Shown: positions 1 through 64,000 of the stretch, piece by piece
Numbering within the stretch: the stretch's first letter is position 1
Layout: each line of letters starts with the position of its first letter
Assembly (NCBI GenBank): GCA_019058365.1
Contig: JAHPZE010000007.1
Location: 62,001 to 126,000, forward strand
DNA from: Promethearchaeota archaeon
GTDB taxonomy: Archaea; Asgardarchaeota; Lokiarchaeia; Sigyniarchaeales; SOKP01
Length of the DNA: 64,000 nt
Direction of reading: 5' to 3'
Made by a program: the position numbers and the translations under genes
The notes under the pieces: generated by a model
The model's input: the letters and a program-made list of their open reading frames with translations, nothing else
Database searches by the model: none
What the model was told of the DNA's origin: nothing

Positions 1-57
1 ATGATCAAGAAAGCCGGTGCGCATAAGCGCTCGAGGGTTCGAATCCCTCCAGCTGCG
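1..57 (+). tRNA. 3' part of a class II tRNA, probably tRNA-Ser, intron-containing
   Basis: The T arm is clear: a GAGGG/CCCTC stem around TTCGAAT (33-49), followed by a 7-nt acceptor strand (50-56) and a discriminator G at 57. No CCA is encoded. A perfect GCGC-ATAA-GCGC hairpin (19-30) is a long variable arm, so this is a class II tRNA; G73 favours Ser over Leu, which usually has A73. The 3' half of the anticodon stem is AGCCG (12-16). The bases just before it do not contain the matching CGGCT, so bases 1 to about 10 are probably the end of an intron at the usual archaeal 37/38 site. The 5' exon and the anticodon lie outside the window, so the codon identity cannot be read. Confidence 0.75.
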
Positions 58-72
58 TTTCTTATTACACTT

Positions 73-1020
73 TTATTGGATAATCTGTAAAATCAGATTT
101 TCCATTTGAGGTTTTGCTGCTTCAATTCTATCTAGAAGCGTTATAGTATGTTCTAAATTGGCTTCATCTTCTTCAACAATAAATAACAAGTAAAATTCTA
201 AATTTCCAAAGTGGAGAACCTCAATTAAACCAGAAAACCTTTCTCCGCTTTTAAATTTATCTGAAAACTCGAGTAAAGTTCTATTCTCAGAAATTACACG
301 CTTTTGCAACTCAATATATTTTTCATATATCTTTAATTTTTCCTGCAATTGGAGATGGGGTCTAAAATGCTCTCCTAAAGTTATACCTTTTGTATCAAAT
401 AAAGCGATTAATATTGAGTTATAATTCTTGCTAATTTCTGAAAATAATTGTGATACCATCTCCATCTTTTCAAATAACATTGATAAACCGCTTGAAAAAG
501 CATCCATAATTGATTTTATATCAAAAATAGTGGTTTCAAAAAAAAAGATGTCAAAATCATTAGAGTATCGTGTTAATGCTTGTTTTAAGGTAAGAATTCT
601 TTTATTGATATCCTTATCATTAACTAGTTGAGGGTCGAATTTATGAAAAAGAATGCATATTGGCACGTATTCTTGTTCTTCTTTGAAGAAAAGTAGAACT
701 TCCTCTAAATAATCTATTGATTCGATATATCGATTAAAATCTTGAGCATCTATAACATAAAGTAATAAGTCTGTTCCCATTAGATATTTCTCAGGGTGTT
801 TTAAGTATTCTTCCCTATATTGTCTCTGTCCTCCAAAATCCATCCTGTTAAATTCAATACCAAGGAATCTGAATGAATCACGAGCAATTCTTCTTGTTGG
901 CGTTAATTCAGCTATCTCTTCCTCAAAACCGAAGCGTTTTGTAATTGCCGTTATGATACTGGTTTTCCCTGCATTATCAAGACCCATTACGCCAATCTTT
1001 TTACTTATAAAAATCACCAA
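73..1020 (-). CDS. Rag/Arf-like small GTPase with C-terminal extension
   Basis: This is a Ras-superfamily GTPase of 315 residues. The P-loop GLDNAGKT is at residues 13-20, a switch I Thr lies near residue 40, switch II is DFGGQ (61-65), and the base-recognition motif is HKFD (126-129) in place of NKxD. The HKFD form and the extra C-terminal domain of about 140 residues are typical of Gtr/Rag GTPases rather than of plain Arf proteins. In eukaryotes Rag proteins pair through a C-terminal roadblock-type fold, and residues 190-315 could be such a fold (inference only). No lipidation signal or membrane segment is visible. It runs convergent with the tRNA and stands alone. Asgard archaea are known to carry many such GTPases. 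The family call is firm; the Rag assignment is tentative. Confidence 0.85.
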   Translation of the reverse strand: MVIFISKKIGVMGLDNAGKTSIITAITKRFGFEEEIAELTPTRRIARDSFRFLGIEFNRMDFGGQRQYREEYLKHPEKYLMGTDLLLYVIDAQDFNRYIESIDYLEEVLLFFKEEQEYVPICILFHKFDPQLVNDKDINKRILTLKQALTRYSNDFDIFFFETTIFDIKSIMDAFSSGLSMLFEKMEMVSQLFSEISKNYNSILIALFDTKGITLGEHFRPHLQLQEKLKIYEKYIELQKRVISENRTLLEFSDKFKSGERFSGLIEVLHFGNLEFYLLFIVEEDEANLEHTITLLDRIEAAKPQMENLILQIIQ

Positions 1021-1157
1021 ATCTAGATGATAAATAGTTTTTCATGAAGCGTCTTCTAAATTATTCAATATTAAGAACTATTAATAAATAATCGCTTTTT
1101 GTAAAAATATAATGATGATTTTAATATTTAAGCTTAACGTTTAAAAACGCAAAAAAT

Positions 1158-1439
1158 TCAGCCCCCTGCTAAAGCATAGGAAATATAGAGTTCATCTCCG
1201 TCATTAAGACTTGTTTTATAATTTTTGAGATATTTAATGTTTCTGCCATTCAATAAAATTAGAACCTGAGTATTAAACTGTTTTTTATTTTTATTTAATA
1301 ATCCATCATCGAGTTTATTTTTATGTTCATCTAAAAATTGAGAGATTATGTCTCCAACAGATTTTCCTTCATACTCTATAAATTTCTTGTTAATTCTAAG
1401 TTGGAAAATATTTAATAAACTTAATTTCACTTTAGCCAT
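1158..1439 (-). CDS. Ubiquitin-like beta-grasp protein (MoaD/SAMP/Urm1-like)
   Basis: This 93-residue protein ends in Gly-Gly directly at the C terminus (ALAGG), the tail that E1-like enzymes adenylate in MoaD, ThiS, SAMP and Urm1 proteins. The segment before it (LNDGDELYISYALAGG) matches the usual beta-grasp ending. The length is close to MoaD (about 80-90 residues). It may supply sulfur for molybdopterin or tRNA thiolation, or act as a protein modifier; the sequence alone cannot decide. No E1-like, MoaE or deubiquitinase gene is adjacent, so partners must be encoded elsewhere. The start ATG at 1439 is followed by a typical first beta strand. Confidence 0.8.
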   Translation of the reverse strand: MAKVKLSLLNIFQLRINKKFIEYEGKSVGDIISQFLDEHKNKLDDGLLNKNKKQFNTQVLILLNGRNIKYLKNYKTSLNDGDELYISYALAGG

Positions 1440-1597
1440 AAAAATACACTTAAAGTACTAGAAATCTTTTATGTATTATTCATTTTAAGCATTTTCTTTA
1501 TTTTAATAAAAAAATATTGCTTTTAAGTTTATTTTTTATCAAAAATAGATCGATTGATTTATTAAGAGTGAATCTCTACAATTATTTTCCATAGTAT

Positions 1598-3199
1598 TCA
1601 AAAAAAGATAGTTATATTATAATTACCTATTATTTTTATTTGACCTGTTTTCAAATTATGTTCTTTAACTACAACATTACCTTTTTTATAAATATCTATT
1701 TCAAGAAATGTTTCATCAAATCTTTCAGGGTTAAGATTTCCACCATTAGAAAAAACAGTATAATCAATTTTCACATTGAAGGAGATACTTGGTGAACTAT
1801 TTAAACATAAGTCAATTTGCGAACGAGCAAACTGAGAAAGGACATCTCCTGAGTCTATTAATTCTGTTCTCCACACACTTAAAGGAGTAGGTATTAAACT
1901 ATGAAAACAACAAACCCCAAATATTTTTTGATGACTTAAGGATAGAACTTTTTCTATAAATTTGCCCATTCTCTTTCTTCCAATAAATCCGTCCGTAGAA
2001 TCTCGTGTTGTAGAATTTAATCCTTGAAAATATAACTTCTCATTCTCATATAATGGATCAAATTCACCAAAAAAATGTTTCCAATACTCCCAAGCAGGGG
2101 GTTTCGAATCAGTATAGCCTGGTACAACTAAATATGGATGATTTAATTTACATATTTTATCTTTTGCAATTTTGAATTCTTCCTTATAACTATTACGCGT
2201 TACATTCCCAGTATGTACGACTAAATCCACATCTTCTATAGTATTAATTTTATCTATTGCTCTATCAAAATTGGTATTTATATTTTCTGACTGTTGATTA
2301 ATTAATGAATCTGATATTTGAATAAACTTACATATAGGTTTTTGATGAGGCTCAATTTCTAATGGAAGATAATAGTTAATTTGACGTTGAATTTCATGCT
2401 TGGAATTGGAATCTAAGATAGGAATTATCTTAAAGGTGATATTACTTTCTTTAATATCTATAATTGAATAGGTAAATAACTCTCGATATCTAGTTTTATT
2501 ACAACAAAATGTCCCCGCATTAAAAATGTATAAATCTTTTTCACTACTGCTTATGGTATACAAATTCGAAGTGTGTCTATGTCCATTCAAAATTAAATCT
2601 GCTTTTGTTTCTAAAAGCATTTTAAACATATCTCCAGAATCATCAATTGCTGACCTTTCTTTCCCAGTATTTGGAATGGGGATGAGTTGATGATGAAAGC
2701 AAACTATATTAAATTTATTTTCTCTTTCTTGTTTTTCTAATCTCCTTCTCACAGCTTCTATTACATTATGATGAATAATACCTCCAGGCAAGTCTGGTTT
2801 AGTACTATCTATCCCAATTACATATATCTCATCATCTTCATATTCATAGTGCCTCTTTCCAATCATTTCTTCAAAAAGCAAGTACCCTACGTTCATTGCA
2901 TCATGATTTCCAATAAGAATCATAATAGGACATTTAGATCTCGGCTTAAATTTCTTAAACTGTTCCATAGCATATTCATAATCTAAAAGAGTGCCAGTAT
3001 GCGTAATATCTCCAAGATGTAAATAAAGATCAACATCTTTTATCTTATTTATCTGTTCAATACCTAAATTGTATGCATGAAGATTAAAAGGACCTCTAGA
3101 ACGAGTAATATGAGTATCCGATATTAAAACAATTCTTTTTTTCCATGAAATTTTCTTTTCGGGATTTATTTTAACACTCCTTTCTGAAATCATCTTCAT
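1598..3199 (-). CDS. Tandem calcineurin-like metallophosphoesterase, second half degenerate
   Basis: A 533-residue protein. The N-terminal half is a complete calcineurin-type phosphoesterase with SDTH (27-30), GDITH (63-67), GNHD (97-100), a His pair CFHH (about 167-170) and GHRH (206-209), which together hold the two metal ions. The C-terminal half, from about residue 285, repeats the fold pattern (FIQISDS, VVHTGNV, VPGYTDS, CCFHSL, ELIDSGD) but has lost most metal ligands: GNHD is replaced by GYTD and GHxH is absent. It is therefore an internal duplication with one probably catalytic and one probably structural or regulatory copy. No signal peptide is seen. It starts one base after the stop of the upstream acyltransferase gene at 3200, so the three genes 4807-1598 probably form one operon. 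The substrate is unknown. Confidence 0.85.
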   Translation of the reverse strand: MKMISERSVKINPEKKISWKKRIVLISDTHITRSRGPFNLHAYNLGIEQINKIKDVDLYLHLGDITHTGTLLDYEYAMEQFKKFKPRSKCPIMILIGNHDAMNVGYLLFEEMIGKRHYEYEDDEIYVIGIDSTKPDLPGGIIHHNVIEAVRRRLEKQERENKFNIVCFHHQLIPIPNTGKERSAIDDSGDMFKMLLETKADLILNGHRHTSNLYTISSSEKDLYIFNAGTFCCNKTRYRELFTYSIIDIKESNITFKIIPILDSNSKHEIQRQINYYLPLEIEPHQKPICKFIQISDSLINQQSENINTNFDRAIDKINTIEDVDLVVHTGNVTRNSYKEEFKIAKDKICKLNHPYLVVPGYTDSKPPAWEYWKHFFGEFDPLYENEKLYFQGLNSTTRDSTDGFIGRKRMGKFIEKVLSLSHQKIFGVCCFHSLIPTPLSVWRTELIDSGDVLSQFARSQIDLCLNSSPSISFNVKIDYTVFSNGGNLNPERFDETFLEIDIYKKGNVVVKEHNLKTGQIKIIGNYNITIFF

Positions 3200-3937
3200 T
3201 TAGCTTTGCTTTATTTTTGCGGGATGCCCAATATAAATTGAATCTTCTTCTAATATATCATCAAATTTTGTATAAGAATGAGCAGATAATTTTGTATTGC
3301 GTTTAATGTAAGTTCCTGGTAATAATACACACTTAGCTCCGATTAGAACATCATCTTCCAGAATTATTCTTTTTAAAATAAACTTATCTTGCTCGATTCC
3401 AAAACTTAAAAGAGTGCTATTCATTCCAATAATAACGTTCTTTCCAATAGATACTAATTCAGAAGAGATCCAGCTATTATCATGTATCCCGTTGTTACCA
3501 ATCTTTACTCCAAAAAATCGGAGTGTGAAACGATTTTTGAACCAGGGAAAGGGATTTGATGCACTAATAAAAAGTGGCCATTTCTTAATGATGTTTCTTA
3601 AATTCCAATAAAAATAGTTCTTATCTTTTATATCTCTCTTAAATATTCCCTCTTTTGGACGAAAAATTAATTTAATTAAAGCTAAAAATAAAACTGAAAT
3701 TAATATTGCACTGAATTGCAATACATAAATTAAAATAATAATATTTAAAGGTATAAGGAAGAAGAAAAAGAGATATACTCCTTCTTTCCAGAATAAGAGA
3801 AGATACATATATTCAAAAAGAATACATGGATAAAAACTAAAAATAATGATAATAAAATATAAGATAAGATATTTATTTCTAAGTCTTTCATCTATAGGAG
3901 TTGGCGAATCTCCTTTTAAACTTGCTGGTTGAAACAT
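3200..3937 (-). CDS. Membrane-associated left-handed beta-helix acyltransferase
   Basis: The 245-residue product has hydrophobic membrane segments in its first 90 residues, then a hexapeptide-repeat (left-handed beta-helix) domain over about residues 140-245, with repeats of the type [IV]G-x4 such as IGKNVI, IGMNST, LIGAKCVLLPG and IYIGHPAK. The ending IGHPAK is the usual end of acetyltransferase-type beta helices. Such proteins transfer acetyl or other acyl groups to sugars or peptides. It is a diverged paralogue of the neighbouring gene at 3941-4807, which ends 3 bases upstream, so they are co-transcribed. The substrate cannot be inferred. Proximity to a phosphoesterase suggests cell-surface or lipid-linked modification (inference). 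Confidence 0.75.
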   Translation of the reverse strand: MFQPASLKGDSPTPIDERLRNKYLILYFIIIIFSFYPCILFEYMYLLLFWKEGVYLFFFFLIPLNIIILIYVLQFSAILISVLFLALIKLIFRPKEGIFKRDIKDKNYFYWNLRNIIKKWPLFISASNPFPWFKNRFTLRFFGVKIGNNGIHDNSWISSELVSIGKNVIIGMNSTLLSFGIEQDKFILKRIILEDDVLIGAKCVLLPGTYIKRNTKLSAHSYTKFDDILEEDSIYIGHPAKIKQS

Positions 3938-3940
3938 CGT

Positions 3941-4807
3941 CTATCTGCTCCCTCCACTATTAACTTTATCATTGTTATTAAAAATCTCTCTAGAGTCTCC
4001 TTTTATTCTTTCTGCTTTCTTTTGAGAATCTTCTACCGACTGGATTTGAAGTGTCATACTTACCGGTGTTCCCACATGAATTAAATCTCCTTCTAATACT
4101 TGATTTATCCACGTATAGCTATTTACTCCCAAAATAGCTCCATCTTGGAGTATAGTCCCAGGACTAATTATAGTTTGTGGTCCAACAATACAAGTTTTCC
4201 CAACTTTTACCTTCTTGATTAAAATTTTATCGTGATAAATTAAATGTGAAAAAATGCAAATATTAAGTGAGGTCATTGTATAATCTCCAATCTCTACAAA
4301 TTCTGGATCTATGTACCCTTCGTAAGCAACAACATTTCTCCCTATATGAACTCCAAGAAATCGATAAACAAAAATATCTGACCATGGTAAAGGTAAAGCT
4401 CTTGCTAGCCAGATTGGAAAATAAGCAGTCCAAAATCTTCGATGGGTATATTTCCATTCTTTACTTCCCCTTTCAAATACTCCTTCTTTAGCAGGATACA
4501 GCTTTGTTAATATCTTATAAATGACAGTTGAAAACAATATTATGGAGAACGCAAATAATAGAAGATTCCCATAAATATTTAATGGAAGCAACAACCATTC
4601 CCACCACTCACCAATCAAAATAAATGACAAAAATGACTCTCTTGTTAATAGAAAATAGAGATCATTGTAAAACCAAAGATTGATTAAAATAACGACTATG
4701 CAACCTACAAATAACTGTAAAAGGATAATTAAAGTAAATGGTGTTTTATATACTCCTGAAGTGGAAATATATTCAATTACCTCTTGACAATCTTCCTTAT
4801 TTTCCAT
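3941..4807 (-). CDS. Membrane-associated left-handed beta-helix acyltransferase (paralogue)
   Basis: A 288-residue protein with two or three hydrophobic segments in residues about 20-100 and a hexapeptide-repeat domain over about residues 150-250 (IGRNVVAYEG, IGDYTM, VGKTCIVGPQ, DGAILGVNS, LIHVGTPV). A charged tail follows. The same architecture, including the linker between membrane part and beta helix (a P-A-K-E-G-V-F-E-R-type stretch), occurs in the downstream gene, which indicates a tandem duplication. It is the first gene of the minus-strand operon 4807-1598. Hexapeptide enzymes act as trimers, so the two paralogues could form a mixed trimer (inference). The function is likely acyl transfer at the membrane; the substrate is unknown. 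Confidence 0.75.
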   Translation of the reverse strand: MENKEDCQEVIEYISTSGVYKTPFTLIILLQLFVGCIVVILINLWFYNDLYFLLTRESFLSFILIGEWWEWLLLPLNIYGNLLLFAFSIILFSTVIYKILTKLYPAKEGVFERGSKEWKYTHRRFWTAYFPIWLARALPLPWSDIFVYRFLGVHIGRNVVAYEGYIDPEFVEIGDYTMTSLNICIFSHLIYHDKILIKKVKVGKTCIVGPQTIISPGTILQDGAILGVNSYTWINQVLEGDLIHVGTPVSMTLQIQSVEDSQKKAERIKGDSREIFNNNDKVNSGGSR

Positions 4808-5012
4808 TAAGCTAATTATATTTTAATTATGATTTCTTTATATTATATTATAATTTCGAAAATAATTAAATCATAATATTTAATTTTCGAAATTGAACTC
4901 TAAAAATAAAAATAATTTAAAACTTAATACACTATGATTTATATATTATTAAAAAATTAAATTCATAAAATCAATTCAAAATACAAAAAAATTTGAATAT
5001 GGTGAAATAAAA

Positions 5013-5903
5013 TTGTCAATAGACTGGGCAAGGGCAGAAGAAAAACCTGATAAGAAAATGTCGGTTGAAGGAAAATTCTTACTTGATCTAAGAGCCAAAG
5101 TAAATGATTTAGAAAAGCAATTAACTGAGACCAAAAAGGGATTAATTGAAACAAAAGATAAACTTGCCGATACTATGAACGAGCTCGATGAAACTCAAAG
5201 TAAACTTGGACAAACAGAAAACACGTTAACAGAAACGAAAGCTGACTTTGAAAAAACTAAAATGGATGATCAAGAAATAATTAGAGATTTGAATACTGAA
5301 AATAATAACCTTAAAACAGAATTAGCAAAATTTAAGACTAAAACCAGTGATCTTGAAAATAGTTTGGCTGTAAAGGAAGCAAAAATTTCTGAACTAGAAG
5401 GAGATATATCAAATTTAGAAACTTTAAAAGGAAAATCTTCAAATTTAGAAGCAGAATTGGATGATGCTAATAATACAATATCAGCAAAAGAAGAGGAAGT
5501 AAGTAATTTATCTTCTCAAGTTAAAGAATTAAATTCAAAAGTCACATCCGCTCAAGGTGAAATTACTCAGTTAAACTCTCAATTAAGTGAATTGAATAAT
5601 ACCCTTTTACAAAAAGATACTCAAATCCAAGAATTGACGGATCAAGTATCTGAAAAAGAACATGTACTCGAATCTACGACAGCACACCTTACGGAAGTCG
5701 AATCTGAACTCGATGAACTAAAACCTCCAGAAATTGGTGCAGGAGGTTTCGCAAGTGACGAGCGAATTACCTGCCCAATGTGCGGCGCCGTGGGGACAAA
5801 CATCAAGGTTATAGAAGATAAGACCAAAGTCCTCTCCTACGTAGGACATATCCCTATGTATGCTAAAAAACATGTATGTAAAAAATGTGGTTATGAATTT
5901 TAA
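5013..5903 (+). CDS. Long coiled-coil protein with C-terminal zinc ribbon
   Basis: A 296-residue protein. Residues about 20-240 form one long coiled coil with heptad-like patterns (repeated L-x-E/L-x-T units) and few Pro or Gly. The tail of about 50 residues contains CPMCG and CKKCGYEF, a four-Cys zinc ribbon. A TTG start at 5013 is chosen because a GGTGA ribosome-binding site lies about 9 bases upstream and the next Met would remove part of the soluble N terminus. No membrane segment is present. The gene stands alone between divergent AT-rich gaps. The architecture (rod plus zinc ribbon) suggests a scaffold or tether, but no family function is recognised. Confidence 0.75.
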   Translation: MSIDWARAEEKPDKKMSVEGKFLLDLRAKVNDLEKQLTETKKGLIETKDKLADTMNELDETQSKLGQTENTLTETKADFEKTKMDDQEIIRDLNTENNNLKTELAKFKTKTSDLENSLAVKEAKISELEGDISNLETLKGKSSNLEAELDDANNTISAKEEEVSNLSSQVKELNSKVTSAQGEITQLNSQLSELNNTLLQKDTQIQELTDQVSEKEHVLESTTAHLTEVESELDELKPPEIGAGGFASDERITCPMCGAVGTNIKVIEDKTKVLSYVGHIPMYAKKHVCKKCGYEF

Positions 5904-6085
5904 GCGATTTTTTTAATTTTCCTTTTTTCTTTTCTATTATTACTTAATTAATTGACAATTAGGCAATTTAATTTTAGAAGAGAATTTTATTTTTGAATAT
6001 AAACAAGACTTATTAAAATAATATATATTAGTATTGAGACAAATTTTCAAAATTTTAAAATAATAAAACACTTTTATTTAACATT

Positions 6086-7399
6086 ATGAATGGGAATCCT
6101 AAGGAAAAATATATTGGAACTTTGTCTCAAAAGAAATTACTTAAATTGTATTCAAAACATGTAAATGGGCCTAAGGTTCGAATGTTTAAAGGATTTGGAT
6201 TAGGAATGATTCCTGGGGAAAGAGAGGGAATCCATCTGAAAACATTAGAAGGTTTAAAACCAGGAGAACCGCCATTAGAATTATATAATTGTCGTTCTTC
6301 TGGTGGTGTATTTAATCTAGGACATCGAAATCCAAAGATCGTTCAACGGCTAAAAGATGCTTTAGATGGAGGATTAGATTTAGGTGACCATCTACTTTTA
6401 TCAGAATGGAGAGCCTTATTAGGAAAAAAAATAGCAGATTTGATGCCTGGAGATATTAGTAAAACTACTTTTGGAGTAAGTGGAGGTGAAGCAATAGATA
6501 CTGCTATTAAATTTTCAAGAGCCTATACTAAAAGAAAGGGATGTATCTCGGCAGTTGGAGGATATCATGGTCACACAGGCTATGCTCTGTTGACAGGAGA
6601 TCCTGACTTTAAAGATCCTTTCCTCTGGGATTTTCCCGAATTTAAACAAATTCCTTATGGAGACATAGATGCTATGCGAAAAGTTGTAACAGAAGATATT
6701 GCATGCGTTATTTTAGAAACAATTCCGGCAAGTGGTGGTGTGTTGATTGCTCCAGAAGGTTATTATCCTGAAGTTCGAGAAATTTGCGATGATAAAGGTG
6801 TAATGATGATAAATGACGAAGTTCAAGCAGGATTAGGACGAACAGGTGTTTTTTGGGCAATTTATGGTGGATTATACCCGAATGAAAAAGTAGTGCCAGA
6901 TTTTATAGTTTGTGGAAAAGGAATGAGCTCTGGTGTATATCCTTTATCGACTTGTAGCTATAAACCATTTATAGAAAAAGCAGTTTACAAAGAAGATCCA
7001 TTTATCCATATTTCAACCACGGGAGGGTCAGATTTAGGATGTGCTATTGCTTTCGAGATGTTGGAGATACAATCTGATCCGAAATTTTTGGATCACGTTA
7101 AAGAAATGGGTATTTTATTTGGTAAAGGGTTAGAAGAGATTGCAGAAGATAATTCAGATATTATTAAAGAAACAAGGGGTAGAGGTCTTATGTGGGGCGT
7201 AGAGTTTCATAACGAGGACGATAGCCAGTTAGGTATGCTTTCTATAATTAAAGCAGGTGTCTTACTGAATTATTGTGCAAATAAAAAAGATACTCATATT
7301 ATCATGCCACCATTGATAGTAAAGAATGATGAAATTGAAAAAATACTTGAAAGAATACGTCAAGGAATAATAAATTTAAAAAAAATAAAGAAAAATTAA
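6086..7399 (+). CDS. Class III PLP-dependent aminotransferase
   Basis: The 437-residue product has the class III (ornithine/acetylornithine/GABA-type) aminotransferase landmarks: SGGEA (132-136) for the phosphate of PLP, GGYHGHT (158-164), the PLP pyridine-binding Asp in INDEVQAGLGRTG (D244), and the Schiff-base Lys in VCGKGMSSG (K278). The length is normal for the family (420-450). The N-terminal 60 residues are less conserved. Likely reaction: transfer of an amino group from an omega- or alpha-amino donor to a 2-oxo acid or aldehyde; the exact substrate cannot be read. It is convergent with the symporter gene that ends 5 bases downstream and has no co-directional neighbour, so the pathway is unclear. 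Confidence 0.88.
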   Translation: MNGNPKEKYIGTLSQKKLLKLYSKHVNGPKVRMFKGFGLGMIPGEREGIHLKTLEGLKPGEPPLELYNCRSSGGVFNLGHRNPKIVQRLKDALDGGLDLGDHLLLSEWRALLGKKIADLMPGDISKTTFGVSGGEAIDTAIKFSRAYTKRKGCISAVGGYHGHTGYALLTGDPDFKDPFLWDFPEFKQIPYGDIDAMRKVVTEDIACVILETIPASGGVLIAPEGYYPEVREICDDKGVMMINDEVQAGLGRTGVFWAIYGGLYPNEKVVPDFIVCGKGMSSGVYPLSTCSYKPFIEKAVYKEDPFIHISTTGGSDLGCAIAFEMLEIQSDPKFLDHVKEMGILFGKGLEEIAEDNSDIIKETRGRGLMWGVEFHNEDDSQLGMLSIIKAGVLLNYCANKKDTHIIMPPLIVKNDEIEKILERIRQGIINLKKIKKN

Positions 7400-7404
7400 T
7401 GTAA

Positions 7405-8814
7405 TTATATTTTAGATTTTTTTTCTTCGTGAAGTCTTTGAACTTCCTCTTTTACTTTAATTAATTTTTCTCCATCTAAAGGGTATTTATAAATAGATAA
7501 GATAGCAATTATCAAAGCAACAGCGGGATAAACAAACATTAGCGTTCGAAGCCCCACCTCGACTGCGGTAGATACAGGAAGAGTGAAGACTTGCCAATCA
7601 GCGATGATAAAAACAGGACCGATGCTTACAAATACAACTATAATTGCTAATCTAAGAAAGAATGCATTCACACCATAATATCCTGCTTCTCTACGTGTAC
7701 CTGTATTCACCTCATCTTCGTCAATTATATCTGAAACGATTAAATCAATTATGTACAAAGAACCAGATAATCCAAGTCCAATAAAGAAAAATACTATCAT
7801 TGCGATTATTTCCATATTTGGTCCAAGAAACATCAATGGTAAAAGGGTAAAAATCCATGTTGTCATTGAAATCATCCATGCTTTTCTATTACCGATTTTT
7901 CTCACTACAGGTTTCCATAAGAATGTTATGAAAAGAGCCGATGCTATAAAAGTCAACCCTAATAAGAGTGAGATCATAAAAGCATCTTCCATTCCTAAAA
8001 CCGCTTTTGCGTAAAGTGGTACTAATGTAGGAAGAATGCCATATACAAACCAATTAGCAATTTCCGCAGGAATATACCACATAAAAGATTTACTTTTCAC
8101 GCAAAGTTTTATAGTACTAAAAAAACCTGGTGCGTTCTTATAATCTTCTTTGAATTCAACCTTTTCTCGAGGTGTAAATTTTATAAAAATACCTCCAACA
8201 GCAATTACAATAATAGCTAATACTATCCCAAAAATCTGATATTGTCCTAAAGCCGTAACCCTCTCTGCTGGTGTATCAGGAGCATAATTAGCTATAAATG
8301 CTGAAGGTAAAATGAATGCTACAATTAAACCCAGAATAAGAAATACTTGTCTAACATTATTAGCCATTGTTCTTTCTTCTTTAGAGATAAAAGTTTCAGG
8401 AAATAGAGAGGTAGCATTAAGGCTGAACATTGTATAGAACAATTCAAAAACAATAATTATGATCATAAAATATGCGAAATTACCTAGTTGATTTGCAACA
8501 CCAATGGGTAAAGGTGGTGTGAATAATAAAAACAAGACGATCCCTAGAGGAATTATAGCAATCATAATATATGGCATACGACGACCAAATCTAGTATGTG
8601 TTCTATCTGAAAGATAACCTAGCATAGGGTCATTAAGGCTGTTCCAAACTGCCCATATTATAAACCCTATTGTAATTAATGTAATATTAAGTTGAACCAC
8701 CGCAAAATAGAAAGTGAATACAAGAAATGTAAAGGATTGATATGCTGCTTGATCTGCAATTTGCCCAGTAGCATAGCTAGCTGCTCCTTTAATTGAATGA
8801 CCTTCATTTTTCAT
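7405..8814 (-). CDS. GPH-family sugar:cation symporter (MFS)
   Basis: A 469-residue membrane protein with about 12 hydrophobic segments. The family signature is in loop 2-3: DPMLGYLSDRTHTRFGRRMPYI (about residues 61-82), typical of glycoside-pentoside-hexuronide:cation symporters such as MelB. These import sugars or glycosides with Na+ or H+. The beta-galactosidase gene at 11330-14473 lies 3 kb away on the same strand, so import and hydrolysis of beta-galactosides is plausible, although they are not in one operon. It is divergent from the acyl-CoA synthetase gene at 8985. Confidence 0.88.
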   Translation of the reverse strand: MKNEGHSIKGAASYATGQIADQAAYQSFTFLVFTFYFAVVQLNITLITIGFIIWAVWNSLNDPMLGYLSDRTHTRFGRRMPYIMIAIIPLGIVLFLLFTPPLPIGVANQLGNFAYFMIIIIVFELFYTMFSLNATSLFPETFISKEERTMANNVRQVFLILGLIVAFILPSAFIANYAPDTPAERVTALGQYQIFGIVLAIIVIAVGGIFIKFTPREKVEFKEDYKNAPGFFSTIKLCVKSKSFMWYIPAEIANWFVYGILPTLVPLYAKAVLGMEDAFMISLLLGLTFIASALFITFLWKPVVRKIGNRKAWMISMTTWIFTLLPLMFLGPNMEIIAMIVFFFIGLGLSGSLYIIDLIVSDIIDEDEVNTGTRREAGYYGVNAFFLRLAIIVVFVSIGPVFIIADWQVFTLPVSTAVEVGLRTLMFVYPAVALIIAILSIYKYPLDGEKLIKVKEEVQRLHEEKKSKI

Positions 8815-8984
8815 TTTTTCTTACTCTCTTATTTTATTTTATTTAAAAATATTAAATTGATATTATTTCTCTTTGCTTCCTAATAAAGGTTTAATTTAGA
8901 TGAATCTAAATAATAAACAAATTTATTTAAATCTTAAAAGAACATACTTTAATACAAACCAATTTTAGAATTATTTTGTTTAAT

Positions 8985-10433
8985 ATGGATTTAGAAAAGC
9001 TTTTTAAACCAAAATCAATAGCAGTTGTTGGGGTCTCAAAAAAGAACCCTCTTAGTCCGGGGAGAATTGTTTTATTAAAAAATGAATTTGAAATGGATGT
9101 TAAGGTTTATGGAATTTATCCTAATGGGGGTGAAGTTGAGGGAGTAGCGTTATATGAACGACTAGACAAACTCCCCGAGATTCCTGATCTTTTAGTTATT
9201 GCTGTAGGTCCAGATGATACATTGGGATACATTCAAAATTGTGCTGATTTAGGTATCCCAGCAAGTGTAATAATTGGAGGTGGCTTTGCTGAAGTAGGTG
9301 GTGAAGGTATAAAGCGTCAAAAAAAATTAGAAGAAATAGCGTTTGATAATGATATTGCTGTTCTAGGTCCTAATTGCCTTGGTGTTTATGCACCTCCTAC
9401 AGTTGATACTATATTTCTACCTACAGAACGCATCACAAGACCACCAAAAGGTTCTGTAGCGCTAATAAGTCAAAGTGGAGGATTTTTGGTTGATCAATTC
9501 TTTGTGAAATTTGCGGAAAGAAATATAGGTGTCTCTACTGCGGTTTCTATAGGTAACCGTTCGGTAGTAGATGAATCGATGTTGTTAGAATACTTTAGTA
9601 AAGTAGACAAAGAAACTTCTAATATTGCATTTTATTTAGAAGGTTTTAAAGAAGGTAAAGCAAAAAAATTTACACAATTAGCAAAAGAATCAGATGATAC
9701 TGTTATAGTATTTTACGGAGGAAAAACAAAGGAAGGAAAAATAGCAACTAAATCTCATACGGCAAGTCTTGCTGGGAATTATAATATTATTTACAATGCG
9801 CTGAGACAAAATTACGTCATTCAACCTCATTCTGAGAGAGAATTATTAACATGTCTCAAAGTTTATGATGTATTATCACATCGCAGAAACCCATTTGGTA
9901 AGAATGTAGTGACATTTGGAAATGTTGTAATAGTTTCTGGATCTGGAGGACACGGCGTTATAGCAAGTGATATGTTAAGAAAATATGGTTTGAATGCTGT
10001 TCAATTAACAGAAAAGGAGAAAGATGAATTAAAATCATTAACTAGCCCTACTGCTAGGGAAATTGCTTCATTTAACAATCCAATTGATTTAACAGGGTCA
10101 GTATTAGATACTGATATTGAAAATGTTGTTAAATTTTTATCTGATATTGAAAGAATTGAATGTATTATTTTATTAATACTTCCATATCCTCCTAATATTT
10201 CTTTTCAAGTAGGGAGAAGAATTGCTAATGTTGTACTAACAAAAAGAAAACCACTTGTTTGTTTTATGCCCTATATTCCGAAATATTCTTTAATAATTGA
10301 TTCATTAGAACTTGCAAATATACCGGTTTTTCATTCTATCAAAGAAACAGTTCAAGCAGTTTCTGCACTTAAAGAAAGAACAAGAATTAGAAATATTAAA
10401 CAAGGCAATGTATTTTGGGAACAAAGATCTTAA
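8985..10433 (+). CDS. ADP-forming acyl-CoA synthetase, alpha-type subunit
   Basis: About 482 residues. The N-terminal CoA-binding Rossmann domain reads SIAVVGVSKK near the start, then the succinyl-CoA-synthetase-like domains with VLGPNCLG, SQSGGF and the phosphohistidine region SHTASLAG. This is the alpha-subunit half of NDP-forming acetyl/acyl-CoA synthetases. These make ATP from acyl-CoA plus ADP and phosphate during sugar, peptide or fatty acid catabolism. The ATP-grasp beta subunit is not fused and not adjacent, so it must be encoded elsewhere. An ATG at 8985 is preferred to the TTG at 8976 because the Rossmann strand begins shortly afterwards. No ribosome-binding site is visible, consistent with a leaderless transcript. 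Confidence 0.87.
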   Translation: MDLEKLFKPKSIAVVGVSKKNPLSPGRIVLLKNEFEMDVKVYGIYPNGGEVEGVALYERLDKLPEIPDLLVIAVGPDDTLGYIQNCADLGIPASVIIGGGFAEVGGEGIKRQKKLEEIAFDNDIAVLGPNCLGVYAPPTVDTIFLPTERITRPPKGSVALISQSGGFLVDQFFVKFAERNIGVSTAVSIGNRSVVDESMLLEYFSKVDKETSNIAFYLEGFKEGKAKKFTQLAKESDDTVIVFYGGKTKEGKIATKSHTASLAGNYNIIYNALRQNYVIQPHSERELLTCLKVYDVLSHRRNPFGKNVVTFGNVVIVSGSGGHGVIASDMLRKYGLNAVQLTEKEKDELKSLTSPTAREIASFNNPIDLTGSVLDTDIENVVKFLSDIERIECIILLILPYPPNISFQVGRRIANVVLTKRKPLVCFMPYIPKYSLIIDSLELANIPVFHSIKETVQAVSALKERTRIRNIKQGNVFWEQRS

Positions 10434-10435
10434 AG

Positions 10436-10678
10436 TTAGGCAATATCAATGATATTGTCTATTTCCTCAATTGATTTTTTCACATAATTAACATCTTCAA
10501 ATAATATTTCTATAGCTTTTTGAGGGCAAATTTCAACACATCGACCATATTCTCTGCATTCATTACTTATAAACGCTTTGTTATTTATTAAATCTATAGC
10601 ATTAACAAAACATACCCCCTTAATGCATGTTCCGCAACCAATACATTTTTCAGTAACTTGAACTTTAACTCCAGGCAT
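10436..10678 (-). CDS. Small ferredoxin-like protein with one complete and one reduced cluster motif
   Basis: An 80-residue protein. The first motif is CIGCGTCIKGVC, with one extra residue before the last Cys compared with the standard CxxCxxCxxxC. The second is CREYGRCVEICP, which has only three Cys (the usual second Cys is Tyr) before the CP pair. It may therefore bind one [4Fe-4S] and one [3Fe-4S] or incomplete cluster. It lies 45 bases downstream of another Cys-rich gene (10724-11251) on the same strand. In some related proteins these two parts are fused, so the pair probably works as one electron-transfer unit. The partner enzyme is unknown. Confidence 0.75.
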   Translation of the reverse strand: MPGVKVQVTEKCIGCGTCIKGVCFVNAIDLINNKAFISNECREYGRCVEICPQKAIEILFEDVNYVKKSIEEIDNIIDIA

Positions 10679-10723
10679 TTTTTTAATTTTTAATCCGATT
10701 TAGGGAGCTAATATTGAAGATAC

Positions 10724-11251
10724 TCACCATAAACAACAACATGGATCGCAATTACAAATACTTAAAAGTTTTTCTCCAGGTTTAACTCCAAGCCATTGGG
10801 CATCTAATTTATTTCTACCAATCTTTTGGACTAATCCCGCTTCTCTACACTTTTTCAAATTTTTCAGAGCTTCTTTTTTAGAAACTAATCGTCCTAATTG
10901 AGGATTGATATCCAATACTGCATTTCCAAGAAAAAGACATCCTAAATCAACAGGATAGTTTTGACAATCCATGCTCGATCTACATATACAGAAATTCATG
11001 ATCCAATGGTGCTTAGCTTTGTTAATAAAATATTCCAACACTTGAGAAGGTAGAACAAATTCTTTATATTGTCCTATTGGTTTGTTAATATCTATGACTT
11101 TCTCTTGAGGAAGGTATATAATATCATCCCCCTTAAAAAGCAAATGATCAAAAAGAGTGCCTAAAATAGGCAGATTTGTCAATTTAGTAATAAATTTAAC
11201 ATTTGGAAATACTTTTTTAAGTAATTTTACAAACCATAAAGGACGAGCCAT
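10724..11251 (-). CDS. Cysteine-rich iron-sulfur protein, partner of the adjacent ferredoxin
   Basis: A 175-residue protein with a Cys cluster FCICRSSMDCQ near the middle and a C-terminal CNCDPCCCLW. The region between (LGRLVSKKEA, REAGLVQKIG) resembles a small winged-helix or helical element. The C-terminal Cys run is normally followed directly by ferredoxin motifs in longer homologues of this kind (recalled, not searched). Here the chain ends and the ferredoxin is the next gene, so this appears to be a split gene. A GGTGAT ribosome-binding site lies just upstream of the ATG at 11251. It is probably cytosolic. The specific redox partner is unknown. Confidence 0.65.
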   Translation of the reverse strand: MARPLWFVKLLKKVFPNVKFITKLTNLPILGTLFDHLLFKGDDIIYLPQEKVIDINKPIGQYKEFVLPSQVLEYFINKAKHHWIMNFCICRSSMDCQNYPVDLGCLFLGNAVLDINPQLGRLVSKKEALKNLKKCREAGLVQKIGRNKLDAQWLGVKPGEKLLSICNCDPCCCLW

Positions 11252-11329
11252 TTAATCACCCTGCCTTTGAAATACTTTCTAAATATAATTCTAAGTAAAT
11301 TTTAATTTAATAACCCTGTTAAATCCAGA

Positions 11330-14494
<3,165 letters not shown>

Positions 14495-14622
14495 CTAGCT
14501 ACTGTAATTACCATTAATTTTAATTAATTAAAGAAGCTAAAATGAATAAAGTTTATACTTTTAAATAAAAGCAATGTTAAATTAAAATTAAAGGAAATTT
14601 CTAAATTCCACAATGAAACCTT

Positions 14623-15585
14623 ATGAAAGTAAATATTGAATTGTTAAAAGAATTTGAAAAAACACTTGATACTATACACCCAGAAAAGGGTAAAATCCCA
14701 ATTAAAATTCTTGGATTTGGAGAAATTAGCTTAGTTTTTGAAATTCTTGATGATCCTGAACGTTTAGCTTATAAAAGGATTCCTATTTTTGATAACGAAA
14801 AACAAGTTAAAAGGCATCTTTGGGCTTATAATGAATACTGCAAAATCTTAAATGAAGATATTGGTCTAAACCTTCCTGAACATAAAGCACTTTGGTTTAA
14901 AGATCATAAAGGACAAATACAGTTTTACTGTGTCCAACAAAAGATAAATCCTAAAGCTGTAGGGAATAAGGTTATTCATAATATTTCCGATGATGAAATT
15001 GAAAACTTAATTATTCTTACAATGAGAGAATTAAAAAAAGTATGGACATTTAATCGTGAAAATAAGATTTATGATGTTGGATTAGATGGACAAATATCAA
15101 ATTTTGTTGTTATTGATTACGATCATAATAATCCAAGGATCAATGAATCCTCAAAATTATTATATCTAGATACAAGTACACCACTTTTTCGAAAAAATAA
15201 CATTGAAGCAATGGAAGCAGAACTGTTTTTAAAAAGTGCTCCGTCATTCTTGAGATTTCTTTTAAAAGCGTTGTTTGTACAAGAAGTTGTAGATAGATAT
15301 TATGATTGGAGGTTAGTAACTATTGATTTAATTGCCAATTTTTTCAAAGAACAGAAACCTGAAATTATCCCTCGGGTAATTAGAAGAATTAATAGATTTT
15401 TTAAAGAAGAAGCAGATACTTTTAAAATAGAACCAATCACATTTGAAGAAGTTTATAAATATTATAAAAACGATAAAATGATTTGGGTTATTTTCCAAAA
15501 TGCCAGAAGATTTGATAGATATATGAAAACTAAACTACTTAAGAAAACATATGATTTTTATCTTCCAGAAAAAATAAAGAGGTAA
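14623..15585 (+). CDS. Conserved hypothetical protein, possibly kinase-like fold
   Basis: 320 residues, soluble. Near the N terminus ILGFGEISLVFEI followed by LAYKRIP resembles the Gly-rich loop and the Lys of kinase or aminoglycoside phosphotransferase folds. Later YDVGLDGQISNFVV and LLYLDTSTP could be the catalytic-loop and metal-binding segments, but the usual HGD and DFG motifs are not present in standard form. The C-terminal 130 residues are helical and basic. I do not recognise a characterised family. It is divergent from the beta-galactosidase gene and followed by a tiny minus-strand gene. Confidence 0.6.
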   Translation: MKVNIELLKEFEKTLDTIHPEKGKIPIKILGFGEISLVFEILDDPERLAYKRIPIFDNEKQVKRHLWAYNEYCKILNEDIGLNLPEHKALWFKDHKGQIQFYCVQQKINPKAVGNKVIHNISDDEIENLIILTMRELKKVWTFNRENKIYDVGLDGQISNFVVIDYDHNNPRINESSKLLYLDTSTPLFRKNNIEAMEAELFLKSAPSFLRFLLKALFVQEVVDRYYDWRLVTIDLIANFFKEQKPEIIPRVIRRINRFFKEEADTFKIEPITFEEVYKYYKNDKMIWVIFQNARRFDRYMKTKLLKKTYDFYLPEKIKR

Positions 15586-15606
15586 TGCTAAAAGCATAAT
15601 TTAATT

Positions 15607-15753
15607 TTACTTTTCCCCGTTAGAAAACCATTTATCTTTACAAGATTCAAAATAGAATCCATGCATGGCTGTTGGCTCGATTGGGTCAAATTCTTGTATT
15701 TTAACACTTCTAATAATTTCATTTTTACATTCTTGACACCTTATTTTAGCCAT
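15607..15753 (-). CDS. Small 48-residue cysteine-containing protein
   Basis: A short minus-strand reading frame starts with ATG at 15753 (MAKIRCQECKNEI) and ends with TAA at 15607. It carries CQEC near the N terminus and one further Cys in FESCKDKW, so it could be half of a zinc knuckle or act as a dimer. It occupies an otherwise empty 290-base gap between two plus-strand genes. The sequence is charged and non-repetitive, as expected for a real small protein. No family is recognised and no strong ribosome-binding site is visible. Confidence 0.5.
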   Translation of the reverse strand: MAKIRCQECKNEIIRSVKIQEFDPIEPTAMHGFYFESCKDKWFSNGEK

Positions 15754-15875
15754 TTTCTACCATCATTAAGTTTTTTTAACTATAAATTAGATTTAATTTG
15801 AATAAATCTTGATAATAATAAAGATACAAATATATTCGATTTGTTATTGAGTTTAAATATTAAATACTTCTAGAT

Positions 15876-17015
15876 ATGGATATAACTTATAAGCCTAAGG
15901 TATTCTTTACCTCAAATGTATTCTCAACTAAGGAGATTGGCTCTAATGAGCAAATATCAGAAAAATATCGCACTGCCATTGATGATCTATGGCAAGAATT
16001 AGATCAAACAGCAGAATTTCAAATATTCAATGGAAGATTTCCTTCAGAGAAAGAAATTAAAAAAGAACTAAAAATATTCAATCCAGATATTCTTGGATGT
16101 CACTTAAGTCATCCTATATCCTCAAAAATATTAAAAAACTCAAATATCTTTGCAATTTCTACATCAACAGCAGGATATAATCATATTCAACGAACTGAAG
16201 AAGATGATATCCTAATTACACATACACCGGGTATTCTTCATAAAACAGTGGCAGATTACACTATAGCTTTAATAATGGCGAATTTAAGAAATTTAATAGA
16301 TCTTCATAATTATGTATGGAATGAGCAATGGACTTCTGATGATAAATGGGATTTAGATCAATCTCTTTCCTCTGTGATAACCGATAAAACACTTGGAATT
16401 ATAGGGTTAGGTGAAATTGGGAAGGAAATAGTAAGAAAACTTTATCCTTGGGGTGTTAAAATCCTTTATAGTGATAAGAATCAAATGAAACAGTTTGAAA
16501 AAGACTATCCTTTAATTGAATTTAAAGAAAATATTAAAGATATTTTCAGAGAATCAGATATAATCAGCCTCCATATTCCCTTGAATAAATATACTATAAA
16601 TTTAGTGAATCGAGACTTACTAAAGTTAATGAAAAAAGGCTCTTTATTAATAAATACTGCACGAGGGGGCATTTTAGAACTAGAAACTCTATTAAATATG
16701 TTAGAAAATAAAGAAGTTCAAATAAATATTGCTTTTGATGTTTTTCCAGTAGAACCTATTGATTCTAATACTCTTATGCGATTGAAAAATATAAAACGTG
16801 AACAACCAAACATACGAATGATTCTAATACCCCATAATGCCTCTGCAGATGCAAATACTCGAGCTAAAATGAATATACTATTTCTAAAAGATATAATTAA
16901 GATTATAAAATCTTCTTGCATAGAAGATTTAAGGGAAATTCATATTATTCCAGAACATAAAAAATTAATAAAAGAAAGAAAATGGAGAATTTTTAATTAT
17001 TGGGAAAAAAAATGA
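15876..17015 (+). CDS. D-isomer-specific 2-hydroxyacid dehydrogenase
   Basis: 379 residues. The NAD-binding Rossmann motif is GIIGLGEIGKEI (about residues 173-184). The catalytic set is Arg in LINTARGG, Glu in FDVFPVEP and His in IPHNASAD. The pattern TPGILHKTVADYTIALIMANLRN before the nucleotide domain is typical of glyoxylate/phosphoglycerate dehydrogenase relatives. It reduces a 2-oxo acid to a D-2-hydroxy acid or the reverse; which acid is not clear. It is somewhat longer than usual (about 320-335), with extra residues at both ends. The stop overlaps the next gene by ATGA, so it heads a three-gene operon. Confidence 0.87.
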   Translation: MDITYKPKVFFTSNVFSTKEIGSNEQISEKYRTAIDDLWQELDQTAEFQIFNGRFPSEKEIKKELKIFNPDILGCHLSHPISSKILKNSNIFAISTSTAGYNHIQRTEEDDILITHTPGILHKTVADYTIALIMANLRNLIDLHNYVWNEQWTSDDKWDLDQSLSSVITDKTLGIIGLGEIGKEIVRKLYPWGVKILYSDKNQMKQFEKDYPLIEFKENIKDIFRESDIISLHIPLNKYTINLVNRDLLKLMKKGSLLINTARGGILELETLLNMLENKEVQINIAFDVFPVEPIDSNTLMRLKNIKREQPNIRMILIPHNASADANTRAKMNILFLKDIIKIIKSSCIEDLREIHIIPEHKKLIKERKWRIFNYWEKK

Positions 17016-17584
17016 TTAGATCATTTATTGCTATTGAATTAAAAGATTTAGACACAATTGAGAAAATTGCTTTATTCTCTCAAAGGTTAAGGCAAAATCA
17101 GGCTAAGATTAAACTTGTAGAACCTGAAAATTTACATATGACGATAAAATTTTTAGGAAATATACCTGAGCCTTTAGCTGTTAAGATTTACAGGATTTTA
17201 CAAGAAGAAATTAATGAAAAATTATTTCAAGGAAAAAGTGTCAGATATATTCTGAAAGGCGTTGGCCAATTTAATAATTTTTCAGTTATTTGGACAAAAC
17301 TAGTAGGTGATATTCAATTTTTGCAAAACGTTAAGGATATGGTTGAAAATTACTTATTTGATAAACTACACATTGAACGCGATAAAAGAACAAAATTCAA
17401 ACCTCATCTGACTATTGCACGACTTAAGAAGGGTAAAATAAATTATAAAACATTTGAAACACTTAAGAATTTAATTACTGAGAATAAATATTTAGAGTTT
17501 GGAACTTTTATTATTAACCAAGTGAAATTAAAAAAATCACAGCTGACTCCAAGTGGCCCAATCTATTCTGACTTGGTATATTAA
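17012..17584 (+). CDS. thpR: RNA 2',3'-cyclic phosphodiesterase (2H family)
   Basis: About 190 residues. Two HxTx motifs of the 2H phosphoesterase family are visible: LHMTIKFLG near residue 45 and FKPHLTIAR near residue 130. The N terminus MIRSFIAIEL is the usual start of ThpR/LigT proteins. They open 2',3'-cyclic phosphate ends of RNA, in archaea possibly linked to tRNA processing. An upstream in-frame ATG at 17000 exists, but the ATG at 17012 gives a 4-base ATGA overlap with the preceding stop and the family-typical N terminus. The next gene starts one base after its stop. Confidence 0.88.
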   Translation: MIRSFIAIELKDLDTIEKIALFSQRLRQNQAKIKLVEPENLHMTIKFLGNIPEPLAVKIYRILQEEINEKLFQGKSVRYILKGVGQFNNFSVIWTKLVGDIQFLQNVKDMVENYLFDKLHIERDKRTKFKPHLTIARLKKGKINYKTFETLKNLITENKYLEFGTFIINQVKLKKSQLTPSGPIYSDLVY

Positions 17585-18277
17585 ATGCAGAGAAAAAAAC
17601 CTATTAAAGCGATCGTTTGGGATTTAGATGGTACGTTAATTCATTTTAAGATCGATTACCTACGAGCACGGAGAATTGCTATAGAAATCCTAAAAAGCTA
17701 TGGAATTCCTAAACGTCTCCTTACGATTAATATTTCTATTTTAGAAAATATGAAATCTGCCAGAGAATTTTTTGAAAAGGAAGGTTTGTCTCAGAAAAAA
17801 ATAAATGAAATAATAGAAGAAGTGGATAATGAGATTATAAAAATAGAATACGATGCTGCTAACAATGCTACAATGATAAATGGAATAGACCAAGTATTGG
17901 AATTTGCCAAGAACAATAATCTAAAGCAAGCAATTTTTACATTTAATACAAAAAGAAATGCAGAAATTTCTCTCAAAAAAGTGAATTTATTACAATATTT
18001 TAACCTTATTGTCGGAAGGGATAATATTACCAATTTAAAACCCCATCCAGAACATTTAACTTATATATGTAACCAGCTAAACATAAAATCCGACGAAATT
18101 TTAATAATTGGAGATAATATCCGTGATATTGAGGCTGCTATCAATGTAGGAGCTCATTCTATAGCATTAAATACAAAGTTAGCTAAAGTTGAAACCCTCC
18201 AAATAGCAGATAAAATAGTTAAAGAAAATGAAATACCATTAAAATTAATAGAAGAAATTGAAAAACTTATAAATTAA
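17585..18277 (+). CDS. HAD-family phosphatase
   Basis: 230 residues. Motif I is WDLDGTLI (nucleophile DxD near residue 12), motif II is the Thr in IFTFNTK, the Lys motif is LKPHPEH and motif IV is IIGDNIRDIEA. The helical cap lies between residues 20 and 95, as in phosphoglycolate phosphatase-like (subfamily I) enzymes. It starts immediately after the ThpR stop, so the two are translationally coupled. Substrate unknown; removal of a small phosphorylated metabolite or a product of RNA end processing is possible. Confidence 0.85.
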   Translation: MQRKKPIKAIVWDLDGTLIHFKIDYLRARRIAIEILKSYGIPKRLLTINISILENMKSAREFFEKEGLSQKKINEIIEEVDNEIIKIEYDAANNATMINGIDQVLEFAKNNNLKQAIFTFNTKRNAEISLKKVNLLQYFNLIVGRDNITNLKPHPEHLTYICNQLNIKSDEILIIGDNIRDIEAAINVGAHSIALNTKLAKVETLQIADKIVKENEIPLKLIEEIEKLIN

Positions 18278-18289
18278 AAAAAAAAATAA

Positions 18290-18333
18290 TAAAATATCAA
18301 TAAAATATCAATATAATATCAATAAAATATCCA
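18290..18333 (+). repeat. Four tandem 11-bp units
   Basis: Four copies in a row of an 11-base unit close to TAAAATATCAA, the third and fourth with single changes, lie between the HAD phosphatase gene and the DUF211 gene. It could be a slippage product of AT-rich sequence. It lies about 50 bases upstream of the next start codon and so could affect the promoter. No other copy was noticed in the window. Confidence 0.7.
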
Positions 18334-18380
18334 CTAAATCTATTATTGTATAATTACATACAAGGGTTTAAAATAAAATA

Positions 18381-18635
18381 ATGAAAGTAGAATTTCTTTT
18401 GGATGTTCTCAAACCTCATCAACCCGATTCATATATTGTGGCTAAAGAATTAATGAAAGTTACTGGGGTATCAAGAGTTAGTGTTAAAGTAGATGAATTA
18501 GATCAAAAAACAGCTTCTTTACATATTCACATTGAGGGGAGTAATCTCTCCTTTGAAGAAATAACTGAAACACTTGCAATGAATAATTGCGCTTTGCACA
18601 GTCTAGATGAGGTTATTTGTGAAGAAAAAGATTAA
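18381..18635 (+). CDS. DUF211 family protein
   Basis: 84 residues, a small alpha-beta protein of the ferredoxin-like DUF211 family of archaea, recognised from MKVEFLLDVLKPHQPD, VSRVSVKVDELDQKTA and the closing HSLDEVICEE. The length matches the family (about 90). The biochemical function is not established; it may be a metal-binding or regulatory subunit. An A-rich leader without a clear ribosome-binding site precedes the ATG. The next gene follows about 100 bases later on the same strand. Confidence 0.75.
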   Translation: MKVEFLLDVLKPHQPDSYIVAKELMKVTGVSRVSVKVDELDQKTASLHIHIEGSNLSFEEITETLAMNNCALHSLDEVICEEKD

Positions 18636-18733
18636 TTAAATCTTTATTTCATATTTTTTTAAATATTGGACTAACCAAAAAAATAAAAATTAGATATACC
18701 GATTTTATTTACAATAAGAAAATTTTTATTGAG

Positions 18734-19087
18734 ATGCAAGATCCAAGTATAATTAAAATCATTCAAGAACAAGGAGAAATCAATGATGAATTAGATTTTG
18801 CCTTAATGAATTACTTACTTCAAAATCGAGGTCCTGGTTTTACTGCTTGTCAACCCTCTTTAGTGGAACTTGAAGGGGGTAAGAAAGCTATTAAAATGAA
18901 TATAGATCATACATTTGTTAATAAAGATAACCAACTAATGGGTTTAGGTATAGTTGGCAAGATTTACGTTGATTTAGATTCTCTTCAAGTGATTTATTGC
19001 ACCCCCAAGGAAGATTTAGAAAGTAATATCAAAGTATTAAAATCAGCTGAAATTGAACCTGAACCTCGACCAAAAGGAAAATATTAA
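18734..19087 (+). CDS. Hypothetical protein, 117 residues
   Basis: A small soluble protein with an acidic helical N terminus and a beta-rich middle (KKAIKMNIDHTFVN, GIVGKIYVDLDSLQVIYCTP), ending in a charged Pro-rich tail. It reads like a compact alpha+beta domain. No known motif is present. It lies in a run of plus-strand genes with ordinary spacing, and codon use resembles its neighbours. I do not recognise a family. Confidence 0.65.
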   Translation: MQDPSIIKIIQEQGEINDELDFALMNYLLQNRGPGFTACQPSLVELEGGKKAIKMNIDHTFVNKDNQLMGLGIVGKIYVDLDSLQVIYCTPKEDLESNIKVLKSAEIEPEPRPKGKY

Positions 19088-19184
19088 TTTGTTATCAATT
19101 CTCAGTTTTGATAAAGTAGGAAGATATATCCTCGTGGGGAAAAAAATATAAAATTAACTTCATTCTTAACCTTACTGAATTATA

Positions 19185-19733
19185 ATGTCGAGTAAAGAAA
19201 GTAATATCACACAACTAATCCAAGACTATTTGTTAGACGAAGGATTATTACGAGGAAAAGTTTCTGATCCTAAACTTGAATTTGGTTTTCAATTCATTTT
19301 TCCTCCTGGAAAAGATCTCCTAGGCCGACCCGTTGGTAGAAATATGGTAGTTTTTCGACCTAAAAATAAAGGGCTAATTATTGTTAGTTTAGGAGTACAG
19401 ATTTCAGAACCACATATAAATGCTTTGAATTCCCTAGAAAATAACAAAAAAATGAACTTTTTCATGGATTTAAGAAAATCTTTTCTTTTAAAAGATGTTT
19501 TTTATCGAATAGATATAAAAAATCATAGATTTGAAATAATCGATCAAATATTCCTTGATAAGGAAGAATCTATCTCAAAGAATTCTTTATTTAAAATGAT
19601 TCGAAAGGTTTTTAATTGTGCTGCTTATAGTAATTTTATTTTAGACGAATATTGTGCTGGTAAAATAAAACCAGAAGATTTTTTGAAAGCTAAAGAATTT
19701 ACATCTGATTCTGATTTTTCTCTATATTCATAA
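19185..19733 (+). CDS. Hypothetical protein resembling DUF2299
   Basis: 182 residues, soluble, with no membrane segment. The opening ITQLIQDYLLDEGLL followed by FGFQFIFPPG and GLIIVSLGVQIS resembles the archaeal DUF2299 family (recalled, not searched), which has a fold like the type III secretion chaperone or YbjN group. The function of that family is unknown. It lies 24 bases upstream of the HIT hydrolase gene, so co-transcription is likely. Confidence 0.6.
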   Translation: MSSKESNITQLIQDYLLDEGLLRGKVSDPKLEFGFQFIFPPGKDLLGRPVGRNMVVFRPKNKGLIIVSLGVQISEPHINALNSLENNKKMNFFMDLRKSFLLKDVFYRIDIKNHRFEIIDQIFLDKEESISKNSLFKMIRKVFNCAAYSNFILDEYCAGKIKPEDFLKAKEFTSDSDFSLYS

Positions 19734-19757
19734 TTTCAATTTTATATATTACGGTGA

Positions 19758-20285
19758 ATGAAAATTTTTAAGAAGTGGTTGCAAGCACTAGGAAAACTAG
19801 AGTATGTTCAGGGAAAAGCAAGGCCAAATGTAGATTGCATATTTTGTGCTGTACGTGATAATGATGAAAGAGTAAAATCCTTAAAAATTTATGAAGATAA
19901 TTTGTGTTTTATTGTATTAAATCTATACCCTTATAATCCTGCCCATTTAATGATTGTTACTCATAGGCATTTAACTAAATTCATTGAACTTACTAAAGAA
20001 GAATTAATCCATATTAATAGGACCATTCAAGGAATACAATTGTTATTAAACAATTTATATAATCCCAAAGGATATAATATTGGTATTAATCAAGGACGAG
20101 ATGCAGGGGGTAGTATAGAACATTTACATTTTCATATAATTCCTAGATATGGATCTGAACTTGGATTTATTGATATAGTAGGAGAAACTCGTGTTTTACC
20201 CGAAAGTTTAGATTCTGTTAAAAAAAAATTAGAAAGTGTAATTTATGAATTTTTAAATGAGGAATTTTTTAAGAATTTTAAATGA
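19758..20285 (+). CDS. HIT-family nucleotide hydrolase/transferase
   Basis: 175 residues. The zinc-associated CIFC near residue 29, the segment NLYPYNPAHLMIVTHRH and the catalytic HLHFHIIPR (His-x-His-x-His) define the HIT superfamily, in the archaeal/bacterial diadenosine polyphosphate hydrolase group. Likely reaction: cleavage of Ap4A-like dinucleotides or nucleoside phosphoramidates. A GGTGA ribosome-binding site lies just upstream of the ATG. The gene ends a plus-strand run and is convergent with the histone gene. Confidence 0.87.
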   Translation: MKIFKKWLQALGKLEYVQGKARPNVDCIFCAVRDNDERVKSLKIYEDNLCFIVLNLYPYNPAHLMIVTHRHLTKFIELTKEELIHINRTIQGIQLLLNNLYNPKGYNIGINQGRDAGGSIEHLHFHIIPRYGSELGFIDIVGETRVLPESLDSVKKKLESVIYEFLNEEFFKNFK

Positions 20286-20503
20286 TTTTAAAATCAATAA
20301 GATTTAGATTCTTCGAATTTAGAATGATATTCAAGATTTAAAATTAACAGAATTCTTTTTTTATATTAACATCATATATATCAAAATGAAAAGTTTTCTA
20401 TACTTCTCTGATCAAATTATAATCTAACCATCATAAAGCTTTTAAAGTCTATTAATAAAAAAAAAGAAAAAAAATGATTCTTAATTATAAAAATCTGAAG
20501 CAT

Positions 20504-20740
20504 TTATCTTGTAGCATTTCGAATATCTGCAGCTGTTACTCGTTTACGTTTATCAGCTTTACAAACTTTAATAGCATCTTTAGTTGCTGTAGCTGCACTC
20601 GTTTCAAGGAAGTTAATAAGTTTATCTAACGCCTCTGCAGCTACAAGATCTGCTCCTTCTTTCTTCATAAGTCTGCGAATAGGTGCCTTAGCAATATATC
20701 CTTCAGCTTTCTTTTTTGCTGGAGCACTCTTTTTAGCCAT
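20504..20740 (-). CDS. Archaeal histone with lysine-rich N-terminal tail
   Basis: 78 residues. From about residue 19 it is a full HMf-type histone fold: PIRRLMKKEGAD (helix 1), the long central helix with EALDKLINFLE, and the closing KRKRVTAADIRNATR (helix 3, with the R-T pair that contacts DNA). The first 18 residues (MAKKSAPAKKKAEGYIAK) form a basic Lys/Ala/Pro-rich tail, which most archaeal histones lack; they usually start directly at helix 1. A strong GGAGG ribosome-binding site precedes the ATG. It wraps DNA as dimers or longer superhelices. Confidence 0.93.
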   Translation of the reverse strand: MAKKSAPAKKKAEGYIAKAPIRRLMKKEGADLVAAEALDKLINFLETSAATATKDAIKVCKADKRKRVTAADIRNATR

Positions 20741-21362
20741 AATTATTCCTCCACTATTTAATTAGTTAATTTTAATTTATTTTTTTAGATGTTAATTATG
20801 TATAACTACACATTTCTATTATATAAATGTTATGATTGGAATCAATATCAGTATGAAAGAGCAATAAGAGATCATATTGAATCGAAAATGAGATCGTTTT
20901 ATTAATTTGATATTAATTTTTCCGACTAAAATTAAAAATTTAATTTTATTAAATAAAGCCGTAGTTTCTTGATTTTTTGAGTTTTTACTTTTATTCATAA
21001 TTCAATTCAATCCAATATAATTTATTAATCATTAATTAATTTATTTTGAAAGATTAATGATTTGGGAATTAAAAAAAATATAAATTTGACTTTATAAAAC
21101 CTTGAACTCTAATTTTTTTGAACTTTAACTGCTATGAGCAAATCAATAAATAAAGTCAATAAAAAATAATTGCTAATCGATTTTTTAAATTTTTAATGAC
21201 TTTATAAAGTTTTAAGAAATAAATTTTTTGAGCTTGTAATCCTTAAAAACTAAAATTTGATAGCATTTTGTTTTTTTGAGATCTAAAAATTAAAATACTA
21301 AATGTTTGATTAAAGTATTATAAAAAATAGTTACGGATTTCGCCAATAGTTTTTAAAAATTT
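20741..21362. other. AT-rich intergenic region between histone and trmB-like genes
   Basis: A 620-base gap between divergent genes. Next to the histone start is a strong GGAGG ribosome-binding site. The rest is very AT-rich with many runs of A and T and no convincing ORF on either strand. Two loosely similar segments beginning GACTTTATAAA occur near 21089 and 21198, each followed by a TTTTTTGA-containing stretch. They may be decayed repeats or regulatory sites for the TrmB-like regulator downstream. No structured RNA was recognised. Confidence 0.5.
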
Positions 21363-22193
21363 ATGTCGACAAAGAAAAAACTAAATGACTTTGAAATTGA
21401 GGAAGCACTTCAAACATTGGGATTTACAAAAAATGACTCCAAAGTATTACTCACATTGTGTAAGTTCAAGATTTTAAGCCCAGCAGATATTGCAAAGCAT
21501 TCAGGGGTTGACCGAGCAAGGGTTTATGATTCTTTGAACCGATTAATTGAAAAAGGCTTTATTCAAAAAGAACCTATTAAACGTGGTGCTAATTATCAAG
21601 TAATCCCTATTGAAAGAATCTTTAAGGTAATTCGGGATGAATATAAGATAAAAATTGAAGATACTCTATCCCTAGAAAAGATTATTAGTGAATTGGAAAT
21701 TGGTAAAGAGGAATCTGAACCACGGGTTTGGTCAATTAATTCTAGGTCTAAAATTCGGAAAAAAGTCAAAGAATTAATTATTTCAGCAAAAGAGAGGATC
21801 TTTTTTATAATTACGCCTGATTTGCTTATGCAAGAATTAGGAGGTTATGATTGGGTACTAAAGGAACTTTGGAATAAAAAATTCTCTTCAGAAATTCAAA
21901 TCGTTGTTGCTTTAAAATATAATGACCTTTTAAAAGAAGAAGTTAAAAAGTTATTAAATATCTCAGTGATAATTCATTCTATTGAGGGAGATAATGTTAT
22001 TCCTTTTGGATTATTGATAACTGATAATCAATTTTTACTTACAACATTAGATAGCGTGCGAGAAGCGCCAGAATATACCTCAGGCTTATGGTTAGAAAAT
22101 GGTACTCCAAAACAGATTGTAGGATATGAACATTTGTTTAAACATTTCATTACAAGTGAATGTAAATCTATTCAACTAGTGCAAAAAAATTAG
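21363..22193 (+). CDS. TrmB-family transcriptional regulator
   Basis: 276 residues. The N-terminal winged helix-turn-helix reads ALQTLGFTKNDSKVLLTLCK, SPADIAKHSGVDRARVYDSL and LIEKGFIQKEP (residues about 12-75), the standard TrmB DNA-binding domain. A short coiled-coil linker follows, then a ligand-binding C-terminal domain of the phospholipase D-like type (SRSKIRKKVKELI onward). TrmB proteins usually sense sugars in archaea. The target here is unknown, since neither neighbour is a sugar gene. A long AT-rich upstream gap could hold its operators. Confidence 0.87.
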   Translation: MSTKKKLNDFEIEEALQTLGFTKNDSKVLLTLCKFKILSPADIAKHSGVDRARVYDSLNRLIEKGFIQKEPIKRGANYQVIPIERIFKVIRDEYKIKIEDTLSLEKIISELEIGKEESEPRVWSINSRSKIRKKVKELIISAKERIFFIITPDLLMQELGGYDWVLKELWNKKFSSEIQIVVALKYNDLLKEEVKKLLNISVIIHSIEGDNVIPFGLLITDNQFLLTTLDSVREAPEYTSGLWLENGTPKQIVGYEHLFKHFITSECKSIQLVQKN

Positions 22194-22309
22194 ATTCTTT
22201 AATTTAATTAAAAATATATTGGTGTAAATTATTAAAAAAATATATAACTAAAGTCAAAAATTATTAATTAGATCTTAAATATTATCTAAGGATAGGGGAA
22301 TAAAGTCTT

Positions 22310-22867
22310 ATGTCTTACCGTGGAAAAGTAATTCTATGCGGAGATGCGGGAGTTGGCAAAACAAGTCTATTAGCTCAATATGTTGATGACCAATTTAGTG
22401 AGGAATACCATCAAACTATAGGAGCAAATTTTTTAATAAAGGAAATCGATTTAAGCAGAATAATTGATAAATTAGAGTTAAAAAATCTAAAATTAAAAAA
22501 TGACATAAAACAAAAGGGATTTAAGCTCTATTTTTGGGATATTGGAGGGCAATCAGATAAACTTTGGGCTAATGAATATTATTTCGTCCAAGCGGTTGGA
22601 GCCATGGTTATTTTTAGCTTAGAAAAAGTCTCTTCTTTTGATCATATAGATTTTTGGATTTCAAAGTTAAAGGAATTAAGTGGAGATATACCATATATAG
22701 TGGTTGGAAATAAAGTTGATTTGAAAAGAGAAATTAATACAGAAATGATAGAAAACAAGCTTAAAGAATTAGGAGTTATGTATTTTGAAACTTCCGCAAA
22801 ATTGAATGACAACGTTGATGAGGCATTCGAAAGTTTATCGGTTCAAATTTTAAATACTTTTAAATAA
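22310..22867 (+). CDS. Rab/Ras-like small GTPase
   Basis: 185 residues with all five G motifs: GDAGVGKTS (G1, 11-19), switch I Thr near residue 36, WDIGGQ (G3, 76-81), NKVD (G4, 134-137) and ETSAK (G5, 160-164). The motif set and spacing are those of the Ras/Rab branch, with WDIGGQ in place of WDTAGQ. There is an extra segment of about 20 charged residues between switch I and G3 (about residues 45-70), unlike canonical Rab proteins. No C-terminal Cys for prenylation is present, so it is probably soluble or bound through a partner. Asgard genomes are known for many GTPases of this kind. Confidence 0.9.
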   Translation: MSYRGKVILCGDAGVGKTSLLAQYVDDQFSEEYHQTIGANFLIKEIDLSRIIDKLELKNLKLKNDIKQKGFKLYFWDIGGQSDKLWANEYYFVQAVGAMVIFSLEKVSSFDHIDFWISKLKELSGDIPYIVVGNKVDLKREINTEMIENKLKELGVMYFETSAKLNDNVDEAFESLSVQILNTFK

Positions 22868-22954
22868 ATTCCACATAATCTTAAATATTAAAATTTATTT
22901 TTGACTTTAATACTTACATTTTATTTTTGTTTAGAGGATTTTCAAGCAATTATT

Positions 22955-23707
22955 ATGAGTATTCTATTGATCCCTATTGCCCCGTTATCGAGAACAAAAT
23001 CTCGTCTCAGAGATTGTTTTTCAGTTGAACAACTTAGAGATTTAACAATTGCAATGTTCAAGGATCTTGGAAAAACTTTAACACAAGTGAATTGTTTTGA
23101 TAAAAAGGTAGTTTACTGTAATACGCCTGAAATATTAGAAATTGCTTATGACTATGACTTAATAGGGATTAAAGAAGAATTAGCAACTCCGCCAAAATCA
23201 TTTGATAATGTAATTAAAGATCTTAATAATATTGCTATTAAAAAGTTTAATGCAAAACAGACAATATTTTCTTTTCTGGATTTAATTTTAATCTCTGCTG
23301 AAAACTTCTATGAAATTGATACACTTGTAAAAAAGAATCAGTTAGTCATATGCCCTGCAATTCATTCTGCGGGAATTTCTATTTTAGGAAGGAATCCTCC
23401 TGATGTGATTTCATCATATTTTTCTCATCCAAACAAACCTTCTTTAATTGCTTTATTTACTAATGCTTACAAGAGAGGAATAGAAAAAATAGCTATCTAT
23501 GATTCTTTTAGAGCTGGTTTTGATATAGATATAAAACAGGATTTAGTACTCGCTTATGAGTATTTAAAAATTCTTAAATTAATGGATACAGAAGTCTTTA
23601 GATTCTTAAAGAGTAATTTAAAGTTCTCTATCAAAAAAATTAATGCTAACAATAATCGATCTTTTAAAATAACAGAAAGAGAACAAGGAATTAAAAAGAA
23701 AAAGTAA
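22955..23707 (+). CDS. cofC: 2-phospho-L-lactate guanylyltransferase (F420 synthesis)
   Basis: About 250 residues. The nucleotidyltransferase start MSILLIPIAPLSRTKSRLRDCFS, with the Lys/Arg pattern K-S-R-L, and the later segments HSAGISILGRNPPD and SFRAGFDIDI match archaeal CofC, which joins phospholactate (or phosphoenolpyruvate) to GTP in making cofactor F420. ATG 22955 is preferred to the upstream in-frame GTG/TTG codons because the conserved first strand starts there. The presence of an F420 gene fits the FrhB-like enzyme at 29256. Its 3' end overlaps the convergent coiled-coil gene by 17 bases. Confidence 0.8.
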   Translation: MSILLIPIAPLSRTKSRLRDCFSVEQLRDLTIAMFKDLGKTLTQVNCFDKKVVYCNTPEILEIAYDYDLIGIKEELATPPKSFDNVIKDLNNIAIKKFNAKQTIFSFLDLILISAENFYEIDTLVKKNQLVICPAIHSAGISILGRNPPDVISSYFSHPNKPSLIALFTNAYKRGIEKIAIYDSFRAGFDIDIKQDLVLAYEYLKILKLMDTEVFRFLKSNLKFSIKKINANNNRSFKITEREQGIKKKK

Positions 23708-24923
23708 TATTTATTTTCACTTTCTCTTTTAAGATTTCTTCTATAGAATTCTGGAATTCTTCCCTTTCAGTTTTAAGAGTTCCGAGATATCTAGTGTAAT
23801 CTTTGTTTTTTCTCTCAAAATCATTTTGAATGTGCTCTAACTTCACAGTATTTATAGAAATTTCATTTTTTAAATCATCTAATTTTTGAGCGAGCCCAGC
23901 TTCTAGAATTACTAGTTCAATTTCTTTAATTTCATCTTTTAATTGTAAATATTTTTCAATATTTTCTTGTAATTGTTTTTCATTAAAAATTGCATTTATT
24001 TGTTCTATTGTTTTCTGTTTAGTATCTGTTTTAAGATTTAATCTATTCTCTTCTAGACTATGACGTAGCTGTACCATAAGACTTGTGAATTTTGGTAAAT
24101 TTTTTCGTTCGTTAGCTAATATTTTAATTGGATTTTTAATAAAATCTCTTAAATAATTTAAATCAATATTCGGAACATGAATTGTACCTTTTTCTAATTC
24201 AAACCTTAGCTTTTTCAATGCTTTCTTAAAACCTATTTCATCATTAATCGCTAATTGTAATTGAAAAAGATTATCCTTTTCAACTTCCAATCTCTTGAAA
24301 AGCTCATTTTTTTCTAAATCTAACAAATTTGAATTTAATTCTTCTTGTTTTTTATTGCGTTCCTCTAACTGCTTTTTAAACTCATCTAAATCCAACTTCG
24401 CATGCTCAATATTATCTTTAAGGTGAAAGAGTTTTGGTAGCTTTTTAAGGAAATTTTCAGCATTTCTTACATCGGTATATTTCTTTCTTAAAAATGTGTC
24501 CAAATCTGCTTGTTTTTTACCTAATTTTCGAGTAATGTAATTTAATTCTTTAATTTCTGCTTGGACTTCTTTATGAAACTTCGGTAAAGATTTTCTAGCG
24601 ATTTCATTAATACTTGTAAATAATCTCTTAATAGAATTTAACAATTCCATCATATTATCATAATTTATTTCCTTTTCAGGAATTTCTATCTCTTCAATTT
24701 CTTTTCTAATTCTGTCTGAGAAAAAGTTTAATGATCTTTGAGCTTTTTGATCGATCTTTTCCTTACCCGTCTCTAAAAAGTGATCTAAACATACTTTTAT
24801 TTCAAATAAATTCTCTCTAATCTCAGTAAGTAATTTTTTGATCGCTCTCCTTAATTTAAAGAATTGAGATTCGAGCTTCTCTTTATAAAATTCTTCGAAC
24901 TCCTCTAAATCTTTTTCTATCAT
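23691..24923 (-). CDS. Coiled-coil protein, 410 residues
   Basis: An almost fully helical, highly charged protein with heptad patterns across most of its length and few Pro or Gly. There is no ATPase motif, so it is not an SMC protein, and no membrane segment or zinc ribbon. It lies 13 bases downstream of serS on the same strand and is probably co-transcribed with it. Its C terminus overlaps the convergent cofC by 17 bases. A scaffold or filament role is possible, but no family is recognised. Confidence 0.7.
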   Translation of the reverse strand: MIEKDLEEFEEFYKEKLESQFFKLRRAIKKLLTEIRENLFEIKVCLDHFLETGKEKIDQKAQRSLNFFSDRIRKEIEEIEIPEKEINYDNMMELLNSIKRLFTSINEIARKSLPKFHKEVQAEIKELNYITRKLGKKQADLDTFLRKKYTDVRNAENFLKKLPKLFHLKDNIEHAKLDLDEFKKQLEERNKKQEELNSNLLDLEKNELFKRLEVEKDNLFQLQLAINDEIGFKKALKKLRFELEKGTIHVPNIDLNYLRDFIKNPIKILANERKNLPKFTSLMVQLRHSLEENRLNLKTDTKQKTIEQINAIFNEKQLQENIEKYLQLKDEIKEIELVILEAGLAQKLDDLKNEISINTVKLEHIQNDFERKNKDYTRYLGTLKTEREEFQNSIEEILKEKVKINITFSF

Positions 24924-24936
24924 TTTCTTTTAAGTT

Positions 24937-26226
24937 TTATTTTATTGACTTAATAATCTTTCTTCCATCCATATATTTTTGGAGTACGTCAGGTATTGAT
25001 ACCGAATGATCCTTGTTTTGATAATTTTCAAGGATACAACAGATGGTACGTTCGGTTGCTATTGCAGTTGCATTTAATGTATGCACAACCTTTTTAGCTT
25101 CTTCAGAACCAACCTTTCCTATTCTAATTTTTAATTTTCTTGCTTGATAATCTAAACAGTTGCTGCATGAAACTAATTCACGATATGTATTTGAAGCAGG
25201 AAACCATGCTTCTAAATCATACTTTTTAGCAGCATTATCATTTAATTCTCCTGAAACTATATTTACTATTCGATACGGTAGCTTTAATTCTTTGTAAAGT
25301 TCTTCAGAATTAGCGATTAATTCTTCATGATGTTTCCATGAATCTTCGGGTTTACAAAATATAAATTGTTCAACCTTTTCAAATCGATGTACTCTAAATA
25401 TTCCGAGGGTATCTTTTCCATGTGAACCGGCTTCTCTTCTAAAACATGATGAGATACCTGCATATTTAAGTGGCAATCTCTTGGGGTCAATTATTTCGTT
25501 ATAATGGTAAGCTGCTAAGGTTTGTTCAGAAGTAGCAATCATGTAAAGATCTTCTCCATCAATTTTATAAAGCTGCTCTTCAAAATCAGTTAATTCTGCT
25601 GCAGCTTTCATTATTTCATGTTTAGTAAAGAAAGGTGTCCACATTGGGATATAATTTTTACTCAATAATTTTTCTAAAGCATATTTCAAAAGAGCTAAGT
25701 TGAGTAGGACTATATCTCCTTTTAAATAAAAAAATCTTGATCCGGCTATCTCTGAAGCTTTTTTAGTATCTGCTCCATCAATTTTTGAAATTAAATCAAC
25801 ATGAGAAATTGGAATAAAATCAAACTTTGGGATTTTGCCTACAATTCTCACAATTTCATTTTCTTCTTCTGTTTTACCAATAGGAACTGATTCATGGAGT
25901 ATATTACCTACCATATAGCGATACTTTTCTCTTTTCTCTAGATAGTCTTCCTTCAATTCTTCTAATTCATCAATATTTTCTTTTATTTCTTTTGATTTAT
26001 TGATTGCTTCCTCGACTTTTTTATTATCCTTTACTTTTTTATACACTCCAATTTTAACAGAAATCTCATTTCTTTTTTTCCTTAAATCTTGTAATTCTTG
26101 TAAGACTGACCTCCACTTTTTATCATATTCTAAAACATTTTCAACATTTATAGGGTTTTTAAACCTTTTTTTCTCTGATTCAATTATTTTGTCAAGATTC
26201 TTTCTGAATAGTTCAATATCAAGCAA
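24937..26226 (-). CDS. serS: Seryl-tRNA synthetase
   Basis: 429 residues, the normal length for the standard (non-methanogen-type) enzyme. The N-terminal tRNA-binding coiled coil covers residues about 25-105. The class II motifs follow: motif 2 in SSCFRREAGSHGKDTLGIFR and motif 3 in LNATAIATERTICCILENYQ. The segment CSNCLDYQARKLKIR near the active site is also typical. It charges tRNA-Ser and, in this organism, would also charge tRNA-Sec with Ser, the first step of selenocysteine synthesis (inference from the UGA genes at 26733-29168). Confidence 0.95.
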   Translation of the reverse strand: MLDIELFRKNLDKIIESEKKRFKNPINVENVLEYDKKWRSVLQELQDLRKKRNEISVKIGVYKKVKDNKKVEEAINKSKEIKENIDELEELKEDYLEKREKYRYMVGNILHESVPIGKTEEENEIVRIVGKIPKFDFIPISHVDLISKIDGADTKKASEIAGSRFFYLKGDIVLLNLALLKYALEKLLSKNYIPMWTPFFTKHEIMKAAAELTDFEEQLYKIDGEDLYMIATSEQTLAAYHYNEIIDPKRLPLKYAGISSCFRREAGSHGKDTLGIFRVHRFEKVEQFIFCKPEDSWKHHEELIANSEELYKELKLPYRIVNIVSGELNDNAAKKYDLEAWFPASNTYRELVSCSNCLDYQARKLKIRIGKVGSEEAKKVVHTLNATAIATERTICCILENYQNKDHSVSIPDVLQKYMDGRKIIKSIK

Positions 26227-26335
26227 AGTAAGTCCCTTTATTATTATGGAAACCGGTTTTTATTATTAGAATTTAAAGATTATTATTAAATTAAAATGTG
26301 AAATTTATTCATAAATATTATTATAAAAATTGATA

Positions 26336-26521
26336 TTATTCATGCTGAATCCTATCTGCTATAGTGGAACGTGCTAATGCTGTTCTAATCTTCATTTTAT
26401 CATAACCCACCATATCGATAATCTTCATTATTTTTATTCGTCTTGCTTTTCCTTTTAAACCTTCTTCTGCCATAAACTCTTTTGCAAAATCCTCTTTCTT
26501 ATTTTCTTCTGTCTCTGACAT
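26336..26521 (-). CDS. Small charged hypothetical protein, 61 residues
   Basis: A short protein with an acidic N terminus (MSETEENKKEDFAKEF) and a basic helical remainder (KARRIKIMKIIDMVGYDKM, IRTALARSTIADRI). The second part could be a small helix-turn-helix or coiled segment, but no motif is certain. It lies 110 bases upstream of serS on the same strand. No family is recognised. Confidence 0.55.
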   Translation of the reverse strand: MSETEENKKEDFAKEFMAEEGLKGKARRIKIMKIIDMVGYDKMKIRTALARSTIADRIQHE

Positions 26522-26732
26522 AATATTAAATAATTATTTTTCCAATAAAAAATTCACGAGAAGAATTAATTAAAGATTAAAAATGAATTAAAAGAAAATA
26601 TACATTAATACTTATTGAAGTCTAATCAGAAAAAATAAATTAATTCCATAATTTCACAAAGCAATAAGATTTGAAGTAAAATTTTAAATAAACAAAAAAT
26701 TTTTGGTGAGTTTTTACAAAAAGGTGAATTAG

Positions 26733-28718
26733 TTGTCTGAAAGTCAGACCAATGTTAGAATAGGAGTTTATATATGTGAGTGAGGAGTGAATATAAAAGC
26801 TTCTGTTGATTGCGATGCGGTTAAAAATGCTATTGAAAATCTCCCAAATGTAGTGATCTCTAGGGTAAATTCTTTTACTTGTAGCGATCCAGGACAAAAT
26901 ACTATCAGAAATGATATTTTAGAACAGGATTTGAATAGAGTAGTAGTTGCTGCATGTACTCCAAAAATCCATGAACCCACCTATAGAGCAGTTTTAATTG
27001 AAGCCGGTTTAAGTCCATATTATTTTCAAATGGTTAATTTAAGAGAGCACTGCTCTTTTGTTCATAGAGATGATAAAAAAAAGGCTACAGAGAAAGCCAT
27101 AAGATTGGTTAAAGCTGGAATTAATCGTGCACGAGAATTAGAAAATATTCCTCGGAAAGAGATTCCTGTAAAAAAAGCGGTTTTAATTGTTGGAGCAGGA
27201 ATTGCTGGAATGAATGCTGCCTTAGATTTAGCCAATCAAGGAATTCCCGTCTATTTAGTTGAAAAAGAAGCAACTATTGGAGGAAAAATGGCGCAATTAG
27301 ATAGGATATATCCAACAGATGATTGCGGAATATGAGTTCTGGCACCAATAATGGTTAATGCATCAAAACATCCAAACATAAATTTATTTACCTATAGTGA
27401 TGTTGTAGAATTCAGTGGTATACCAGGAAATTATAAGGCTAAGATTAGAAAGAATGCACGGTATGTTGACGAGAACAAATGTACGGGATGTGGATTATGT
27501 ACAACTAAGTGTCCTATTAAAGTCCCTAGTGAGTTTGATAGAGGTATTGGTGAAAGAGGAGCAATCTATATTCCATTTCCCCAAGCAGTACCGAAGTTAG
27601 CTGTTATGGATAGAAGTGTATGTATTGATTGCAAAAATTGTGAACGAATTTGCCCTGCTGAAGCAATTAATTTTGAGCAAGAAACGGAATATATCGATAT
27701 CAATATAGGGGCAGTAATTATTGCAACAGGGTGGGATGAGTATCCAATATGGAAATCTAACGAATATAATTATGGATTTTATCCCGATGTAATTACACAA
27801 ATAGAGTTAGAAAGACTGTTAAGTCCTATTGGACCTACAGGAGGACATGTATATCGAATTTCCAATGGAGAAACACCAAAAAACGTAGTGATGATTCAAT
27901 GTGTAGGTTCTAGGGATGTTAATGCTAATCCATACTGTTCTTTCGTTTGTTGTAATGTGGCACTTAAGAATGCCCAATTACTCAAACAAGAATATCCCGA
28001 CATGGATGTTATTATATTTTATATTGACATTCGAACAACCGACAAGGGAAATGAAGAATATTATAGAAAAATAAGAGAATCAGGTATACGAATGATTAGA
28101 GGAAAAGTAGGCGAAATAATAGAGGATAGTAAAACCAATAAATTAAAAGTTAGAGCATACTCATCTTTAACTGGTGAGATTGTAAAAATTAATGCTGATT
28201 TAGTTGTCTTGTCTACAGGAATGATTCCTTCTAAGGGAACAGAAGAAATGGTTGAAGTAATGGGCTTAAGTAAGGGGCCAGGAGGGTTCCTTTCAGAAAT
28301 TCATGGATGTTTAAGTCCACAAGAAACGAAAGATATAGGAATTTACATTGCTGGATGTGCTGCTGGGCCAAAAAATATTCCATATTCAGTATCTTCAGCT
28401 TTAGCAGCTGCAAGTAAAGCATCTACTATTTTATCTCATGACACCATAAAACGAGAATTAATTATCGCTGAAGTAAATGAAGCACTATGTATGGGATGTC
28501 ATAGGTGTGAGAAATTATGCTTCTATGAAGCAATAAAAGTTAATGATAGGGAAATCGCTGAAGTTAATGATTTAAAATGTAAAGGTTGTGGGGTGTGTAT
28601 ATCTTCTTGCCCCGCAAGAGCTATTGACTTGAAATATTATCGAGATCGGCAATTTTCTCAGGAATTTAAGGGTATTGGCAACACTGAATTAGAAACTGTA
28701 GAAAGTATTGAAGAATAA
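26733..28718 (+). CDS. hdrA: Heterodisulfide reductase subunit A, selenoprotein with two in-frame UGA codons
   Basis: A continuous HdrA of 661 residues is obtained by reading UGA at 26781 (residue 17) and 27333 (residue 201) as selenocysteine. The frame upstream of the first UGA encodes RIGVYICEU-GVNIKASVD, the conserved HdrA N terminus, in which the second Cys of the usual CxCG becomes Sec. At the second UGA, TDDCGIU-VLAP replaces the usual TDDCxxC-xLAP. The TTG at 26733 is chosen because an in-frame TAG precedes it directly and AAGGTGA lies 5 bases upstream. Other domains: FAD Rossmann GAGIAGMNAA (about 154), ferredoxin clusters at 250-260 and 297-307, and two C-terminal clusters at 586-596 and 616-626. 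HdrA is the flavin subunit that bifurcates electrons. It is followed 18 bases later by mvhD. A frame broken by chance would not keep conserved sequence on both sides of each stop. Confidence 0.92.
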
Positions 28719-28736
28719 ACAAATTAGAGGTTAATA

Positions 28737-29168
28737 ATGATGTCTAAAGAAAAAAATAATAGTTCTAGACGGATAGTTGCTTTTGGTTGTGATAAGTGAG
28801 GATACTCTGTAGCAGATTTAACCGGTGTGACAAGAAAATCATACTCTACAGATTTTCATCTCATTAGAGTAAGATGCACTGGAAGAGTCGGAATTCATTT
28901 AATTATGGAAGCTTTCTTAAATGGCGCTGATGGAGTTGCGATAATTTCTTGAAAAGAAGGTGAATGTGAATTTGGAAATGGTAATATTAATACATATGAA
29001 CATATACTTTCTTTAAAGAAATTATTAAAATATGAAGGTATTTCTGAAGATCGTGTTCAGCAATATTTCTGTTCAGCAGCAGAGGTCGAAAAATTTATAA
29101 ATTCAGTTAAAGATATTACAGCTAAAATTTATGCTCTCCCTCCACTCCCAAAATATAATCCGAAATAG
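28737..29168 (+). CDS. mvhD: F420-non-reducing hydrogenase delta subunit MvhD/VhuD, selenoprotein with two UGA codons
   Basis: Reading UGA at 28797 and 28950 as Sec gives a complete 143-residue MvhD. The family pattern CxxC ... CxGR ... CxxxxC appears as GCDKU (18-21), RCTGRVG (near 50) and UKEGEC (72-77), so Sec replaces one Cys in each pair. Further family segments are NGADGVAIIS and SAAEVEKFIN. MvhD carries a [2Fe-2S] centre and passes electrons from an electron donor to HdrA. A GAGG ribosome-binding site lies before tandem ATG codons at 28737 and 28740. No hydrogenase large or small subunit is nearby, so the donor is probably the FrhB-like protein downstream. Methanococcal VhuD is a known selenoprotein, which supports the reading. 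Confidence 0.92.
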
Positions 29169-29240
29169 AATGACCTTTTCAAAAAAATTGTGGTTGAAAA
29201 GCAACTAACCCATTGCTTGGGTTTTCGGAAAAATTTAGAA
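29169..29240 (+). ncRNA. Candidate SECIS-like element in the 3' region of mvhD
   Basis: Downstream of the mvhD stop the RNA can fold into a stem with AAAUU (29185-29189) paired to AAUUU (29232-29236), a core with UGA (29195-29197) facing GGA (29227-29229), an upper helix AGCAA (29200-29204) with UUGCU (29213-29217), and an apical loop CUAACCCA holding an AA pair. UGA opposite GA and an AA loop are hallmarks of the eukaryote-like SECIS elements reported for Lokiarchaeota selenoprotein genes. An alternative hairpin AACCCA/UGGGUU competes with the upper helix, so the exact fold is uncertain. It would serve the four UGA codons of hdrA-mvhD if both are on one mRNA. Confidence 0.5.
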
Positions 29241-29255
29241 TTATGATAAATTAAA

Positions 29256-30755
29256 ATGATTATGAGTCTTGAAGAAAAATTTTCATGGGAATTTTTAAAA
29301 AATATAGCAGATGCTTTAGATTCATATAGAATTCGAGTACTAATAGATGCTAAACAAGATATTTTAAAAGCTGGAATATATGATGAATCTCAATATGATA
29401 CTATCCTTTATAGAATGTTAGATGAAGAAAAGCTAAAATATTCCCTATTTAATTATTTAAAAAATAATTCTAAAAATAATTTAAAAACTCTAATTAAATT
29501 TTCTGAACTTAACTCTATTGATTTAAGTAAAACATTGAGTTTACTAGAATTACTTAAAAATGAAAAACTAATATTTCTTGAAGAAAAAGTGGATAAAATT
29601 GAAGGAGATGAGAATAATCCTGATAAATTCATCTTTAAAGATTATATAATAAAAATTAATGATGATCAAATTTCAAAATTAAAACCTATATATGAACCAG
29701 TAAAAGTGATTTTTGAGTCTAAAATTTGTTCTGGTTGTGGTTTATGTGCGGGAATATGTCCTGTGAATTGCCTTCATATTTATAATGGTTTTGGGAAAAT
29801 TGATGAAGATAAGTGTATTCGTTGTGGATTGTGTTATTTTGTTTGTCCAAGAACTTTTTTACCAATGAAAATTTTAAATATGACACAAGAAAAAGCTTCT
29901 AAGATTAAAGAATATGAGAAGATTGGATATTTTCTTGAAGCTTATTCAGCAAGAACAAAAATTAAAGAAATTTCTGAAATATGTCAAGATGGAGGAATTT
30001 CAAGCACTTGTTTACATTATCTTTTTGATAAAAGTGAAATCGACTTTGCTTTAGGAGCAAAAATGAGTAATACATTATGGCGACCTGAACCAGTTTTATT
30101 AAAAAATAAGGAAGAACTCCTTTCAACAGCAGGAACTAAATATGTAAACAATCCTAACTTGCAAATACTCAATCAAAGTGAACTTAAAAATAAAAAAATC
30201 GCAGTAGTAGGAGTTCCTTGTCAAATGCAAGCAATCCTAAAATCCGAGATTTACAATATTGGAGTCCCCTCCTTAAATTCTATTAATTATAAAATTGGAA
30301 TCTTCTGCATGGAATCCTTTTCTTATGAGTCACTTTTAGAAATATGTACAAAATTGAATGTGGATATTAAGAATGCAAAAAAGATGGATATTAATAAAGG
30401 AAAGTTCCTTATATACACGAACAATGGAGAAGAATTGAACATTCCAATTAAAGATATCTCACACTTAGCTCGAGAAGATTGTGAAATTTGTTATGATTTA
30501 ACCTCTGAATCCGCAGATATTTCAGTTGGATCAATAGGGTCTCCATCAGGATGGAATACGGTACTTATTAGAACTGAAAAAGGAAAAAAACTCTATAATA
30601 AATTGATTGAAAACGACTTAATTGAGTCGAAACCGATAGCAGAAGTGAAACCCGGCTTACCATTATTACAAAAAGTCGCTGGTTCGAAAAAAAGTAAAAG
30701 CATAAAACACATTAATTCAAAAAAAGAAGAAAATGTAAGAGTACCGAATTACTAG
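29256..30755 (+). CDS. FrhB-like F420 hydrogenase/dehydrogenase beta subunit with ferredoxin domain
   Basis: 499 residues. The N-terminal 150 residues are helical and family-specific. Then come two [4Fe-4S] motifs, C158-x2-C161-x2-C164-x3-C168 and C187-x2-C190-x2-C193-x3-C197. The FrhB/FdhB domains follow: CQDGGISSTCLHYLF, LSTAGTKYV, VVGVPCQMQAI, IGIFCMESFS and the closing ADISVGSIGSP, which bind FAD and F420. The expected reaction is hydride exchange between F420H2 and iron-sulfur centres. It lies 87 bases after mvhD, so hdrA-mvhD-frhB look like one unit moving electrons between F420 and HdrA. Its last 297 bases are duplicated in decayed form at 33168. Confidence 0.85.
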   Translation: MIMSLEEKFSWEFLKNIADALDSYRIRVLIDAKQDILKAGIYDESQYDTILYRMLDEEKLKYSLFNYLKNNSKNNLKTLIKFSELNSIDLSKTLSLLELLKNEKLIFLEEKVDKIEGDENNPDKFIFKDYIIKINDDQISKLKPIYEPVKVIFESKICSGCGLCAGICPVNCLHIYNGFGKIDEDKCIRCGLCYFVCPRTFLPMKILNMTQEKASKIKEYEKIGYFLEAYSARTKIKEISEICQDGGISSTCLHYLFDKSEIDFALGAKMSNTLWRPEPVLLKNKEELLSTAGTKYVNNPNLQILNQSELKNKKIAVVGVPCQMQAILKSEIYNIGVPSLNSINYKIGIFCMESFSYESLLEICTKLNVDIKNAKKMDINKGKFLIYTNNGEELNIPIKDISHLAREDCEICYDLTSESADISVGSIGSPSGWNTVLIRTEKGKKLYNKLIENDLIESKPIAEVKPGLPLLQKVAGSKKSKSIKHINSKKEENVRVPNY

Positions 30756-30863
30756 GTAATTTTATTTAAAGAAATTTGCTACTTCTACAATTTATTCTTA
30801 AGTAAAACCAAAAATTTAATATTAAATTCTGGATTTACTAACATTAAATTATAGAAGAAAATA
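30459..30863 (+). repeat. Segmental duplication, copy 1 (frhB 3' end plus downstream spacer)
   Basis: This stretch covers the last 297 bases of the FrhB-like gene and 108 bases after its stop. It matches 33168-33572 over the same length without net gaps. The coding part is about 70 % identical by eye, while the 108-base non-coding part differs at only 4 positions. The spacer also contains a perfect 16-base palindrome AATTTAATATTAAATT and a 13-base near-perfect inverted repeat (30782-30794 with 30845-30857). It lies between convergent genes, so it could be a terminator or a mobile hairpin element. Confidence 0.85.
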
Positions 30864-30890
30864 TAATTTTATCTTATCTTTTTTTACTTT

Positions 30891-31274
30891 TTACACAGAA
30901 TTATAACATTCTATAGCCCTATTAATCTCATTTATTAGTTGATCAATCATAAAGGGTTTATCCCAAAAACTAAAAGCTCCAATAGAATAAGCTTCTTCTT
31001 TAATACTAATATCAGCACTTACAAATATAATTTTTACTTTTTTATCAATTTGTAAAATCTCTTTAGTAGCTTCAATTCCAGTCTTCTCTGGCATTCGATG
31101 ATCCATCAATATTACTTTAGGTCTATCTGAAAATGAATTATACTTTATAACGGCTTCCTCTCCATTGTCTGCGATACCGGCTACTTCAAAACCATAAAAA
31201 GATAAAAGTTTTTTATAAAAAAATTGAAGTGCAGGTTCATCATCAACGATAAATATTCTCTCCATTTTATTCAA
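30891..31274 (-). CDS. Response regulator, single receiver domain
   Basis: 127 residues, a stand-alone CheY-like receiver. The acidic pair is DD (11-12), the phospho-acceptor Asp is in VILMDHRMP (D58), the switch Ser is in FVSADIS and the Lys in WDKPF. There is no output domain, so it must act through protein contact. It overlaps the end of the histidine kinase gene by 8 bases on the same strand, so the two form a cognate pair. Confidence 0.9.
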   Translation of the reverse strand: MNKMERIFIVDDEPALQFFYKKLLSFYGFEVAGIADNGEEAVIKYNSFSDRPKVILMDHRMPEKTGIEATKEILQIDKKVKIIFVSADISIKEEAYSIGAFSFWDKPFMIDQLINEINRAIECYNSV

Positions 31275-32850
31275 CCTCTGGAATTAATACAATAAAATTA
31301 GTTCCTTTCGAATAATCTCCAGTAACTCTATCTTCAACCCATATTTCTCCTTTATATTTATCAATAATTTTTTTCACGAGGGACAATCCTAAGCCCATTC
31401 CATGAATGTATTTATTTTTACCATAACTTCTTTGAAAAATCTTTTCTTTCCGAGTATCCTTTATTCCTATACCATTATCTTGAAATTCAATTTTAAGATG
31501 CTTTATACCCTTTTTTTGCTCTTTTGATATCCTAATATTAATTTCTGGAATTAAACTTTTATTGTGTTTTAATGCGTTAATTAAAATATTCTCGAAAACA
31601 TCTCTAATAAGTTCATTTGATTGGATGTATATTTCTTTACTAATTGAATTGATATTAATTTTAACTTCTTTATCTTGATATATTTTATTTATAAGATCAA
31701 TTGAGTATATTAATATACTATAAATTTCAATCCGATTAAGAGGTATTTCAGATTCTTCAAGTTGAGAAAGTTTACGTATACTTGAAACTAAATTTTTCCC
31801 TCTAATAACTTCATTTTTTATAACTTTTATATTATCTTTTACCCCATCTGGATTATATAACTCTATTTCACATGTCTGCATTCCTGACATTACACCCTGC
31901 AATATGTTGTTAATATCGTGAGCAAATAAATCCTTATATAACTCTACCCTATTATAAGCTTCATGATATTTTTTTTCAGATTTTTTTAGCTTTATAGTGC
32001 GTTCTTCTACCAAGTCTTCGAGTTGTTCATGATATTTAAGTAGTTCTGCTTCACGTAGCTTAAGATCTCTAAAAATAAGATTATAAGGATCTTTAAGACC
32101 TGTTTTAATAATTGCTTTATATAAATAATAAAAAGAAATTATCTTAAAGAGATGTCCAACTAAATTAGAAAATCCATATGCACTAATATATAACGTAAAA
32201 GCCATTTCAGCACAAATTGTAGAAATATTAGAAATAATAATATAATAATAACTTTTTTTTTCAAATTTGATACGGCTTCGGATTATTAGAATTATATTTA
32301 TAAATAGAATTACATCGATAAGATATTCACTATATTTCTTGAATAACGTTAGTCCCACTCCTTCAATGAAGCAAGTAGGGAATATTTTCCAATAGAAAAT
32401 TGTCATCATTATAAGGATAAATATTACCAAATATATGAGAAATATATAATTATAACCAAATTTCTTCTTATTAATTAATAATATCGCAACTAATAGTGAA
32501 ATTGCTTCAAGATATCTTGCAGCAATCCATAACTGGGTCGGGAGATTAGTCTTATAACCTAAAAATATACCCATTCCGCTGTAACCAAGAGTATGTATTA
32601 AATCTATTAGACCTATAAACAAATACGCAATACCTATCATAAGGAAGTAAGAATTATCCATATATTTTCGCGAATTCCAGCCTATGATAAAAATAGAAAA
32701 AGCTATTGTTATGCTGAATAACTCAGCAATTGAATGAAAAAGAAGGTAATTATAATAACTAGTTAAATATATACAAAATAAAGTTAGTAATCCGATGCCA
32801 ATATTAATTCTATTCTTATTCTTTAATTTTTGGTTAGCATTAAGTTTCAT
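31267..32850 (-). CDS. Membrane histidine kinase with MASE3-like sensor
   Basis: 527 residues. Residues about 15-250 hold seven or eight hydrophobic segments; the pattern IGIAYLFIGLIDLIHTLGYSG fits the MASE3 membrane sensor. A coiled coil (about 265-300) leads to the dimerisation helix with the phospho-accepting His in AHDINN (about residue 310). The ATPase domain follows with the N box NILINALKHN, the G1 box FQDNGIGI and the G2 box GMGLGLSLVKK. The signal is unknown. Two-component systems in archaea often come from bacteria, and this pair is flanked by duplicated sequence, which would fit insertion. Confidence 0.88.
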   Translation of the reverse strand: MKLNANQKLKNKNRINIGIGLLTLFCIYLTSYYNYLLFHSIAELFSITIAFSIFIIGWNSRKYMDNSYFLMIGIAYLFIGLIDLIHTLGYSGMGIFLGYKTNLPTQLWIAARYLEAISLLVAILLINKKKFGYNYIFLIYLVIFILIMMTIFYWKIFPTCFIEGVGLTLFKKYSEYLIDVILFINIILIIRSRIKFEKKSYYYIIISNISTICAEMAFTLYISAYGFSNLVGHLFKIISFYYLYKAIIKTGLKDPYNLIFRDLKLREAELLKYHEQLEDLVEERTIKLKKSEKKYHEAYNRVELYKDLFAHDINNILQGVMSGMQTCEIELYNPDGVKDNIKVIKNEVIRGKNLVSSIRKLSQLEESEIPLNRIEIYSILIYSIDLINKIYQDKEVKININSISKEIYIQSNELIRDVFENILINALKHNKSLIPEINIRISKEQKKGIKHLKIEFQDNGIGIKDTRKEKIFQRSYGKNKYIHGMGLGLSLVKKIIDKYKGEIWVEDRVTGDYSKGTNFIVLIPEVE

Positions 32851-33167
32851 CAGATAATGAAATACCTTTATGATTTTTTTCTAATTTAAATAAAATATAT
32901 CTATTTTTTTGACAATACCCTAAAAAACTAAATAGTACTTTTTTTTACAAAAACCAAATTTTGTTTATAACAATAATATTATCTATGTACGTATATATAT
33001 GTTTTTGGTATATTTATATTTTAATTATACACTAAAAAAGAATTACCAAGGGGAATTTACACTATTCTTTATCTTTCCTAAGAAGCATAAAGACCTAAAT
33101 GTCCTAATCTGCTATATACATTTATACTAGAATTATGAATGAGCTAAAAATCGAGATTAAGTAAAGA
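32851..33167. other. AT-rich gap upstream of the kinase gene
   Basis: About 315 bases of AT-rich sequence hold the presumed promoter of the kinase-regulator pair on the minus strand. I see no ORF, hairpin or repeat of note here. The segmental duplication begins at its right end. Confidence 0.5.
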
Positions 33168-33464
33168 TCACGCTTAGCTCGAGAAGATTGGGAAATTCAT
33201 TACGATTTTATTTCTGAATCAGCAGATATTTCAATCGGATTGATAGAATCTCCTTCAGCTTAGAACAATGTATTTATAAACACTAATAAAGGGAAAAGTT
33301 TTTATAATGAGTTAATTAAAAATAATTCAATTAAGCCCAAACCAATTGAAGACGTAAAACTTGGGTTACCACAATTAATAAGAATTTTAAATTCTAAAAA
33401 AAATAAATGTCTAAAATACATTAAAGGAAAAAAAGAAGAAGATGTGAGAGTTTTAAATTACTAG
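33168..33464 (+). pseudogene. Decayed 3' fragment of the FrhB-like gene
   Basis: In one frame this reads as a 99-codon relative of the end of the FrhB-like protein: SRLAREDWEIHYD, ESADISIG, then TAG where the parent has Trp, then GKSFYNELI, KLGLPQL and the ending VRVLNY. The two Cys of the parent CEIC motif are changed to Trp and His. It lacks any start and the first 400 codons. It is a fragment left by the segmental duplication described at 30459. Confidence 0.85.
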
Positions 33465-33572
33465 GTAATTTTATTTAAAGAAATTTGCTAATTCTACAAT
33501 TTATCCTTAAGTAAAACCAAAAATTTAATATTAAATTCTGTATTTACTAACATTAAATCATAGAAGAAAATA
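33168..33572 (+). repeat. Segmental duplication, copy 2
   Basis: The counterpart of 30459-30863. The last 108 bases (33465-33572) are almost identical to the spacer after the intact gene and end 23 bases before the S13 start codon. This conserved part therefore includes the presumed promoter and leader of the ribosomal operon, which could explain why it has changed less than the pseudogene part. Confidence 0.85.
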
Positions 33573-33595
33573 AAATACTAATTGAATGAGTTCAT

Positions 33596-34087
33596 ATGAG
33601 TTCTTTATCTGCGGTTCGACCTAAAAATTTCCGCGAAAAGGTGTTTTTTCGTAAATTAAGATCCCAAGTAGATGGAAATGCTAAAATTGAACATGGTTTA
33701 ACACAAATTAGTGGTATTGGTAGAAGGTTCGCTCAAGTCATCACTAAAGTGGCAGGAGTCGACCCAAATTTAAGGATAGGGGCAATTTCTGAAAAAGATT
33801 TGAATAGACTCGAAGAAATTATCTTAAATCCTATTGAAAATGGCGTTCCTAAGTGGATGGTAAACCGACCAAAAGATTTACGTACTGGTGAAGATCTTCA
33901 CATCATAGGAAATAAATTAGAAATTACTGTCAAAAGAGACGTTGACAGAATGAAAAAAATTAAAAGCTATAAAGGTGTTCGACATCACTTAAAATTGAAA
34001 GTTCGTGGACAACGAACTAGAAGTACTGGGCGTCACGGATTAGTTATTGGTGTCGTAAGAAGGAAAAAAGGTCAAACACAACAATAA
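33596..34087 (+). CDS. rps13: 30S ribosomal protein S13
   Basis: 163 residues, the archaeal/eukaryal form (longer than the bacterial 120). Landmarks are [22 protein letters not shown] (helix-hairpin-helix), LRTGEDLHI and the basic ending [24 protein letters not shown]. It sits in the head of the small subunit and contacts tRNA. It is the first gene of the S13-S4-S11 group, with 11-base spacing to S4. Confidence 0.97.
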
Positions 34088-34098
34088 AAGGTGAAAAA

Positions 34099-34602
34099 AT
34101 GGGAGATCCAAGACGTTTAAAGAAGAAATTTAAGAAACCAAAACATCCATTTCAAAAAGATCGAATCATAGAAGAACTCGAATTTTTAGGTAAATATGGA
34201 CTTAGAAACAAACGAGAATTTTGGAAAATGCGTACAGTGCTGGGAAATTGGCGTAATATCGCTCGACAATCTAGATCATTATCTAAAGAGCAAGCTGTAG
34301 AAGTTCAACAAACATTAATTCGTAAATTAAATAAGTTGGGTATTATTGGACCAGAAGCAGAATTTGAAGATGTATTACTTCTTACAGTAGAAGATTTATT
34401 AAAAAGAAGATTACAAACTCTTGTTTATGAAAAAGGATACGCAACTACTGTATATCAAGCAAGGCAATATATCACCCATGGGCATATACAAGTCGGCGGG
34501 AAAAAAGTTAATGCCCCTTCCTATATTGTAAAAAAGGATGAAGAAGCTCTTATTCGCTTCGCTCCTAAGAGTCCATTTACAGAAGCAAAAGAAAAAAGTT
34601 AA
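34099..34602 (+). CDS. rps4: 30S ribosomal protein S4
   Basis: 167 residues, the archaeal form related to eukaryotic uS4/RPS9. The start [18 protein letters not shown] is typical, and the S4 RNA-binding domain is in residues about 105-155 ([23 protein letters not shown]). It binds 16S rRNA early in assembly. An AAGGTGA ribosome-binding site lies just before the ATG. The Cys zinc motif found in some S4 proteins is absent. Confidence 0.97.
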
Positions 34603-34614
34603 TGGTGAAAAAAA

Positions 34615-35010
34615 GTGAGTAGAGAAGAAACTAAATGGGCAATTGTGCATATATTCAGTTCTTATAATAACACCCTCGTAACTGCTACGGATCTTTCGGG
34701 TGCAGAAACGCTTGCAAAATGCACTGCAGGAATGGTTGTTAAAGCTAGCCGAGATGAATCATCTCCATATGCCGCTATGCAGTGCGGCTTTAGAGTAGCT
34801 AACGACCTAAGAGATAAAGGTGTTAAAGGGATTCATATTAAAGTAAGAGCACCCGGTGGAAATAGATCACAAACCCCCGGTCCTGGAGCTCAAGCTTGCA
34901 TTCGCGCTCTCGCTCGTGCTGGTCTACAAGTCGGGAGGATTGAAGAAGTAACCCCTCGATCGCATGACCACTGTCGTAGAAAAGGGGGTCACAGGGGCCG
35001 TAGGGTATAA
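34615..35010 (+). CDS. rps11: 30S ribosomal protein S11
   Basis: 131 residues starting with GTG at 34615, preceded by TGGTGAAAA. Landmarks are [39 protein letters not shown] and the ending THRRR-like [18 protein letters not shown]. It belongs to the platform of the small subunit. In many archaea rpoD and L18e follow, but here a terminator-like hairpin follows at once and unrelated genes come next, so the cluster is shortened. Confidence 0.97.
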
Positions 35011-35011
35011 A

Positions 35012-35036
35012 AATCTCTTAGGAGATTGCTCTTTTT
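35012..35036 (+). terminator. Hairpin with T-run after rps11
   Basis: A 6-bp stem AATCTC/GAGATT (35012-35017 and 35022-35027) with loop TTAG is followed by GCTCTTTTT. It begins one base after the S11 stop codon and would end the ribosomal transcript. Confidence 0.6.
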
Positions 35037-35138
35037 AAAGAATAAGAAAATTTATTCTTTTGGAATTGACTTTTCTTTATTAAGATATCTTTTTATAAAC
35101 TTTTCTTTCTGTTCATAGTAATAATTAATATAATCATG

Positions 35139-35303
35139 CTATCTTCTATCTTCTTCACTTCCCATAGGGTGATACCAGATAAGATCTTTTTCTTGACATT
35201 CAACACAATACCACGTTTCATGAAGAGGGATATACACCATATCTCTATCACTTTGGGTGCAAAGAGGGCACACACAAATAGATTTATTTAATGCTCCCCG
35301 CAA
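35139..35303 (-). CDS. Small zinc-ribbon protein, 54 residues
   Basis: A short reading frame on the minus strand encodes CVCPLC and, 20 residues later, CVEC, a complete four-Cys zinc ribbon, ending in YHPMGSEEDRR. The only start available after the preceding stop is TTG at 35303. It begins 6 bases after the stop of the small gene 35310-35501 on the same strand, so both are probably one transcript. The spacing of the four Cys is strong evidence that this frame is the coding one. Role unknown. Confidence 0.65.
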   Translation of the reverse strand: MRGALNKSICVCPLCTQSDRDMVYIPLHETWYCVECQEKDLIWYHPMGSEEDRR

Positions 35304-35309
35304 TTTATG

Positions 35310-35501
35310 TTATGTTCCTTCTAAATAGAATACTTCTTTCTGTTCTTCGGGTGTTAAATCCAAAATTGCTCCATATAAGCTAGAGTAAGTACTTAAAATT
35401 TCGATTTCCTCATAAACTGATCTAATTATAAGTTCTCTGAAATTATTTCTTATCCTTTTCAGTCGTTCATTCCGGATAATAACTCTTCTTTCTTCTCTCA
35501 T
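35310..35501 (-). CDS. Small basic helical protein, 63 residues
   Basis: A short protein with a strongly basic N-terminal helix (MREERRVIIRNERLKRIRNN) and an acidic C-terminal part (LTPEEQKEVFYLEGT). It might bind nucleic acid. It precedes the zinc-ribbon gene by 6 bases. No family is recognised. Confidence 0.5.
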   Translation of the reverse strand: MREERRVIIRNERLKRIRNNFRELIIRSVYEEIEILSTYSSLYGAILDLTPEEQKEVFYLEGT

Positions 35502-35551
35502 AATTATAGTAAAGGTATGGAATAAAAATATTTAAATAAAAAAAAATAATT

Positions 35552-35839
35552 TTAGGTTTTATTTTCTATGAATCCACTAGTTAATAAATGTGGAGTGCCA
35601 AAGAAGATTATGTTCAAGATATATGTATTTAAAATGGGAGATGGTCGATTTTTCCTAATCCAATCATGGATTATTGTTTTTATTTCTTGATTAATTTTAT
35701 CTTTCGGAATGCTTTTGAAGAATCTATTGAGAGTATAATTTCTTCTCTTTTCATCAGTAAAGTAATTTATAATAAAATTCTCTATACCATTTTCAATTAA
35801 AAAATTTCGTCTTTCGATGTAATCCTGCCATTTTTGTTC
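35552..35839 (-). pseudogene. 95-codon ORF on the minus strand behind an in-frame TGA
   Basis: From 35839 down to a TAA at 35552 the minus strand is open for 95 codons, with a plausible helical protein (QKWQDYIERRNFLIENGI, FFKSIPKDKI, IHDWIRKNRPSPIL). No start codon lies at its beginning; it is preceded by GTG AAA AAT TGA in the same frame. Either the gene is broken by the TGA, or TGA is read through as Sec, or the assembly has an error. No Cys or redox motif surrounds the TGA, so Sec is unlikely. The family is not recognised. Confidence 0.45.
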
Positions 35840-35881
35840 TCAATTTTTCACATTTTTTTTATAGTATTGAATTTAGAATTT

Positions 35882-36122
35882 TCACTGTTCTTTAATCGAT
35901 CTTATATACACATAAATTCCATAACTACCAATAAAAAGAGTGGCGGCAATAGCTACTCCAGCAATTATATAAGGATAAGACGCTTCAACATTATAAATGT
36001 ATAATTCAGGGTCCCAATTATATTGCCAAATAAATCCCATAATCAAGGAAGTTATCACTAAAATAATTCCACTAATAAAGTAAACTAACTTTATTCTACT
36101 TTTCTTAGAAATTTTTTTTCAC
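35882..36122 (-). pseudogene. Small two-TM membrane protein gene with frameshift in an A8 run
   Basis: The minus strand encodes two clear membrane segments (KLVYFISGIILVITSLIMG and YIIAGVAIAATLFIGSYGI), joined by a short polar loop, and ends in RSIKEQ before TGA at 35882. The only good start, GTG at 36122, is out of frame by one base; the shift falls in a run of eight A (36112-36119). With seven A the product would be a normal 79-residue protein. This is either a homopolymer sequencing error, slippage during expression, or decay. Confidence 0.55.
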
Positions 36123-36389
36123 CCTACAATAGTACTTTAAAAAAATCGTATATTTGGTTAAATATTATTATGTAAGTTGGATTTATAATATTTTTTTCGA
36201 TTAAAACATTAGAAATCGTTTTATAAAAAAATATTGATCTGCTATTTAAGAATTATGATTCTGTTTTTTATTAGGAGACGACTTATCTATTGAAATTTTT
36301 AGTTTCATCCTTCTACAAAAGAGTTAACCTTTAATATTAAGTGTGAATAATGTTATTTTATAAGTTTTTTAAGTAGATCGTGGAAAAGA

Positions 36390-36563
36390 ATGAGATATAA
36401 GGTCCATGAATTCAAATATTAGTGAGTAAAAGGTTTAGCTAGTGAAAAAAATCTAAATGTTTTAGAACAGTTCTTAAATGCGTTAGAAGGAAGGCTTGTA
36501 TCTATTATTAATTACACATATAATAGGCAATATCTTATAATTATTAAGGAACTTGATGATTAG
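36390..36563 (+). pseudogene. Small gene interrupted by tandem TAG TGA
   Basis: The frame from ATG 36390 reads MRYKVHEFKY, then TAG TGA, then VKGLASEKNLNVLEQFLN, ALEGRLVSIIN and a closing IIIKELDD before TAG at 36561. The two sides fit together as one 57-residue alpha-beta protein of a kind common as tiny genes in related genomes (recalled, not searched). Two adjacent stops make simple recoding unlikely, so it is called a pseudogene. Confidence 0.55.
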
Positions 36564-36607
36564 ATTTTTTTTAAAAATAATAGCTTCGGTACATGATTAA
36601 AATATCC

Positions 36608-36669
36608 TTTACATCGGAAAAAAGTATATTAGTAAAGGTTTTTAGGGGGCTTAATGAGATAGTTTTAAA
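36608..36669 (+). repeat. Imperfect direct repeat, copy 1
   Basis: About 62 bases starting TTTACATCGGAAA resemble 37699-37760 (about 75 % by eye), with the shared core ATCGGAAA then TATATTAGT and a T-rich second half. The two copies flank the alpha/beta hydrolase gene. See the findings. Confidence 0.6.
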
Positions 36670-36719
36670 TCTTTTTCTTAAAAATCTTCCTTCTTTTATT
36701 ATAAAATCTATTAATAAAT

Positions 36720-37604
36720 TTAAGATTTTAAGGTTTCAAGAATTTCATCAATGTGATTAAAACCAACGGAAAGATGTCCCTCATGTGGAAAGAATTTTCC
36801 CTTACAGTTTGGAATTAACTCACACATTTTGCGTCCCATTGAAATAGGAACGTTCACATCTAGCTCACCATGCCATATATATACCTGAAGATCTGAAGAG
36901 ATCTCTTTTAATTCAAACCCCCATGGTTTTGCATATATCTTACTTTCAAGTACTAAACCATCTGGTCCGGAACGGAAAGCTTCCTTGAAATCTTCTATAA
37001 TTATATTTAACCATTGAGGATCCTGCAAGATTTTTCTATCTGGTTCGGGAAGTTTTTTAGCCATATTTTCTATAGATTTTTGCACTTTTTCTGGGTCTCC
37101 AAATGCTTTCATCTCTGCTTTTATCAGCGGTTTTACGAGGAATGGAAATCTTCGTGCGATAAAAAGACCAATGCGATTCGATCGCATCATCCCTTTCTTA
37201 GGCATATTAATTGGTCCCAAACCAGCAATTATACCACAACTTGTTAACCTTTCTGGAATTTTATAAGCACAAGCTGCTGCGTAAGGTCCTCCACCTGATA
37301 TTCCCATAACAGCAAATTTATCTAGTCCTAAGTGATCAGCAAGTTTAACAACATCATCTGGCCAATCTAAAAGTGTTCGTTCAGGCTGGAAATCAGAAAG
37401 ACCATATCCTGGACGATCAACGGATATTATACGAATTCCATATTCCTTTAGCTTTTCACCAAGAAATCGAATTTCAAGACGAGAACCGGGGTCTCCATGG
37501 AAATGAAAAATTGGTTTACCGTTTAAATTTCCACGTTCAGCATACCCAAGCTTGCGATCGTCTTTTAGTTCAAAAACTTGACTTTCCTTATTGGATTCAA
37601 CCAT
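36720..37604 (-). CDS. Alpha/beta hydrolase
   Basis: 294 residues. The oxyanion segment is HFHGDPGSR, the nucleophile elbow GISGGGP (Ser near residue 110), and the catalytic His near the end is in FPHEGHLSVGF. An Asp in WHGELDVNVP probably completes the triad. The overall layout fits the proline iminopeptidase / haloperoxidase-like group. No signal peptide is seen, so it is cytosolic. It lies between two imperfect direct repeats. The substrate is unknown. Confidence 0.87.
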   Translation of the reverse strand: MVESNKESQVFELKDDRKLGYAERGNLNGKPIFHFHGDPGSRLEIRFLGEKLKEYGIRIISVDRPGYGLSDFQPERTLLDWPDDVVKLADHLGLDKFAVMGISGGGPYAAACAYKIPERLTSCGIIAGLGPINMPKKGMMRSNRIGLFIARRFPFLVKPLIKAEMKAFGDPEKVQKSIENMAKKLPEPDRKILQDPQWLNIIIEDFKEAFRSGPDGLVLESKIYAKPWGFELKEISSDLQVYIWHGELDVNVPISMGRKMCELIPNCKGKFFPHEGHLSVGFNHIDEILETLKS

Positions 37605-37698
37605 AGATTATAATTAGACTTTTGATGTTTATAAACTTAAGTGTTTTCTTTGTTTTGTAGAATCATTCATACTTATGAATTTTTAACATTTAATTATC

Positions 37699-37760
37699 TT
37701 TAACATCGGAAAGAAATATATTAGTGAAATGTTTTTAAATACTTAAAGAGATATTTTAAG
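37699..37760 (+). repeat. Imperfect direct repeat, copy 2
   Basis: The second copy of the 62-base element at 36608, starting TTTAACATCGGAAAG. It lies between the hydrolase start and the start of the disordered-protein gene at 37795, so it may contain that gene's promoter. Confidence 0.6.
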
Positions 37761-37794
37761 ACATAATTAAATTAAATCATTCAAGTAATCCTTC

Positions 37795-39426
37795 ATGAGT
37801 GAAGAAGAAAAGTTCGAATCTATTGTTCAAGAGATTAAGGATATTTATTTATACTTGATACAAGGAGAGCCAACTCCTGATGATGAAATCACTGCTCGAG
37901 TGAAACTAATTGAGAAAATACAAACTCTTAAAACTATGAATTCATTCCAAACAGAATCTAATATGAGTCTTATTGAGGATTCTTTGAATAAATTAGATAG
38001 GTGGGACACTTTAGAACTTTGGTTTGTCGAATCTGAATTGCCTGATTATATACAAAAAATAATTAATATCACTGGTGAAGCTCCTGAATTTCAACCTGAA
38101 GAAGAAATCAAAGAATCTTCAACCGCTCACATACATAAAGATTTAGACTCTGCTAGTATAGATATTGATAAAATTGTTGGTAAGGTTTCTGAACAATTTA
38201 AAGGAGAGATAGATGATCTTAAACATGAGATTGATGGCTTAAAACTCGAATTAGAAAAGAAAGATGAGACCCTTAAGCATGTTTCTCAAATGAAAGTAAT
38301 AAAAAAGATTACACCAAAAAAAGATGTGTTGTTACCTCCCCCAAAAATTAAAATTCCTATAATCAAAAAACCTGAAAAAGCTCCTCAAATTAAAGTCCCT
38401 ATTAAGCATGAAACAAAAAAACCTATAGAAAAGATCGGAGTAAAATCTATGAAACAAGTACAAATGAGAATTGAAGAGGAGTTAGAAAAATTAAAAGTTC
38501 CCTCTATTTTTGAAAAAAAACCAAAGACTGAAAAAGCAGAATTTCCAAAATCTGAAGGTTTAAAACCTATACGAAAATTCTCTGAACCAAAGATCATATT
38601 AGAGTCCTCTAAAGGACCAGAATCAATCTCTGGTGCTTCTAATGAATCAAATAAACCTCAAGGTAAACCAATTTTAAAAATGATTTCAGAACTACCAAAA
38701 AAACCTGAATCAATTGCTAAAATCCTTAATGAGTCTGAAAGATCTAAAAAACTTCCAGAACCTCCCACGTTTACTCTTATGCCTGAAAAACCAAAGAAAA
38801 GTTCATTAATCTCTGAAATTATAGAGATAGATGTCTCAAAAGAAGAAAAGGAGATACCTTTTTCTATTAAAAAGCCTAAAGTTGTTGAACAACCCGACAT
38901 TCCTATTAAACCTAAAATTACTTCAGTAAGTATAGAAGAAGTTGAAACTGAAGAAATTAGATCAACAGGTACAGATTTATTCAATGTATTCTCATCGGTT
39001 GGAGAAAAAACAACAGAAAAATTACCTAAGGTAAATGAAGCCTTTGAGCCTTTACCAGTAAAACAAAAGAAAGAGAAAGATGAAAAAAAGAAGAAAAAAG
39101 AAGAGAAAGAACTTGTAAAGAAACCTGATACACTACCATTTATTGAGTTTGGTGGATCTAAACCAGAAATATCAAGTTACAATGAATCTGAGACAACTAT
39201 TACAGAACAATTACCTAAGGATAAGGATTCCTTATATCAAGAATTAATTGCTCTTGAGGGTAAACGGTATTCATTAGAAAAAAACTTTAATGAAATAGAA
39301 AAAAGTTATAATATAGGATCCATCAACGACTCTGAATATCAAAATCAAAGTGAAAAACTTAGGGAGAAATTGGAAAACATAACTTCAAGAATAAATAAGA
39401 TAAGGAGAGTTATCTCGAGCTTATAA
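37795..39426 (+). CDS. Large Lys/Pro/Glu-rich protein with helical ends
   Basis: 543 residues. An N-terminal helical domain (about 1-110) is followed by a short coiled coil (about 125-165), then a long low-complexity region (about 170-455) rich in Lys, Pro, Glu and Ser with recurring KPES/KKPE-like units, and a C-terminal coiled coil (about 480-543; LEGKRYSLEKNFNEIEK, LREKLENITSRINKIR). No membrane segment. The design suggests a flexible scaffold or adaptor linking two folded ends. Such proteins are frequent in Asgard genomes, but I recognise no specific family. Confidence 0.7.
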   Translation: MSEEEKFESIVQEIKDIYLYLIQGEPTPDDEITARVKLIEKIQTLKTMNSFQTESNMSLIEDSLNKLDRWDTLELWFVESELPDYIQKIINITGEAPEFQPEEEIKESSTAHIHKDLDSASIDIDKIVGKVSEQFKGEIDDLKHEIDGLKLELEKKDETLKHVSQMKVIKKITPKKDVLLPPPKIKIPIIKKPEKAPQIKVPIKHETKKPIEKIGVKSMKQVQMRIEEELEKLKVPSIFEKKPKTEKAEFPKSEGLKPIRKFSEPKIILESSKGPESISGASNESNKPQGKPILKMISELPKKPESIAKILNESERSKKLPEPPTFTLMPEKPKKSSLISEIIEIDVSKEEKEIPFSIKKPKVVEQPDIPIKPKITSVSIEEVETEEIRSTGTDLFNVFSSVGEKTTEKLPKVNEAFEPLPVKQKKEKDEKKKKKEEKELVKKPDTLPFIEFGGSKPEISSYNESETTITEQLPKDKDSLYQELIALEGKRYSLEKNFNEIEKSYNIGSINDSEYQNQSEKLREKLENITSRINKIRRVISSL

Positions 39427-39442
39427 TTCTTTATTCTTATGA

Positions 39443-40216
39443 TTATTTATCTATTCTGAAAAAAGGGGGCATCTTATTTTTATGTTGTGCTGATTTTATC
39501 ATGCCTTTAACTTTATTTACCTCATCTTTGTTTAAATCATCTAAATCTACTTTATTATCAATCCTAAAAATAATTTCATCTAAAACATCATAGATTATTC
39601 CAATTTCGCCTTCATCTGTTTGACCGTCCCATAATCCAGCACTTGGTGGTTTTTTAACGATTTCTTCGGGAATATTTAATAATCTAGCAATTTTTCTTAC
39701 TTCACATTTATAGAGTCCTCCTATCGGTTCAAAATCAACTCCTCCATCTCCATATTTGGTGAAATAACCAATGGCTAATTCGGTTCTATTACTCGTACCC
39801 GCAACAAGGAATTTCCCCAAAGACTGCCCTACAAAATAAATCGTCATCATTCTTAATCGAGGTTTTAAATTTGCTACTGCCATATTATTAGACTCAAAGA
39901 GAGGTTCTGTAACCTTTACAAATTCGTTATAAATGTTTGTTAAATCTATTTTAATAAATTTTATCCCTAATAATTCAGCTAATTTTTCTGCATCCTTTAA
40001 ATCTTGCGAGATTGATGAACAAGGTAGACCTAATCCAATAATATTCTCCTTTCCAAGAGCATTAACACATAAAGACGTGGTAACAGCGCTATCAATACCA
40101 CCACTAATCCCTACTACGATGCATTTAACTTTTGCAGAACTTACATAATCATATATCCATTTTTGAATTTCAGAAATAGTCTGTTTATAATCCAGTTTTC
40201 GCATAATCTTTTTCAA
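39443..40216 (-). CDS. nadE: NH3-dependent NAD+ synthetase
   Basis: 257 residues. The ATP pyrophosphatase P-loop is GISGGIDSAV (near residue 40); later AGTSNRTELAIGYFTKYGDGGVD and LLNIPEEIVKKPPSAGLW are standard NadE segments. It makes NAD+ from deamido-NAD+ using ammonia and ATP. No glutaminase domain is fused, so it uses free ammonia. It is convergent with the gene to its left (16-base gap) and divergent from the one to its right. Confidence 0.93.
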   Translation of the reverse strand: MKKIMRKLDYKQTISEIQKWIYDYVSSAKVKCIVVGISGGIDSAVTTSLCVNALGKENIIGLGLPCSSISQDLKDAEKLAELLGIKFIKIDLTNIYNEFVKVTEPLFESNNMAVANLKPRLRMMTIYFVGQSLGKFLVAGTSNRTELAIGYFTKYGDGGVDFEPIGGLYKCEVRKIARLLNIPEEIVKKPPSAGLWDGQTDEGEIGIIYDVLDEIIFRIDNKVDLDDLNKDEVNKVKGMIKSAQHKNKMPPFFRIDK

Positions 40217-40358
40217 AAATGTTTTTAATTAACACCATTTTATTTTAGCATAAACTTAAAAGATAAAATTATAATAAAAATTTTATAAGAATAAAAATAA
40301 AAATACTAACTTAATTTATTCTACTAAAAGAAAATTAAATTTATTTTAATGATTTAGA

Positions 40359-40769
40359 ATGAGTGAGGAATTTAAAACAATTGTAGATTCTTCTTACGAT
40401 AATGGAATACCATTATGGATTTATACTACAGATTACATTTATGGTATAGTACCAACTAGCGGTGATAAATGGTTAGAAGTATCTTATACATTCGAAGATC
40501 CTGATGAGCCTTTAATGAAAGGAGAGAAAGGTGCAGATTTTGCTTATCAATTAATGATGGAAGAGATTTCCAAAGGCGTTACTTTTTATATTGAAGATTT
40601 AAAAGTACCTTTACTAAAAGAATTTGCTGGAGGTACTGGAAAATCTGGTTCTGATTTAATTACCGCAGTAATTGAAGAATTAGTTAAAAATACTTCAAAA
40701 TACACAAGCAATACTGATTTTCTAATTAAAAAGAAAGATGAATTAGGTAAGTTAAAAGAGAAAGTATAG
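40359..40769 (+). CDS. Hypothetical protein, 136 residues
   Basis: A soluble, acidic protein with a beta-rich first half (IPLWIYTTDYIYGIVP, WLEVSYTF) and a helical C terminus. A glycine-rich stretch EFAGGTGKSGSD resembles a P-loop in spacing, but lacks the upstream strand, so nucleotide binding is not claimed. It is convergent with the next gene (13-base gap). Unrecognised. Confidence 0.6.
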   Translation: MSEEFKTIVDSSYDNGIPLWIYTTDYIYGIVPTSGDKWLEVSYTFEDPDEPLMKGEKGADFAYQLMMEEISKGVTFYIEDLKVPLLKEFAGGTGKSGSDLITAVIEELVKNTSKYTSNTDFLIKKKDELGKLKEKV

Positions 40770-40782
40770 AAATATCTTCTTT

Positions 40783-41277
40783 CTAAATATATAAACCACC
40801 GCGTTGTGGATGCTTTTTCAAGAATTCCTTATCAATCCGCCTTCCTAATGCATTTCCTATATTAGGATCTTGTTCTTTTATTAATTCTTTTAAATAATTA
40901 CCATGTTCTTGGGAATATTTTTCAATACCAGAAGCAATAATATTCTGATCTTTCTTTATTGGGACAACCATTCCAAATAAGCGAAACATGTCGTTTGGGG
41001 ACATTTTTTTCCCTATAGTTTCGTCAATATCCTTGTCTAAATTTCTTACAACTGTACCCATGCTCAAAGCAGAATAAGGACTCAATTGTTTTGATTTTAA
41101 CCAAAAAGCATTGGGCTTCTTTGTTATAAAAGTATCAGAATTTCCTTTATCATCCCTTGATCCTATTACTCTCCAATCTTTAGGGTCATTATCATACTCC
41201 TTTTTCATTTTTTTTACAACTGAACTTATTGGAGCAACTCCGTAATAGTCTTTTTTTTCCTTTTTATCACTCGTCAT
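40783..41277 (-). CDS. Hypothetical protein, 164 residues
   Basis: A soluble, strongly charged protein with a Lys-rich N terminus (MTSDKKEKKDYYG) and a basic C terminus (KKHPQRGGLYI). No motif, membrane segment or repeat is seen. It faces the previous gene and is divergent from the methyltransferase gene. Its function is unknown. Confidence 0.6.
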   Translation of the reverse strand: MTSDKKEKKDYYGVAPISSVVKKMKKEYDNDPKDWRVIGSRDDKGNSDTFITKKPNAFWLKSKQLSPYSALSMGTVVRNLDKDIDETIGKKMSPNDMFRLFGMVVPIKKDQNIIASGIEKYSQEHGNYLKELIKEQDPNIGNALGRRIDKEFLKKHPQRGGLYI

Positions 41278-41397
41278 AATCTCTATTATATTAAGTTAAT
41301 TTAACTATAAAAATATAACAAAAATATCATATAAACAATAAAATATTTTAAATTGTAAATTATAGATGGTATACAAAAGAATTTTGAAAATAGAGAA

Positions 41398-43284
41398 ATG
41401 GTATATCAAAAAGATTTTAAAAAATTCAAGGAATTCATTGGATTATTCGATAATTCTATAAGGGCTAACGATTTTCAGCAGTTAAATAAATTATTTCCTT
41501 CAATTGATGAGTATGAAGAACAATTCTTAAGTGGTTACCATAAACGAAAGAAAGAAGGTACCTTTTATACAAACAAACAAATTTCAGATTTTATTGTATC
41601 TGAAATGCTACTTTGCTTAATTAATAAAAAATTCAATATAAATGGTTTGGAGTCAAAAAAGATTAGAAAAGTTAATGAAATTTACAAATATGATATTAAA
41701 TTTAAACAAAAATTAAAAGAATTATTATTAAATATTAAAATTTGTGATCCAGCATGTGGTTCGGGTGAGTTCCTATTAAGTTCGGCTGATATCATTTTTA
41801 ATATTCTCAAAAAACTAAATTCAAATCTAAATGTAGTTAATATTAAGAATCAAATACTAAACAACTTATACGGGTATGATATTAATGAATATGCGATTAA
41901 ATTATGTATATTGAAACTTCTCAAATGGTATCAAAATAACTTAGATGATAGCGTAAAAAAATCAATATCAATATTAAAGTTAAATTTAAAATTACAAAAC
42001 AGTCTTATAAATTCGAATTTTCCCAAATTTGATATAATTTTAGGAAATCCCCCTTATGGGAATATTTTAACTAAAGATGAGAAGGAAATCCTAAAAAAAG
42101 AAAACATTTTCTATAATGATATTTATTGTGCTTTTTTATTAAAAGCTTTAGAGTGGAGCAATGAAGTTATAGGCTTCTTAGTTCCAAAAAGTTTCCTCCT
42201 TCGACAAGGTTATATTAATTTTAGGCAAGATTTTCTTTCTAAAGCAAATATCTTAGAAATCTATGATATTGGTTCCAAGATGTTTAAAACAGCAACAAAC
42301 GAAGTACAAATAATTTTATACGAAAATAAAAATGGATATAATGCTAGAGATTTAGATGTCTATGATTATCCAAAAACTAAGATTACTGCTTATCCAAATC
42401 AAAATGTAGATTCATTAAGAATTTGCTTTAGTTTGAATTGTCCTTTAAGCTTAAAATCTAAAAAATTATATGTATATACATTTAAGAAAAATTGTCCCTT
42501 TTGTGGTTCAGATACGGTCGAAATGAATCGGATTAGAATAAAACCAAATGCGCAAATATATGAATTAATTGAAAAAGTTGAAAAGATCGGAGATTTAAAC
42601 TACTTAAATCCTGTAGATTTTCCAAAAATGATTAGAGGAGAAGAAGAAAAAGGGCTTAAGTTAGTAAAAACAAAATTAAGAAAAGATACAAAAGGGTCTT
42701 GCTTCTTTATCAGCGCGAGAAACGATTTCAATTACTATATTTTCAGAAAAGTTAAATCATTTAATATTGAAGAAGTTGATCCAAAGATCTTAAAAGGTAA
42801 TAATTATGAATATTATAACCAACGAAAATTGTTAATAAAACATAATAATATTATCCCGGAAGTGCTTTATACTGAAGATAATGTGTGCTTTACATCATCA
42901 ATTTATTCATTACTCCATAATAATTCTGATGAACTAAAATACCTTTGTGCTGTTCTTAATTCAAGCTTAATTCAATTTTACTGTATATATGGTATTAATA
43001 ATCAAAAAGATACTACAATTAATTTAAATCAATATATGATTAGACATTTACCTATCGTCATTGTTGATAATGTAATTAAAAAAATAATCGTAGAAAAAGT
43101 TGACACAATAAATAATTTATTAATTTTGAATAACCTAATTAAAAGTGAAAATGTACATCGATTGTTAAAAGACATTGATGATATAATCTTTAACCAATAT
43201 TCAATAACAGAAAAAGAAAGGAATTTGATAATCTCAGAAGTAAGAAACCAAATTAAACATTTTAGAGTGCTTTATAATGAATAA
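41398..43284 (+). CDS. N6-adenine DNA methyltransferase, Eco57I/type IIG-like, orphan
   Basis: 628 residues. SAM-binding motif I is CDPACGSGE (about 118-126); the catalytic motif IV is NPPYG (about 218-222), which methylates the N6 of adenine. GTFYTNKQISDFIV near residue 57 is the usual start of the methylase domain. A zinc knuckle CPFCGSD (about 366) and the C-terminal part form the target-recognition region. The N-terminal nuclease domain of true type IIG enzymes is missing and no restriction gene is adjacent, so it may be an orphan methylase. A near-repeat of the start region (ATGGTATAC) lies 31 bases upstream and offers an alternative out-of-frame ATG. Confidence 0.85.
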   Translation: MVYQKDFKKFKEFIGLFDNSIRANDFQQLNKLFPSIDEYEEQFLSGYHKRKKEGTFYTNKQISDFIVSEMLLCLINKKFNINGLESKKIRKVNEIYKYDIKFKQKLKELLLNIKICDPACGSGEFLLSSADIIFNILKKLNSNLNVVNIKNQILNNLYGYDINEYAIKLCILKLLKWYQNNLDDSVKKSISILKLNLKLQNSLINSNFPKFDIILGNPPYGNILTKDEKEILKKENIFYNDIYCAFLLKALEWSNEVIGFLVPKSFLLRQGYINFRQDFLSKANILEIYDIGSKMFKTATNEVQIILYENKNGYNARDLDVYDYPKTKITAYPNQNVDSLRICFSLNCPLSLKSKKLYVYTFKKNCPFCGSDTVEMNRIRIKPNAQIYELIEKVEKIGDLNYLNPVDFPKMIRGEEEKGLKLVKTKLRKDTKGSCFFISARNDFNYYIFRKVKSFNIEEVDPKILKGNNYEYYNQRKLLIKHNNIIPEVLYTEDNVCFTSSIYSLLHNNSDELKYLCAVLNSSLIQFYCIYGINNQKDTTINLNQYMIRHLPIVIVDNVIKKIIVEKVDTINNLLILNNLIKSENVHRLLKDIDDIIFNQYSITEKERNLIISEVRNQIKHFRVLYNE

Positions 43285-43298
43285 ACTTTAAATGATTA

Positions 43299-43793
43299 TT
43301 ATTCTCTTAATTTAAAACAAAAATCGCACTTATTGTCTCCTAAACCCATCGCTTTTTTTCGTTCAAATTTTATTTTTGGATTAAATTCTTTAAAAGCTGC
43401 TTTATAAAAGGGAAAACACATATTATTGCATATTAATGGAATTCTTTCTTGTCGTTCTGGATTTCTATCCATTATTGCTTTATAGGGACACTCCTTTATA
43501 TCGATAATCACTTCTAAGGCAGAAATCCGATTAACTTTATATATCCAACCTTCTATAGACCATCTAAAAGTGATTATATCAACTAAATCACCTAAAGTGT
43601 TTGATTCAATCTTCAGATATTTCTTTATCCTTCTAAAAATAATTCTCATGAGCCTAATCCAAACCGCTTTATCGATTTTTAGAGCAGTATCCCACCCTAT
43701 TTCTTTTTCAGTTTCTATCATCCACACACCATCCATAGTAAAGAAGTTCTTTTCGAAGTAAAACAATTTATCAGCATCAGTTATTTTTCTCAA
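43299..43793 (-). CDS. ATC-hydrolase-like / DUF6125-like protein
   Basis: 164 residues. The C terminus has several Cys (ECPYKA, LICNNMCFP) and ends with GLGDNKCDFCFKL, a GxGDxxCxF motif seen in V4R and L-2-amino-thiazoline-4-carboxylate hydrolase-like proteins. The N-terminal half is helical with several Trp. It might bind a small aromatic or metal-containing ligand. The gene at 44482 has the same kind of ending, so the two may be distant relatives around a small regulator gene. Family assignment is from memory. Confidence 0.6.
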   Translation of the reverse strand: MRKITDADKLFYFEKNFFTMDGVWMIETEKEIGWDTALKIDKAVWIRLMRIIFRRIKKYLKIESNTLGDLVDIITFRWSIEGWIYKVNRISALEVIIDIKECPYKAIMDRNPERQERIPLICNNMCFPFYKAAFKEFNPKIKFERKKAMGLGDNKCDFCFKLRE

Positions 43794-44065
43794 ATGACAA
43801 CCCCTAATTTATTTTAATAATATTAATAAAGAAAAAGATATCATTAAATTTTTTAATTGTAAATGTTTCGAAAATATTGTTATATATTAACGATAACATG
43901 GGATATTATTAAAATATGTCATTAAATAAACTCAAATAATCATTCAGATATATGCCTTAACAGAGTCTTAAATATGGAAAACATTCTTTTTGCATTATTA
44001 TAAAAATTTTTCTATAAAACTTCAGTCCCAAAGAATATGAAAAAGAAATGAGAAAAAATGGTTAA

Positions 44066-44224
44066 TTATTCCTGTTTTCTCAAAAGCGAGCTGAGTTCAG
44101 TTTTCAGCAAATCGCGTATAGCAACACGAATTACTTCTGAACGATTGGGATAAAGGTTCATGTTAACTAATTCTTCTATTCCACTTAGATATGCTTCGGG
44201 AATATGACATGTTATTAATTTCAT
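44066..44224 (-). CDS. Ribbon-helix-helix (CopG-like) regulator, 52 residues
   Basis: A short minus-strand gene from ATG 44224 to TAA 44066. MKLITCHIPEAYLSGIEELV is the ribbon strand and first helix, and LYPNRSEVIRVAIRDLL is the second helix with the typical N-R-S-E-x-I-R core. It dimerises and binds DNA through the paired strand. It is divergent from the gene at 44482, and the space between holds an inverted and a direct repeat that may be its operators. Confidence 0.85.
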   Translation of the reverse strand: MKLITCHIPEAYLSGIEELVNMNLYPNRSEVIRVAIRDLLKTELSSLLRKQE

Positions 44225-44271
44225 TTTTTTTTATAAAACCCCTTTTAATATGTAAAACTTATTGTTTTTGT

Positions 44272-44362
44272 TATACTTTACACAATTTGACAATATAATA
44301 TATCAGTATAATACTACGATAATATATCTGAAATTCAATAGTAATTATGGTTGTAAAGTATA
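44272..44362. promoter_or_regulatory. Operator-like repeat array in the divergent promoter region
   Basis: A perfect 11-base inverted repeat TATACTTTACA (44272-44282) / TGTAAAGTATA (44352-44362) is separated by 69 bases. Inside lie two direct copies of ATAATATATC (44295-44304 and 44319-44328), 24 bases apart. The array sits between the ribbon-helix-helix gene and the divergent gene at 44482, a usual place for autoregulation. AT-rich sequence gives chance repeats, but a perfect 11-mer containing GC is less likely by chance. Confidence 0.5.
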
Positions 44363-44481
44363 TTTTTTTAACTCTTTGAATTATTTATAATTAAATCATT
44401 AAATAAAAATCTTCATTGATTAATAGACTAAATGTTATAATCATTTATGCTTTATATTTTAAGAGTGAGGCTGAATAATTT

Positions 44482-44940
44482 ATGTTAAACAAATATAATA
44501 GCAAGAAAGCATTATTAGAAAGGTCTAGTAGAGTTATAAATTCTATTATTAATGGTATGGAAGAATTAAGTATAGTAAAAAGAAGGAAAATAATGGAAAA
44601 AAGTGGAGAAGCGTGTGCAATAGCAGGGAGTTATGAAATTGCAAAAAAAATTTCTGAAGAAACGACTTGTATTGAAGAAATTATTGAAAAAATCAATAAT
44701 CAAATTCCATGGTGCGGTCAATGGAATTTAAAAGATAATATTATTAGATCAATATGCAATGAATGTGGATGTCCTCTTGTTAGAAATAAAATTGTAAATT
44801 TAAATAGTACATTTTGTTATTGCTCTTTAGGTTGGGTAAAAATAATTTTTAAAACCTTGCTTAAAAAGCGCGTTCACGTTGAGATGTTAAAATCAATAGG
44901 TGCAGGTGATAATATTTGCGAATATGTTGTATATATTTAA
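44482..44940 (+). CDS. Cysteine-rich hypothetical protein with GxGDxxC motif
   Basis: 152 residues. The second half carries ICNECGCPL, FCYCSLGW and the closing IGAGDNICEYVVYI. The pattern Cys cluster, then CxCxxGW, then GxGDxxCxF/Y resembles ATC-hydrolase/V4R-like domains. It lies behind the operator-like array and may be regulated by the ribbon-helix-helix protein. It could sense or bind a metal or small molecule (inference). Confidence 0.6.
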   Translation: MLNKYNSKKALLERSSRVINSIINGMEELSIVKRRKIMEKSGEACAIAGSYEIAKKISEETTCIEEIIEKINNQIPWCGQWNLKDNIIRSICNECGCPLVRNKIVNLNSTFCYCSLGWVKIIFKTLLKKRVHVEMLKSIGAGDNICEYVVYI

Positions 44941-44983
44941 ATAAAATAAAAATACTTAAACTGTTTCTTTAATAAAATTAATA

Positions 44984-46114
44984 ATGAGTAAATTAATATT
45001 AGTTGATGGGGCAAAAGGGCATACTGGTACATTTCTTATAAAAAAGATATTAGAAACAAAGCCAGATTGGACTATAATAGCTACAGATTTACCCATGGAT
45101 AAAAGAGATAAATTAATGGCAAAGGAGACAATTTTTAGTAATAGATTCAAGTATATGACTGAAATACTAGAAAATGAGGGAATATTCTTTATCCCAGCTG
45201 ATTTAACTGATAAGAAGTCACTTGACGAATTATTTCAAGACAAGAAATATGATATCATTTTCCATGTGGCTAGCTTGTATGATTATTTTGCTGAATTAGA
45301 CCTTTTAAGAAAAATAAATGTAGGAGGTATACAAAATCTGCTTGAAATTATATGTAAAACTCAAGATTTAACTAAATTAAGATTTATTCACTGGAGTACA
45401 TGTGGTGTTTACGGAGAACCAAAATATCAAAAGAATAAGAAAGGATATCCCCTTCCTGGAGATGAAACAGTGCCTTTTAAACCCCCAAATAATTACAGTA
45501 TAAGTAAAATGGAACAAGAAATGGTTTTAAAGAAATATATGAATGATTATCAATTAAAAGCCACGATTATACGACCAGCACCAATAATGGGACCATATCA
45601 GATGTATGGGGTTTTTCATATAATACAACTAGTTAATAAGTCAGGATTTGGTCCTGGCATCCATATCTACCCTAAAAAGAAACGGTTAGCAATGCCATTA
45701 ATTCATGTTGAAGATTTAGTTAGATCGGCGGTATTTTTAGCAGAAAGTGATCAAACAATAGGTGAAGCTTATAATCTTATTTTAGACACGTGCTTTCAAG
45801 AAGATTTCCTTGAATATCTTGCAGATTTACTAAATGTTGATTATTTTAATTTTCCTGTATGGTGGCCGTTTTATATAATTTTTTCGAAATTTCTTTACTG
45901 GCTTAATAAAAGGAAAGATAAAAAAGCTAAAAAGCTGAACTCAAGACCGCCAGTTGATTTATCAATGGCGGATTATACTACTCATCAATATCTTTTTTCT
46001 AATAAAAAAATTAAAGATTTAGGATTCAAGTTTAAGTTTCCAGATTATAAAAGTGCTACTAAGGATACCGTTGAATGGTATCTAAAAAATAAATGGTTGG
46101 AGAGTGAATACTAA
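44984..46114 (+). CDS. NAD-dependent epimerase/dehydratase (extended SDR)
   Basis: 376 residues. It starts with KLILVDGAKGHTGTFL, a GxxGxxG variant in which the last Gly-rich turn is atypical, followed by VASLYDYFAELD and the catalytic YSISK (Tyr-x3-Lys). STCGVYGEPK supplies the catalytic Ser/Thr region. The family converts sugars or reduces steroid-like or flavonoid-like carbonyls. The next gene follows without gap, so the partner is a membrane protein. Substrate unknown. Confidence 0.82.
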   Translation: MSKLILVDGAKGHTGTFLIKKILETKPDWTIIATDLPMDKRDKLMAKETIFSNRFKYMTEILENEGIFFIPADLTDKKSLDELFQDKKYDIIFHVASLYDYFAELDLLRKINVGGIQNLLEIICKTQDLTKLRFIHWSTCGVYGEPKYQKNKKGYPLPGDETVPFKPPNNYSISKMEQEMVLKKYMNDYQLKATIIRPAPIMGPYQMYGVFHIIQLVNKSGFGPGIHIYPKKKRLAMPLIHVEDLVRSAVFLAESDQTIGEAYNLILDTCFQEDFLEYLADLLNVDYFNFPVWWPFYIIFSKFLYWLNKRKDKKAKKLNSRPPVDLSMADYTTHQYLFSNKKIKDLGFKFKFPDYKSATKDTVEWYLKNKWLESEY

Positions 46115-46591
46115 ATGGGATTTGTAGAGGGATTAATTCTAAGTTTTATAGTTGGTTGGATAAATTCTTACTTATATCGAAAATATCTACGAAGAAGAAA
46201 CAAAGACTGGATTGTTTTTCTAGCAGTTATTTTCCTCTCAGCCCTATGGACTTTTGATAGTTTAATGTATTTCGAAATATTAGACATGAAATGGTTAAAT
46301 TTTCTTCCTTGGGTTGATTTACCTTCCGTTAGTACTGGAAAATACTTTTTATGGAACTCTTTTATCATCTTTGGAATAGATCAAAAAATTAATTATCAAC
46401 CAGGAATGGAAGTAATCGCAAGCTTTTTATTTTTATCATATTTATTTTGGTATTACCTTGGTTCTAAGCTTGGAAAAGTTATACATGGTTATAGAACATA
46501 CCAACGAGGGCAATATTTTATATTTAGACCAGTGAAGAAATTCATTAAAGACCGCGAAAAAAACAAAGAAAATTCTGAGGTAAACACATAA
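46115..46591 (+). CDS. Small membrane protein, about three to four TM segments
   Basis: 158 residues with hydrophobic segments near residues 2-20, 32-52, 78-95 and 106-125, and a charged C terminus (KKFIKDREKNKENSE). Its ATG is directly after the stop of the SDR gene, so translation is coupled. No family is recognised. It may anchor or assist the SDR enzyme at the membrane. Confidence 0.65.
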   Translation: MGFVEGLILSFIVGWINSYLYRKYLRRRNKDWIVFLAVIFLSALWTFDSLMYFEILDMKWLNFLPWVDLPSVSTGKYFLWNSFIIFGIDQKINYQPGMEVIASFLFLSYLFWYYLGSKLGKVIHGYRTYQRGQYFIFRPVKKFIKDREKNKENSEVNT

Positions 46592-46803
46592 AATAATTTA
46601 AGAAGATAAGACAACCCGACAATTTAGACAAAACTGGTATTCAAAATGCCTTTTTAATTTTAAATATTAGATCAAAAATCGCTGAAATTCTAAGTTTAGC
46701 GAGTAATTATATAATAAATGAAATAACAAATCTAATTTCTAGCTCTTGTTTTTATTATTCATTCTCTTGAGCTCCTAAAGGCTCTTCCTAAGAGTCATAT
46801 CTG

Positions 46804-46836
46804 GACATATGTCAAATCACAATAAAGTTTAAATAG
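46804..46836 (+). promoter_or_regulatory. Candidate PadR operator and TATA element
   Basis: A perfect 10-base palindrome GACATATGTC (46804-46813) is followed by TTTAAATA (46829-46836), a plausible TATA box about 55 bases before the GTG start of the PadR gene. PadR sites often contain ATGT/ACAT halves, so autoregulation is likely. The remainder of the 46592-46890 gap shows no other feature. Confidence 0.45.
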
Positions 46837-46890
46837 GAGACTTTTTTTAATATAGTTAAGCATATTTTTTTCAATTTCACAAACTTTCGG

Positions 46891-47658
46891 GTGCTAGAGA
46901 TAGTATTTAAAAGAGATATAGATCAATTTAGGTTTGAGAATAGACCATATAGATTCATGGGACAAGATCCACCAGAGCATCATGGTCCTCCTCTTCCACC
47001 CCCTTTTGATGGTCTTCCGTTTTTCGGACCAAAATTACCTTTTTCACACGGACATTTCAAACCCCCATTACCCATAAGTCGAGAATCATTTCAAGAAATT
47101 AGAGATTTTATAGTTTTATTAATAATTTCAGAGTATCCTGATGGTATAACTGGATATCAATTACAAGAAAAGTATAATTTTCCAAGAGGAACACTTGTGA
47201 GGACACTGCAGGATTTAGAGGATAAACAATATTTGAACTCTAAAGAGGCAATAATTGAAGGAAGGGCAAATAAGTTTTATATAATAACAGAATTAGGAAA
47301 GAGATTCATAGAAGAATTAAAATTGAGATGGGCAAATCTATTTAGTGTAATGTCAGAGATAACACCCCCTAATGGTTTAAAAAGGATAATGTTCGAAAAA
47401 ATAAAAGAGTTTAAGTCTAAAGATGATGCCATTGATCTTTTTCGCGGATTAAGATCATGGATGAAAGATATGCTTCAAAGAATAGAAAATAAAATTGAAA
47501 ACTTTAAGAAAAGTAAAACTGATTTAGATAGTATCATTCTGAAAATTGAAAGAATGGAACAATTAAATAAAGATAAAATAATAGATTTAGTCAAGGAATT
47601 AATTGAAAAAGTGAAAGATAATGAAAAGTCTATTGATAATGTTAATATTAATAAATAA
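46891..47658 (+). CDS. PadR-family regulator with long C-terminal helix
   Basis: 255 residues. A Pro/His-rich N terminus (residues about 25-60) precedes the winged helix: RDFIVLLIISEYPDGITGYQLQEKY and FPRGTLVRTLQDLEDKQYL with the wing EGRANKFYIITELG. The C-terminal 100 residues form long helices for dimerisation. GTG 46891 is used as start; a shorter start at the internal ATG near residue 23 is possible. It heads an operon with an ABC transporter, as PadR regulators of drug or stress exporters often do. Confidence 0.82.
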   Translation: MLEIVFKRDIDQFRFENRPYRFMGQDPPEHHGPPLPPPFDGLPFFGPKLPFSHGHFKPPLPISRESFQEIRDFIVLLIISEYPDGITGYQLQEKYNFPRGTLVRTLQDLEDKQYLNSKEAIIEGRANKFYIITELGKRFIEELKLRWANLFSVMSEITPPNGLKRIMFEKIKEFKSKDDAIDLFRGLRSWMKDMLQRIENKIENFKKSKTDLDSIILKIERMEQLNKDKIIDLVKELIEKVKDNEKSIDNVNINK

Positions 47659-47706
47659 TTAAGAAAAAATTGATATAAAACAATTTATAAAAAAACATGA
47701 TATAAA

Positions 47707-48795
47707 ATGATATTACAACCATCAGGAAAGAGTAAAAAAGTAGAGATTGACAATTCAGAAACTGTTATAAAATTAGAAAATTTAACAAAAAAATTTGGGA
47801 ATTTAACAGCAGTTAATAGTATAAACCTTGAAGTTCATAGAGGGGAAACAATTGGGTTAGTAGGTCCTAATGGAGCAGGTAAAACTACTACAATTAAAAT
47901 GATTGCGAAAATTCTAAGACCAAATTCGGGTAGAATTCTTATTAGAACTAATAGTAGTGATTTACAAGATTTAGGAAAAATATCGAGAACTTTAAGTCAA
48001 ATGGGATTTTTAATAGATATTCCCGCTTTTTACAATATGACTGCTTATCAATTATTAAGATATTTCGCAAACCTCCAAAATTACCCTAAAGATAAGATCG
48101 ATCAAAGAATAGATGAGCTTTTAGAGCGCTTCAAGCTCTCTGAATGGAAATTTGAACAGGTAAAAAATTTTTCTAAAGGAATGACTCAGAAGATAGGAAT
48201 CATTCAAGCAATTATCCATGATCCGGAGATAATAATATTGGATGAACCACAAACTGGCTTGGATCCATTAGCACGTGTTGAAATACGGAAATATATCCGA
48301 GAGCTTCAATCACAGGGAAAAACAATATTTGTTGCTTCCCATATGTTATATGAAATATCAGAAGTATGTGATAAAATCGCTTTAATTAATTATGGCTCTA
48401 TAATTGGGTTTGATACAGTAGAGAATTTAGCACTTAAATTAAAGACTAGTGAATTAGATTGTGAATTACTTAAGACCATTAATGATAGTGAATTAAGCCC
48501 ATTAATAGATCGGTTAACTGAAAAACTTAAACCTTATCTAGACAAGAATTTAGACCCGATGATATCAAAAATTCCAGTAAAGTATTATCCTGAACAACAA
48601 GGGTTTAAATTTTTTTATGATGGACGACATGAATCAAAAGGAGAGATCTTAAAGATTCTTATTAAGGAGTTCGAATCAGATTTTACAGTGATCTCATTTA
48701 CTCAGCCAAAAACATCTCAACTCGAAAGAATTTATGCAGAAATGGTAAAAGACAATGATTCAAAAGGGAAAAGCAAATTAAATGGAGGGTTATAG
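47707..48795 (+). CDS. ABC transporter ATP-binding protein
   Basis: 362 residues. Walker A is GPNGAGKTT (53-61), the signature is FSKGMTQK in place of LSGGQ, Walker B is IIILDEPQTGLD (about 175-186), and the switch His is in VASHML. This is the DrrA/CcmA-like exporter type. The C-terminal 110 residues form an extra domain found in this subgroup. It overlaps or abuts the permease gene, with which it forms the exporter. Confidence 0.92.
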   Translation: MILQPSGKSKKVEIDNSETVIKLENLTKKFGNLTAVNSINLEVHRGETIGLVGPNGAGKTTTIKMIAKILRPNSGRILIRTNSSDLQDLGKISRTLSQMGFLIDIPAFYNMTAYQLLRYFANLQNYPKDKIDQRIDELLERFKLSEWKFEQVKNFSKGMTQKIGIIQAIIHDPEIIILDEPQTGLDPLARVEIRKYIRELQSQGKTIFVASHMLYEISEVCDKIALINYGSIIGFDTVENLALKLKTSELDCELLKTINDSELSPLIDRLTEKLKPYLDKNLDPMISKIPVKYYPEQQGFKFFYDGRHESKGEILKILIKEFESDFTVISFTQPKTSQLERIYAEMVKDNDSKGKSKLNGGL

Positions 48796-48799
48796 AAAA

Positions 48800-49654
48800 A
48801 TGGATAATAGAAAAGAAAATCTTACTGGAATAAAGCCAATTTTATACACCATTGTATTTGAAATAAAAAATCAAAGAAAGAAATTTTATTTCTTTTCATT
48901 AATCGCACTTATTGTTGCTGTTTTATTGGGATATATCTTACAATTAATCCCAACTTATCTTCTATCAGATACACAAGCGGAGTTCTTTAATACTGGGTTA
49001 CAATTTATTTCATTCATCACTTTATTTGCTGCGTGTTTGTTTTTTTCTGGAATAATTTGCTCTGAATTTGATAAAAAAACTGGTTTTATAGTTTTTCCCA
49101 AAATCAACAAATATAAATTAATACTAGGAAAATATCTTGGAAATTTAGTTCTAGTAGTTGTAATTATTACAATTTACTATTTTATTTTAGGGCTTCTCGG
49201 ATTTTTCTATTATGGTGGACCAATTAACATTCGATTCTTATATTCATACGGTATTGCTATATTATATGTAATAGCTCTAAGTAGTTTTGTAACATTTTTT
49301 AGCTCATTTATGAGAAGTGTAAATCTTACAATCATTTCTACTCTAATAATTCTACTCATAGGGTTTAATATCGCTGATCAGCTTGTTACATTGATATTTG
49401 CGGATAATTTCGAACCTTTATACTCTCTATCATATTTAGGTTCTCTCATAACAGGGATACTCGAATATCCTTTTCCAAATCCGAGATATACTGAATTTTC
49501 ATTTAGCGGTATGGGTCCAGGCGGTAGAGGAGGGGACTTCTCATTCGGTCAATGGGTAACACCTACTATTGAGATGGGAATTACCTTACTACTTGTTTTT
49601 ATTGTTGTGTATTTTGTATTAGCTGCATATCTATTTAAAAGGAGGCAATTGTAG
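48800..49654 (+). CDS. ABC-2 type permease
   Basis: About 284 residues with six hydrophobic segments (for example LIALIVAVLLGYILQLI, LVVVIITIYYFILGLLGF, LLLVFIVVYFVLAAYLF). The segment ICSEFDKKTGFIVFPK between TM2 and TM3 is typical of ABC-2 permeases. The long loop before the last TM is Gly-rich. ATG 48800 is chosen because GGAGGG lies 10 bases upstream; an upstream ATG at 48782 overlaps the ATPase gene. Partner of the ATPase at 47707. Confidence 0.87.
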   Translation: MDNRKENLTGIKPILYTIVFEIKNQRKKFYFFSLIALIVAVLLGYILQLIPTYLLSDTQAEFFNTGLQFISFITLFAACLFFSGIICSEFDKKTGFIVFPKINKYKLILGKYLGNLVLVVVIITIYYFILGLLGFFYYGGPINIRFLYSYGIAILYVIALSSFVTFFSSFMRSVNLTIISTLIILLIGFNIADQLVTLIFADNFEPLYSLSYLGSLITGILEYPFPNPRYTEFSFSGMGPGGRGGDFSFGQWVTPTIEMGITLLLVFIVVYFVLAAYLFKRRQL

Positions 49655-49655
49655 A

Positions 49656-50630
49656 ATGAAAAAAAATATAAAAATCAATATAATTGGAGTATCGCTTCTC
49701 TGTATAATTTTCTTGGGAATGTTTTCAACAATTACCATTGCTAATGGGAATTATAATATTGCCTTAACTAAAGGTACTGAAGTCTTTACTGTTACACAAT
49801 ATGATGAAGCTGCTTGGAAAACTACAATTAATTCGTCCACGACACCTTCAGATTGGTTCGAAGGAGATTCAAATCAAACTGGCGCGAAGAGTAAAAATAC
49901 GATTAAAGGCTGGAATTATGTTACTTGGGAATTTTATGATATATTTGTTTCATTATTTTTACCAGCAATGTTTGAATCTGAAGAGCTTATCCCATTATTA
50001 GGATTAATGAATACTCAAGGATATAATGAATCTACTATAAATACTAATTATACAAATAGCTACAATCTATGGGTTGGTCTACGTGCTGTATGGAATTTTA
50101 CAATTGGAAGCTTTGAAGAAGATCCTACAATTGCAAATGATCCACTTTTAATATTTCGAAATCCAACTGATTTTGATGACATTCTTAATAACTATAATAA
50201 TTTATCAGCAGAACTTAATAGCCTTCCCGCGATTATATTTTCAAATATTAGCTTTCCAATCTTAGAACCAGATGAATTTTTATGGTTATTTATCTTTAAT
50301 GGACTCACATTAGGTACTCCCTTTAGTTCATATTTAGAAGAACTCATTACTGCACTCGATTGTAAAAATGCCACAGTTAGCAACAATGTTCTTACAATAA
50401 ACCTGACTGGTGAAACAAATTATATTGTAGAAATTACTTATGGTAATGAAGGAACAATGTCTTCATTTGTAGTAAAAGATGTTGGGAGTAACATAATATA
50501 CCAAATTGTTGCTACAAATACAGATTGGATCTTCTTTATTACAGTTATTATAGTGGTACTTTGTATCGGAGGATTAAGTGTTTATTTAATAATCCGGAAG
50601 CGAAAAATAAATAGAATAAGAAAGAAATAA
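49656..50630 (+). CDS. Secreted protein anchored by C-terminal TM
   Basis: 324 residues. The first 30 residues are a signal peptide (basic start, then VSLLCIIFLGMFSTITIA). The bulk is extracellular and Asn/Thr-rich with Trp residues. A TM helix near the C terminus (WIFFITVIIVVLCIGGLSVYLI) is followed by a basic stop-transfer tail RKRKINRIRKK. GGAGG lies 11 bases before the ATG and the start is one base after the permease stop. It may be the substrate-facing partner of the transporter. Unrecognised family. Confidence 0.75.
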   Translation: MKKNIKINIIGVSLLCIIFLGMFSTITIANGNYNIALTKGTEVFTVTQYDEAAWKTTINSSTTPSDWFEGDSNQTGAKSKNTIKGWNYVTWEFYDIFVSLFLPAMFESEELIPLLGLMNTQGYNESTINTNYTNSYNLWVGLRAVWNFTIGSFEEDPTIANDPLLIFRNPTDFDDILNNYNNLSAELNSLPAIIFSNISFPILEPDEFLWLFIFNGLTLGTPFSSYLEELITALDCKNATVSNNVLTINLTGETNYIVEITYGNEGTMSSFVVKDVGSNIIYQIVATNTDWIFFITVIIVVLCIGGLSVYLIIRKRKINRIRKK

Positions 50631-50672
50631 ACATATTTTTTTTTAAATTTTAAATATTTAAGTTTGATATTA

Positions 50673-51815
50673 TCATTCTTTTATGTCCTTGGGGTTTATT
50701 TCTTTGCCAAGCATGGAGGATTTTAAAGCTGCTAAAGCAAATTGTGTTGTATATTTTCCTTCCTCCCCCGATAATATTGGATCTCCACCATTCTTTATTG
50801 CTTCAATGAAATGGTGAGTTGAATTTATAAATCCATATTTCCAATCTCGTTCCATATCTGAGATCGTTTCAATTTTTCCATCTCGGAAGATAACAATTGC
50901 GGGAAAAAACTCTGATTTGGACATGGTATTGCCTCCAGCAGTTGCTTGATTTATCCACATAATTCCCTCTGAGCCCGTAATAGATATAAATTCATCCTCG
51001 GGATAATAGGGACTAGGTAAAGTCATGTTTGGAGAATAATTATATTCCATATTTCCATATGTAGGCACAAAAAAATCTGAATCCTGTGGAGGTGCGTACT
51101 TCCACATTATATAAGCAGGGGCATCTAAATTATTAAATCTGTCAATCCATGAATAGACTTTTTCAATTTTTGCCCCAATTAAGTGTATGGCTAACCAAAA
51201 TTTATGGAATCCGTCATCAAATATAATAGGGGATCCACATTCCAATCCACCACCACACAATTTTGGATCTAACCTCCATATCCATGTTGTAGTAGTTATA
51301 TCCCACCCTCCTTTAGATGCTTCAAGTGTTTTAATGTGAATTGAATTTACTTCACCTATAATTCCCTCTTCTAATAATTGCTTCGCTCTCATAATTGGAG
51401 GATAAAAAGTGAAGTTTTCAAAGATTTTTAGCTTTATATTATTATTCTTGCAAGCATTAATCATTTTATCGCAGTCTTTGATAGAGTGTGCCATTGGTTT
51501 TTGTACACTTATTCCTAAAATATTTTTTTGAGTTGCATAAAGAGTCACTTCACAATGTAAATGATGAGGTAATAAAATTTCTAGAATATCAATGTTTTCG
51601 ACATCAAGCATTTCTTTATAATCATGATAATGTCTAACATCGGACCCTAGATTAAACTTTTCAATCTTCTCTTTAATATGTCTTTCTTTACTATCACATA
51701 AACAAGTAATTTCAATATCATCACGATTTAAATAGCCCAGTATATTAAGATCAAAAATAACTCCGCATCCAATGATTCCAACTTTTAATTTTTCCATGAT
51801 TTTCCTCGTTTTCAT
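50673..51815 (-). CDS. Gfo/Idh/MocA-family oxidoreductase
   Basis: 380 residues. The Rossmann start VGIIGCGVIFDLNILGYLN, the segment EILLPHHLHCEVTLYA and the catalytic Lys in VQKPMAHS (QKP in place of EKP) define the family. The C-terminal domain holds several aromatic and acidic residues and a conserved His near HKFWLAIHLIG. These enzymes oxidise or reduce sugars or cyclitols with NAD(P). Two nearby starts exist (51815 and 51797); the second is closer to the conserved strand. Confidence 0.85.
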   Translation of the reverse strand: MKTRKIMEKLKVGIIGCGVIFDLNILGYLNRDDIEITCLCDSKERHIKEKIEKFNLGSDVRHYHDYKEMLDVENIDILEILLPHHLHCEVTLYATQKNILGISVQKPMAHSIKDCDKMINACKNNNIKLKIFENFTFYPPIMRAKQLLEEGIIGEVNSIHIKTLEASKGGWDITTTTWIWRLDPKLCGGGLECGSPIIFDDGFHKFWLAIHLIGAKIEKVYSWIDRFNNLDAPAYIMWKYAPPQDSDFFVPTYGNMEYNYSPNMTLPSPYYPEDEFISITGSEGIMWINQATAGGNTMSKSEFFPAIVIFRDGKIETISDMERDWKYGFINSTHHFIEAIKNGGDPILSGEEGKYTTQFALAALKSSMLGKEINPKDIKE

Positions 51816-52144
51816 TATTTCAATCTATTATTTAGAAAATAAATGAAATTATAAAATGCAAATTTTAAGATGATTAATTTAAAAAATAAATTTATTTATT
51901 GTAGTAATTTAATAAGTTAAAGAAATAAAAAGTTCCCATATTTTTTTTTTAAAAATTAATATCTAATTTTTGTAGAAAAAACATCATTATAAAAAAGAAA
52001 ATGTAAAAATAAACAATAAATTAAAAAATATAAAAAAAATAATATTATGTGGGGTGCTTTAGAGTTAGATTTTACAATAGTAATCTTTCGGATACTTTAT
52101 TATCTTAATTCTAAAGCGCTCCGCCTTTAATTTTGGTATAATGC
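51816..52144. other. AT-rich gap with one long hairpin
   Basis: Upstream of the oxidoreductase gene and downstream of hsp20. The sequence is mostly A and T and contains no ORF. The only notable structure is the hairpin at 52051-52122, listed separately. Confidence 0.6.
52051..52122 (-). ncRNA. Long hairpin downstream of hsp20
   Basis: The two ends of this 72-base segment pair over about 18 positions with G-U pairs allowed: GGGGTGCTTTAGAGTTAG at 52051 with the segment ending AAAGCGCTCC at 52122. The inside can form a second short stem around TTTC. It is GC-richer than the surroundings. It follows the hsp20 stop on the minus strand, so it may be a terminator, a mRNA-stability hairpin, or a separate small RNA. 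It may also be a small inverted-repeat element. Confidence 0.5.
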
Positions 52145-52648
52145 TTAATTTTCACTAATATCTATTTTTTTAGCAGGTATTTTGCTAAATGTTACCTTTA
52201 GTAGCCCATTAGCCATTTTTGAGACTATTGTATCTGTATCTGCATCAACGGGTAAAGGAATGTCCATATCTACATCAATAAATGTAAATCCCTTCCAGAA
52301 GAATGGATTGCAACATTCATGAAGCGTTTTTTCTTCCTCTGGCTTTTCATTTACATTTTTTCTTTCAGGAACCTTCGGTTTCTCTGATTTAATGTTCAGA
52401 TGTTTGTTAATTAAAGAAACCTTAACTTCTTCTTTAGTACGACCAGCTAAAGGTACAGTAATCAAATAGTTATCTCCAAGGTCTTCAACATTAAAAGGTA
52501 TTTGACTCCCCATAAAACCTTTCATAAAATGTGTAGCCATCTTTTTCATTTTATGCAATTGTTGAGGATTAAATGGAAAGCAACCAAACATCGCTTTTTG
52601 ATCATAAACACGACCGTGACTATGACCATGAGGACTTTCATCACACAT
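52145..52648 (-). CDS. Small heat shock protein (Hsp20)
   Basis: 167 residues with the alpha-crystallin domain (about 55-160): INVEDLGDNYLITVPLAG-type start, TKEEVKVSLINKHLNIKSE and the closing MANGLLKVTFSKIPAKKI, which includes the GLLKVTF signature. A His-rich N terminus and a charged insert with NEKPEEEK lie around it. It binds unfolding proteins in oligomers. It is preceded by a PadR gene on the same strand, probably its regulator. A GGAGG-like site is seen upstream of the ATG. Confidence 0.87.
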   Translation of the reverse strand: MCDESPHGHSHGRVYDQKAMFGCFPFNPQQLHKMKKMATHFMKGFMGSQIPFNVEDLGDNYLITVPLAGRTKEEVKVSLINKHLNIKSEKPKVPERKNVNEKPEEEKTLHECCNPFFWKGFTFIDVDMDIPLPVDADTDTIVSKMANGLLKVTFSKIPAKKIDISEN

Positions 52649-52704
52649 TTTTTATTTTCCTCCTTAATTTATTTATTTTTTTGTATATATTTTAATGGCA
52701 AAAG

Positions 52705-53355
52705 TTAAAAATTCTCATACTCCTCATCATCCACTATAGGGATGGTCTTTGTATTTTTCTCTCTTTCTTTTTTTAAATCTTTTAAAAAATTCTCATATTT
52801 TTCAAGTTCATTATCAATTTCTGTTAATCGCATTGAGATCCTTTCTCTGCTAAATTTTAAATCATCAATAATTCTTTCAACTCTACTAATATTTGTTAAA
52901 GAAAAATCTCCTTGATTGATTTCTCTATCAATTGGTGCACAATGATAAGGAAAACAAGACATTACTCCTTTAATTCGTTTTTCATGGGGTGACCATGCAT
53001 TCACAACTGTGCGAATATAATCTCCAAGAGTATTCATACTAGATTCAAAATTATCTTTTAAAATTTCTTTTAATCTCTCCATACCTCGTCCGGTAATTCT
53101 GTAAATCTTTTTCTGACGATTGTTTTCATCAATAAATTCTTCTGTATCAACAAAACCTTTTTTATCCAATCTATTTAACAAAGGATATATTGTTCCTGGA
53201 GAAGCTCTCCACATTGGTTTAAATTTTTTATTAATTACTTGACTTATTTCATAACCAGATATCCCTTCTCGATTTCTAATAATAGAAAGTACCAAAATAT
53301 CTAACCCTGAGAACGCTCCACCTTGATAACCACTAAATCGTTTGCCAAAGAACAT
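52705..53355 (-). CDS. PadR-family transcriptional regulator
   Basis: 216 residues. The winged helix reads LDILVLSIIRNREGISGYEISQ, WRASPGTIYPLLNRLDKKGFV and the wing NRQKKIYRITGRGMERLKE, the classic PadR pattern. The C-terminal half has long helices for dimerisation. It is followed by hsp20 57 bases later. An inverted repeat upstream may be its own operator. Confidence 0.9.
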   Translation of the reverse strand: MFFGKRFSGYQGGAFSGLDILVLSIIRNREGISGYEISQVINKKFKPMWRASPGTIYPLLNRLDKKGFVDTEEFIDENNRQKKIYRITGRGMERLKEILKDNFESSMNTLGDYIRTVVNAWSPHEKRIKGVMSCFPYHCAPIDREINQGDFSLTNISRVERIIDDLKFSRERISMRLTEIDNELEKYENFLKDLKKEREKNTKTIPIVDDEEYENF

Positions 53356-53373
53356 TTTTTAACTTCACCAATA

Positions 53374-53388
53374 TATCAGTTTTTGATA
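53374..53388 (-). promoter_or_regulatory. Candidate PadR operator (inverted repeat)
   Basis: TATCA and TGATA are separated by five bases, 19-33 bases before the PadR start, with a TATATAAATATA box at about 53407-53420 (minus-strand promoter). This is the expected place for an autoregulatory operator. AT-richness makes the call tentative. Confidence 0.35.
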
Positions 53389-53662
53389 AAATTTATGATA
53401 TTAAAGGAAAGACACCTATATAAATATATCGGAGATCGAATATTCAATAAATATTTGAGAGAAGCCAGAAAAAACAAAATGAAAAACTGAAATACCAAAA
53501 TAATTTATAAGGAATATAGTGATTTAATAATCAATTATTTCTAATCATAGGAAACTTCTTTATCTTCATAATTATTAATTATTCGATTTTTGAGACTTGA
53601 ATTCATAATGTTAATATTTTTCTTATTAAATTTTCAATATTATAATCTCAATTAAAGGAATA

Positions 53663-53791
53663 AATATTGATAGGTATAATCTCTGTAAAGAATGTTTAAA
53701 AAAATGTCCAATGCGTAACTTTAATAGCCCTAACAGAACGCTACCCCGTTTACCAATAGAAACTAATTTTATTTCTGAATCCTCTAATTAA
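53663..53791 (+). pseudogene. Small Cys-motif fragment, possible ferredoxin-like remnant
   Basis: The plus strand is open from about 53630 to TAA at 53789 and reads YNLCKECLKKCPMRN, a CxxCxxxCP iron-sulfur-like or zinc-like motif, then a Pro-rich tail. No start codon is available, so it looks like the end of a lost gene. The rest of the gap 53356-53865 shows no further feature. Confidence 0.35.
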
Positions 53792-53865
53792 TAGTATAAC
53801 AAAAATACTTATTAATATCAAGTGAAAACTTAAATTAACAAACTATTTTGTTATATAAAAATATA

Positions 53866-55413
53866 ATGTCATTATTAGATAAATTGCAAAGGAAAAAAGG
53901 GAAGAGGTGGATTATCCTTTATGTTGTTTTATGTATTAATTTGATAATTTTTCTTACATTAATTCATACAATTGAACCTTATTGGTATGAAATTAATTCA
54001 GAGGTATCAAGTTGGGTAGGATTTGACTTTGATATTGTTCTTTTAGTAAGGATAATTCTAATATTACCATTACTTTATGGTTTAGTATTAATTTTCATCA
54101 ATATAAGAAAATTTACACAAGCAGATGAGCTAAAACCCTGTACTTTAAATAAAATAATACCGTTTATCTTGATTGTCTTGTATAATGTCATATTTAGTGT
54201 TTTATTATACTTTTTTGACCAATATGGGCAAGTTAGGAGAATTTTACAAGTTTTGGATTTTTATAGTATTTACATTATTTTTATTCTTGATATCCTTCTT
54301 ATAGTCTTATTATATCCAATAATCAAAACTGTACCTAAATTAAAAAATTATCTTTCAAGAAAATACTTAGATCCATATAAGAAAGCATTGATAATAGTTA
54401 TATGCCTTATCAGTTGTTACATTTTTACTTTTACAATTCCAATAATATATCGACCTTCAAATGTGATAAATGGAGATTTACCACCAAAACCAGATTTGAT
54501 TGCTCACAGAGGTGCTTCATCCTTAGCTCCAGAAAATACAATTGAAGCGGGTCTTGCAGCTCTTGAATATAATACCGTTATTGGATGGGAAGTAGACATT
54601 AAAATTAGTTTTGATGGAGTTCCGTTTTTAATGCATGATGATACATTATTGAGAACAACCAATGTATCAGATCATTTTCCCAGTAGAAAATACGATAAAG
54701 CAGAAACATTTACAATTTCAGAACTTCGAGAATTAGATGCAGGTTCTTGGTTTGTGGAAGAGGATCCTTTTGATACCATCTCAAAAGGAATTATATCTTA
54801 TGCAAAAGCAGAGTCATACAAGGGTATAAGAATTCCTACTTTTGAAGAAGTCCTTAACTTCACACGGGATAATAATTATTATTTAGATTTTGATGCCGAT
54901 AGGCCAGATCCTAGTCATCCTTATTATGAGGATTTTTATGAAATTCTCTTAAATATGACTATTGAATCTGGTGTTGATTTATCTAAAATGATGATTCCAA
55001 CTTCTAATTCAGAATGGATTGAAATGATCAATATTCGTGCCCCTAATATTTTATTAGGATGGCCCGGTTCACCATCCCCTATTGAATTTGAATCTTCTTC
55101 TTATAATTATTCTTATATTAATACGGATGATACATATTCAAATGCTGGATATCAAGCTTTATATCAATCAAATTTATCAGTAATGGTATATACAATCGAC
55201 GCAAAGGAAAGACATTCTCAATTATGGTGTCTTGGAGCAAAATGGGTGAAAACAAATACTCCTTATAAATTCAACGATTTAACAAAACCTCTGTGGTATA
55301 TGAATATTCTAACTTATGAAACAATATGGTTTATTTTTATTATTGCTGCTATTAGTTCTGCAATTATAATAAAATTTATACTAATTGAAAAATTCAAGGT
55401 AAGAAAAAAATGA
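53866..55413 (+). CDS. Membrane glycerophosphodiester phosphodiesterase
   Basis: About 515 residues. Five or so TM segments in the first 200 residues are followed by a GDPD domain: LIAHRGASSLAPENT (catalytic His and Arg), GWEVDIKISFDGVPFLMHDD (metal-binding Glu/Asp and catalytic His) and a late AKWVKTNTPY. One last TM (WFIFIIAAISSAIIIKFI) is at the C terminus. It cleaves glycerophosphodiesters outside the cell to glycerol-3-phosphate and an alcohol. ATG 53866 is preferred to the TTG at 53848. No ribosome-binding site is visible. Confidence 0.87.
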   Translation: MSLLDKLQRKKGKRWIILYVVLCINLIIFLTLIHTIEPYWYEINSEVSSWVGFDFDIVLLVRIILILPLLYGLVLIFINIRKFTQADELKPCTLNKIIPFILIVLYNVIFSVLLYFFDQYGQVRRILQVLDFYSIYIIFILDILLIVLLYPIIKTVPKLKNYLSRKYLDPYKKALIIVICLISCYIFTFTIPIIYRPSNVINGDLPPKPDLIAHRGASSLAPENTIEAGLAALEYNTVIGWEVDIKISFDGVPFLMHDDTLLRTTNVSDHFPSRKYDKAETFTISELRELDAGSWFVEEDPFDTISKGIISYAKAESYKGIRIPTFEEVLNFTRDNNYYLDFDADRPDPSHPYYEDFYEILLNMTIESGVDLSKMMIPTSNSEWIEMINIRAPNILLGWPGSPSPIEFESSSYNYSYINTDDTYSNAGYQALYQSNLSVMVYTIDAKERHSQLWCLGAKWVKTNTPYKFNDLTKPLWYMNILTYETIWFIFIIAAISSAIIIKFILIEKFKVRKK

Positions 55414-55596
55414 TGAAATTTTGTTTTTAATATATCTATAATCCATATTAGAAAGTTATTAAATGTAAAAAAAATTGAAATCTCTTTAATATGTAAGTAT
55501 AACACGGAAAATATAGTAAAAGAGAATTATTAAATAACTATAAAACTAATATAAATAAATTGATTAATACTTTTAAAAAGTGATCTTTTTAAGATA

Positions 55597-56328
55597 ATGT
55601 TGGCACAATTAACTGGATTTGAAATATTTTATGGAAGTTTTACATTAATATCTGTTATAATATCCACCGTATTAGGTCTTTTTATTGCATTAAAGTATTT
55701 ACAGCATAAAAAAATAGAATTACTTTTAGTTGGAATTACATGGATACTTTTAGCAAGCCCATACTGGTCTGATGCGATACAATTTATTACAAATACATTT
55801 TTCGGGATAAGCCTAGATCCACCTTTGTATTTCTTCTTAGCTAATGCGTTTATTGCTCCAATTCATATTACATGGCTTTATGCTTTTACTAATTTTCTTT
55901 TTAAGAAGCAACAGAAGAAAATAATGCTATTCTTTACCATTGAGGCAATATTTTTTGAAATTGTCTTTTTGTATGTCTTTTTTTTGAATCCTTTTCTAAT
56001 CGGAGACCAAAGAAGTGCTTTTGTAGTAGAATGGGCAATATGGATACAAGTTTACTTATTATTTTCGATAATTCTATTCTTAGTTACTGGATTTTTATTT
56101 GCTAGAATCAGTCTAAAAGCAGATTCTTCTGAAATTAAACTAAAAGGAAAATTTTTAATAATAGCATTTCTAACTTTTACAATTGGAACGATGATAGATG
56201 TTATTGGAGCAGAAAATCCTACAGAAATAACTATTTTTTTTGCCAGAACTTTTGTAATTGTTAGTTCGATCTGCTTCTACATAGGATTCACATTACCTAG
56301 ATTCATCAAAGAATTATTTATAAAATGA
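55597..56328 (+). CDS. Multi-TM membrane protein, seven segments
   Basis: 243 residues with about seven evenly spaced hydrophobic helices, for example FTLISVIISTVLGLFIALKYL, LYFFLANAFIAPIHITWLYAF, IMLFFTIEAIFFEIVFLYVFF and FLIIAFLTFTIGTMIDVIG. No transporter motif or retinal Lys pattern is evident. Such seven-helix proteins of unknown role occur in related archaea; they may be sensors. A bidirectional terminator follows at 56339. Confidence 0.65.
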   Translation: MLAQLTGFEIFYGSFTLISVIISTVLGLFIALKYLQHKKIELLLVGITWILLASPYWSDAIQFITNTFFGISLDPPLYFFLANAFIAPIHITWLYAFTNFLFKKQQKKIMLFFTIEAIFFEIVFLYVFFLNPFLIGDQRSAFVVEWAIWIQVYLLFSIILFLVTGFLFARISLKADSSEIKLKGKFLIIAFLTFTIGTMIDVIGAENPTEITIFFARTFVIVSSICFYIGFTLPRFIKELFIK

Positions 56329-56338
56329 GAGAATAAAA

Positions 56339-56358
56339 ACGCTTTATCTTTAAAGCGT
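56339..56358. terminator. Bidirectional terminator hairpin
   Basis: A perfect 8-bp stem ACGCTTTA/TAAAGCGT with loop TCTT, followed by a T-rich tract on the plus strand and preceded by A residues, lies between the convergent genes 55597-56328 and 56391-57632. It would end both transcripts. Confidence 0.7.
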
Positions 56359-56390
56359 ATAAATTCTTTTTCTTTTTGAGCAGTAAGAGC

Positions 56391-57632
56391 TTAATAAAAT
56401 AATTTTCCTGCTTCTATTAAAAGTAACTTGTTAATTTCTGGTATGAAACTGTTGATTAAATTATAATCATATATAAGCGCGGAACCACGATTAAACATCA
56501 CAATACCTCCAAAAGAACCTCTACTAGATAATTTAATCCACATGTTAGCACTAAAACCAGGCGTTGCTCCACCATGCCCTTTGTAACCAGATTCATAAAT
56601 ACACCAACCTAATCCATAACCTTTATTTGTAAAACCTTCTGTTGAGGTACCTGTACGTATCACTTGGCTAGATAGCATTAATGTCACACTTTCAGGACTT
56701 AGTAACTGAGTTTTATTATACCTACCTTGATTCATAAAAGCGATCATATATTTTACCATATCCGATATAGTGCTTCTTATTGATCCTGCTCCTGTCACGT
56801 TCATATTATAAAGGGGCAATTCAAGATTTGCGTTATCGCTCCATTCATAAGGAATAGCATGGTTATCAATAAAATCTTCGTAGAAATACCCACTATGAGA
56901 CATATTTAATGGATTAAAAATGTTTTCTTGAACATATTCCTCTAAAGATTGATTTGTAATTTGTTCAACTAAATACCCCAGTAATTGAAAACCCGCATTA
57001 GAATAGTGAAACTCTTTCCCGGGTTCTTGATACCAATTATAATCATTATAGTAGGGACCAAGAGGATTTAAACTACCGTTAAGAAATTCTTCCAATGTGG
57101 GTCGATGTGAAAATGCTATAATCCCCCAGCCTAAATTATCATTTATCCAATCAATTGTTTGATTATTAAAGTAATACTCAAGTGACCAGTAGAGGTTTGT
57201 TTGTAAGCCTGCTGTATGTGTTAAGAGCATTCGAGTTGTAATAGGGATGTTAGGATAATCAGGGTGTCTAACGGTAAAGGGGATATAATCACTAATATTA
57301 TCATCTAAATTTAATAGATTACTTTCATTTAGTTGAAGAATCGCAGTTGCAGTAAAAGTTTTTGTGATTGAACCAATCATATATACGGTATCTAAATCAG
57401 ATTGGTTCCCATAACCATTCTCCCATACTAGTGTCTCATTTATGACTATCCCAGCAGCTAATGATGGAATTTCATATTCTGCCATAAGGTTTTCAATTTT
57501 AGTATCGAAAGGGTCTTGGATAGGTGCTTGATTAGGTTTAAGAGATGAAATTATAAAAAACGATGAAATTCCAGCAAGAACTACACCTGCGGTAATAATA
57601 AGCCCATAAATGATGTTCCTTTTAACCTTCAT
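56391..57632 (-). CDS. Beta-lactamase-like serine hydrolase (class C / PBP4* type)
   Basis: 413 residues. An N-terminal TM anchor (residues about 9-30) holds it at the cell surface. The catalytic SxxK is SITK (S88, K91), the second motif YSN lies near FHYSNAGF, and the third is HGG in GYKGHGGATPG. The family includes class C beta-lactamases, esterases and peptidases acting on D-amino acids. Since archaea lack murein, an esterase or peptidase role is more likely than antibiotic resistance (inference). Confidence 0.88.
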   Translation of the reverse strand: MKVKRNIIYGLIITAGVVLAGISSFFIISSLKPNQAPIQDPFDTKIENLMAEYEIPSLAAGIVINETLVWENGYGNQSDLDTVYMIGSITKTFTATAILQLNESNLLNLDDNISDYIPFTVRHPDYPNIPITTRMLLTHTAGLQTNLYWSLEYYFNNQTIDWINDNLGWGIIAFSHRPTLEEFLNGSLNPLGPYYNDYNWYQEPGKEFHYSNAGFQLLGYLVEQITNQSLEEYVQENIFNPLNMSHSGYFYEDFIDNHAIPYEWSDNANLELPLYNMNVTGAGSIRSTISDMVKYMIAFMNQGRYNKTQLLSPESVTLMLSSQVIRTGTSTEGFTNKGYGLGWCIYESGYKGHGGATPGFSANMWIKLSSRGSFGGIVMFNRGSALIYDYNLINSFIPEINKLLLIEAGKLFY

Positions 57633-57985
57633 AACAAATGTATCATAAGATAAATATGATTTAAAATTAGTTATTGATCCTTATAAATATTGGTCGAAAA
57701 AAAATTATATGAAAGAATTTTCAAAATATACAAGAAAGTAAGATTATAAATAAAAGAATATTCTTATTTAATTTACATTACCATGATTTATTAAAGATTT
57801 TTTAATAAAGTAGATTTAAAAATAATTTTGTTTCTTTTATGTTAATGCAATTTTACCAATAATATTGTAATAATATTGAGGAGTTATTAGAATATATTAT
57901 TTAAAACGTGAAATGAAGCTTTCACGAACATTCTCAGACTTTATTAGAACAATTATTTAAAATAGCGTTTGGTTTTGTAATATTA
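57633..57985. other. AT-rich gap between divergent genes
   Basis: About 350 bases between the hydrolase gene and the NagD-like gene. It holds both promoters and shows no ORF, repeat or hairpin that I can support. Confidence 0.5.
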
Positions 57986-58777
57986 ATGAGTAAAGAAATA
58001 AAATTTAATGAAGTTAAAGGAGTCTTAACAGACATAGATGGAACACTTTATTTTAAAGGAACTCCGATTCCTGGGGCTCTTGAAACACTTTTAAAACTTC
58101 GTGAAATTGGCTTAAAATTTATTTTTTTTACAAATACTGATAGTAAATCACCCAAAACAGTATTAAACATATTACAAGATTATGGATTTAACATTGATAA
58201 GGACGAGATTTTGACTCCAATTATAGCCATAAAAGAATTTTTATCAAAATATCCTGATAAAAAGTCTTATTTAATCACAACAGAAGAAGTTGCAGAAGAA
58301 TTTCAAGAATTTCCTCAAGTTATGGGTTCTGAAATACCAGATTTTGTGATTATAGGTGATTTTCATGATAATTGGGATGTAAATAGGCTTAATGTAGCTT
58401 TTAAGTATGTTCTTAGAGGCGCTAAACTGCTTGGAATGCAAGGTAATAGATTTTATCTTGATAGTAATGGTGAACCAGTTATAGACACTGGTACATTTGT
58501 ACAGATGATTGCTAACGTTACTAATGTGACTCCAAAAATATTTGGAAAGCCTTCGAGAGAATATTTCCTTCAAGCACTAGAAAAATTAAATCTCGTTTCC
58601 GATGAGGTAATTGTGATTGGCGATGATCTTGAATCTGATATTCAAGGAGCTATCAATGCAAATATTAAAGCAATTTTAGTAAAAACGGGTAAAGGTCAAT
58701 ATTATGACCCTACTAAAGTGAAAATTAAGCCAAATCTAGTCCTTGATTCATTCAGTTCATTAATAGAACTAATTTAA
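57986..58777 (+). CDS. HAD phosphatase, NagD/HDHD2-like
   Basis: 263 residues. Motif I is LTDIDGTLYF (DxD), then FIFFTNTDSKSP (motif II), the cap domain with a DFVIIGDFHD segment, the Lys in FGKPSREYF, and VIGDDLESDIQGA (motif IV). This is the subfamily IIA (NagD, HDHD2, phosphoglycolate phosphatase of eukaryotes). It removes phosphate from a sugar or nucleotide. It stands alone on the plus strand. Confidence 0.88.
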   Translation: MSKEIKFNEVKGVLTDIDGTLYFKGTPIPGALETLLKLREIGLKFIFFTNTDSKSPKTVLNILQDYGFNIDKDEILTPIIAIKEFLSKYPDKKSYLITTEEVAEEFQEFPQVMGSEIPDFVIIGDFHDNWDVNRLNVAFKYVLRGAKLLGMQGNRFYLDSNGEPVIDTGTFVQMIANVTNVTPKIFGKPSREYFLQALEKLNLVSDEVIVIGDDLESDIQGAINANIKAILVKTGKGQYYDPTKVKIKPNLVLDSFSSLIELI

Positions 58778-58952
58778 TATTATTTTATTAGATTAAAAAA
58801 CATATCAAATACATAATATTAAACATAAAGAGACCAATCTTTACATTACTATTTTATGGCATGATAATGGGAGAGAATAAAAAAATTTATATACTCCATT
58901 CTTTTGTTAATTCATAAAAAAATAATTTAATTAAAAATAGGATGCATTATCT

Positions 58953-59948
58953 ATGGCTTTAAAAGAATATTTTGTACGAGATTTAGTAATTAACGATGAA
59001 TATGGGATAATTGACTCAAATGCGACGATTCAAGATGCTGCAAAAAAAATGAAAGAATTAGGGGTTCCAGATTTAGTAGTAGTTGAAGGAGAAAATCAGA
59101 AAATTCTGGGTGTTATTGCAGACTTTGATATTGTGCAAAATGCTGTAGCAGAAGGTAAAAATGTAAAAACTGAAAAAGTTATTTCTACAATGTATAAAAT
59201 AACTCCCGTGAATTTAGATACACCTGTCGCTGAAGCATTCACAAGAATGAGAAATTTAAATGTGAATGTAGTACCTGTAGTTGAAAATGAAAAACTTGTA
59301 GGAGTATGTACCATCCAGGACTGTTGGAGCTTCATTCCAGATCAAAATATAGATAAAATTGGACTCATTCCTGTTAGAAATACAAGAGTCGCAGAATTTT
59401 GGTTTGCTAGTGTATGTGCAGTTATGGCATTCACACTAGGAATAATTTTACCTTTAACTGGAATTTTTGGTTTTTTTACAGGATATTATAGTAATCTTAT
59501 GAGTTTACTTGGCATGGGACCAATTGTAGGAGACCCTATATTGTTTTTCACATTATTTGATGTAAGAGGTGCAGGGATAATGATGCCTTTTATTAATCTA
59601 ATTGATCCTGTTTGGATTACAATCGATATTTTTAGTATCTTAATGTTGCTATCTGGAATAATGGGTTTATTTTCGATAATTTATACAAGTTTTTCTGATA
59701 CAAGAAATTTACAGACAAGTTGGATTATAAGAACAATTGTGCCTAGTTTAGCAGTTTTCTTTATGGCATTTGAATGGATCTTATTCGGTATTGCCTTTGC
59801 AATTCAGACTCCACAACCTATTATTTCTATTGATCCTATAGGATTAACGTTATCAATTATATCGATGATATTAATAATATTAGCAATCAATCGAGACTAC
59901 ATTTTCCGGGGAATAGAAGAGCCCGAAATTAAGAGTGGTGAGGTGTAA
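58953..59948 (+). CDS. CBS-domain protein with membrane region
   Basis: 331 residues. Two CBS domains form a Bateman module at about 6-65 and 75-132 (IIDSNATIQDAAKKM, VNLDTPVAEAFTRM, VVPVVENEKLVGV). Then come about four TM helices (VCAVMAFTLGIILPLTGIFGF, IFSILMLLSGIMGLFSII, PSLAVFFMAFEWILFGIAFAI, LTLSIISMILIILAI). Bateman modules sense adenine nucleotides, so this may report energy state to the membrane. A GGTGAGGTG sequence at its end serves as ribosome-binding site for the next gene 9 bases later. Confidence 0.82.
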   Translation: MALKEYFVRDLVINDEYGIIDSNATIQDAAKKMKELGVPDLVVVEGENQKILGVIADFDIVQNAVAEGKNVKTEKVISTMYKITPVNLDTPVAEAFTRMRNLNVNVVPVVENEKLVGVCTIQDCWSFIPDQNIDKIGLIPVRNTRVAEFWFASVCAVMAFTLGIILPLTGIFGFFTGYYSNLMSLLGMGPIVGDPILFFTLFDVRGAGIMMPFINLIDPVWITIDIFSILMLLSGIMGLFSIIYTSFSDTRNLQTSWIIRTIVPSLAVFFMAFEWILFGIAFAIQTPQPIISIDPIGLTLSIISMILIILAINRDYIFRGIEEPEIKSGEV

Positions 59949-59957
59949 ACATAAGAA

Positions 59958-61442
59958 ATGCCCCGAGGTGGCGGAGGTGGATTTAGAGGTGGAGGAGCCC
60001 GTGCTGGGGGATTTAGCGGGGGTTTTCGAGGTGGGGGTTTTCGAGGTAGTCCTGGTTCATTTAGAGGAGGATATAGCGGAGGCGGAAGACCTTTTGGAAG
60101 AACTGGCGCTTCAAGAGTAGTATCAAGATCACCAAGAGGACCTTATTCTCACAGTTATTATGGTCCGCGTCGTAGTTACTATAGACCTTATTGGTGGTAT
60201 TATCGTCCATGGTATTATAGATGGTGGTATTCGCCCTATTGGGCAGGACGTTGGAATAGACCTTGGTATTATAGCCCTGTTTATGTTGGTGGAGGAATAT
60301 TATTTATCATAATTCTAGCATTGGTGATTCTTCCAATTGCAGGTGTAGCATTCTGGTTCCCATTTAGCAACACAAATGCAGAGGGCTATGTTAATTATCG
60401 ATCTACAGAGACTTTATATTTTAATGAATTTTGGTATGAATATGAATACACAGAAGCAGGACAAGAAATTACATTCTCAGCTCAATCTTCACCTAGTACT
60501 ATAACATTTGCTCTTTGGAATCAGCCTTTTGAAAATCTTCCTACTACGACTGAATATATTGATATTATGAATTCATCATCTATTAATCCTATTTCAAGTG
60601 ATTATTGGGCGGAGTGGTTATTTCTAAGAGCTGGTTCCTTAGTTCTGTATGATTTTAATTCAAGTGCAAACCTTGATTTCTTTATTGCAGATGGCTATGA
60701 TTTCTATAATTGGTATTATGGAGGTTCTCCAGTATTCCCAGTGAGTGAGATAAATTCTGATCAAAGTAGTGGATATTATAATATTCCCGCTACTCAAGAT
60801 TATTATCTTGTATGGTATAATGAAGGAGGTTCCACAATTGATGTTGATTATACAATAAATTATACAGCTGTAAATGTTCCCGATTTTAGCCCTACTTATG
60901 AGACAAACGAAGATGTCACATTTATTGCAACAGATACATTCATTGTTCCAACATCTGGTAATTGGTATTTTTTTATATATTTTGATCCTATGAATTCCCC
61001 TGATGAATCAACAACAATTACTTTTGATGTAAGCTATGATACTGGTGTTACCTATCAACAGAGATGGCTTGATATTTCATGGATTTTAGTTGTAATTCTT
61101 GTAGTTATAGTCATTATATTAATAGCAGCTGTTGTAGCAAGAAGAGGTCAGAAAAAACTAAAGCTTAAAGCGCCAACAACACCAGAACAAAAAACAACAT
61201 CGCCATATAAAATCGCTCCTCCTGAAACAGTTCAGAAAGAATTTAATTGCCCGCGTTGCAACGCATCGATAAAACCCGATTCTAAATTTTGTCCTATTTG
61301 TGGAGGCAAAATAGAAGGAAGACAACTTGGTACTCCTTCGATAACTACTCCGACTAATGCAAAAACATGTTCTTTGTGTGGAAGTAAACTTACTGGAACA
61401 GAGCAATTCTGTAAATGGTGTGGTACTAAAGTAGAAAAATAA
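59958..61442 (+). CDS. Membrane protein with RGG and Tyr/Trp-rich N terminus and double zinc ribbon
   Basis: 494 residues with an unusual layout. Residues 1-50 are Gly/Arg-rich with many RGG and FRGG units; 58-109 are extremely rich in Tyr, Trp and Arg; 112-135 form a TM helix; 140-370 are a beta-rich, probably extracellular domain; about 372-394 form a second TM; the C terminus holds two zinc ribbons (CPRC...CPICG and CSLCG...CKWCG). The RGG plus aromatic region resembles sequences that undergo phase separation or bind RNA in eukaryotes. Both ends are predicted cytosolic. It is coupled to the upstream CBS-membrane gene. The function is unknown. Confidence 0.8.
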   Translation: MPRGGGGGFRGGGARAGGFSGGFRGGGFRGSPGSFRGGYSGGGRPFGRTGASRVVSRSPRGPYSHSYYGPRRSYYRPYWWYYRPWYYRWWYSPYWAGRWNRPWYYSPVYVGGGILFIIILALVILPIAGVAFWFPFSNTNAEGYVNYRSTETLYFNEFWYEYEYTEAGQEITFSAQSSPSTITFALWNQPFENLPTTTEYIDIMNSSSINPISSDYWAEWLFLRAGSLVLYDFNSSANLDFFIADGYDFYNWYYGGSPVFPVSEINSDQSSGYYNIPATQDYYLVWYNEGGSTIDVDYTINYTAVNVPDFSPTYETNEDVTFIATDTFIVPTSGNWYFFIYFDPMNSPDESTTITFDVSYDTGVTYQQRWLDISWILVVILVVIVIILIAAVVARRGQKKLKLKAPTTPEQKTTSPYKIAPPETVQKEFNCPRCNASIKPDSKFCPICGGKIEGRQLGTPSITTPTNAKTCSLCGSKLTGTEQFCKWCGTKVEK

Positions 61443-61456
61443 TAAATTTAAAATTC

Positions 61457-61493
61457 TTGGGTAATTTTATGAATGAAGGAAGAATTATAAATT
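61457..61493 (+). repeat. Left terminal inverted repeat of the IS
   Basis: 37 bases beginning TTGGGTAATTTTAT and ending AGAATTATAAATT; 33 of 37 match the right end in reverse complement. Confidence 0.8.
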
Positions 61494-61674
61494 CTTTCAA
61501 CGGTCTTCGTTTGTAAAATCTTTCTACCCACTTTTTTTTATTGTTCCTTTATTTCTTATTAAGTATTCTTAAGAGAATTTATGAAATTTATCGGCTTATA
61601 AAATAGCTCTATTCACTGCAATTATTTAAAGGAGGCGGAACTCATTTTCATTCAGAAGATATTTAAGTAAAGAA

Positions 61675-63021
61675 TTGTTAAAAGATCCCATGACTGGAAG
61701 ATATAAAAAGGTTTATGAACCAATTTGGCGCTCGATCGAAGCCCAAAATGGAAGAGGAGTGCACTTTTGCTTAGGAAAAATACAAGTTCTTTGTCCGGCG
61801 TGTGGGAGTCCTTTAGTAGGAGGATACGGCACCCATAAACGAAAAACTAAGCGTGTGGAAACATTTCAATGCAAAAATCCAAATTGTGCACATTTAAAAA
61901 AGTTTAAAACACTAAAACAATTTGTTTTGACTACTTCCTATAAATTTCAGGAATTAATAGGAATAAAACTTAAAGAATTTTACGAAGATTTAATGGTAAA
62001 GAGTGCAAAACAAAAAACACTCGCAAAAAAATATGGGATATCTGAATCACAAGTCTCTGCACTTAGAATTAAACTTGAACTTGCGATTCACAGAATTAAT
62101 AGCTTGGATTCGCTCGTATTAACCCCCCAGCCCGATAGAGCCATTGCTATTGATGAAACTTTTCTGAAAATTAAAGGAATGTGCATATATATTATTATTG
62201 CTACGGGATATACTTCTCGAAAAGTATTAGGCATTAAGGTCTCAAAAACTCGTACGGAAGATGATATTAGAAAGGTGTTTGATGAAGCAAACCAAAATAC
62301 TGAGCACCCCATTAACACCGTGAGCTCGGATGCGTTAAATTCAACGCAAGCTATGACTAAAAATCTGGGACGGGAAATCACTCATGTCATCCATCCGCAT
62401 AAAAAGCCCTTCAAAAAAGCAATAATTAAAAACTATAGATATGAAGGCAATGAAAGAGTGACGGGGATTGTCGGCATTGAAAGTGACTTCTTTAAAAAGC
62501 GCGGAAAACGTCAATTCAAATATATGGAAATGAGAGAAGATTTAACTTCTAAACCTCAGAGAAAGAGGGGACGACCATTAGGTTCTAAAACAAAAAAGAA
62601 AAAAAAACCTGCAAAATCAAAACAGAAACGCGGTCGCAAGGGGCTTTATACCGTATTTTCCAAAGGAAAAATTGGATATGCGAGTATAGACCCATATCGG
62701 GATAAATTAAAGATAAATAAGAGGTTGTCCAGCACGGTGACAGCCGCGCTGAACGCGACATTAATAATATATGCCCTAATGTCGATTCAAAATAATCTTG
62801 CAGAAAATATAAATTCTTTCCTCCGTGCTGTTTTACGGTTAACAGGACCGAAAACGATTGAATCCGTGGAGCAACGCATTAGGGCGACTCTAAAAATACG
62901 CAACCATCCCGAACTCTTAGAAGACATTTTGATTGAAAGGAAAGTGAGAGCAGAATTTTTATATAACAATCTAAAATTGATAGAGTATGCCGAACTATTA
63001 GAAAGAGGGATTATTGTGTAA
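61675..63021 (+). CDS. DDE transposase with N-terminal zinc finger
   Basis: 448 residues. An N-terminal zinc finger (CPACGSP ... CKNPNC) is followed by a helix-turn-helix (LAKKYGISESQVSALR) and an RNase H-like DDE core: first Asp in AIAIDETFLKIKG, second Asp in VSSDALNS, and Glu in NNLAENINSF. A long Lys/Arg-rich insert (RKRGRPLGSKTKKKKK) lies between the second Asp and the Glu. The best fit is the IS6/IS240-like or related archaeal group. The start is uncertain: TTG at 61675 is the first good codon, but the frame stays open upstream to a GGAGG at 61631. GC content is higher than in neighbouring genes. Confidence 0.85.
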   Translation: MLKDPMTGRYKKVYEPIWRSIEAQNGRGVHFCLGKIQVLCPACGSPLVGGYGTHKRKTKRVETFQCKNPNCAHLKKFKTLKQFVLTTSYKFQELIGIKLKEFYEDLMVKSAKQKTLAKKYGISESQVSALRIKLELAIHRINSLDSLVLTPQPDRAIAIDETFLKIKGMCIYIIIATGYTSRKVLGIKVSKTRTEDDIRKVFDEANQNTEHPINTVSSDALNSTQAMTKNLGREITHVIHPHKKPFKKAIIKNYRYEGNERVTGIVGIESDFFKKRGKRQFKYMEMREDLTSKPQRKRGRPLGSKTKKKKKPAKSKQKRGRKGLYTVFSKGKIGYASIDPYRDKLKINKRLSSTVTAALNATLIIYALMSIQNNLAENINSFLRAVLRLTGPKTIESVEQRIRATLKIRNHPELLEDILIERKVRAEFLYNNLKLIEYAELLERGIIV

Positions 63022-63040
63022 GATTATAAAAAAAAGGGTT

Positions 63041-63077
63041 AATTTATAATTCTTCATTCATCTATAAAATTAACCAA
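63041..63077 (-). repeat. Right terminal inverted repeat of the IS
   Basis: 37 bases; its reverse complement begins TTGGTTAATTTTATAG and ends AGAATTATAAATT. It starts 20 bases after the transposase stop codon. Confidence 0.8.
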
Positions 63078-63132
63078 ATTCTTATTTTTTTTCATATAAT
63101 CTTATTTCAAATAATAAAAAAAGTGTTTTAAT

Positions 63133-63741
63133 TCAGAAATCTTTTAGAAGTTTTACACCGCATTTTTCACAGTATTCTTGTTCTAAACTCCTTATCCTTT
63201 CTCCACAATTATTACAATGACCAAGTTTTTTAAGTATTTTCTTTTTAGTTTTTAAAAGCTCTTGCGCTTTTTTCTCTTCTACATATTTAGCATAATCCTC
63301 TTTAGGCTTGATTTCATTCTCAATAAATTCAATTGTGTCTTTTAACCATACGATAAAAATAAATTTTTCAGTGTCTTCAATTGTTTTGAATGATTTAAAG
63401 TCAGCAGTCTTTTTATCAGGAGCGTCTATAAATCTCTTAGATCCAATTTCAAGAAAAGTATTATAAAACAAAATACCATCATATATTAAATACTTCATTT
63501 CTTTATTTTTTTCCACTTCATAAGCTAAATCAAATCCCGTAGCGCCACGATTAATTAACTTCAATAATTTCTTCAAGAAATCTAAATGTTCAATTAAATC
63601 TTTTTTCTCCGTATTCTTATTGTCTATAGGTTTAGGAAGGGGCAGAATTTCCTCATCTAATAAAGTTTTTTTAAAATTTATTTTATATAATCTTTCTATT
63701 CTAAATCTTTTTTCTAGTCTTTCTCGTTGAAGGTCGTCCAT
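63133..63741 (-). CDS. Hypothetical protein with C-terminal zinc ribbon
   Basis: 202 residues, soluble and charged, with helical segments. The C terminus has CNNCGERI and CEKCGVKL, a four-Cys zinc ribbon like those in the protein at 59958. The middle has a beta-helix-beta look (KYLIYDGILFYNTFLEIG). No further family is recognised. Confidence 0.7.
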   Translation of the reverse strand: MDDLQRERLEKRFRIERLYKINFKKTLLDEEILPLPKPIDNKNTEKKDLIEHLDFLKKLLKLINRGATGFDLAYEVEKNKEMKYLIYDGILFYNTFLEIGSKRFIDAPDKKTADFKSFKTIEDTEKFIFIVWLKDTIEFIENEIKPKEDYAKYVEEKKAQELLKTKKKILKKLGHCNNCGERIRSLEQEYCEKCGVKLLKDF

Positions 63742-63945
63742 ATCCTTCTAATCCAGATTAATTAAGTTGAAAGATCCTATGAGGTAAATAAGATACAAAT
63801 ATATAAATATATTTATGGTTATGATTGAAAGATCATTGAAATAAAATAATAAAATATGAAGATAACAGTAATAAGCCCTAAGAAAATGAGTTAAAAAGGT
63901 TTTTAAAAGGTATAATTTTAAGTTTTTTATATATCAAAAAATAAA

Positions 63946-64000
63946 TTAATTAGCTTCTTGAGGTGGTTTTTCAGTTTCATGGTTTTTAAAAGAAGAATAG
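63946..64000 (-). CDS. C-terminal end of a gene running off the window
   Basis: On the minus strand the last bases encode SFKNHETEKPPQEAN followed by TAA at 63946. The Pro/Glu-rich tail looks like a natural C terminus. Only about 17 residues are visible, so no identity can be given. Confidence 0.4.
   Translation of the reverse strand, partial: YSSFKNHETEKPPQEAN

Follow-up and report, generated by a model that had tools for sequence, protein, structure and literature searches.

The window analysed here, a stretch of 64,000 nucleotides from a Promethearchaeota archaeon (contig JAHPZE010000007.1), contains two adjacent genes on the plus strand. The first, hdrA [26733-28718], encodes heterodisulfide reductase subunit A, a protein of 661 amino acids with a UUG start and two in-frame UGA codons that are predicted to encode selenocysteine (Sec). 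It matches NCBIfam HdrA2 with 816 bits and PDB entries 9sfi and 5odc, and a 460-residue HdrA query found its nearest named relatives in MAGs of Candidatus Lokiarchaeota, at 95% identity. The first UGA [26781-26783], at Sec 17, is part of a C-x-U-G motif at the N-terminus; it is kept as UGA in orthologues and is Cys in PDB 9sfi_A. The second [27333-27335] corresponds to Sec 201 in DCGIU, a site that is occupied by X, a non-standard residue, in the same PDB chain. The second gene, mvhD/frhD [28737-29168], ends with the stop codon UAG [29166-29168] and matches Pfam FlpD (PF02662) with 126.5 bits. Its two in-frame UGAs, [28797-28799] and [28950-28952], correspond to Sec 21 in CDKU and Sec 72 in AIISU, respectively, and both are conserved in orthologues. 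The original prediction had counted four in-frame UGAs in two genes, and we found these at 26781, 27333, 28797 and 28950; comparison with homologues establishes that every one of them, two in hdrA and two in mvhD/frhD, occupies a conserved Cys site.

Across operons, HdrA has one to four Sec and FrhD has one or two, and Cys is found at three of the HdrA Sec sites in PDB 9sfi_A. HdrA proteins with UGA at a ferredoxin-motif Cys (DCKNU-ER), and others with three or four Sec located mostly in the N-terminal part, were seen at six loci; in such an HdrA, the Sec at the DCKNU-ER site may be an iron-sulfur cluster ligand. Reading the UGAs as true stops, with both genes decayed, has the stop codons themselves and nothing more in its favour, and it is hardly credible when UGA is found at Cys-equivalent sites only, is conserved over dozens of genomes, and occurs together with the Sec machinery. 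The genome from which the window comes encodes SepSecS (equivalog TIGR03531, 433 bits) and a PSTK-like protein, the score of which, 150.7 bits, is under the curated cut-off of 290.5. The gene for its tRNA-Sec, located by a DNA search with the tRNA of a congener, lies about 0.3 kb before SepSecS (L252:1451-1603; about 23.03-23.18 kb on contig C34 of the genome). It is split by a 34-nt insert in the D-arm and an insert of roughly 30 nt in the T-arm. ARAGORN and Rfam missed this gene in the genome; the interruption keeps its Rfam score below the cut-off. An intron in the T-arm of Loki tRNA-Sec is already known (PMC5330540), and the D-arm insert looks like an addition to it.

The structure behind mvhD, which comprises segment [29157-29231] of the plus strand, is a three-way junction of helices I and II and a hairpin III; it is outlined by covariance models R1 and R3, by covariation, and by RNAalifold run without a given structure. 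The 5' arm of helix I, UCCGAAA [29159-29165], is located in the last codons of mvhD and pairs with the 3' arm UUUCGGA [29223-29229], which directly abuts hairpin III. All 7 pairs of this helix show two-sided changes in an alignment of 55 sequences (A3). The AUGA [29170-29173] of the kink-turn core, or SECIS quartet, faces AA [29203-29204] and is invariant in the MAFFT alignment (A1). The core is AUGA_AA with an adjoining C.C mismatch, compared with the canonical AUGA_GA. Helix II consists of 8 base pairs and one C.C beside the core; its covarying arms, CUUUUCAA [29175-29182] and UUGAAAAG [29194-29201], have two-sided changes in 9 of 9 pairs in A3, including the column pair 29174/29202. They are connected by an A-rich apical loop of 11 nt, AAAAAUUGUGG [29183-29193], which is constant in length in the orthologues of the window copy and has three invariant adenines. 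Hairpin III, ACCC-AUUGCUU-GGGU [29208-29222], forms the 3' part of the junction, with two-sided changes in 3 of 4 pairs in A3. In the aligned 3' ends of orthologous operons, the coding end of mvhD (..NPK-stop) forms the 5' arm of helix I and AUGA is opposite AA or GA. The next gene [29256-30755], which encodes 499 amino acids and appears to be Fe-S and FrhB-like from its sequence, starts 25 nt past the element, which therefore lies between cistrons and not clearly at the end of a transcript.

A hairpin had been predicted at this place, and a structured element with the AUGA and the A-rich apical loop is indeed present; its pairing and its boundaries are different. The predicted span, 29169-29240, begins too late, as the 5' arm of helix I starts earlier, inside the mvhD coding sequence, and nothing after about 29231 belongs to the element. 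The hairpin as drawn also overlooked hairpin III. In that drawing the UGA is opposite GGA [29227-29229], and both motifs are present; the GGA, however, is the helix I partner of UCC [29159-29161], with the two-sided changes described above, and the UGA faces AA, or GA in relatives, which leaves next to no probability for the original pairing. The junction structure has a free energy of -15.4 kcal/mol in the window copy. For this copy alone, the energy model favours a hairpin GGUUG-AAAAG-CAACU over helix II, and the mean pair probability of helix II is 0.45; it is at least 0.89 in 15 of 17 orthologues, the other two (L121 and L124) being like the window. The competing hairpin may count for less than covariation, kink-turn proteins and the junction together. 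A pseudoknot or switch UAGUU/AACUA was also considered and set aside: its UU is part of helix II, AACUA shares positions with the core, and only the competing fold of the window copy is left.

The prediction of a SECIS at this place is supported by covariance. Model R3, built with the window left out, matches 29157-29231 with 95.6 bits (E=1e-21), much better than chance would allow. In A3, which also includes other operons and families, 92.7% of the cells are paired, 19 of 20 pairs have two-sided changes across homologous loci, and the covariation score is 0.484, compared with 0.161 for shuffled and at most 0.106 for slid alignments; A3 is itself a fit to the model and is biased towards it. 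In A1, 17 cells have two-sided changes that keep the pairing, compared with 4.6 in shuffles, and RNAalifold run on the MAFFT alignment with no structure supplied gave the identical three helices. A three-helix descriptor, which is alignment-free, found the element at a threshold of <= -25 in 64 of 79 UGA-containing operons, in 4 of 1,975 dinucleotide shuffles, and in none of 12 controls, taken behind frhD copies that lack UGA at their Sec sites; these sequence counts are not numbers of independent events. The descriptor also detects a class of divergent sequence, AUGUGUU..AACACAU (for example L057), and the order-level relatives L103, L107 and L126. Model R2 is blind to the divergent class (for example L057 and L098), most of which the descriptor scan recovers. 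Comparison thus establishes both the element and its helices.

The hairpins could instead be a transcription terminator or a processing site, as their location between cistrons and the T-rich surroundings might suggest. The element, however, follows UGA codons rather than gene ends: it is found behind Sec genes from unrelated families (hdrA, frhD, VhuU, SelD and Prx-like) and is absent behind frhD copies whose Sec sites have no UGA. The AUGA and the loop adenines are, in addition, conserved and unpaired, and we therefore consider this explanation very improbable. In the genome from which the window comes, the 8 best matches obtained with model R1 (E no higher than 0.00104) are all behind ORFs with in-frame UGA. 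Thus the element tracks UGA-bearing, Cys-homologous genes in a genome with Sec machinery, as is expected of a SECIS. Two weaker model matches were rejected. The match 28722-28788 (E=0.078) is not conserved in relatives, and the match 24259-24320 on the minus strand (E=0.0045 in the window and 0.33 in the genome), within an unrelated coiled-coil-like ORF without UGA, is probably due to chance. Rfam and ARAGORN gave no matches in the window, and none of the Rfam SECIS families matched this element, either at the gathering score or with the limit relaxed to E=10.

The distances from the UGAs to the AUGA of the element are 220, 373, 1,837 and 2,389 nt, the largest, which the original prediction gave as about 2.4 kb, being that of the first UGA of hdrA. 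As also predicted, the spacer between hdrA and mvhD [28719-28736] has 18 nt and no SECIS of its own, and no conserved model match was found at the junctions of relatives. The element could instead serve mvhD alone, with hdrA having its own signal, whether in the 5' leader, internally, or as a 5' SECIS like that proposed for M. jannaschii fdhA. Such an arrangement would account for SECIS-UGA distances beyond the published archaeal range, and two conserved features are present in the hdrA leader. In the window segment 26620-26760, orthologues keep the promoter-like box AGAAAAAATAAATTA, and the hairpin GUCUG..CAGAC overlaps the hdrA start codon in orthologues, with a loop that varies in length by whole codons. 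This hairpin, however, has no AUGA/GA core. No conserved SECIS model match was found in the leader, coding sequence or junction at the loci of relatives, and the euryarchaeal-type pattern (GAA_A bulge, three S-S pairs) has no match in the leader, hdrA, the junction, mvhD or the 3' end, so that no better SECIS was found inside mvhD or before hdrA.

Comparison of 62 Lokiarchaeal Sec-hdrA loci in named genomes establishes a one-element rule: exactly one SECIS match is present at 57 of them, and at the remaining 5 a contig edge falls within or just past the genes. Where hdrA is solo (14 loci), the very same element directly follows it, 53-68 nt past the end of the HdrA domain; where frhD is adjacent (43 loci), the element is at the end of frhD only. 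In the genome from which the window comes, too, the element comes immediately after a solo Sec-hdrA (C16:346827, L220). Because the element follows solo hdrA directly and only frhD in adjacent pairs, a single SECIS most likely serves both cistrons, with four UGAs here and up to six in relatives, and a separate signal for hdrA is unlikely. Among operons with a near-complete hdrA, eight have four Sec in HdrA and two in FrhD behind one SECIS. We thus agree with the original prediction of one Loki- or eukaryote-like SECIS behind mvhD for the UGAs of both genes, on the basis of covariation, the lack of any other element and the comparison of solo and operon loci, and we infer its action on hdrA. 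Segment [29157-29231] is very probably a Lokiarchaeal eukaryote-like (type I) SECIS, a three-way junction across the mvhD stop, which would be the only SECIS of the unit and direct Sec at all four UGAs.

A SECIS common to hdrA and frhD of Asgard archaea is already published: in the accessible text of Huang 2024 (PMC11227280), Asgard hdrA and frhD are always neighbours and almost all have one common eSECIS-like structure, and AUGA_AA occurs in Loki hdrA/frhD. According to the same text, the Asgard type I elements share with the structure described here the AUGA_[G/A]A core, the A-rich loop, the overlap with the stop codon and the single element per adjacent hdrA/frhD. They have a 5'-GA_[G/A]A-3' quartet after AU or GU (here AUGA [29170-29173] and AA [29203-29204]), an upper stem of 7-15 bp with at most two mismatches (8 bp and C.C), an apical loop of 8-20 nt with leading adenines (11 nt), a location between 30 nt upstream and 600 nt downstream of the gene end (here across the mvhD stop), and a free energy below -5 kcal/mol (-15.4). 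The type I model in that text consists of two stems with an internal loop and a single apical loop, whereas the covarying hairpin III is an extra hairpin in the 3' part of the junction. We class the element as a variant of the Asgard type I eSECIS-like elements, because it has the core features and the region of hairpin III carries no score in the published model. A review also describes the Lokiarchaeal SECIS with one apical loop (PMC9499178), and the accessible literature on Asgard SECIS, to which the 2016 Lokiarchaeota paper and supplements do not belong, contains no description of a third hairpin that we could find. The accessible published texts do not extend to the third hairpin, to the comparison with solo hdrA, to HdrA with three or four Sec, or to the distance.

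The element resembles the eukaryotic SECIS in its kink-turn AUGA core, unpaired apical-loop adenines, 3' position and predicted kilobase-range action; it differs in having two cistrons, a start in coding sequence, a third hairpin and no match to Rfam SECIS. To our knowledge, SBP2 is reported to be absent from archaea, and we know of no archaeal SECIS-binding factor. The euryarchaeal SECIS of Methanococcales and Methanopyrus is alike in its 3' position, and Methanococcales hdrA/frhD elements with [A/G]UGA_[G/A]A appear in the accessible text of Huang 2024 (PMC11227280); the euryarchaeal GAA_A bulge with S-S pairs is, however, absent here. Published archaeal SECIS-UGA distances are 70-1,500 nt, with one or two Sec per gene (PMC9499178), compared with which 1.8 and 2.4 kb in the window are outliers. 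Two UGAs occur in vhuD of M. maripaludis (PMC9622424), and a Lokiarchaeal SECIS was non-functional in this organism (PMC11881835).

In the mechanism that we propose, hdrA and mvhD would be co-transcribed, and the PSTK/SepSecS route would make Sec-tRNA(Sec), which archaeal SelB would deliver. A putative factor would bind the kink-turn and the A-rich loop, and the mRNA would loop back for recoding of the UGAs 220, 373, 1,837 and 2,389 nt upstream. More generally, the Lokiarchaeal SECIS is likely to be a three-way junction in which the third hairpin covaries and the basal helix is formed partly by the last codons. One copy would act over two cistrons and more than 2.3 kb, on as many as six UGAs, of which HdrA would have four and FrhD two. 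This would exceed both the number of Sec per gene and the distance given for archaea in the review cited above (PMC9499178).

Further selenoprotein candidates were observed. A family of proteins of about 142 amino acids has two consecutive UGAs (SGC-UU-EKV, HAD-UU-ADV) and a SECIS right behind each gene at six loci; two members (C34:292076-292501 and C34:290299-290703) are in the genome from which the window comes. Two TGA are found in nearly all of the about 40 matches listed, from 27 genomes and down to 24% identity, and the two listed matches without them end before the site. The family, which has no Pfam or NCBIfam match, is a possible tandem-selenocysteine family. Many small proteins with one or two transmembrane segments have one or two UGAs (GGUACT, GGCGUGG, SAUGTQ, VSUGEIVY, GGGGUPCUIG) and a SECIS immediately 3', at 15 loci. 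They are outside the seven Asgard families in the accessible text of Huang 2024 (PMC11227280) and are candidates for new membrane selenoproteins.

The SECIS model finds elements genome-wide and reveals selenoprotein candidates that had not been listed. Solo hdrA and hdrA-frhD together form a natural control for testing directly if a single 3' SECIS is able to act beyond a whole cistron and across a termination event, in the Asgard archaea, which are a bridge between archaeal and eukaryotic selenocysteine decoding.
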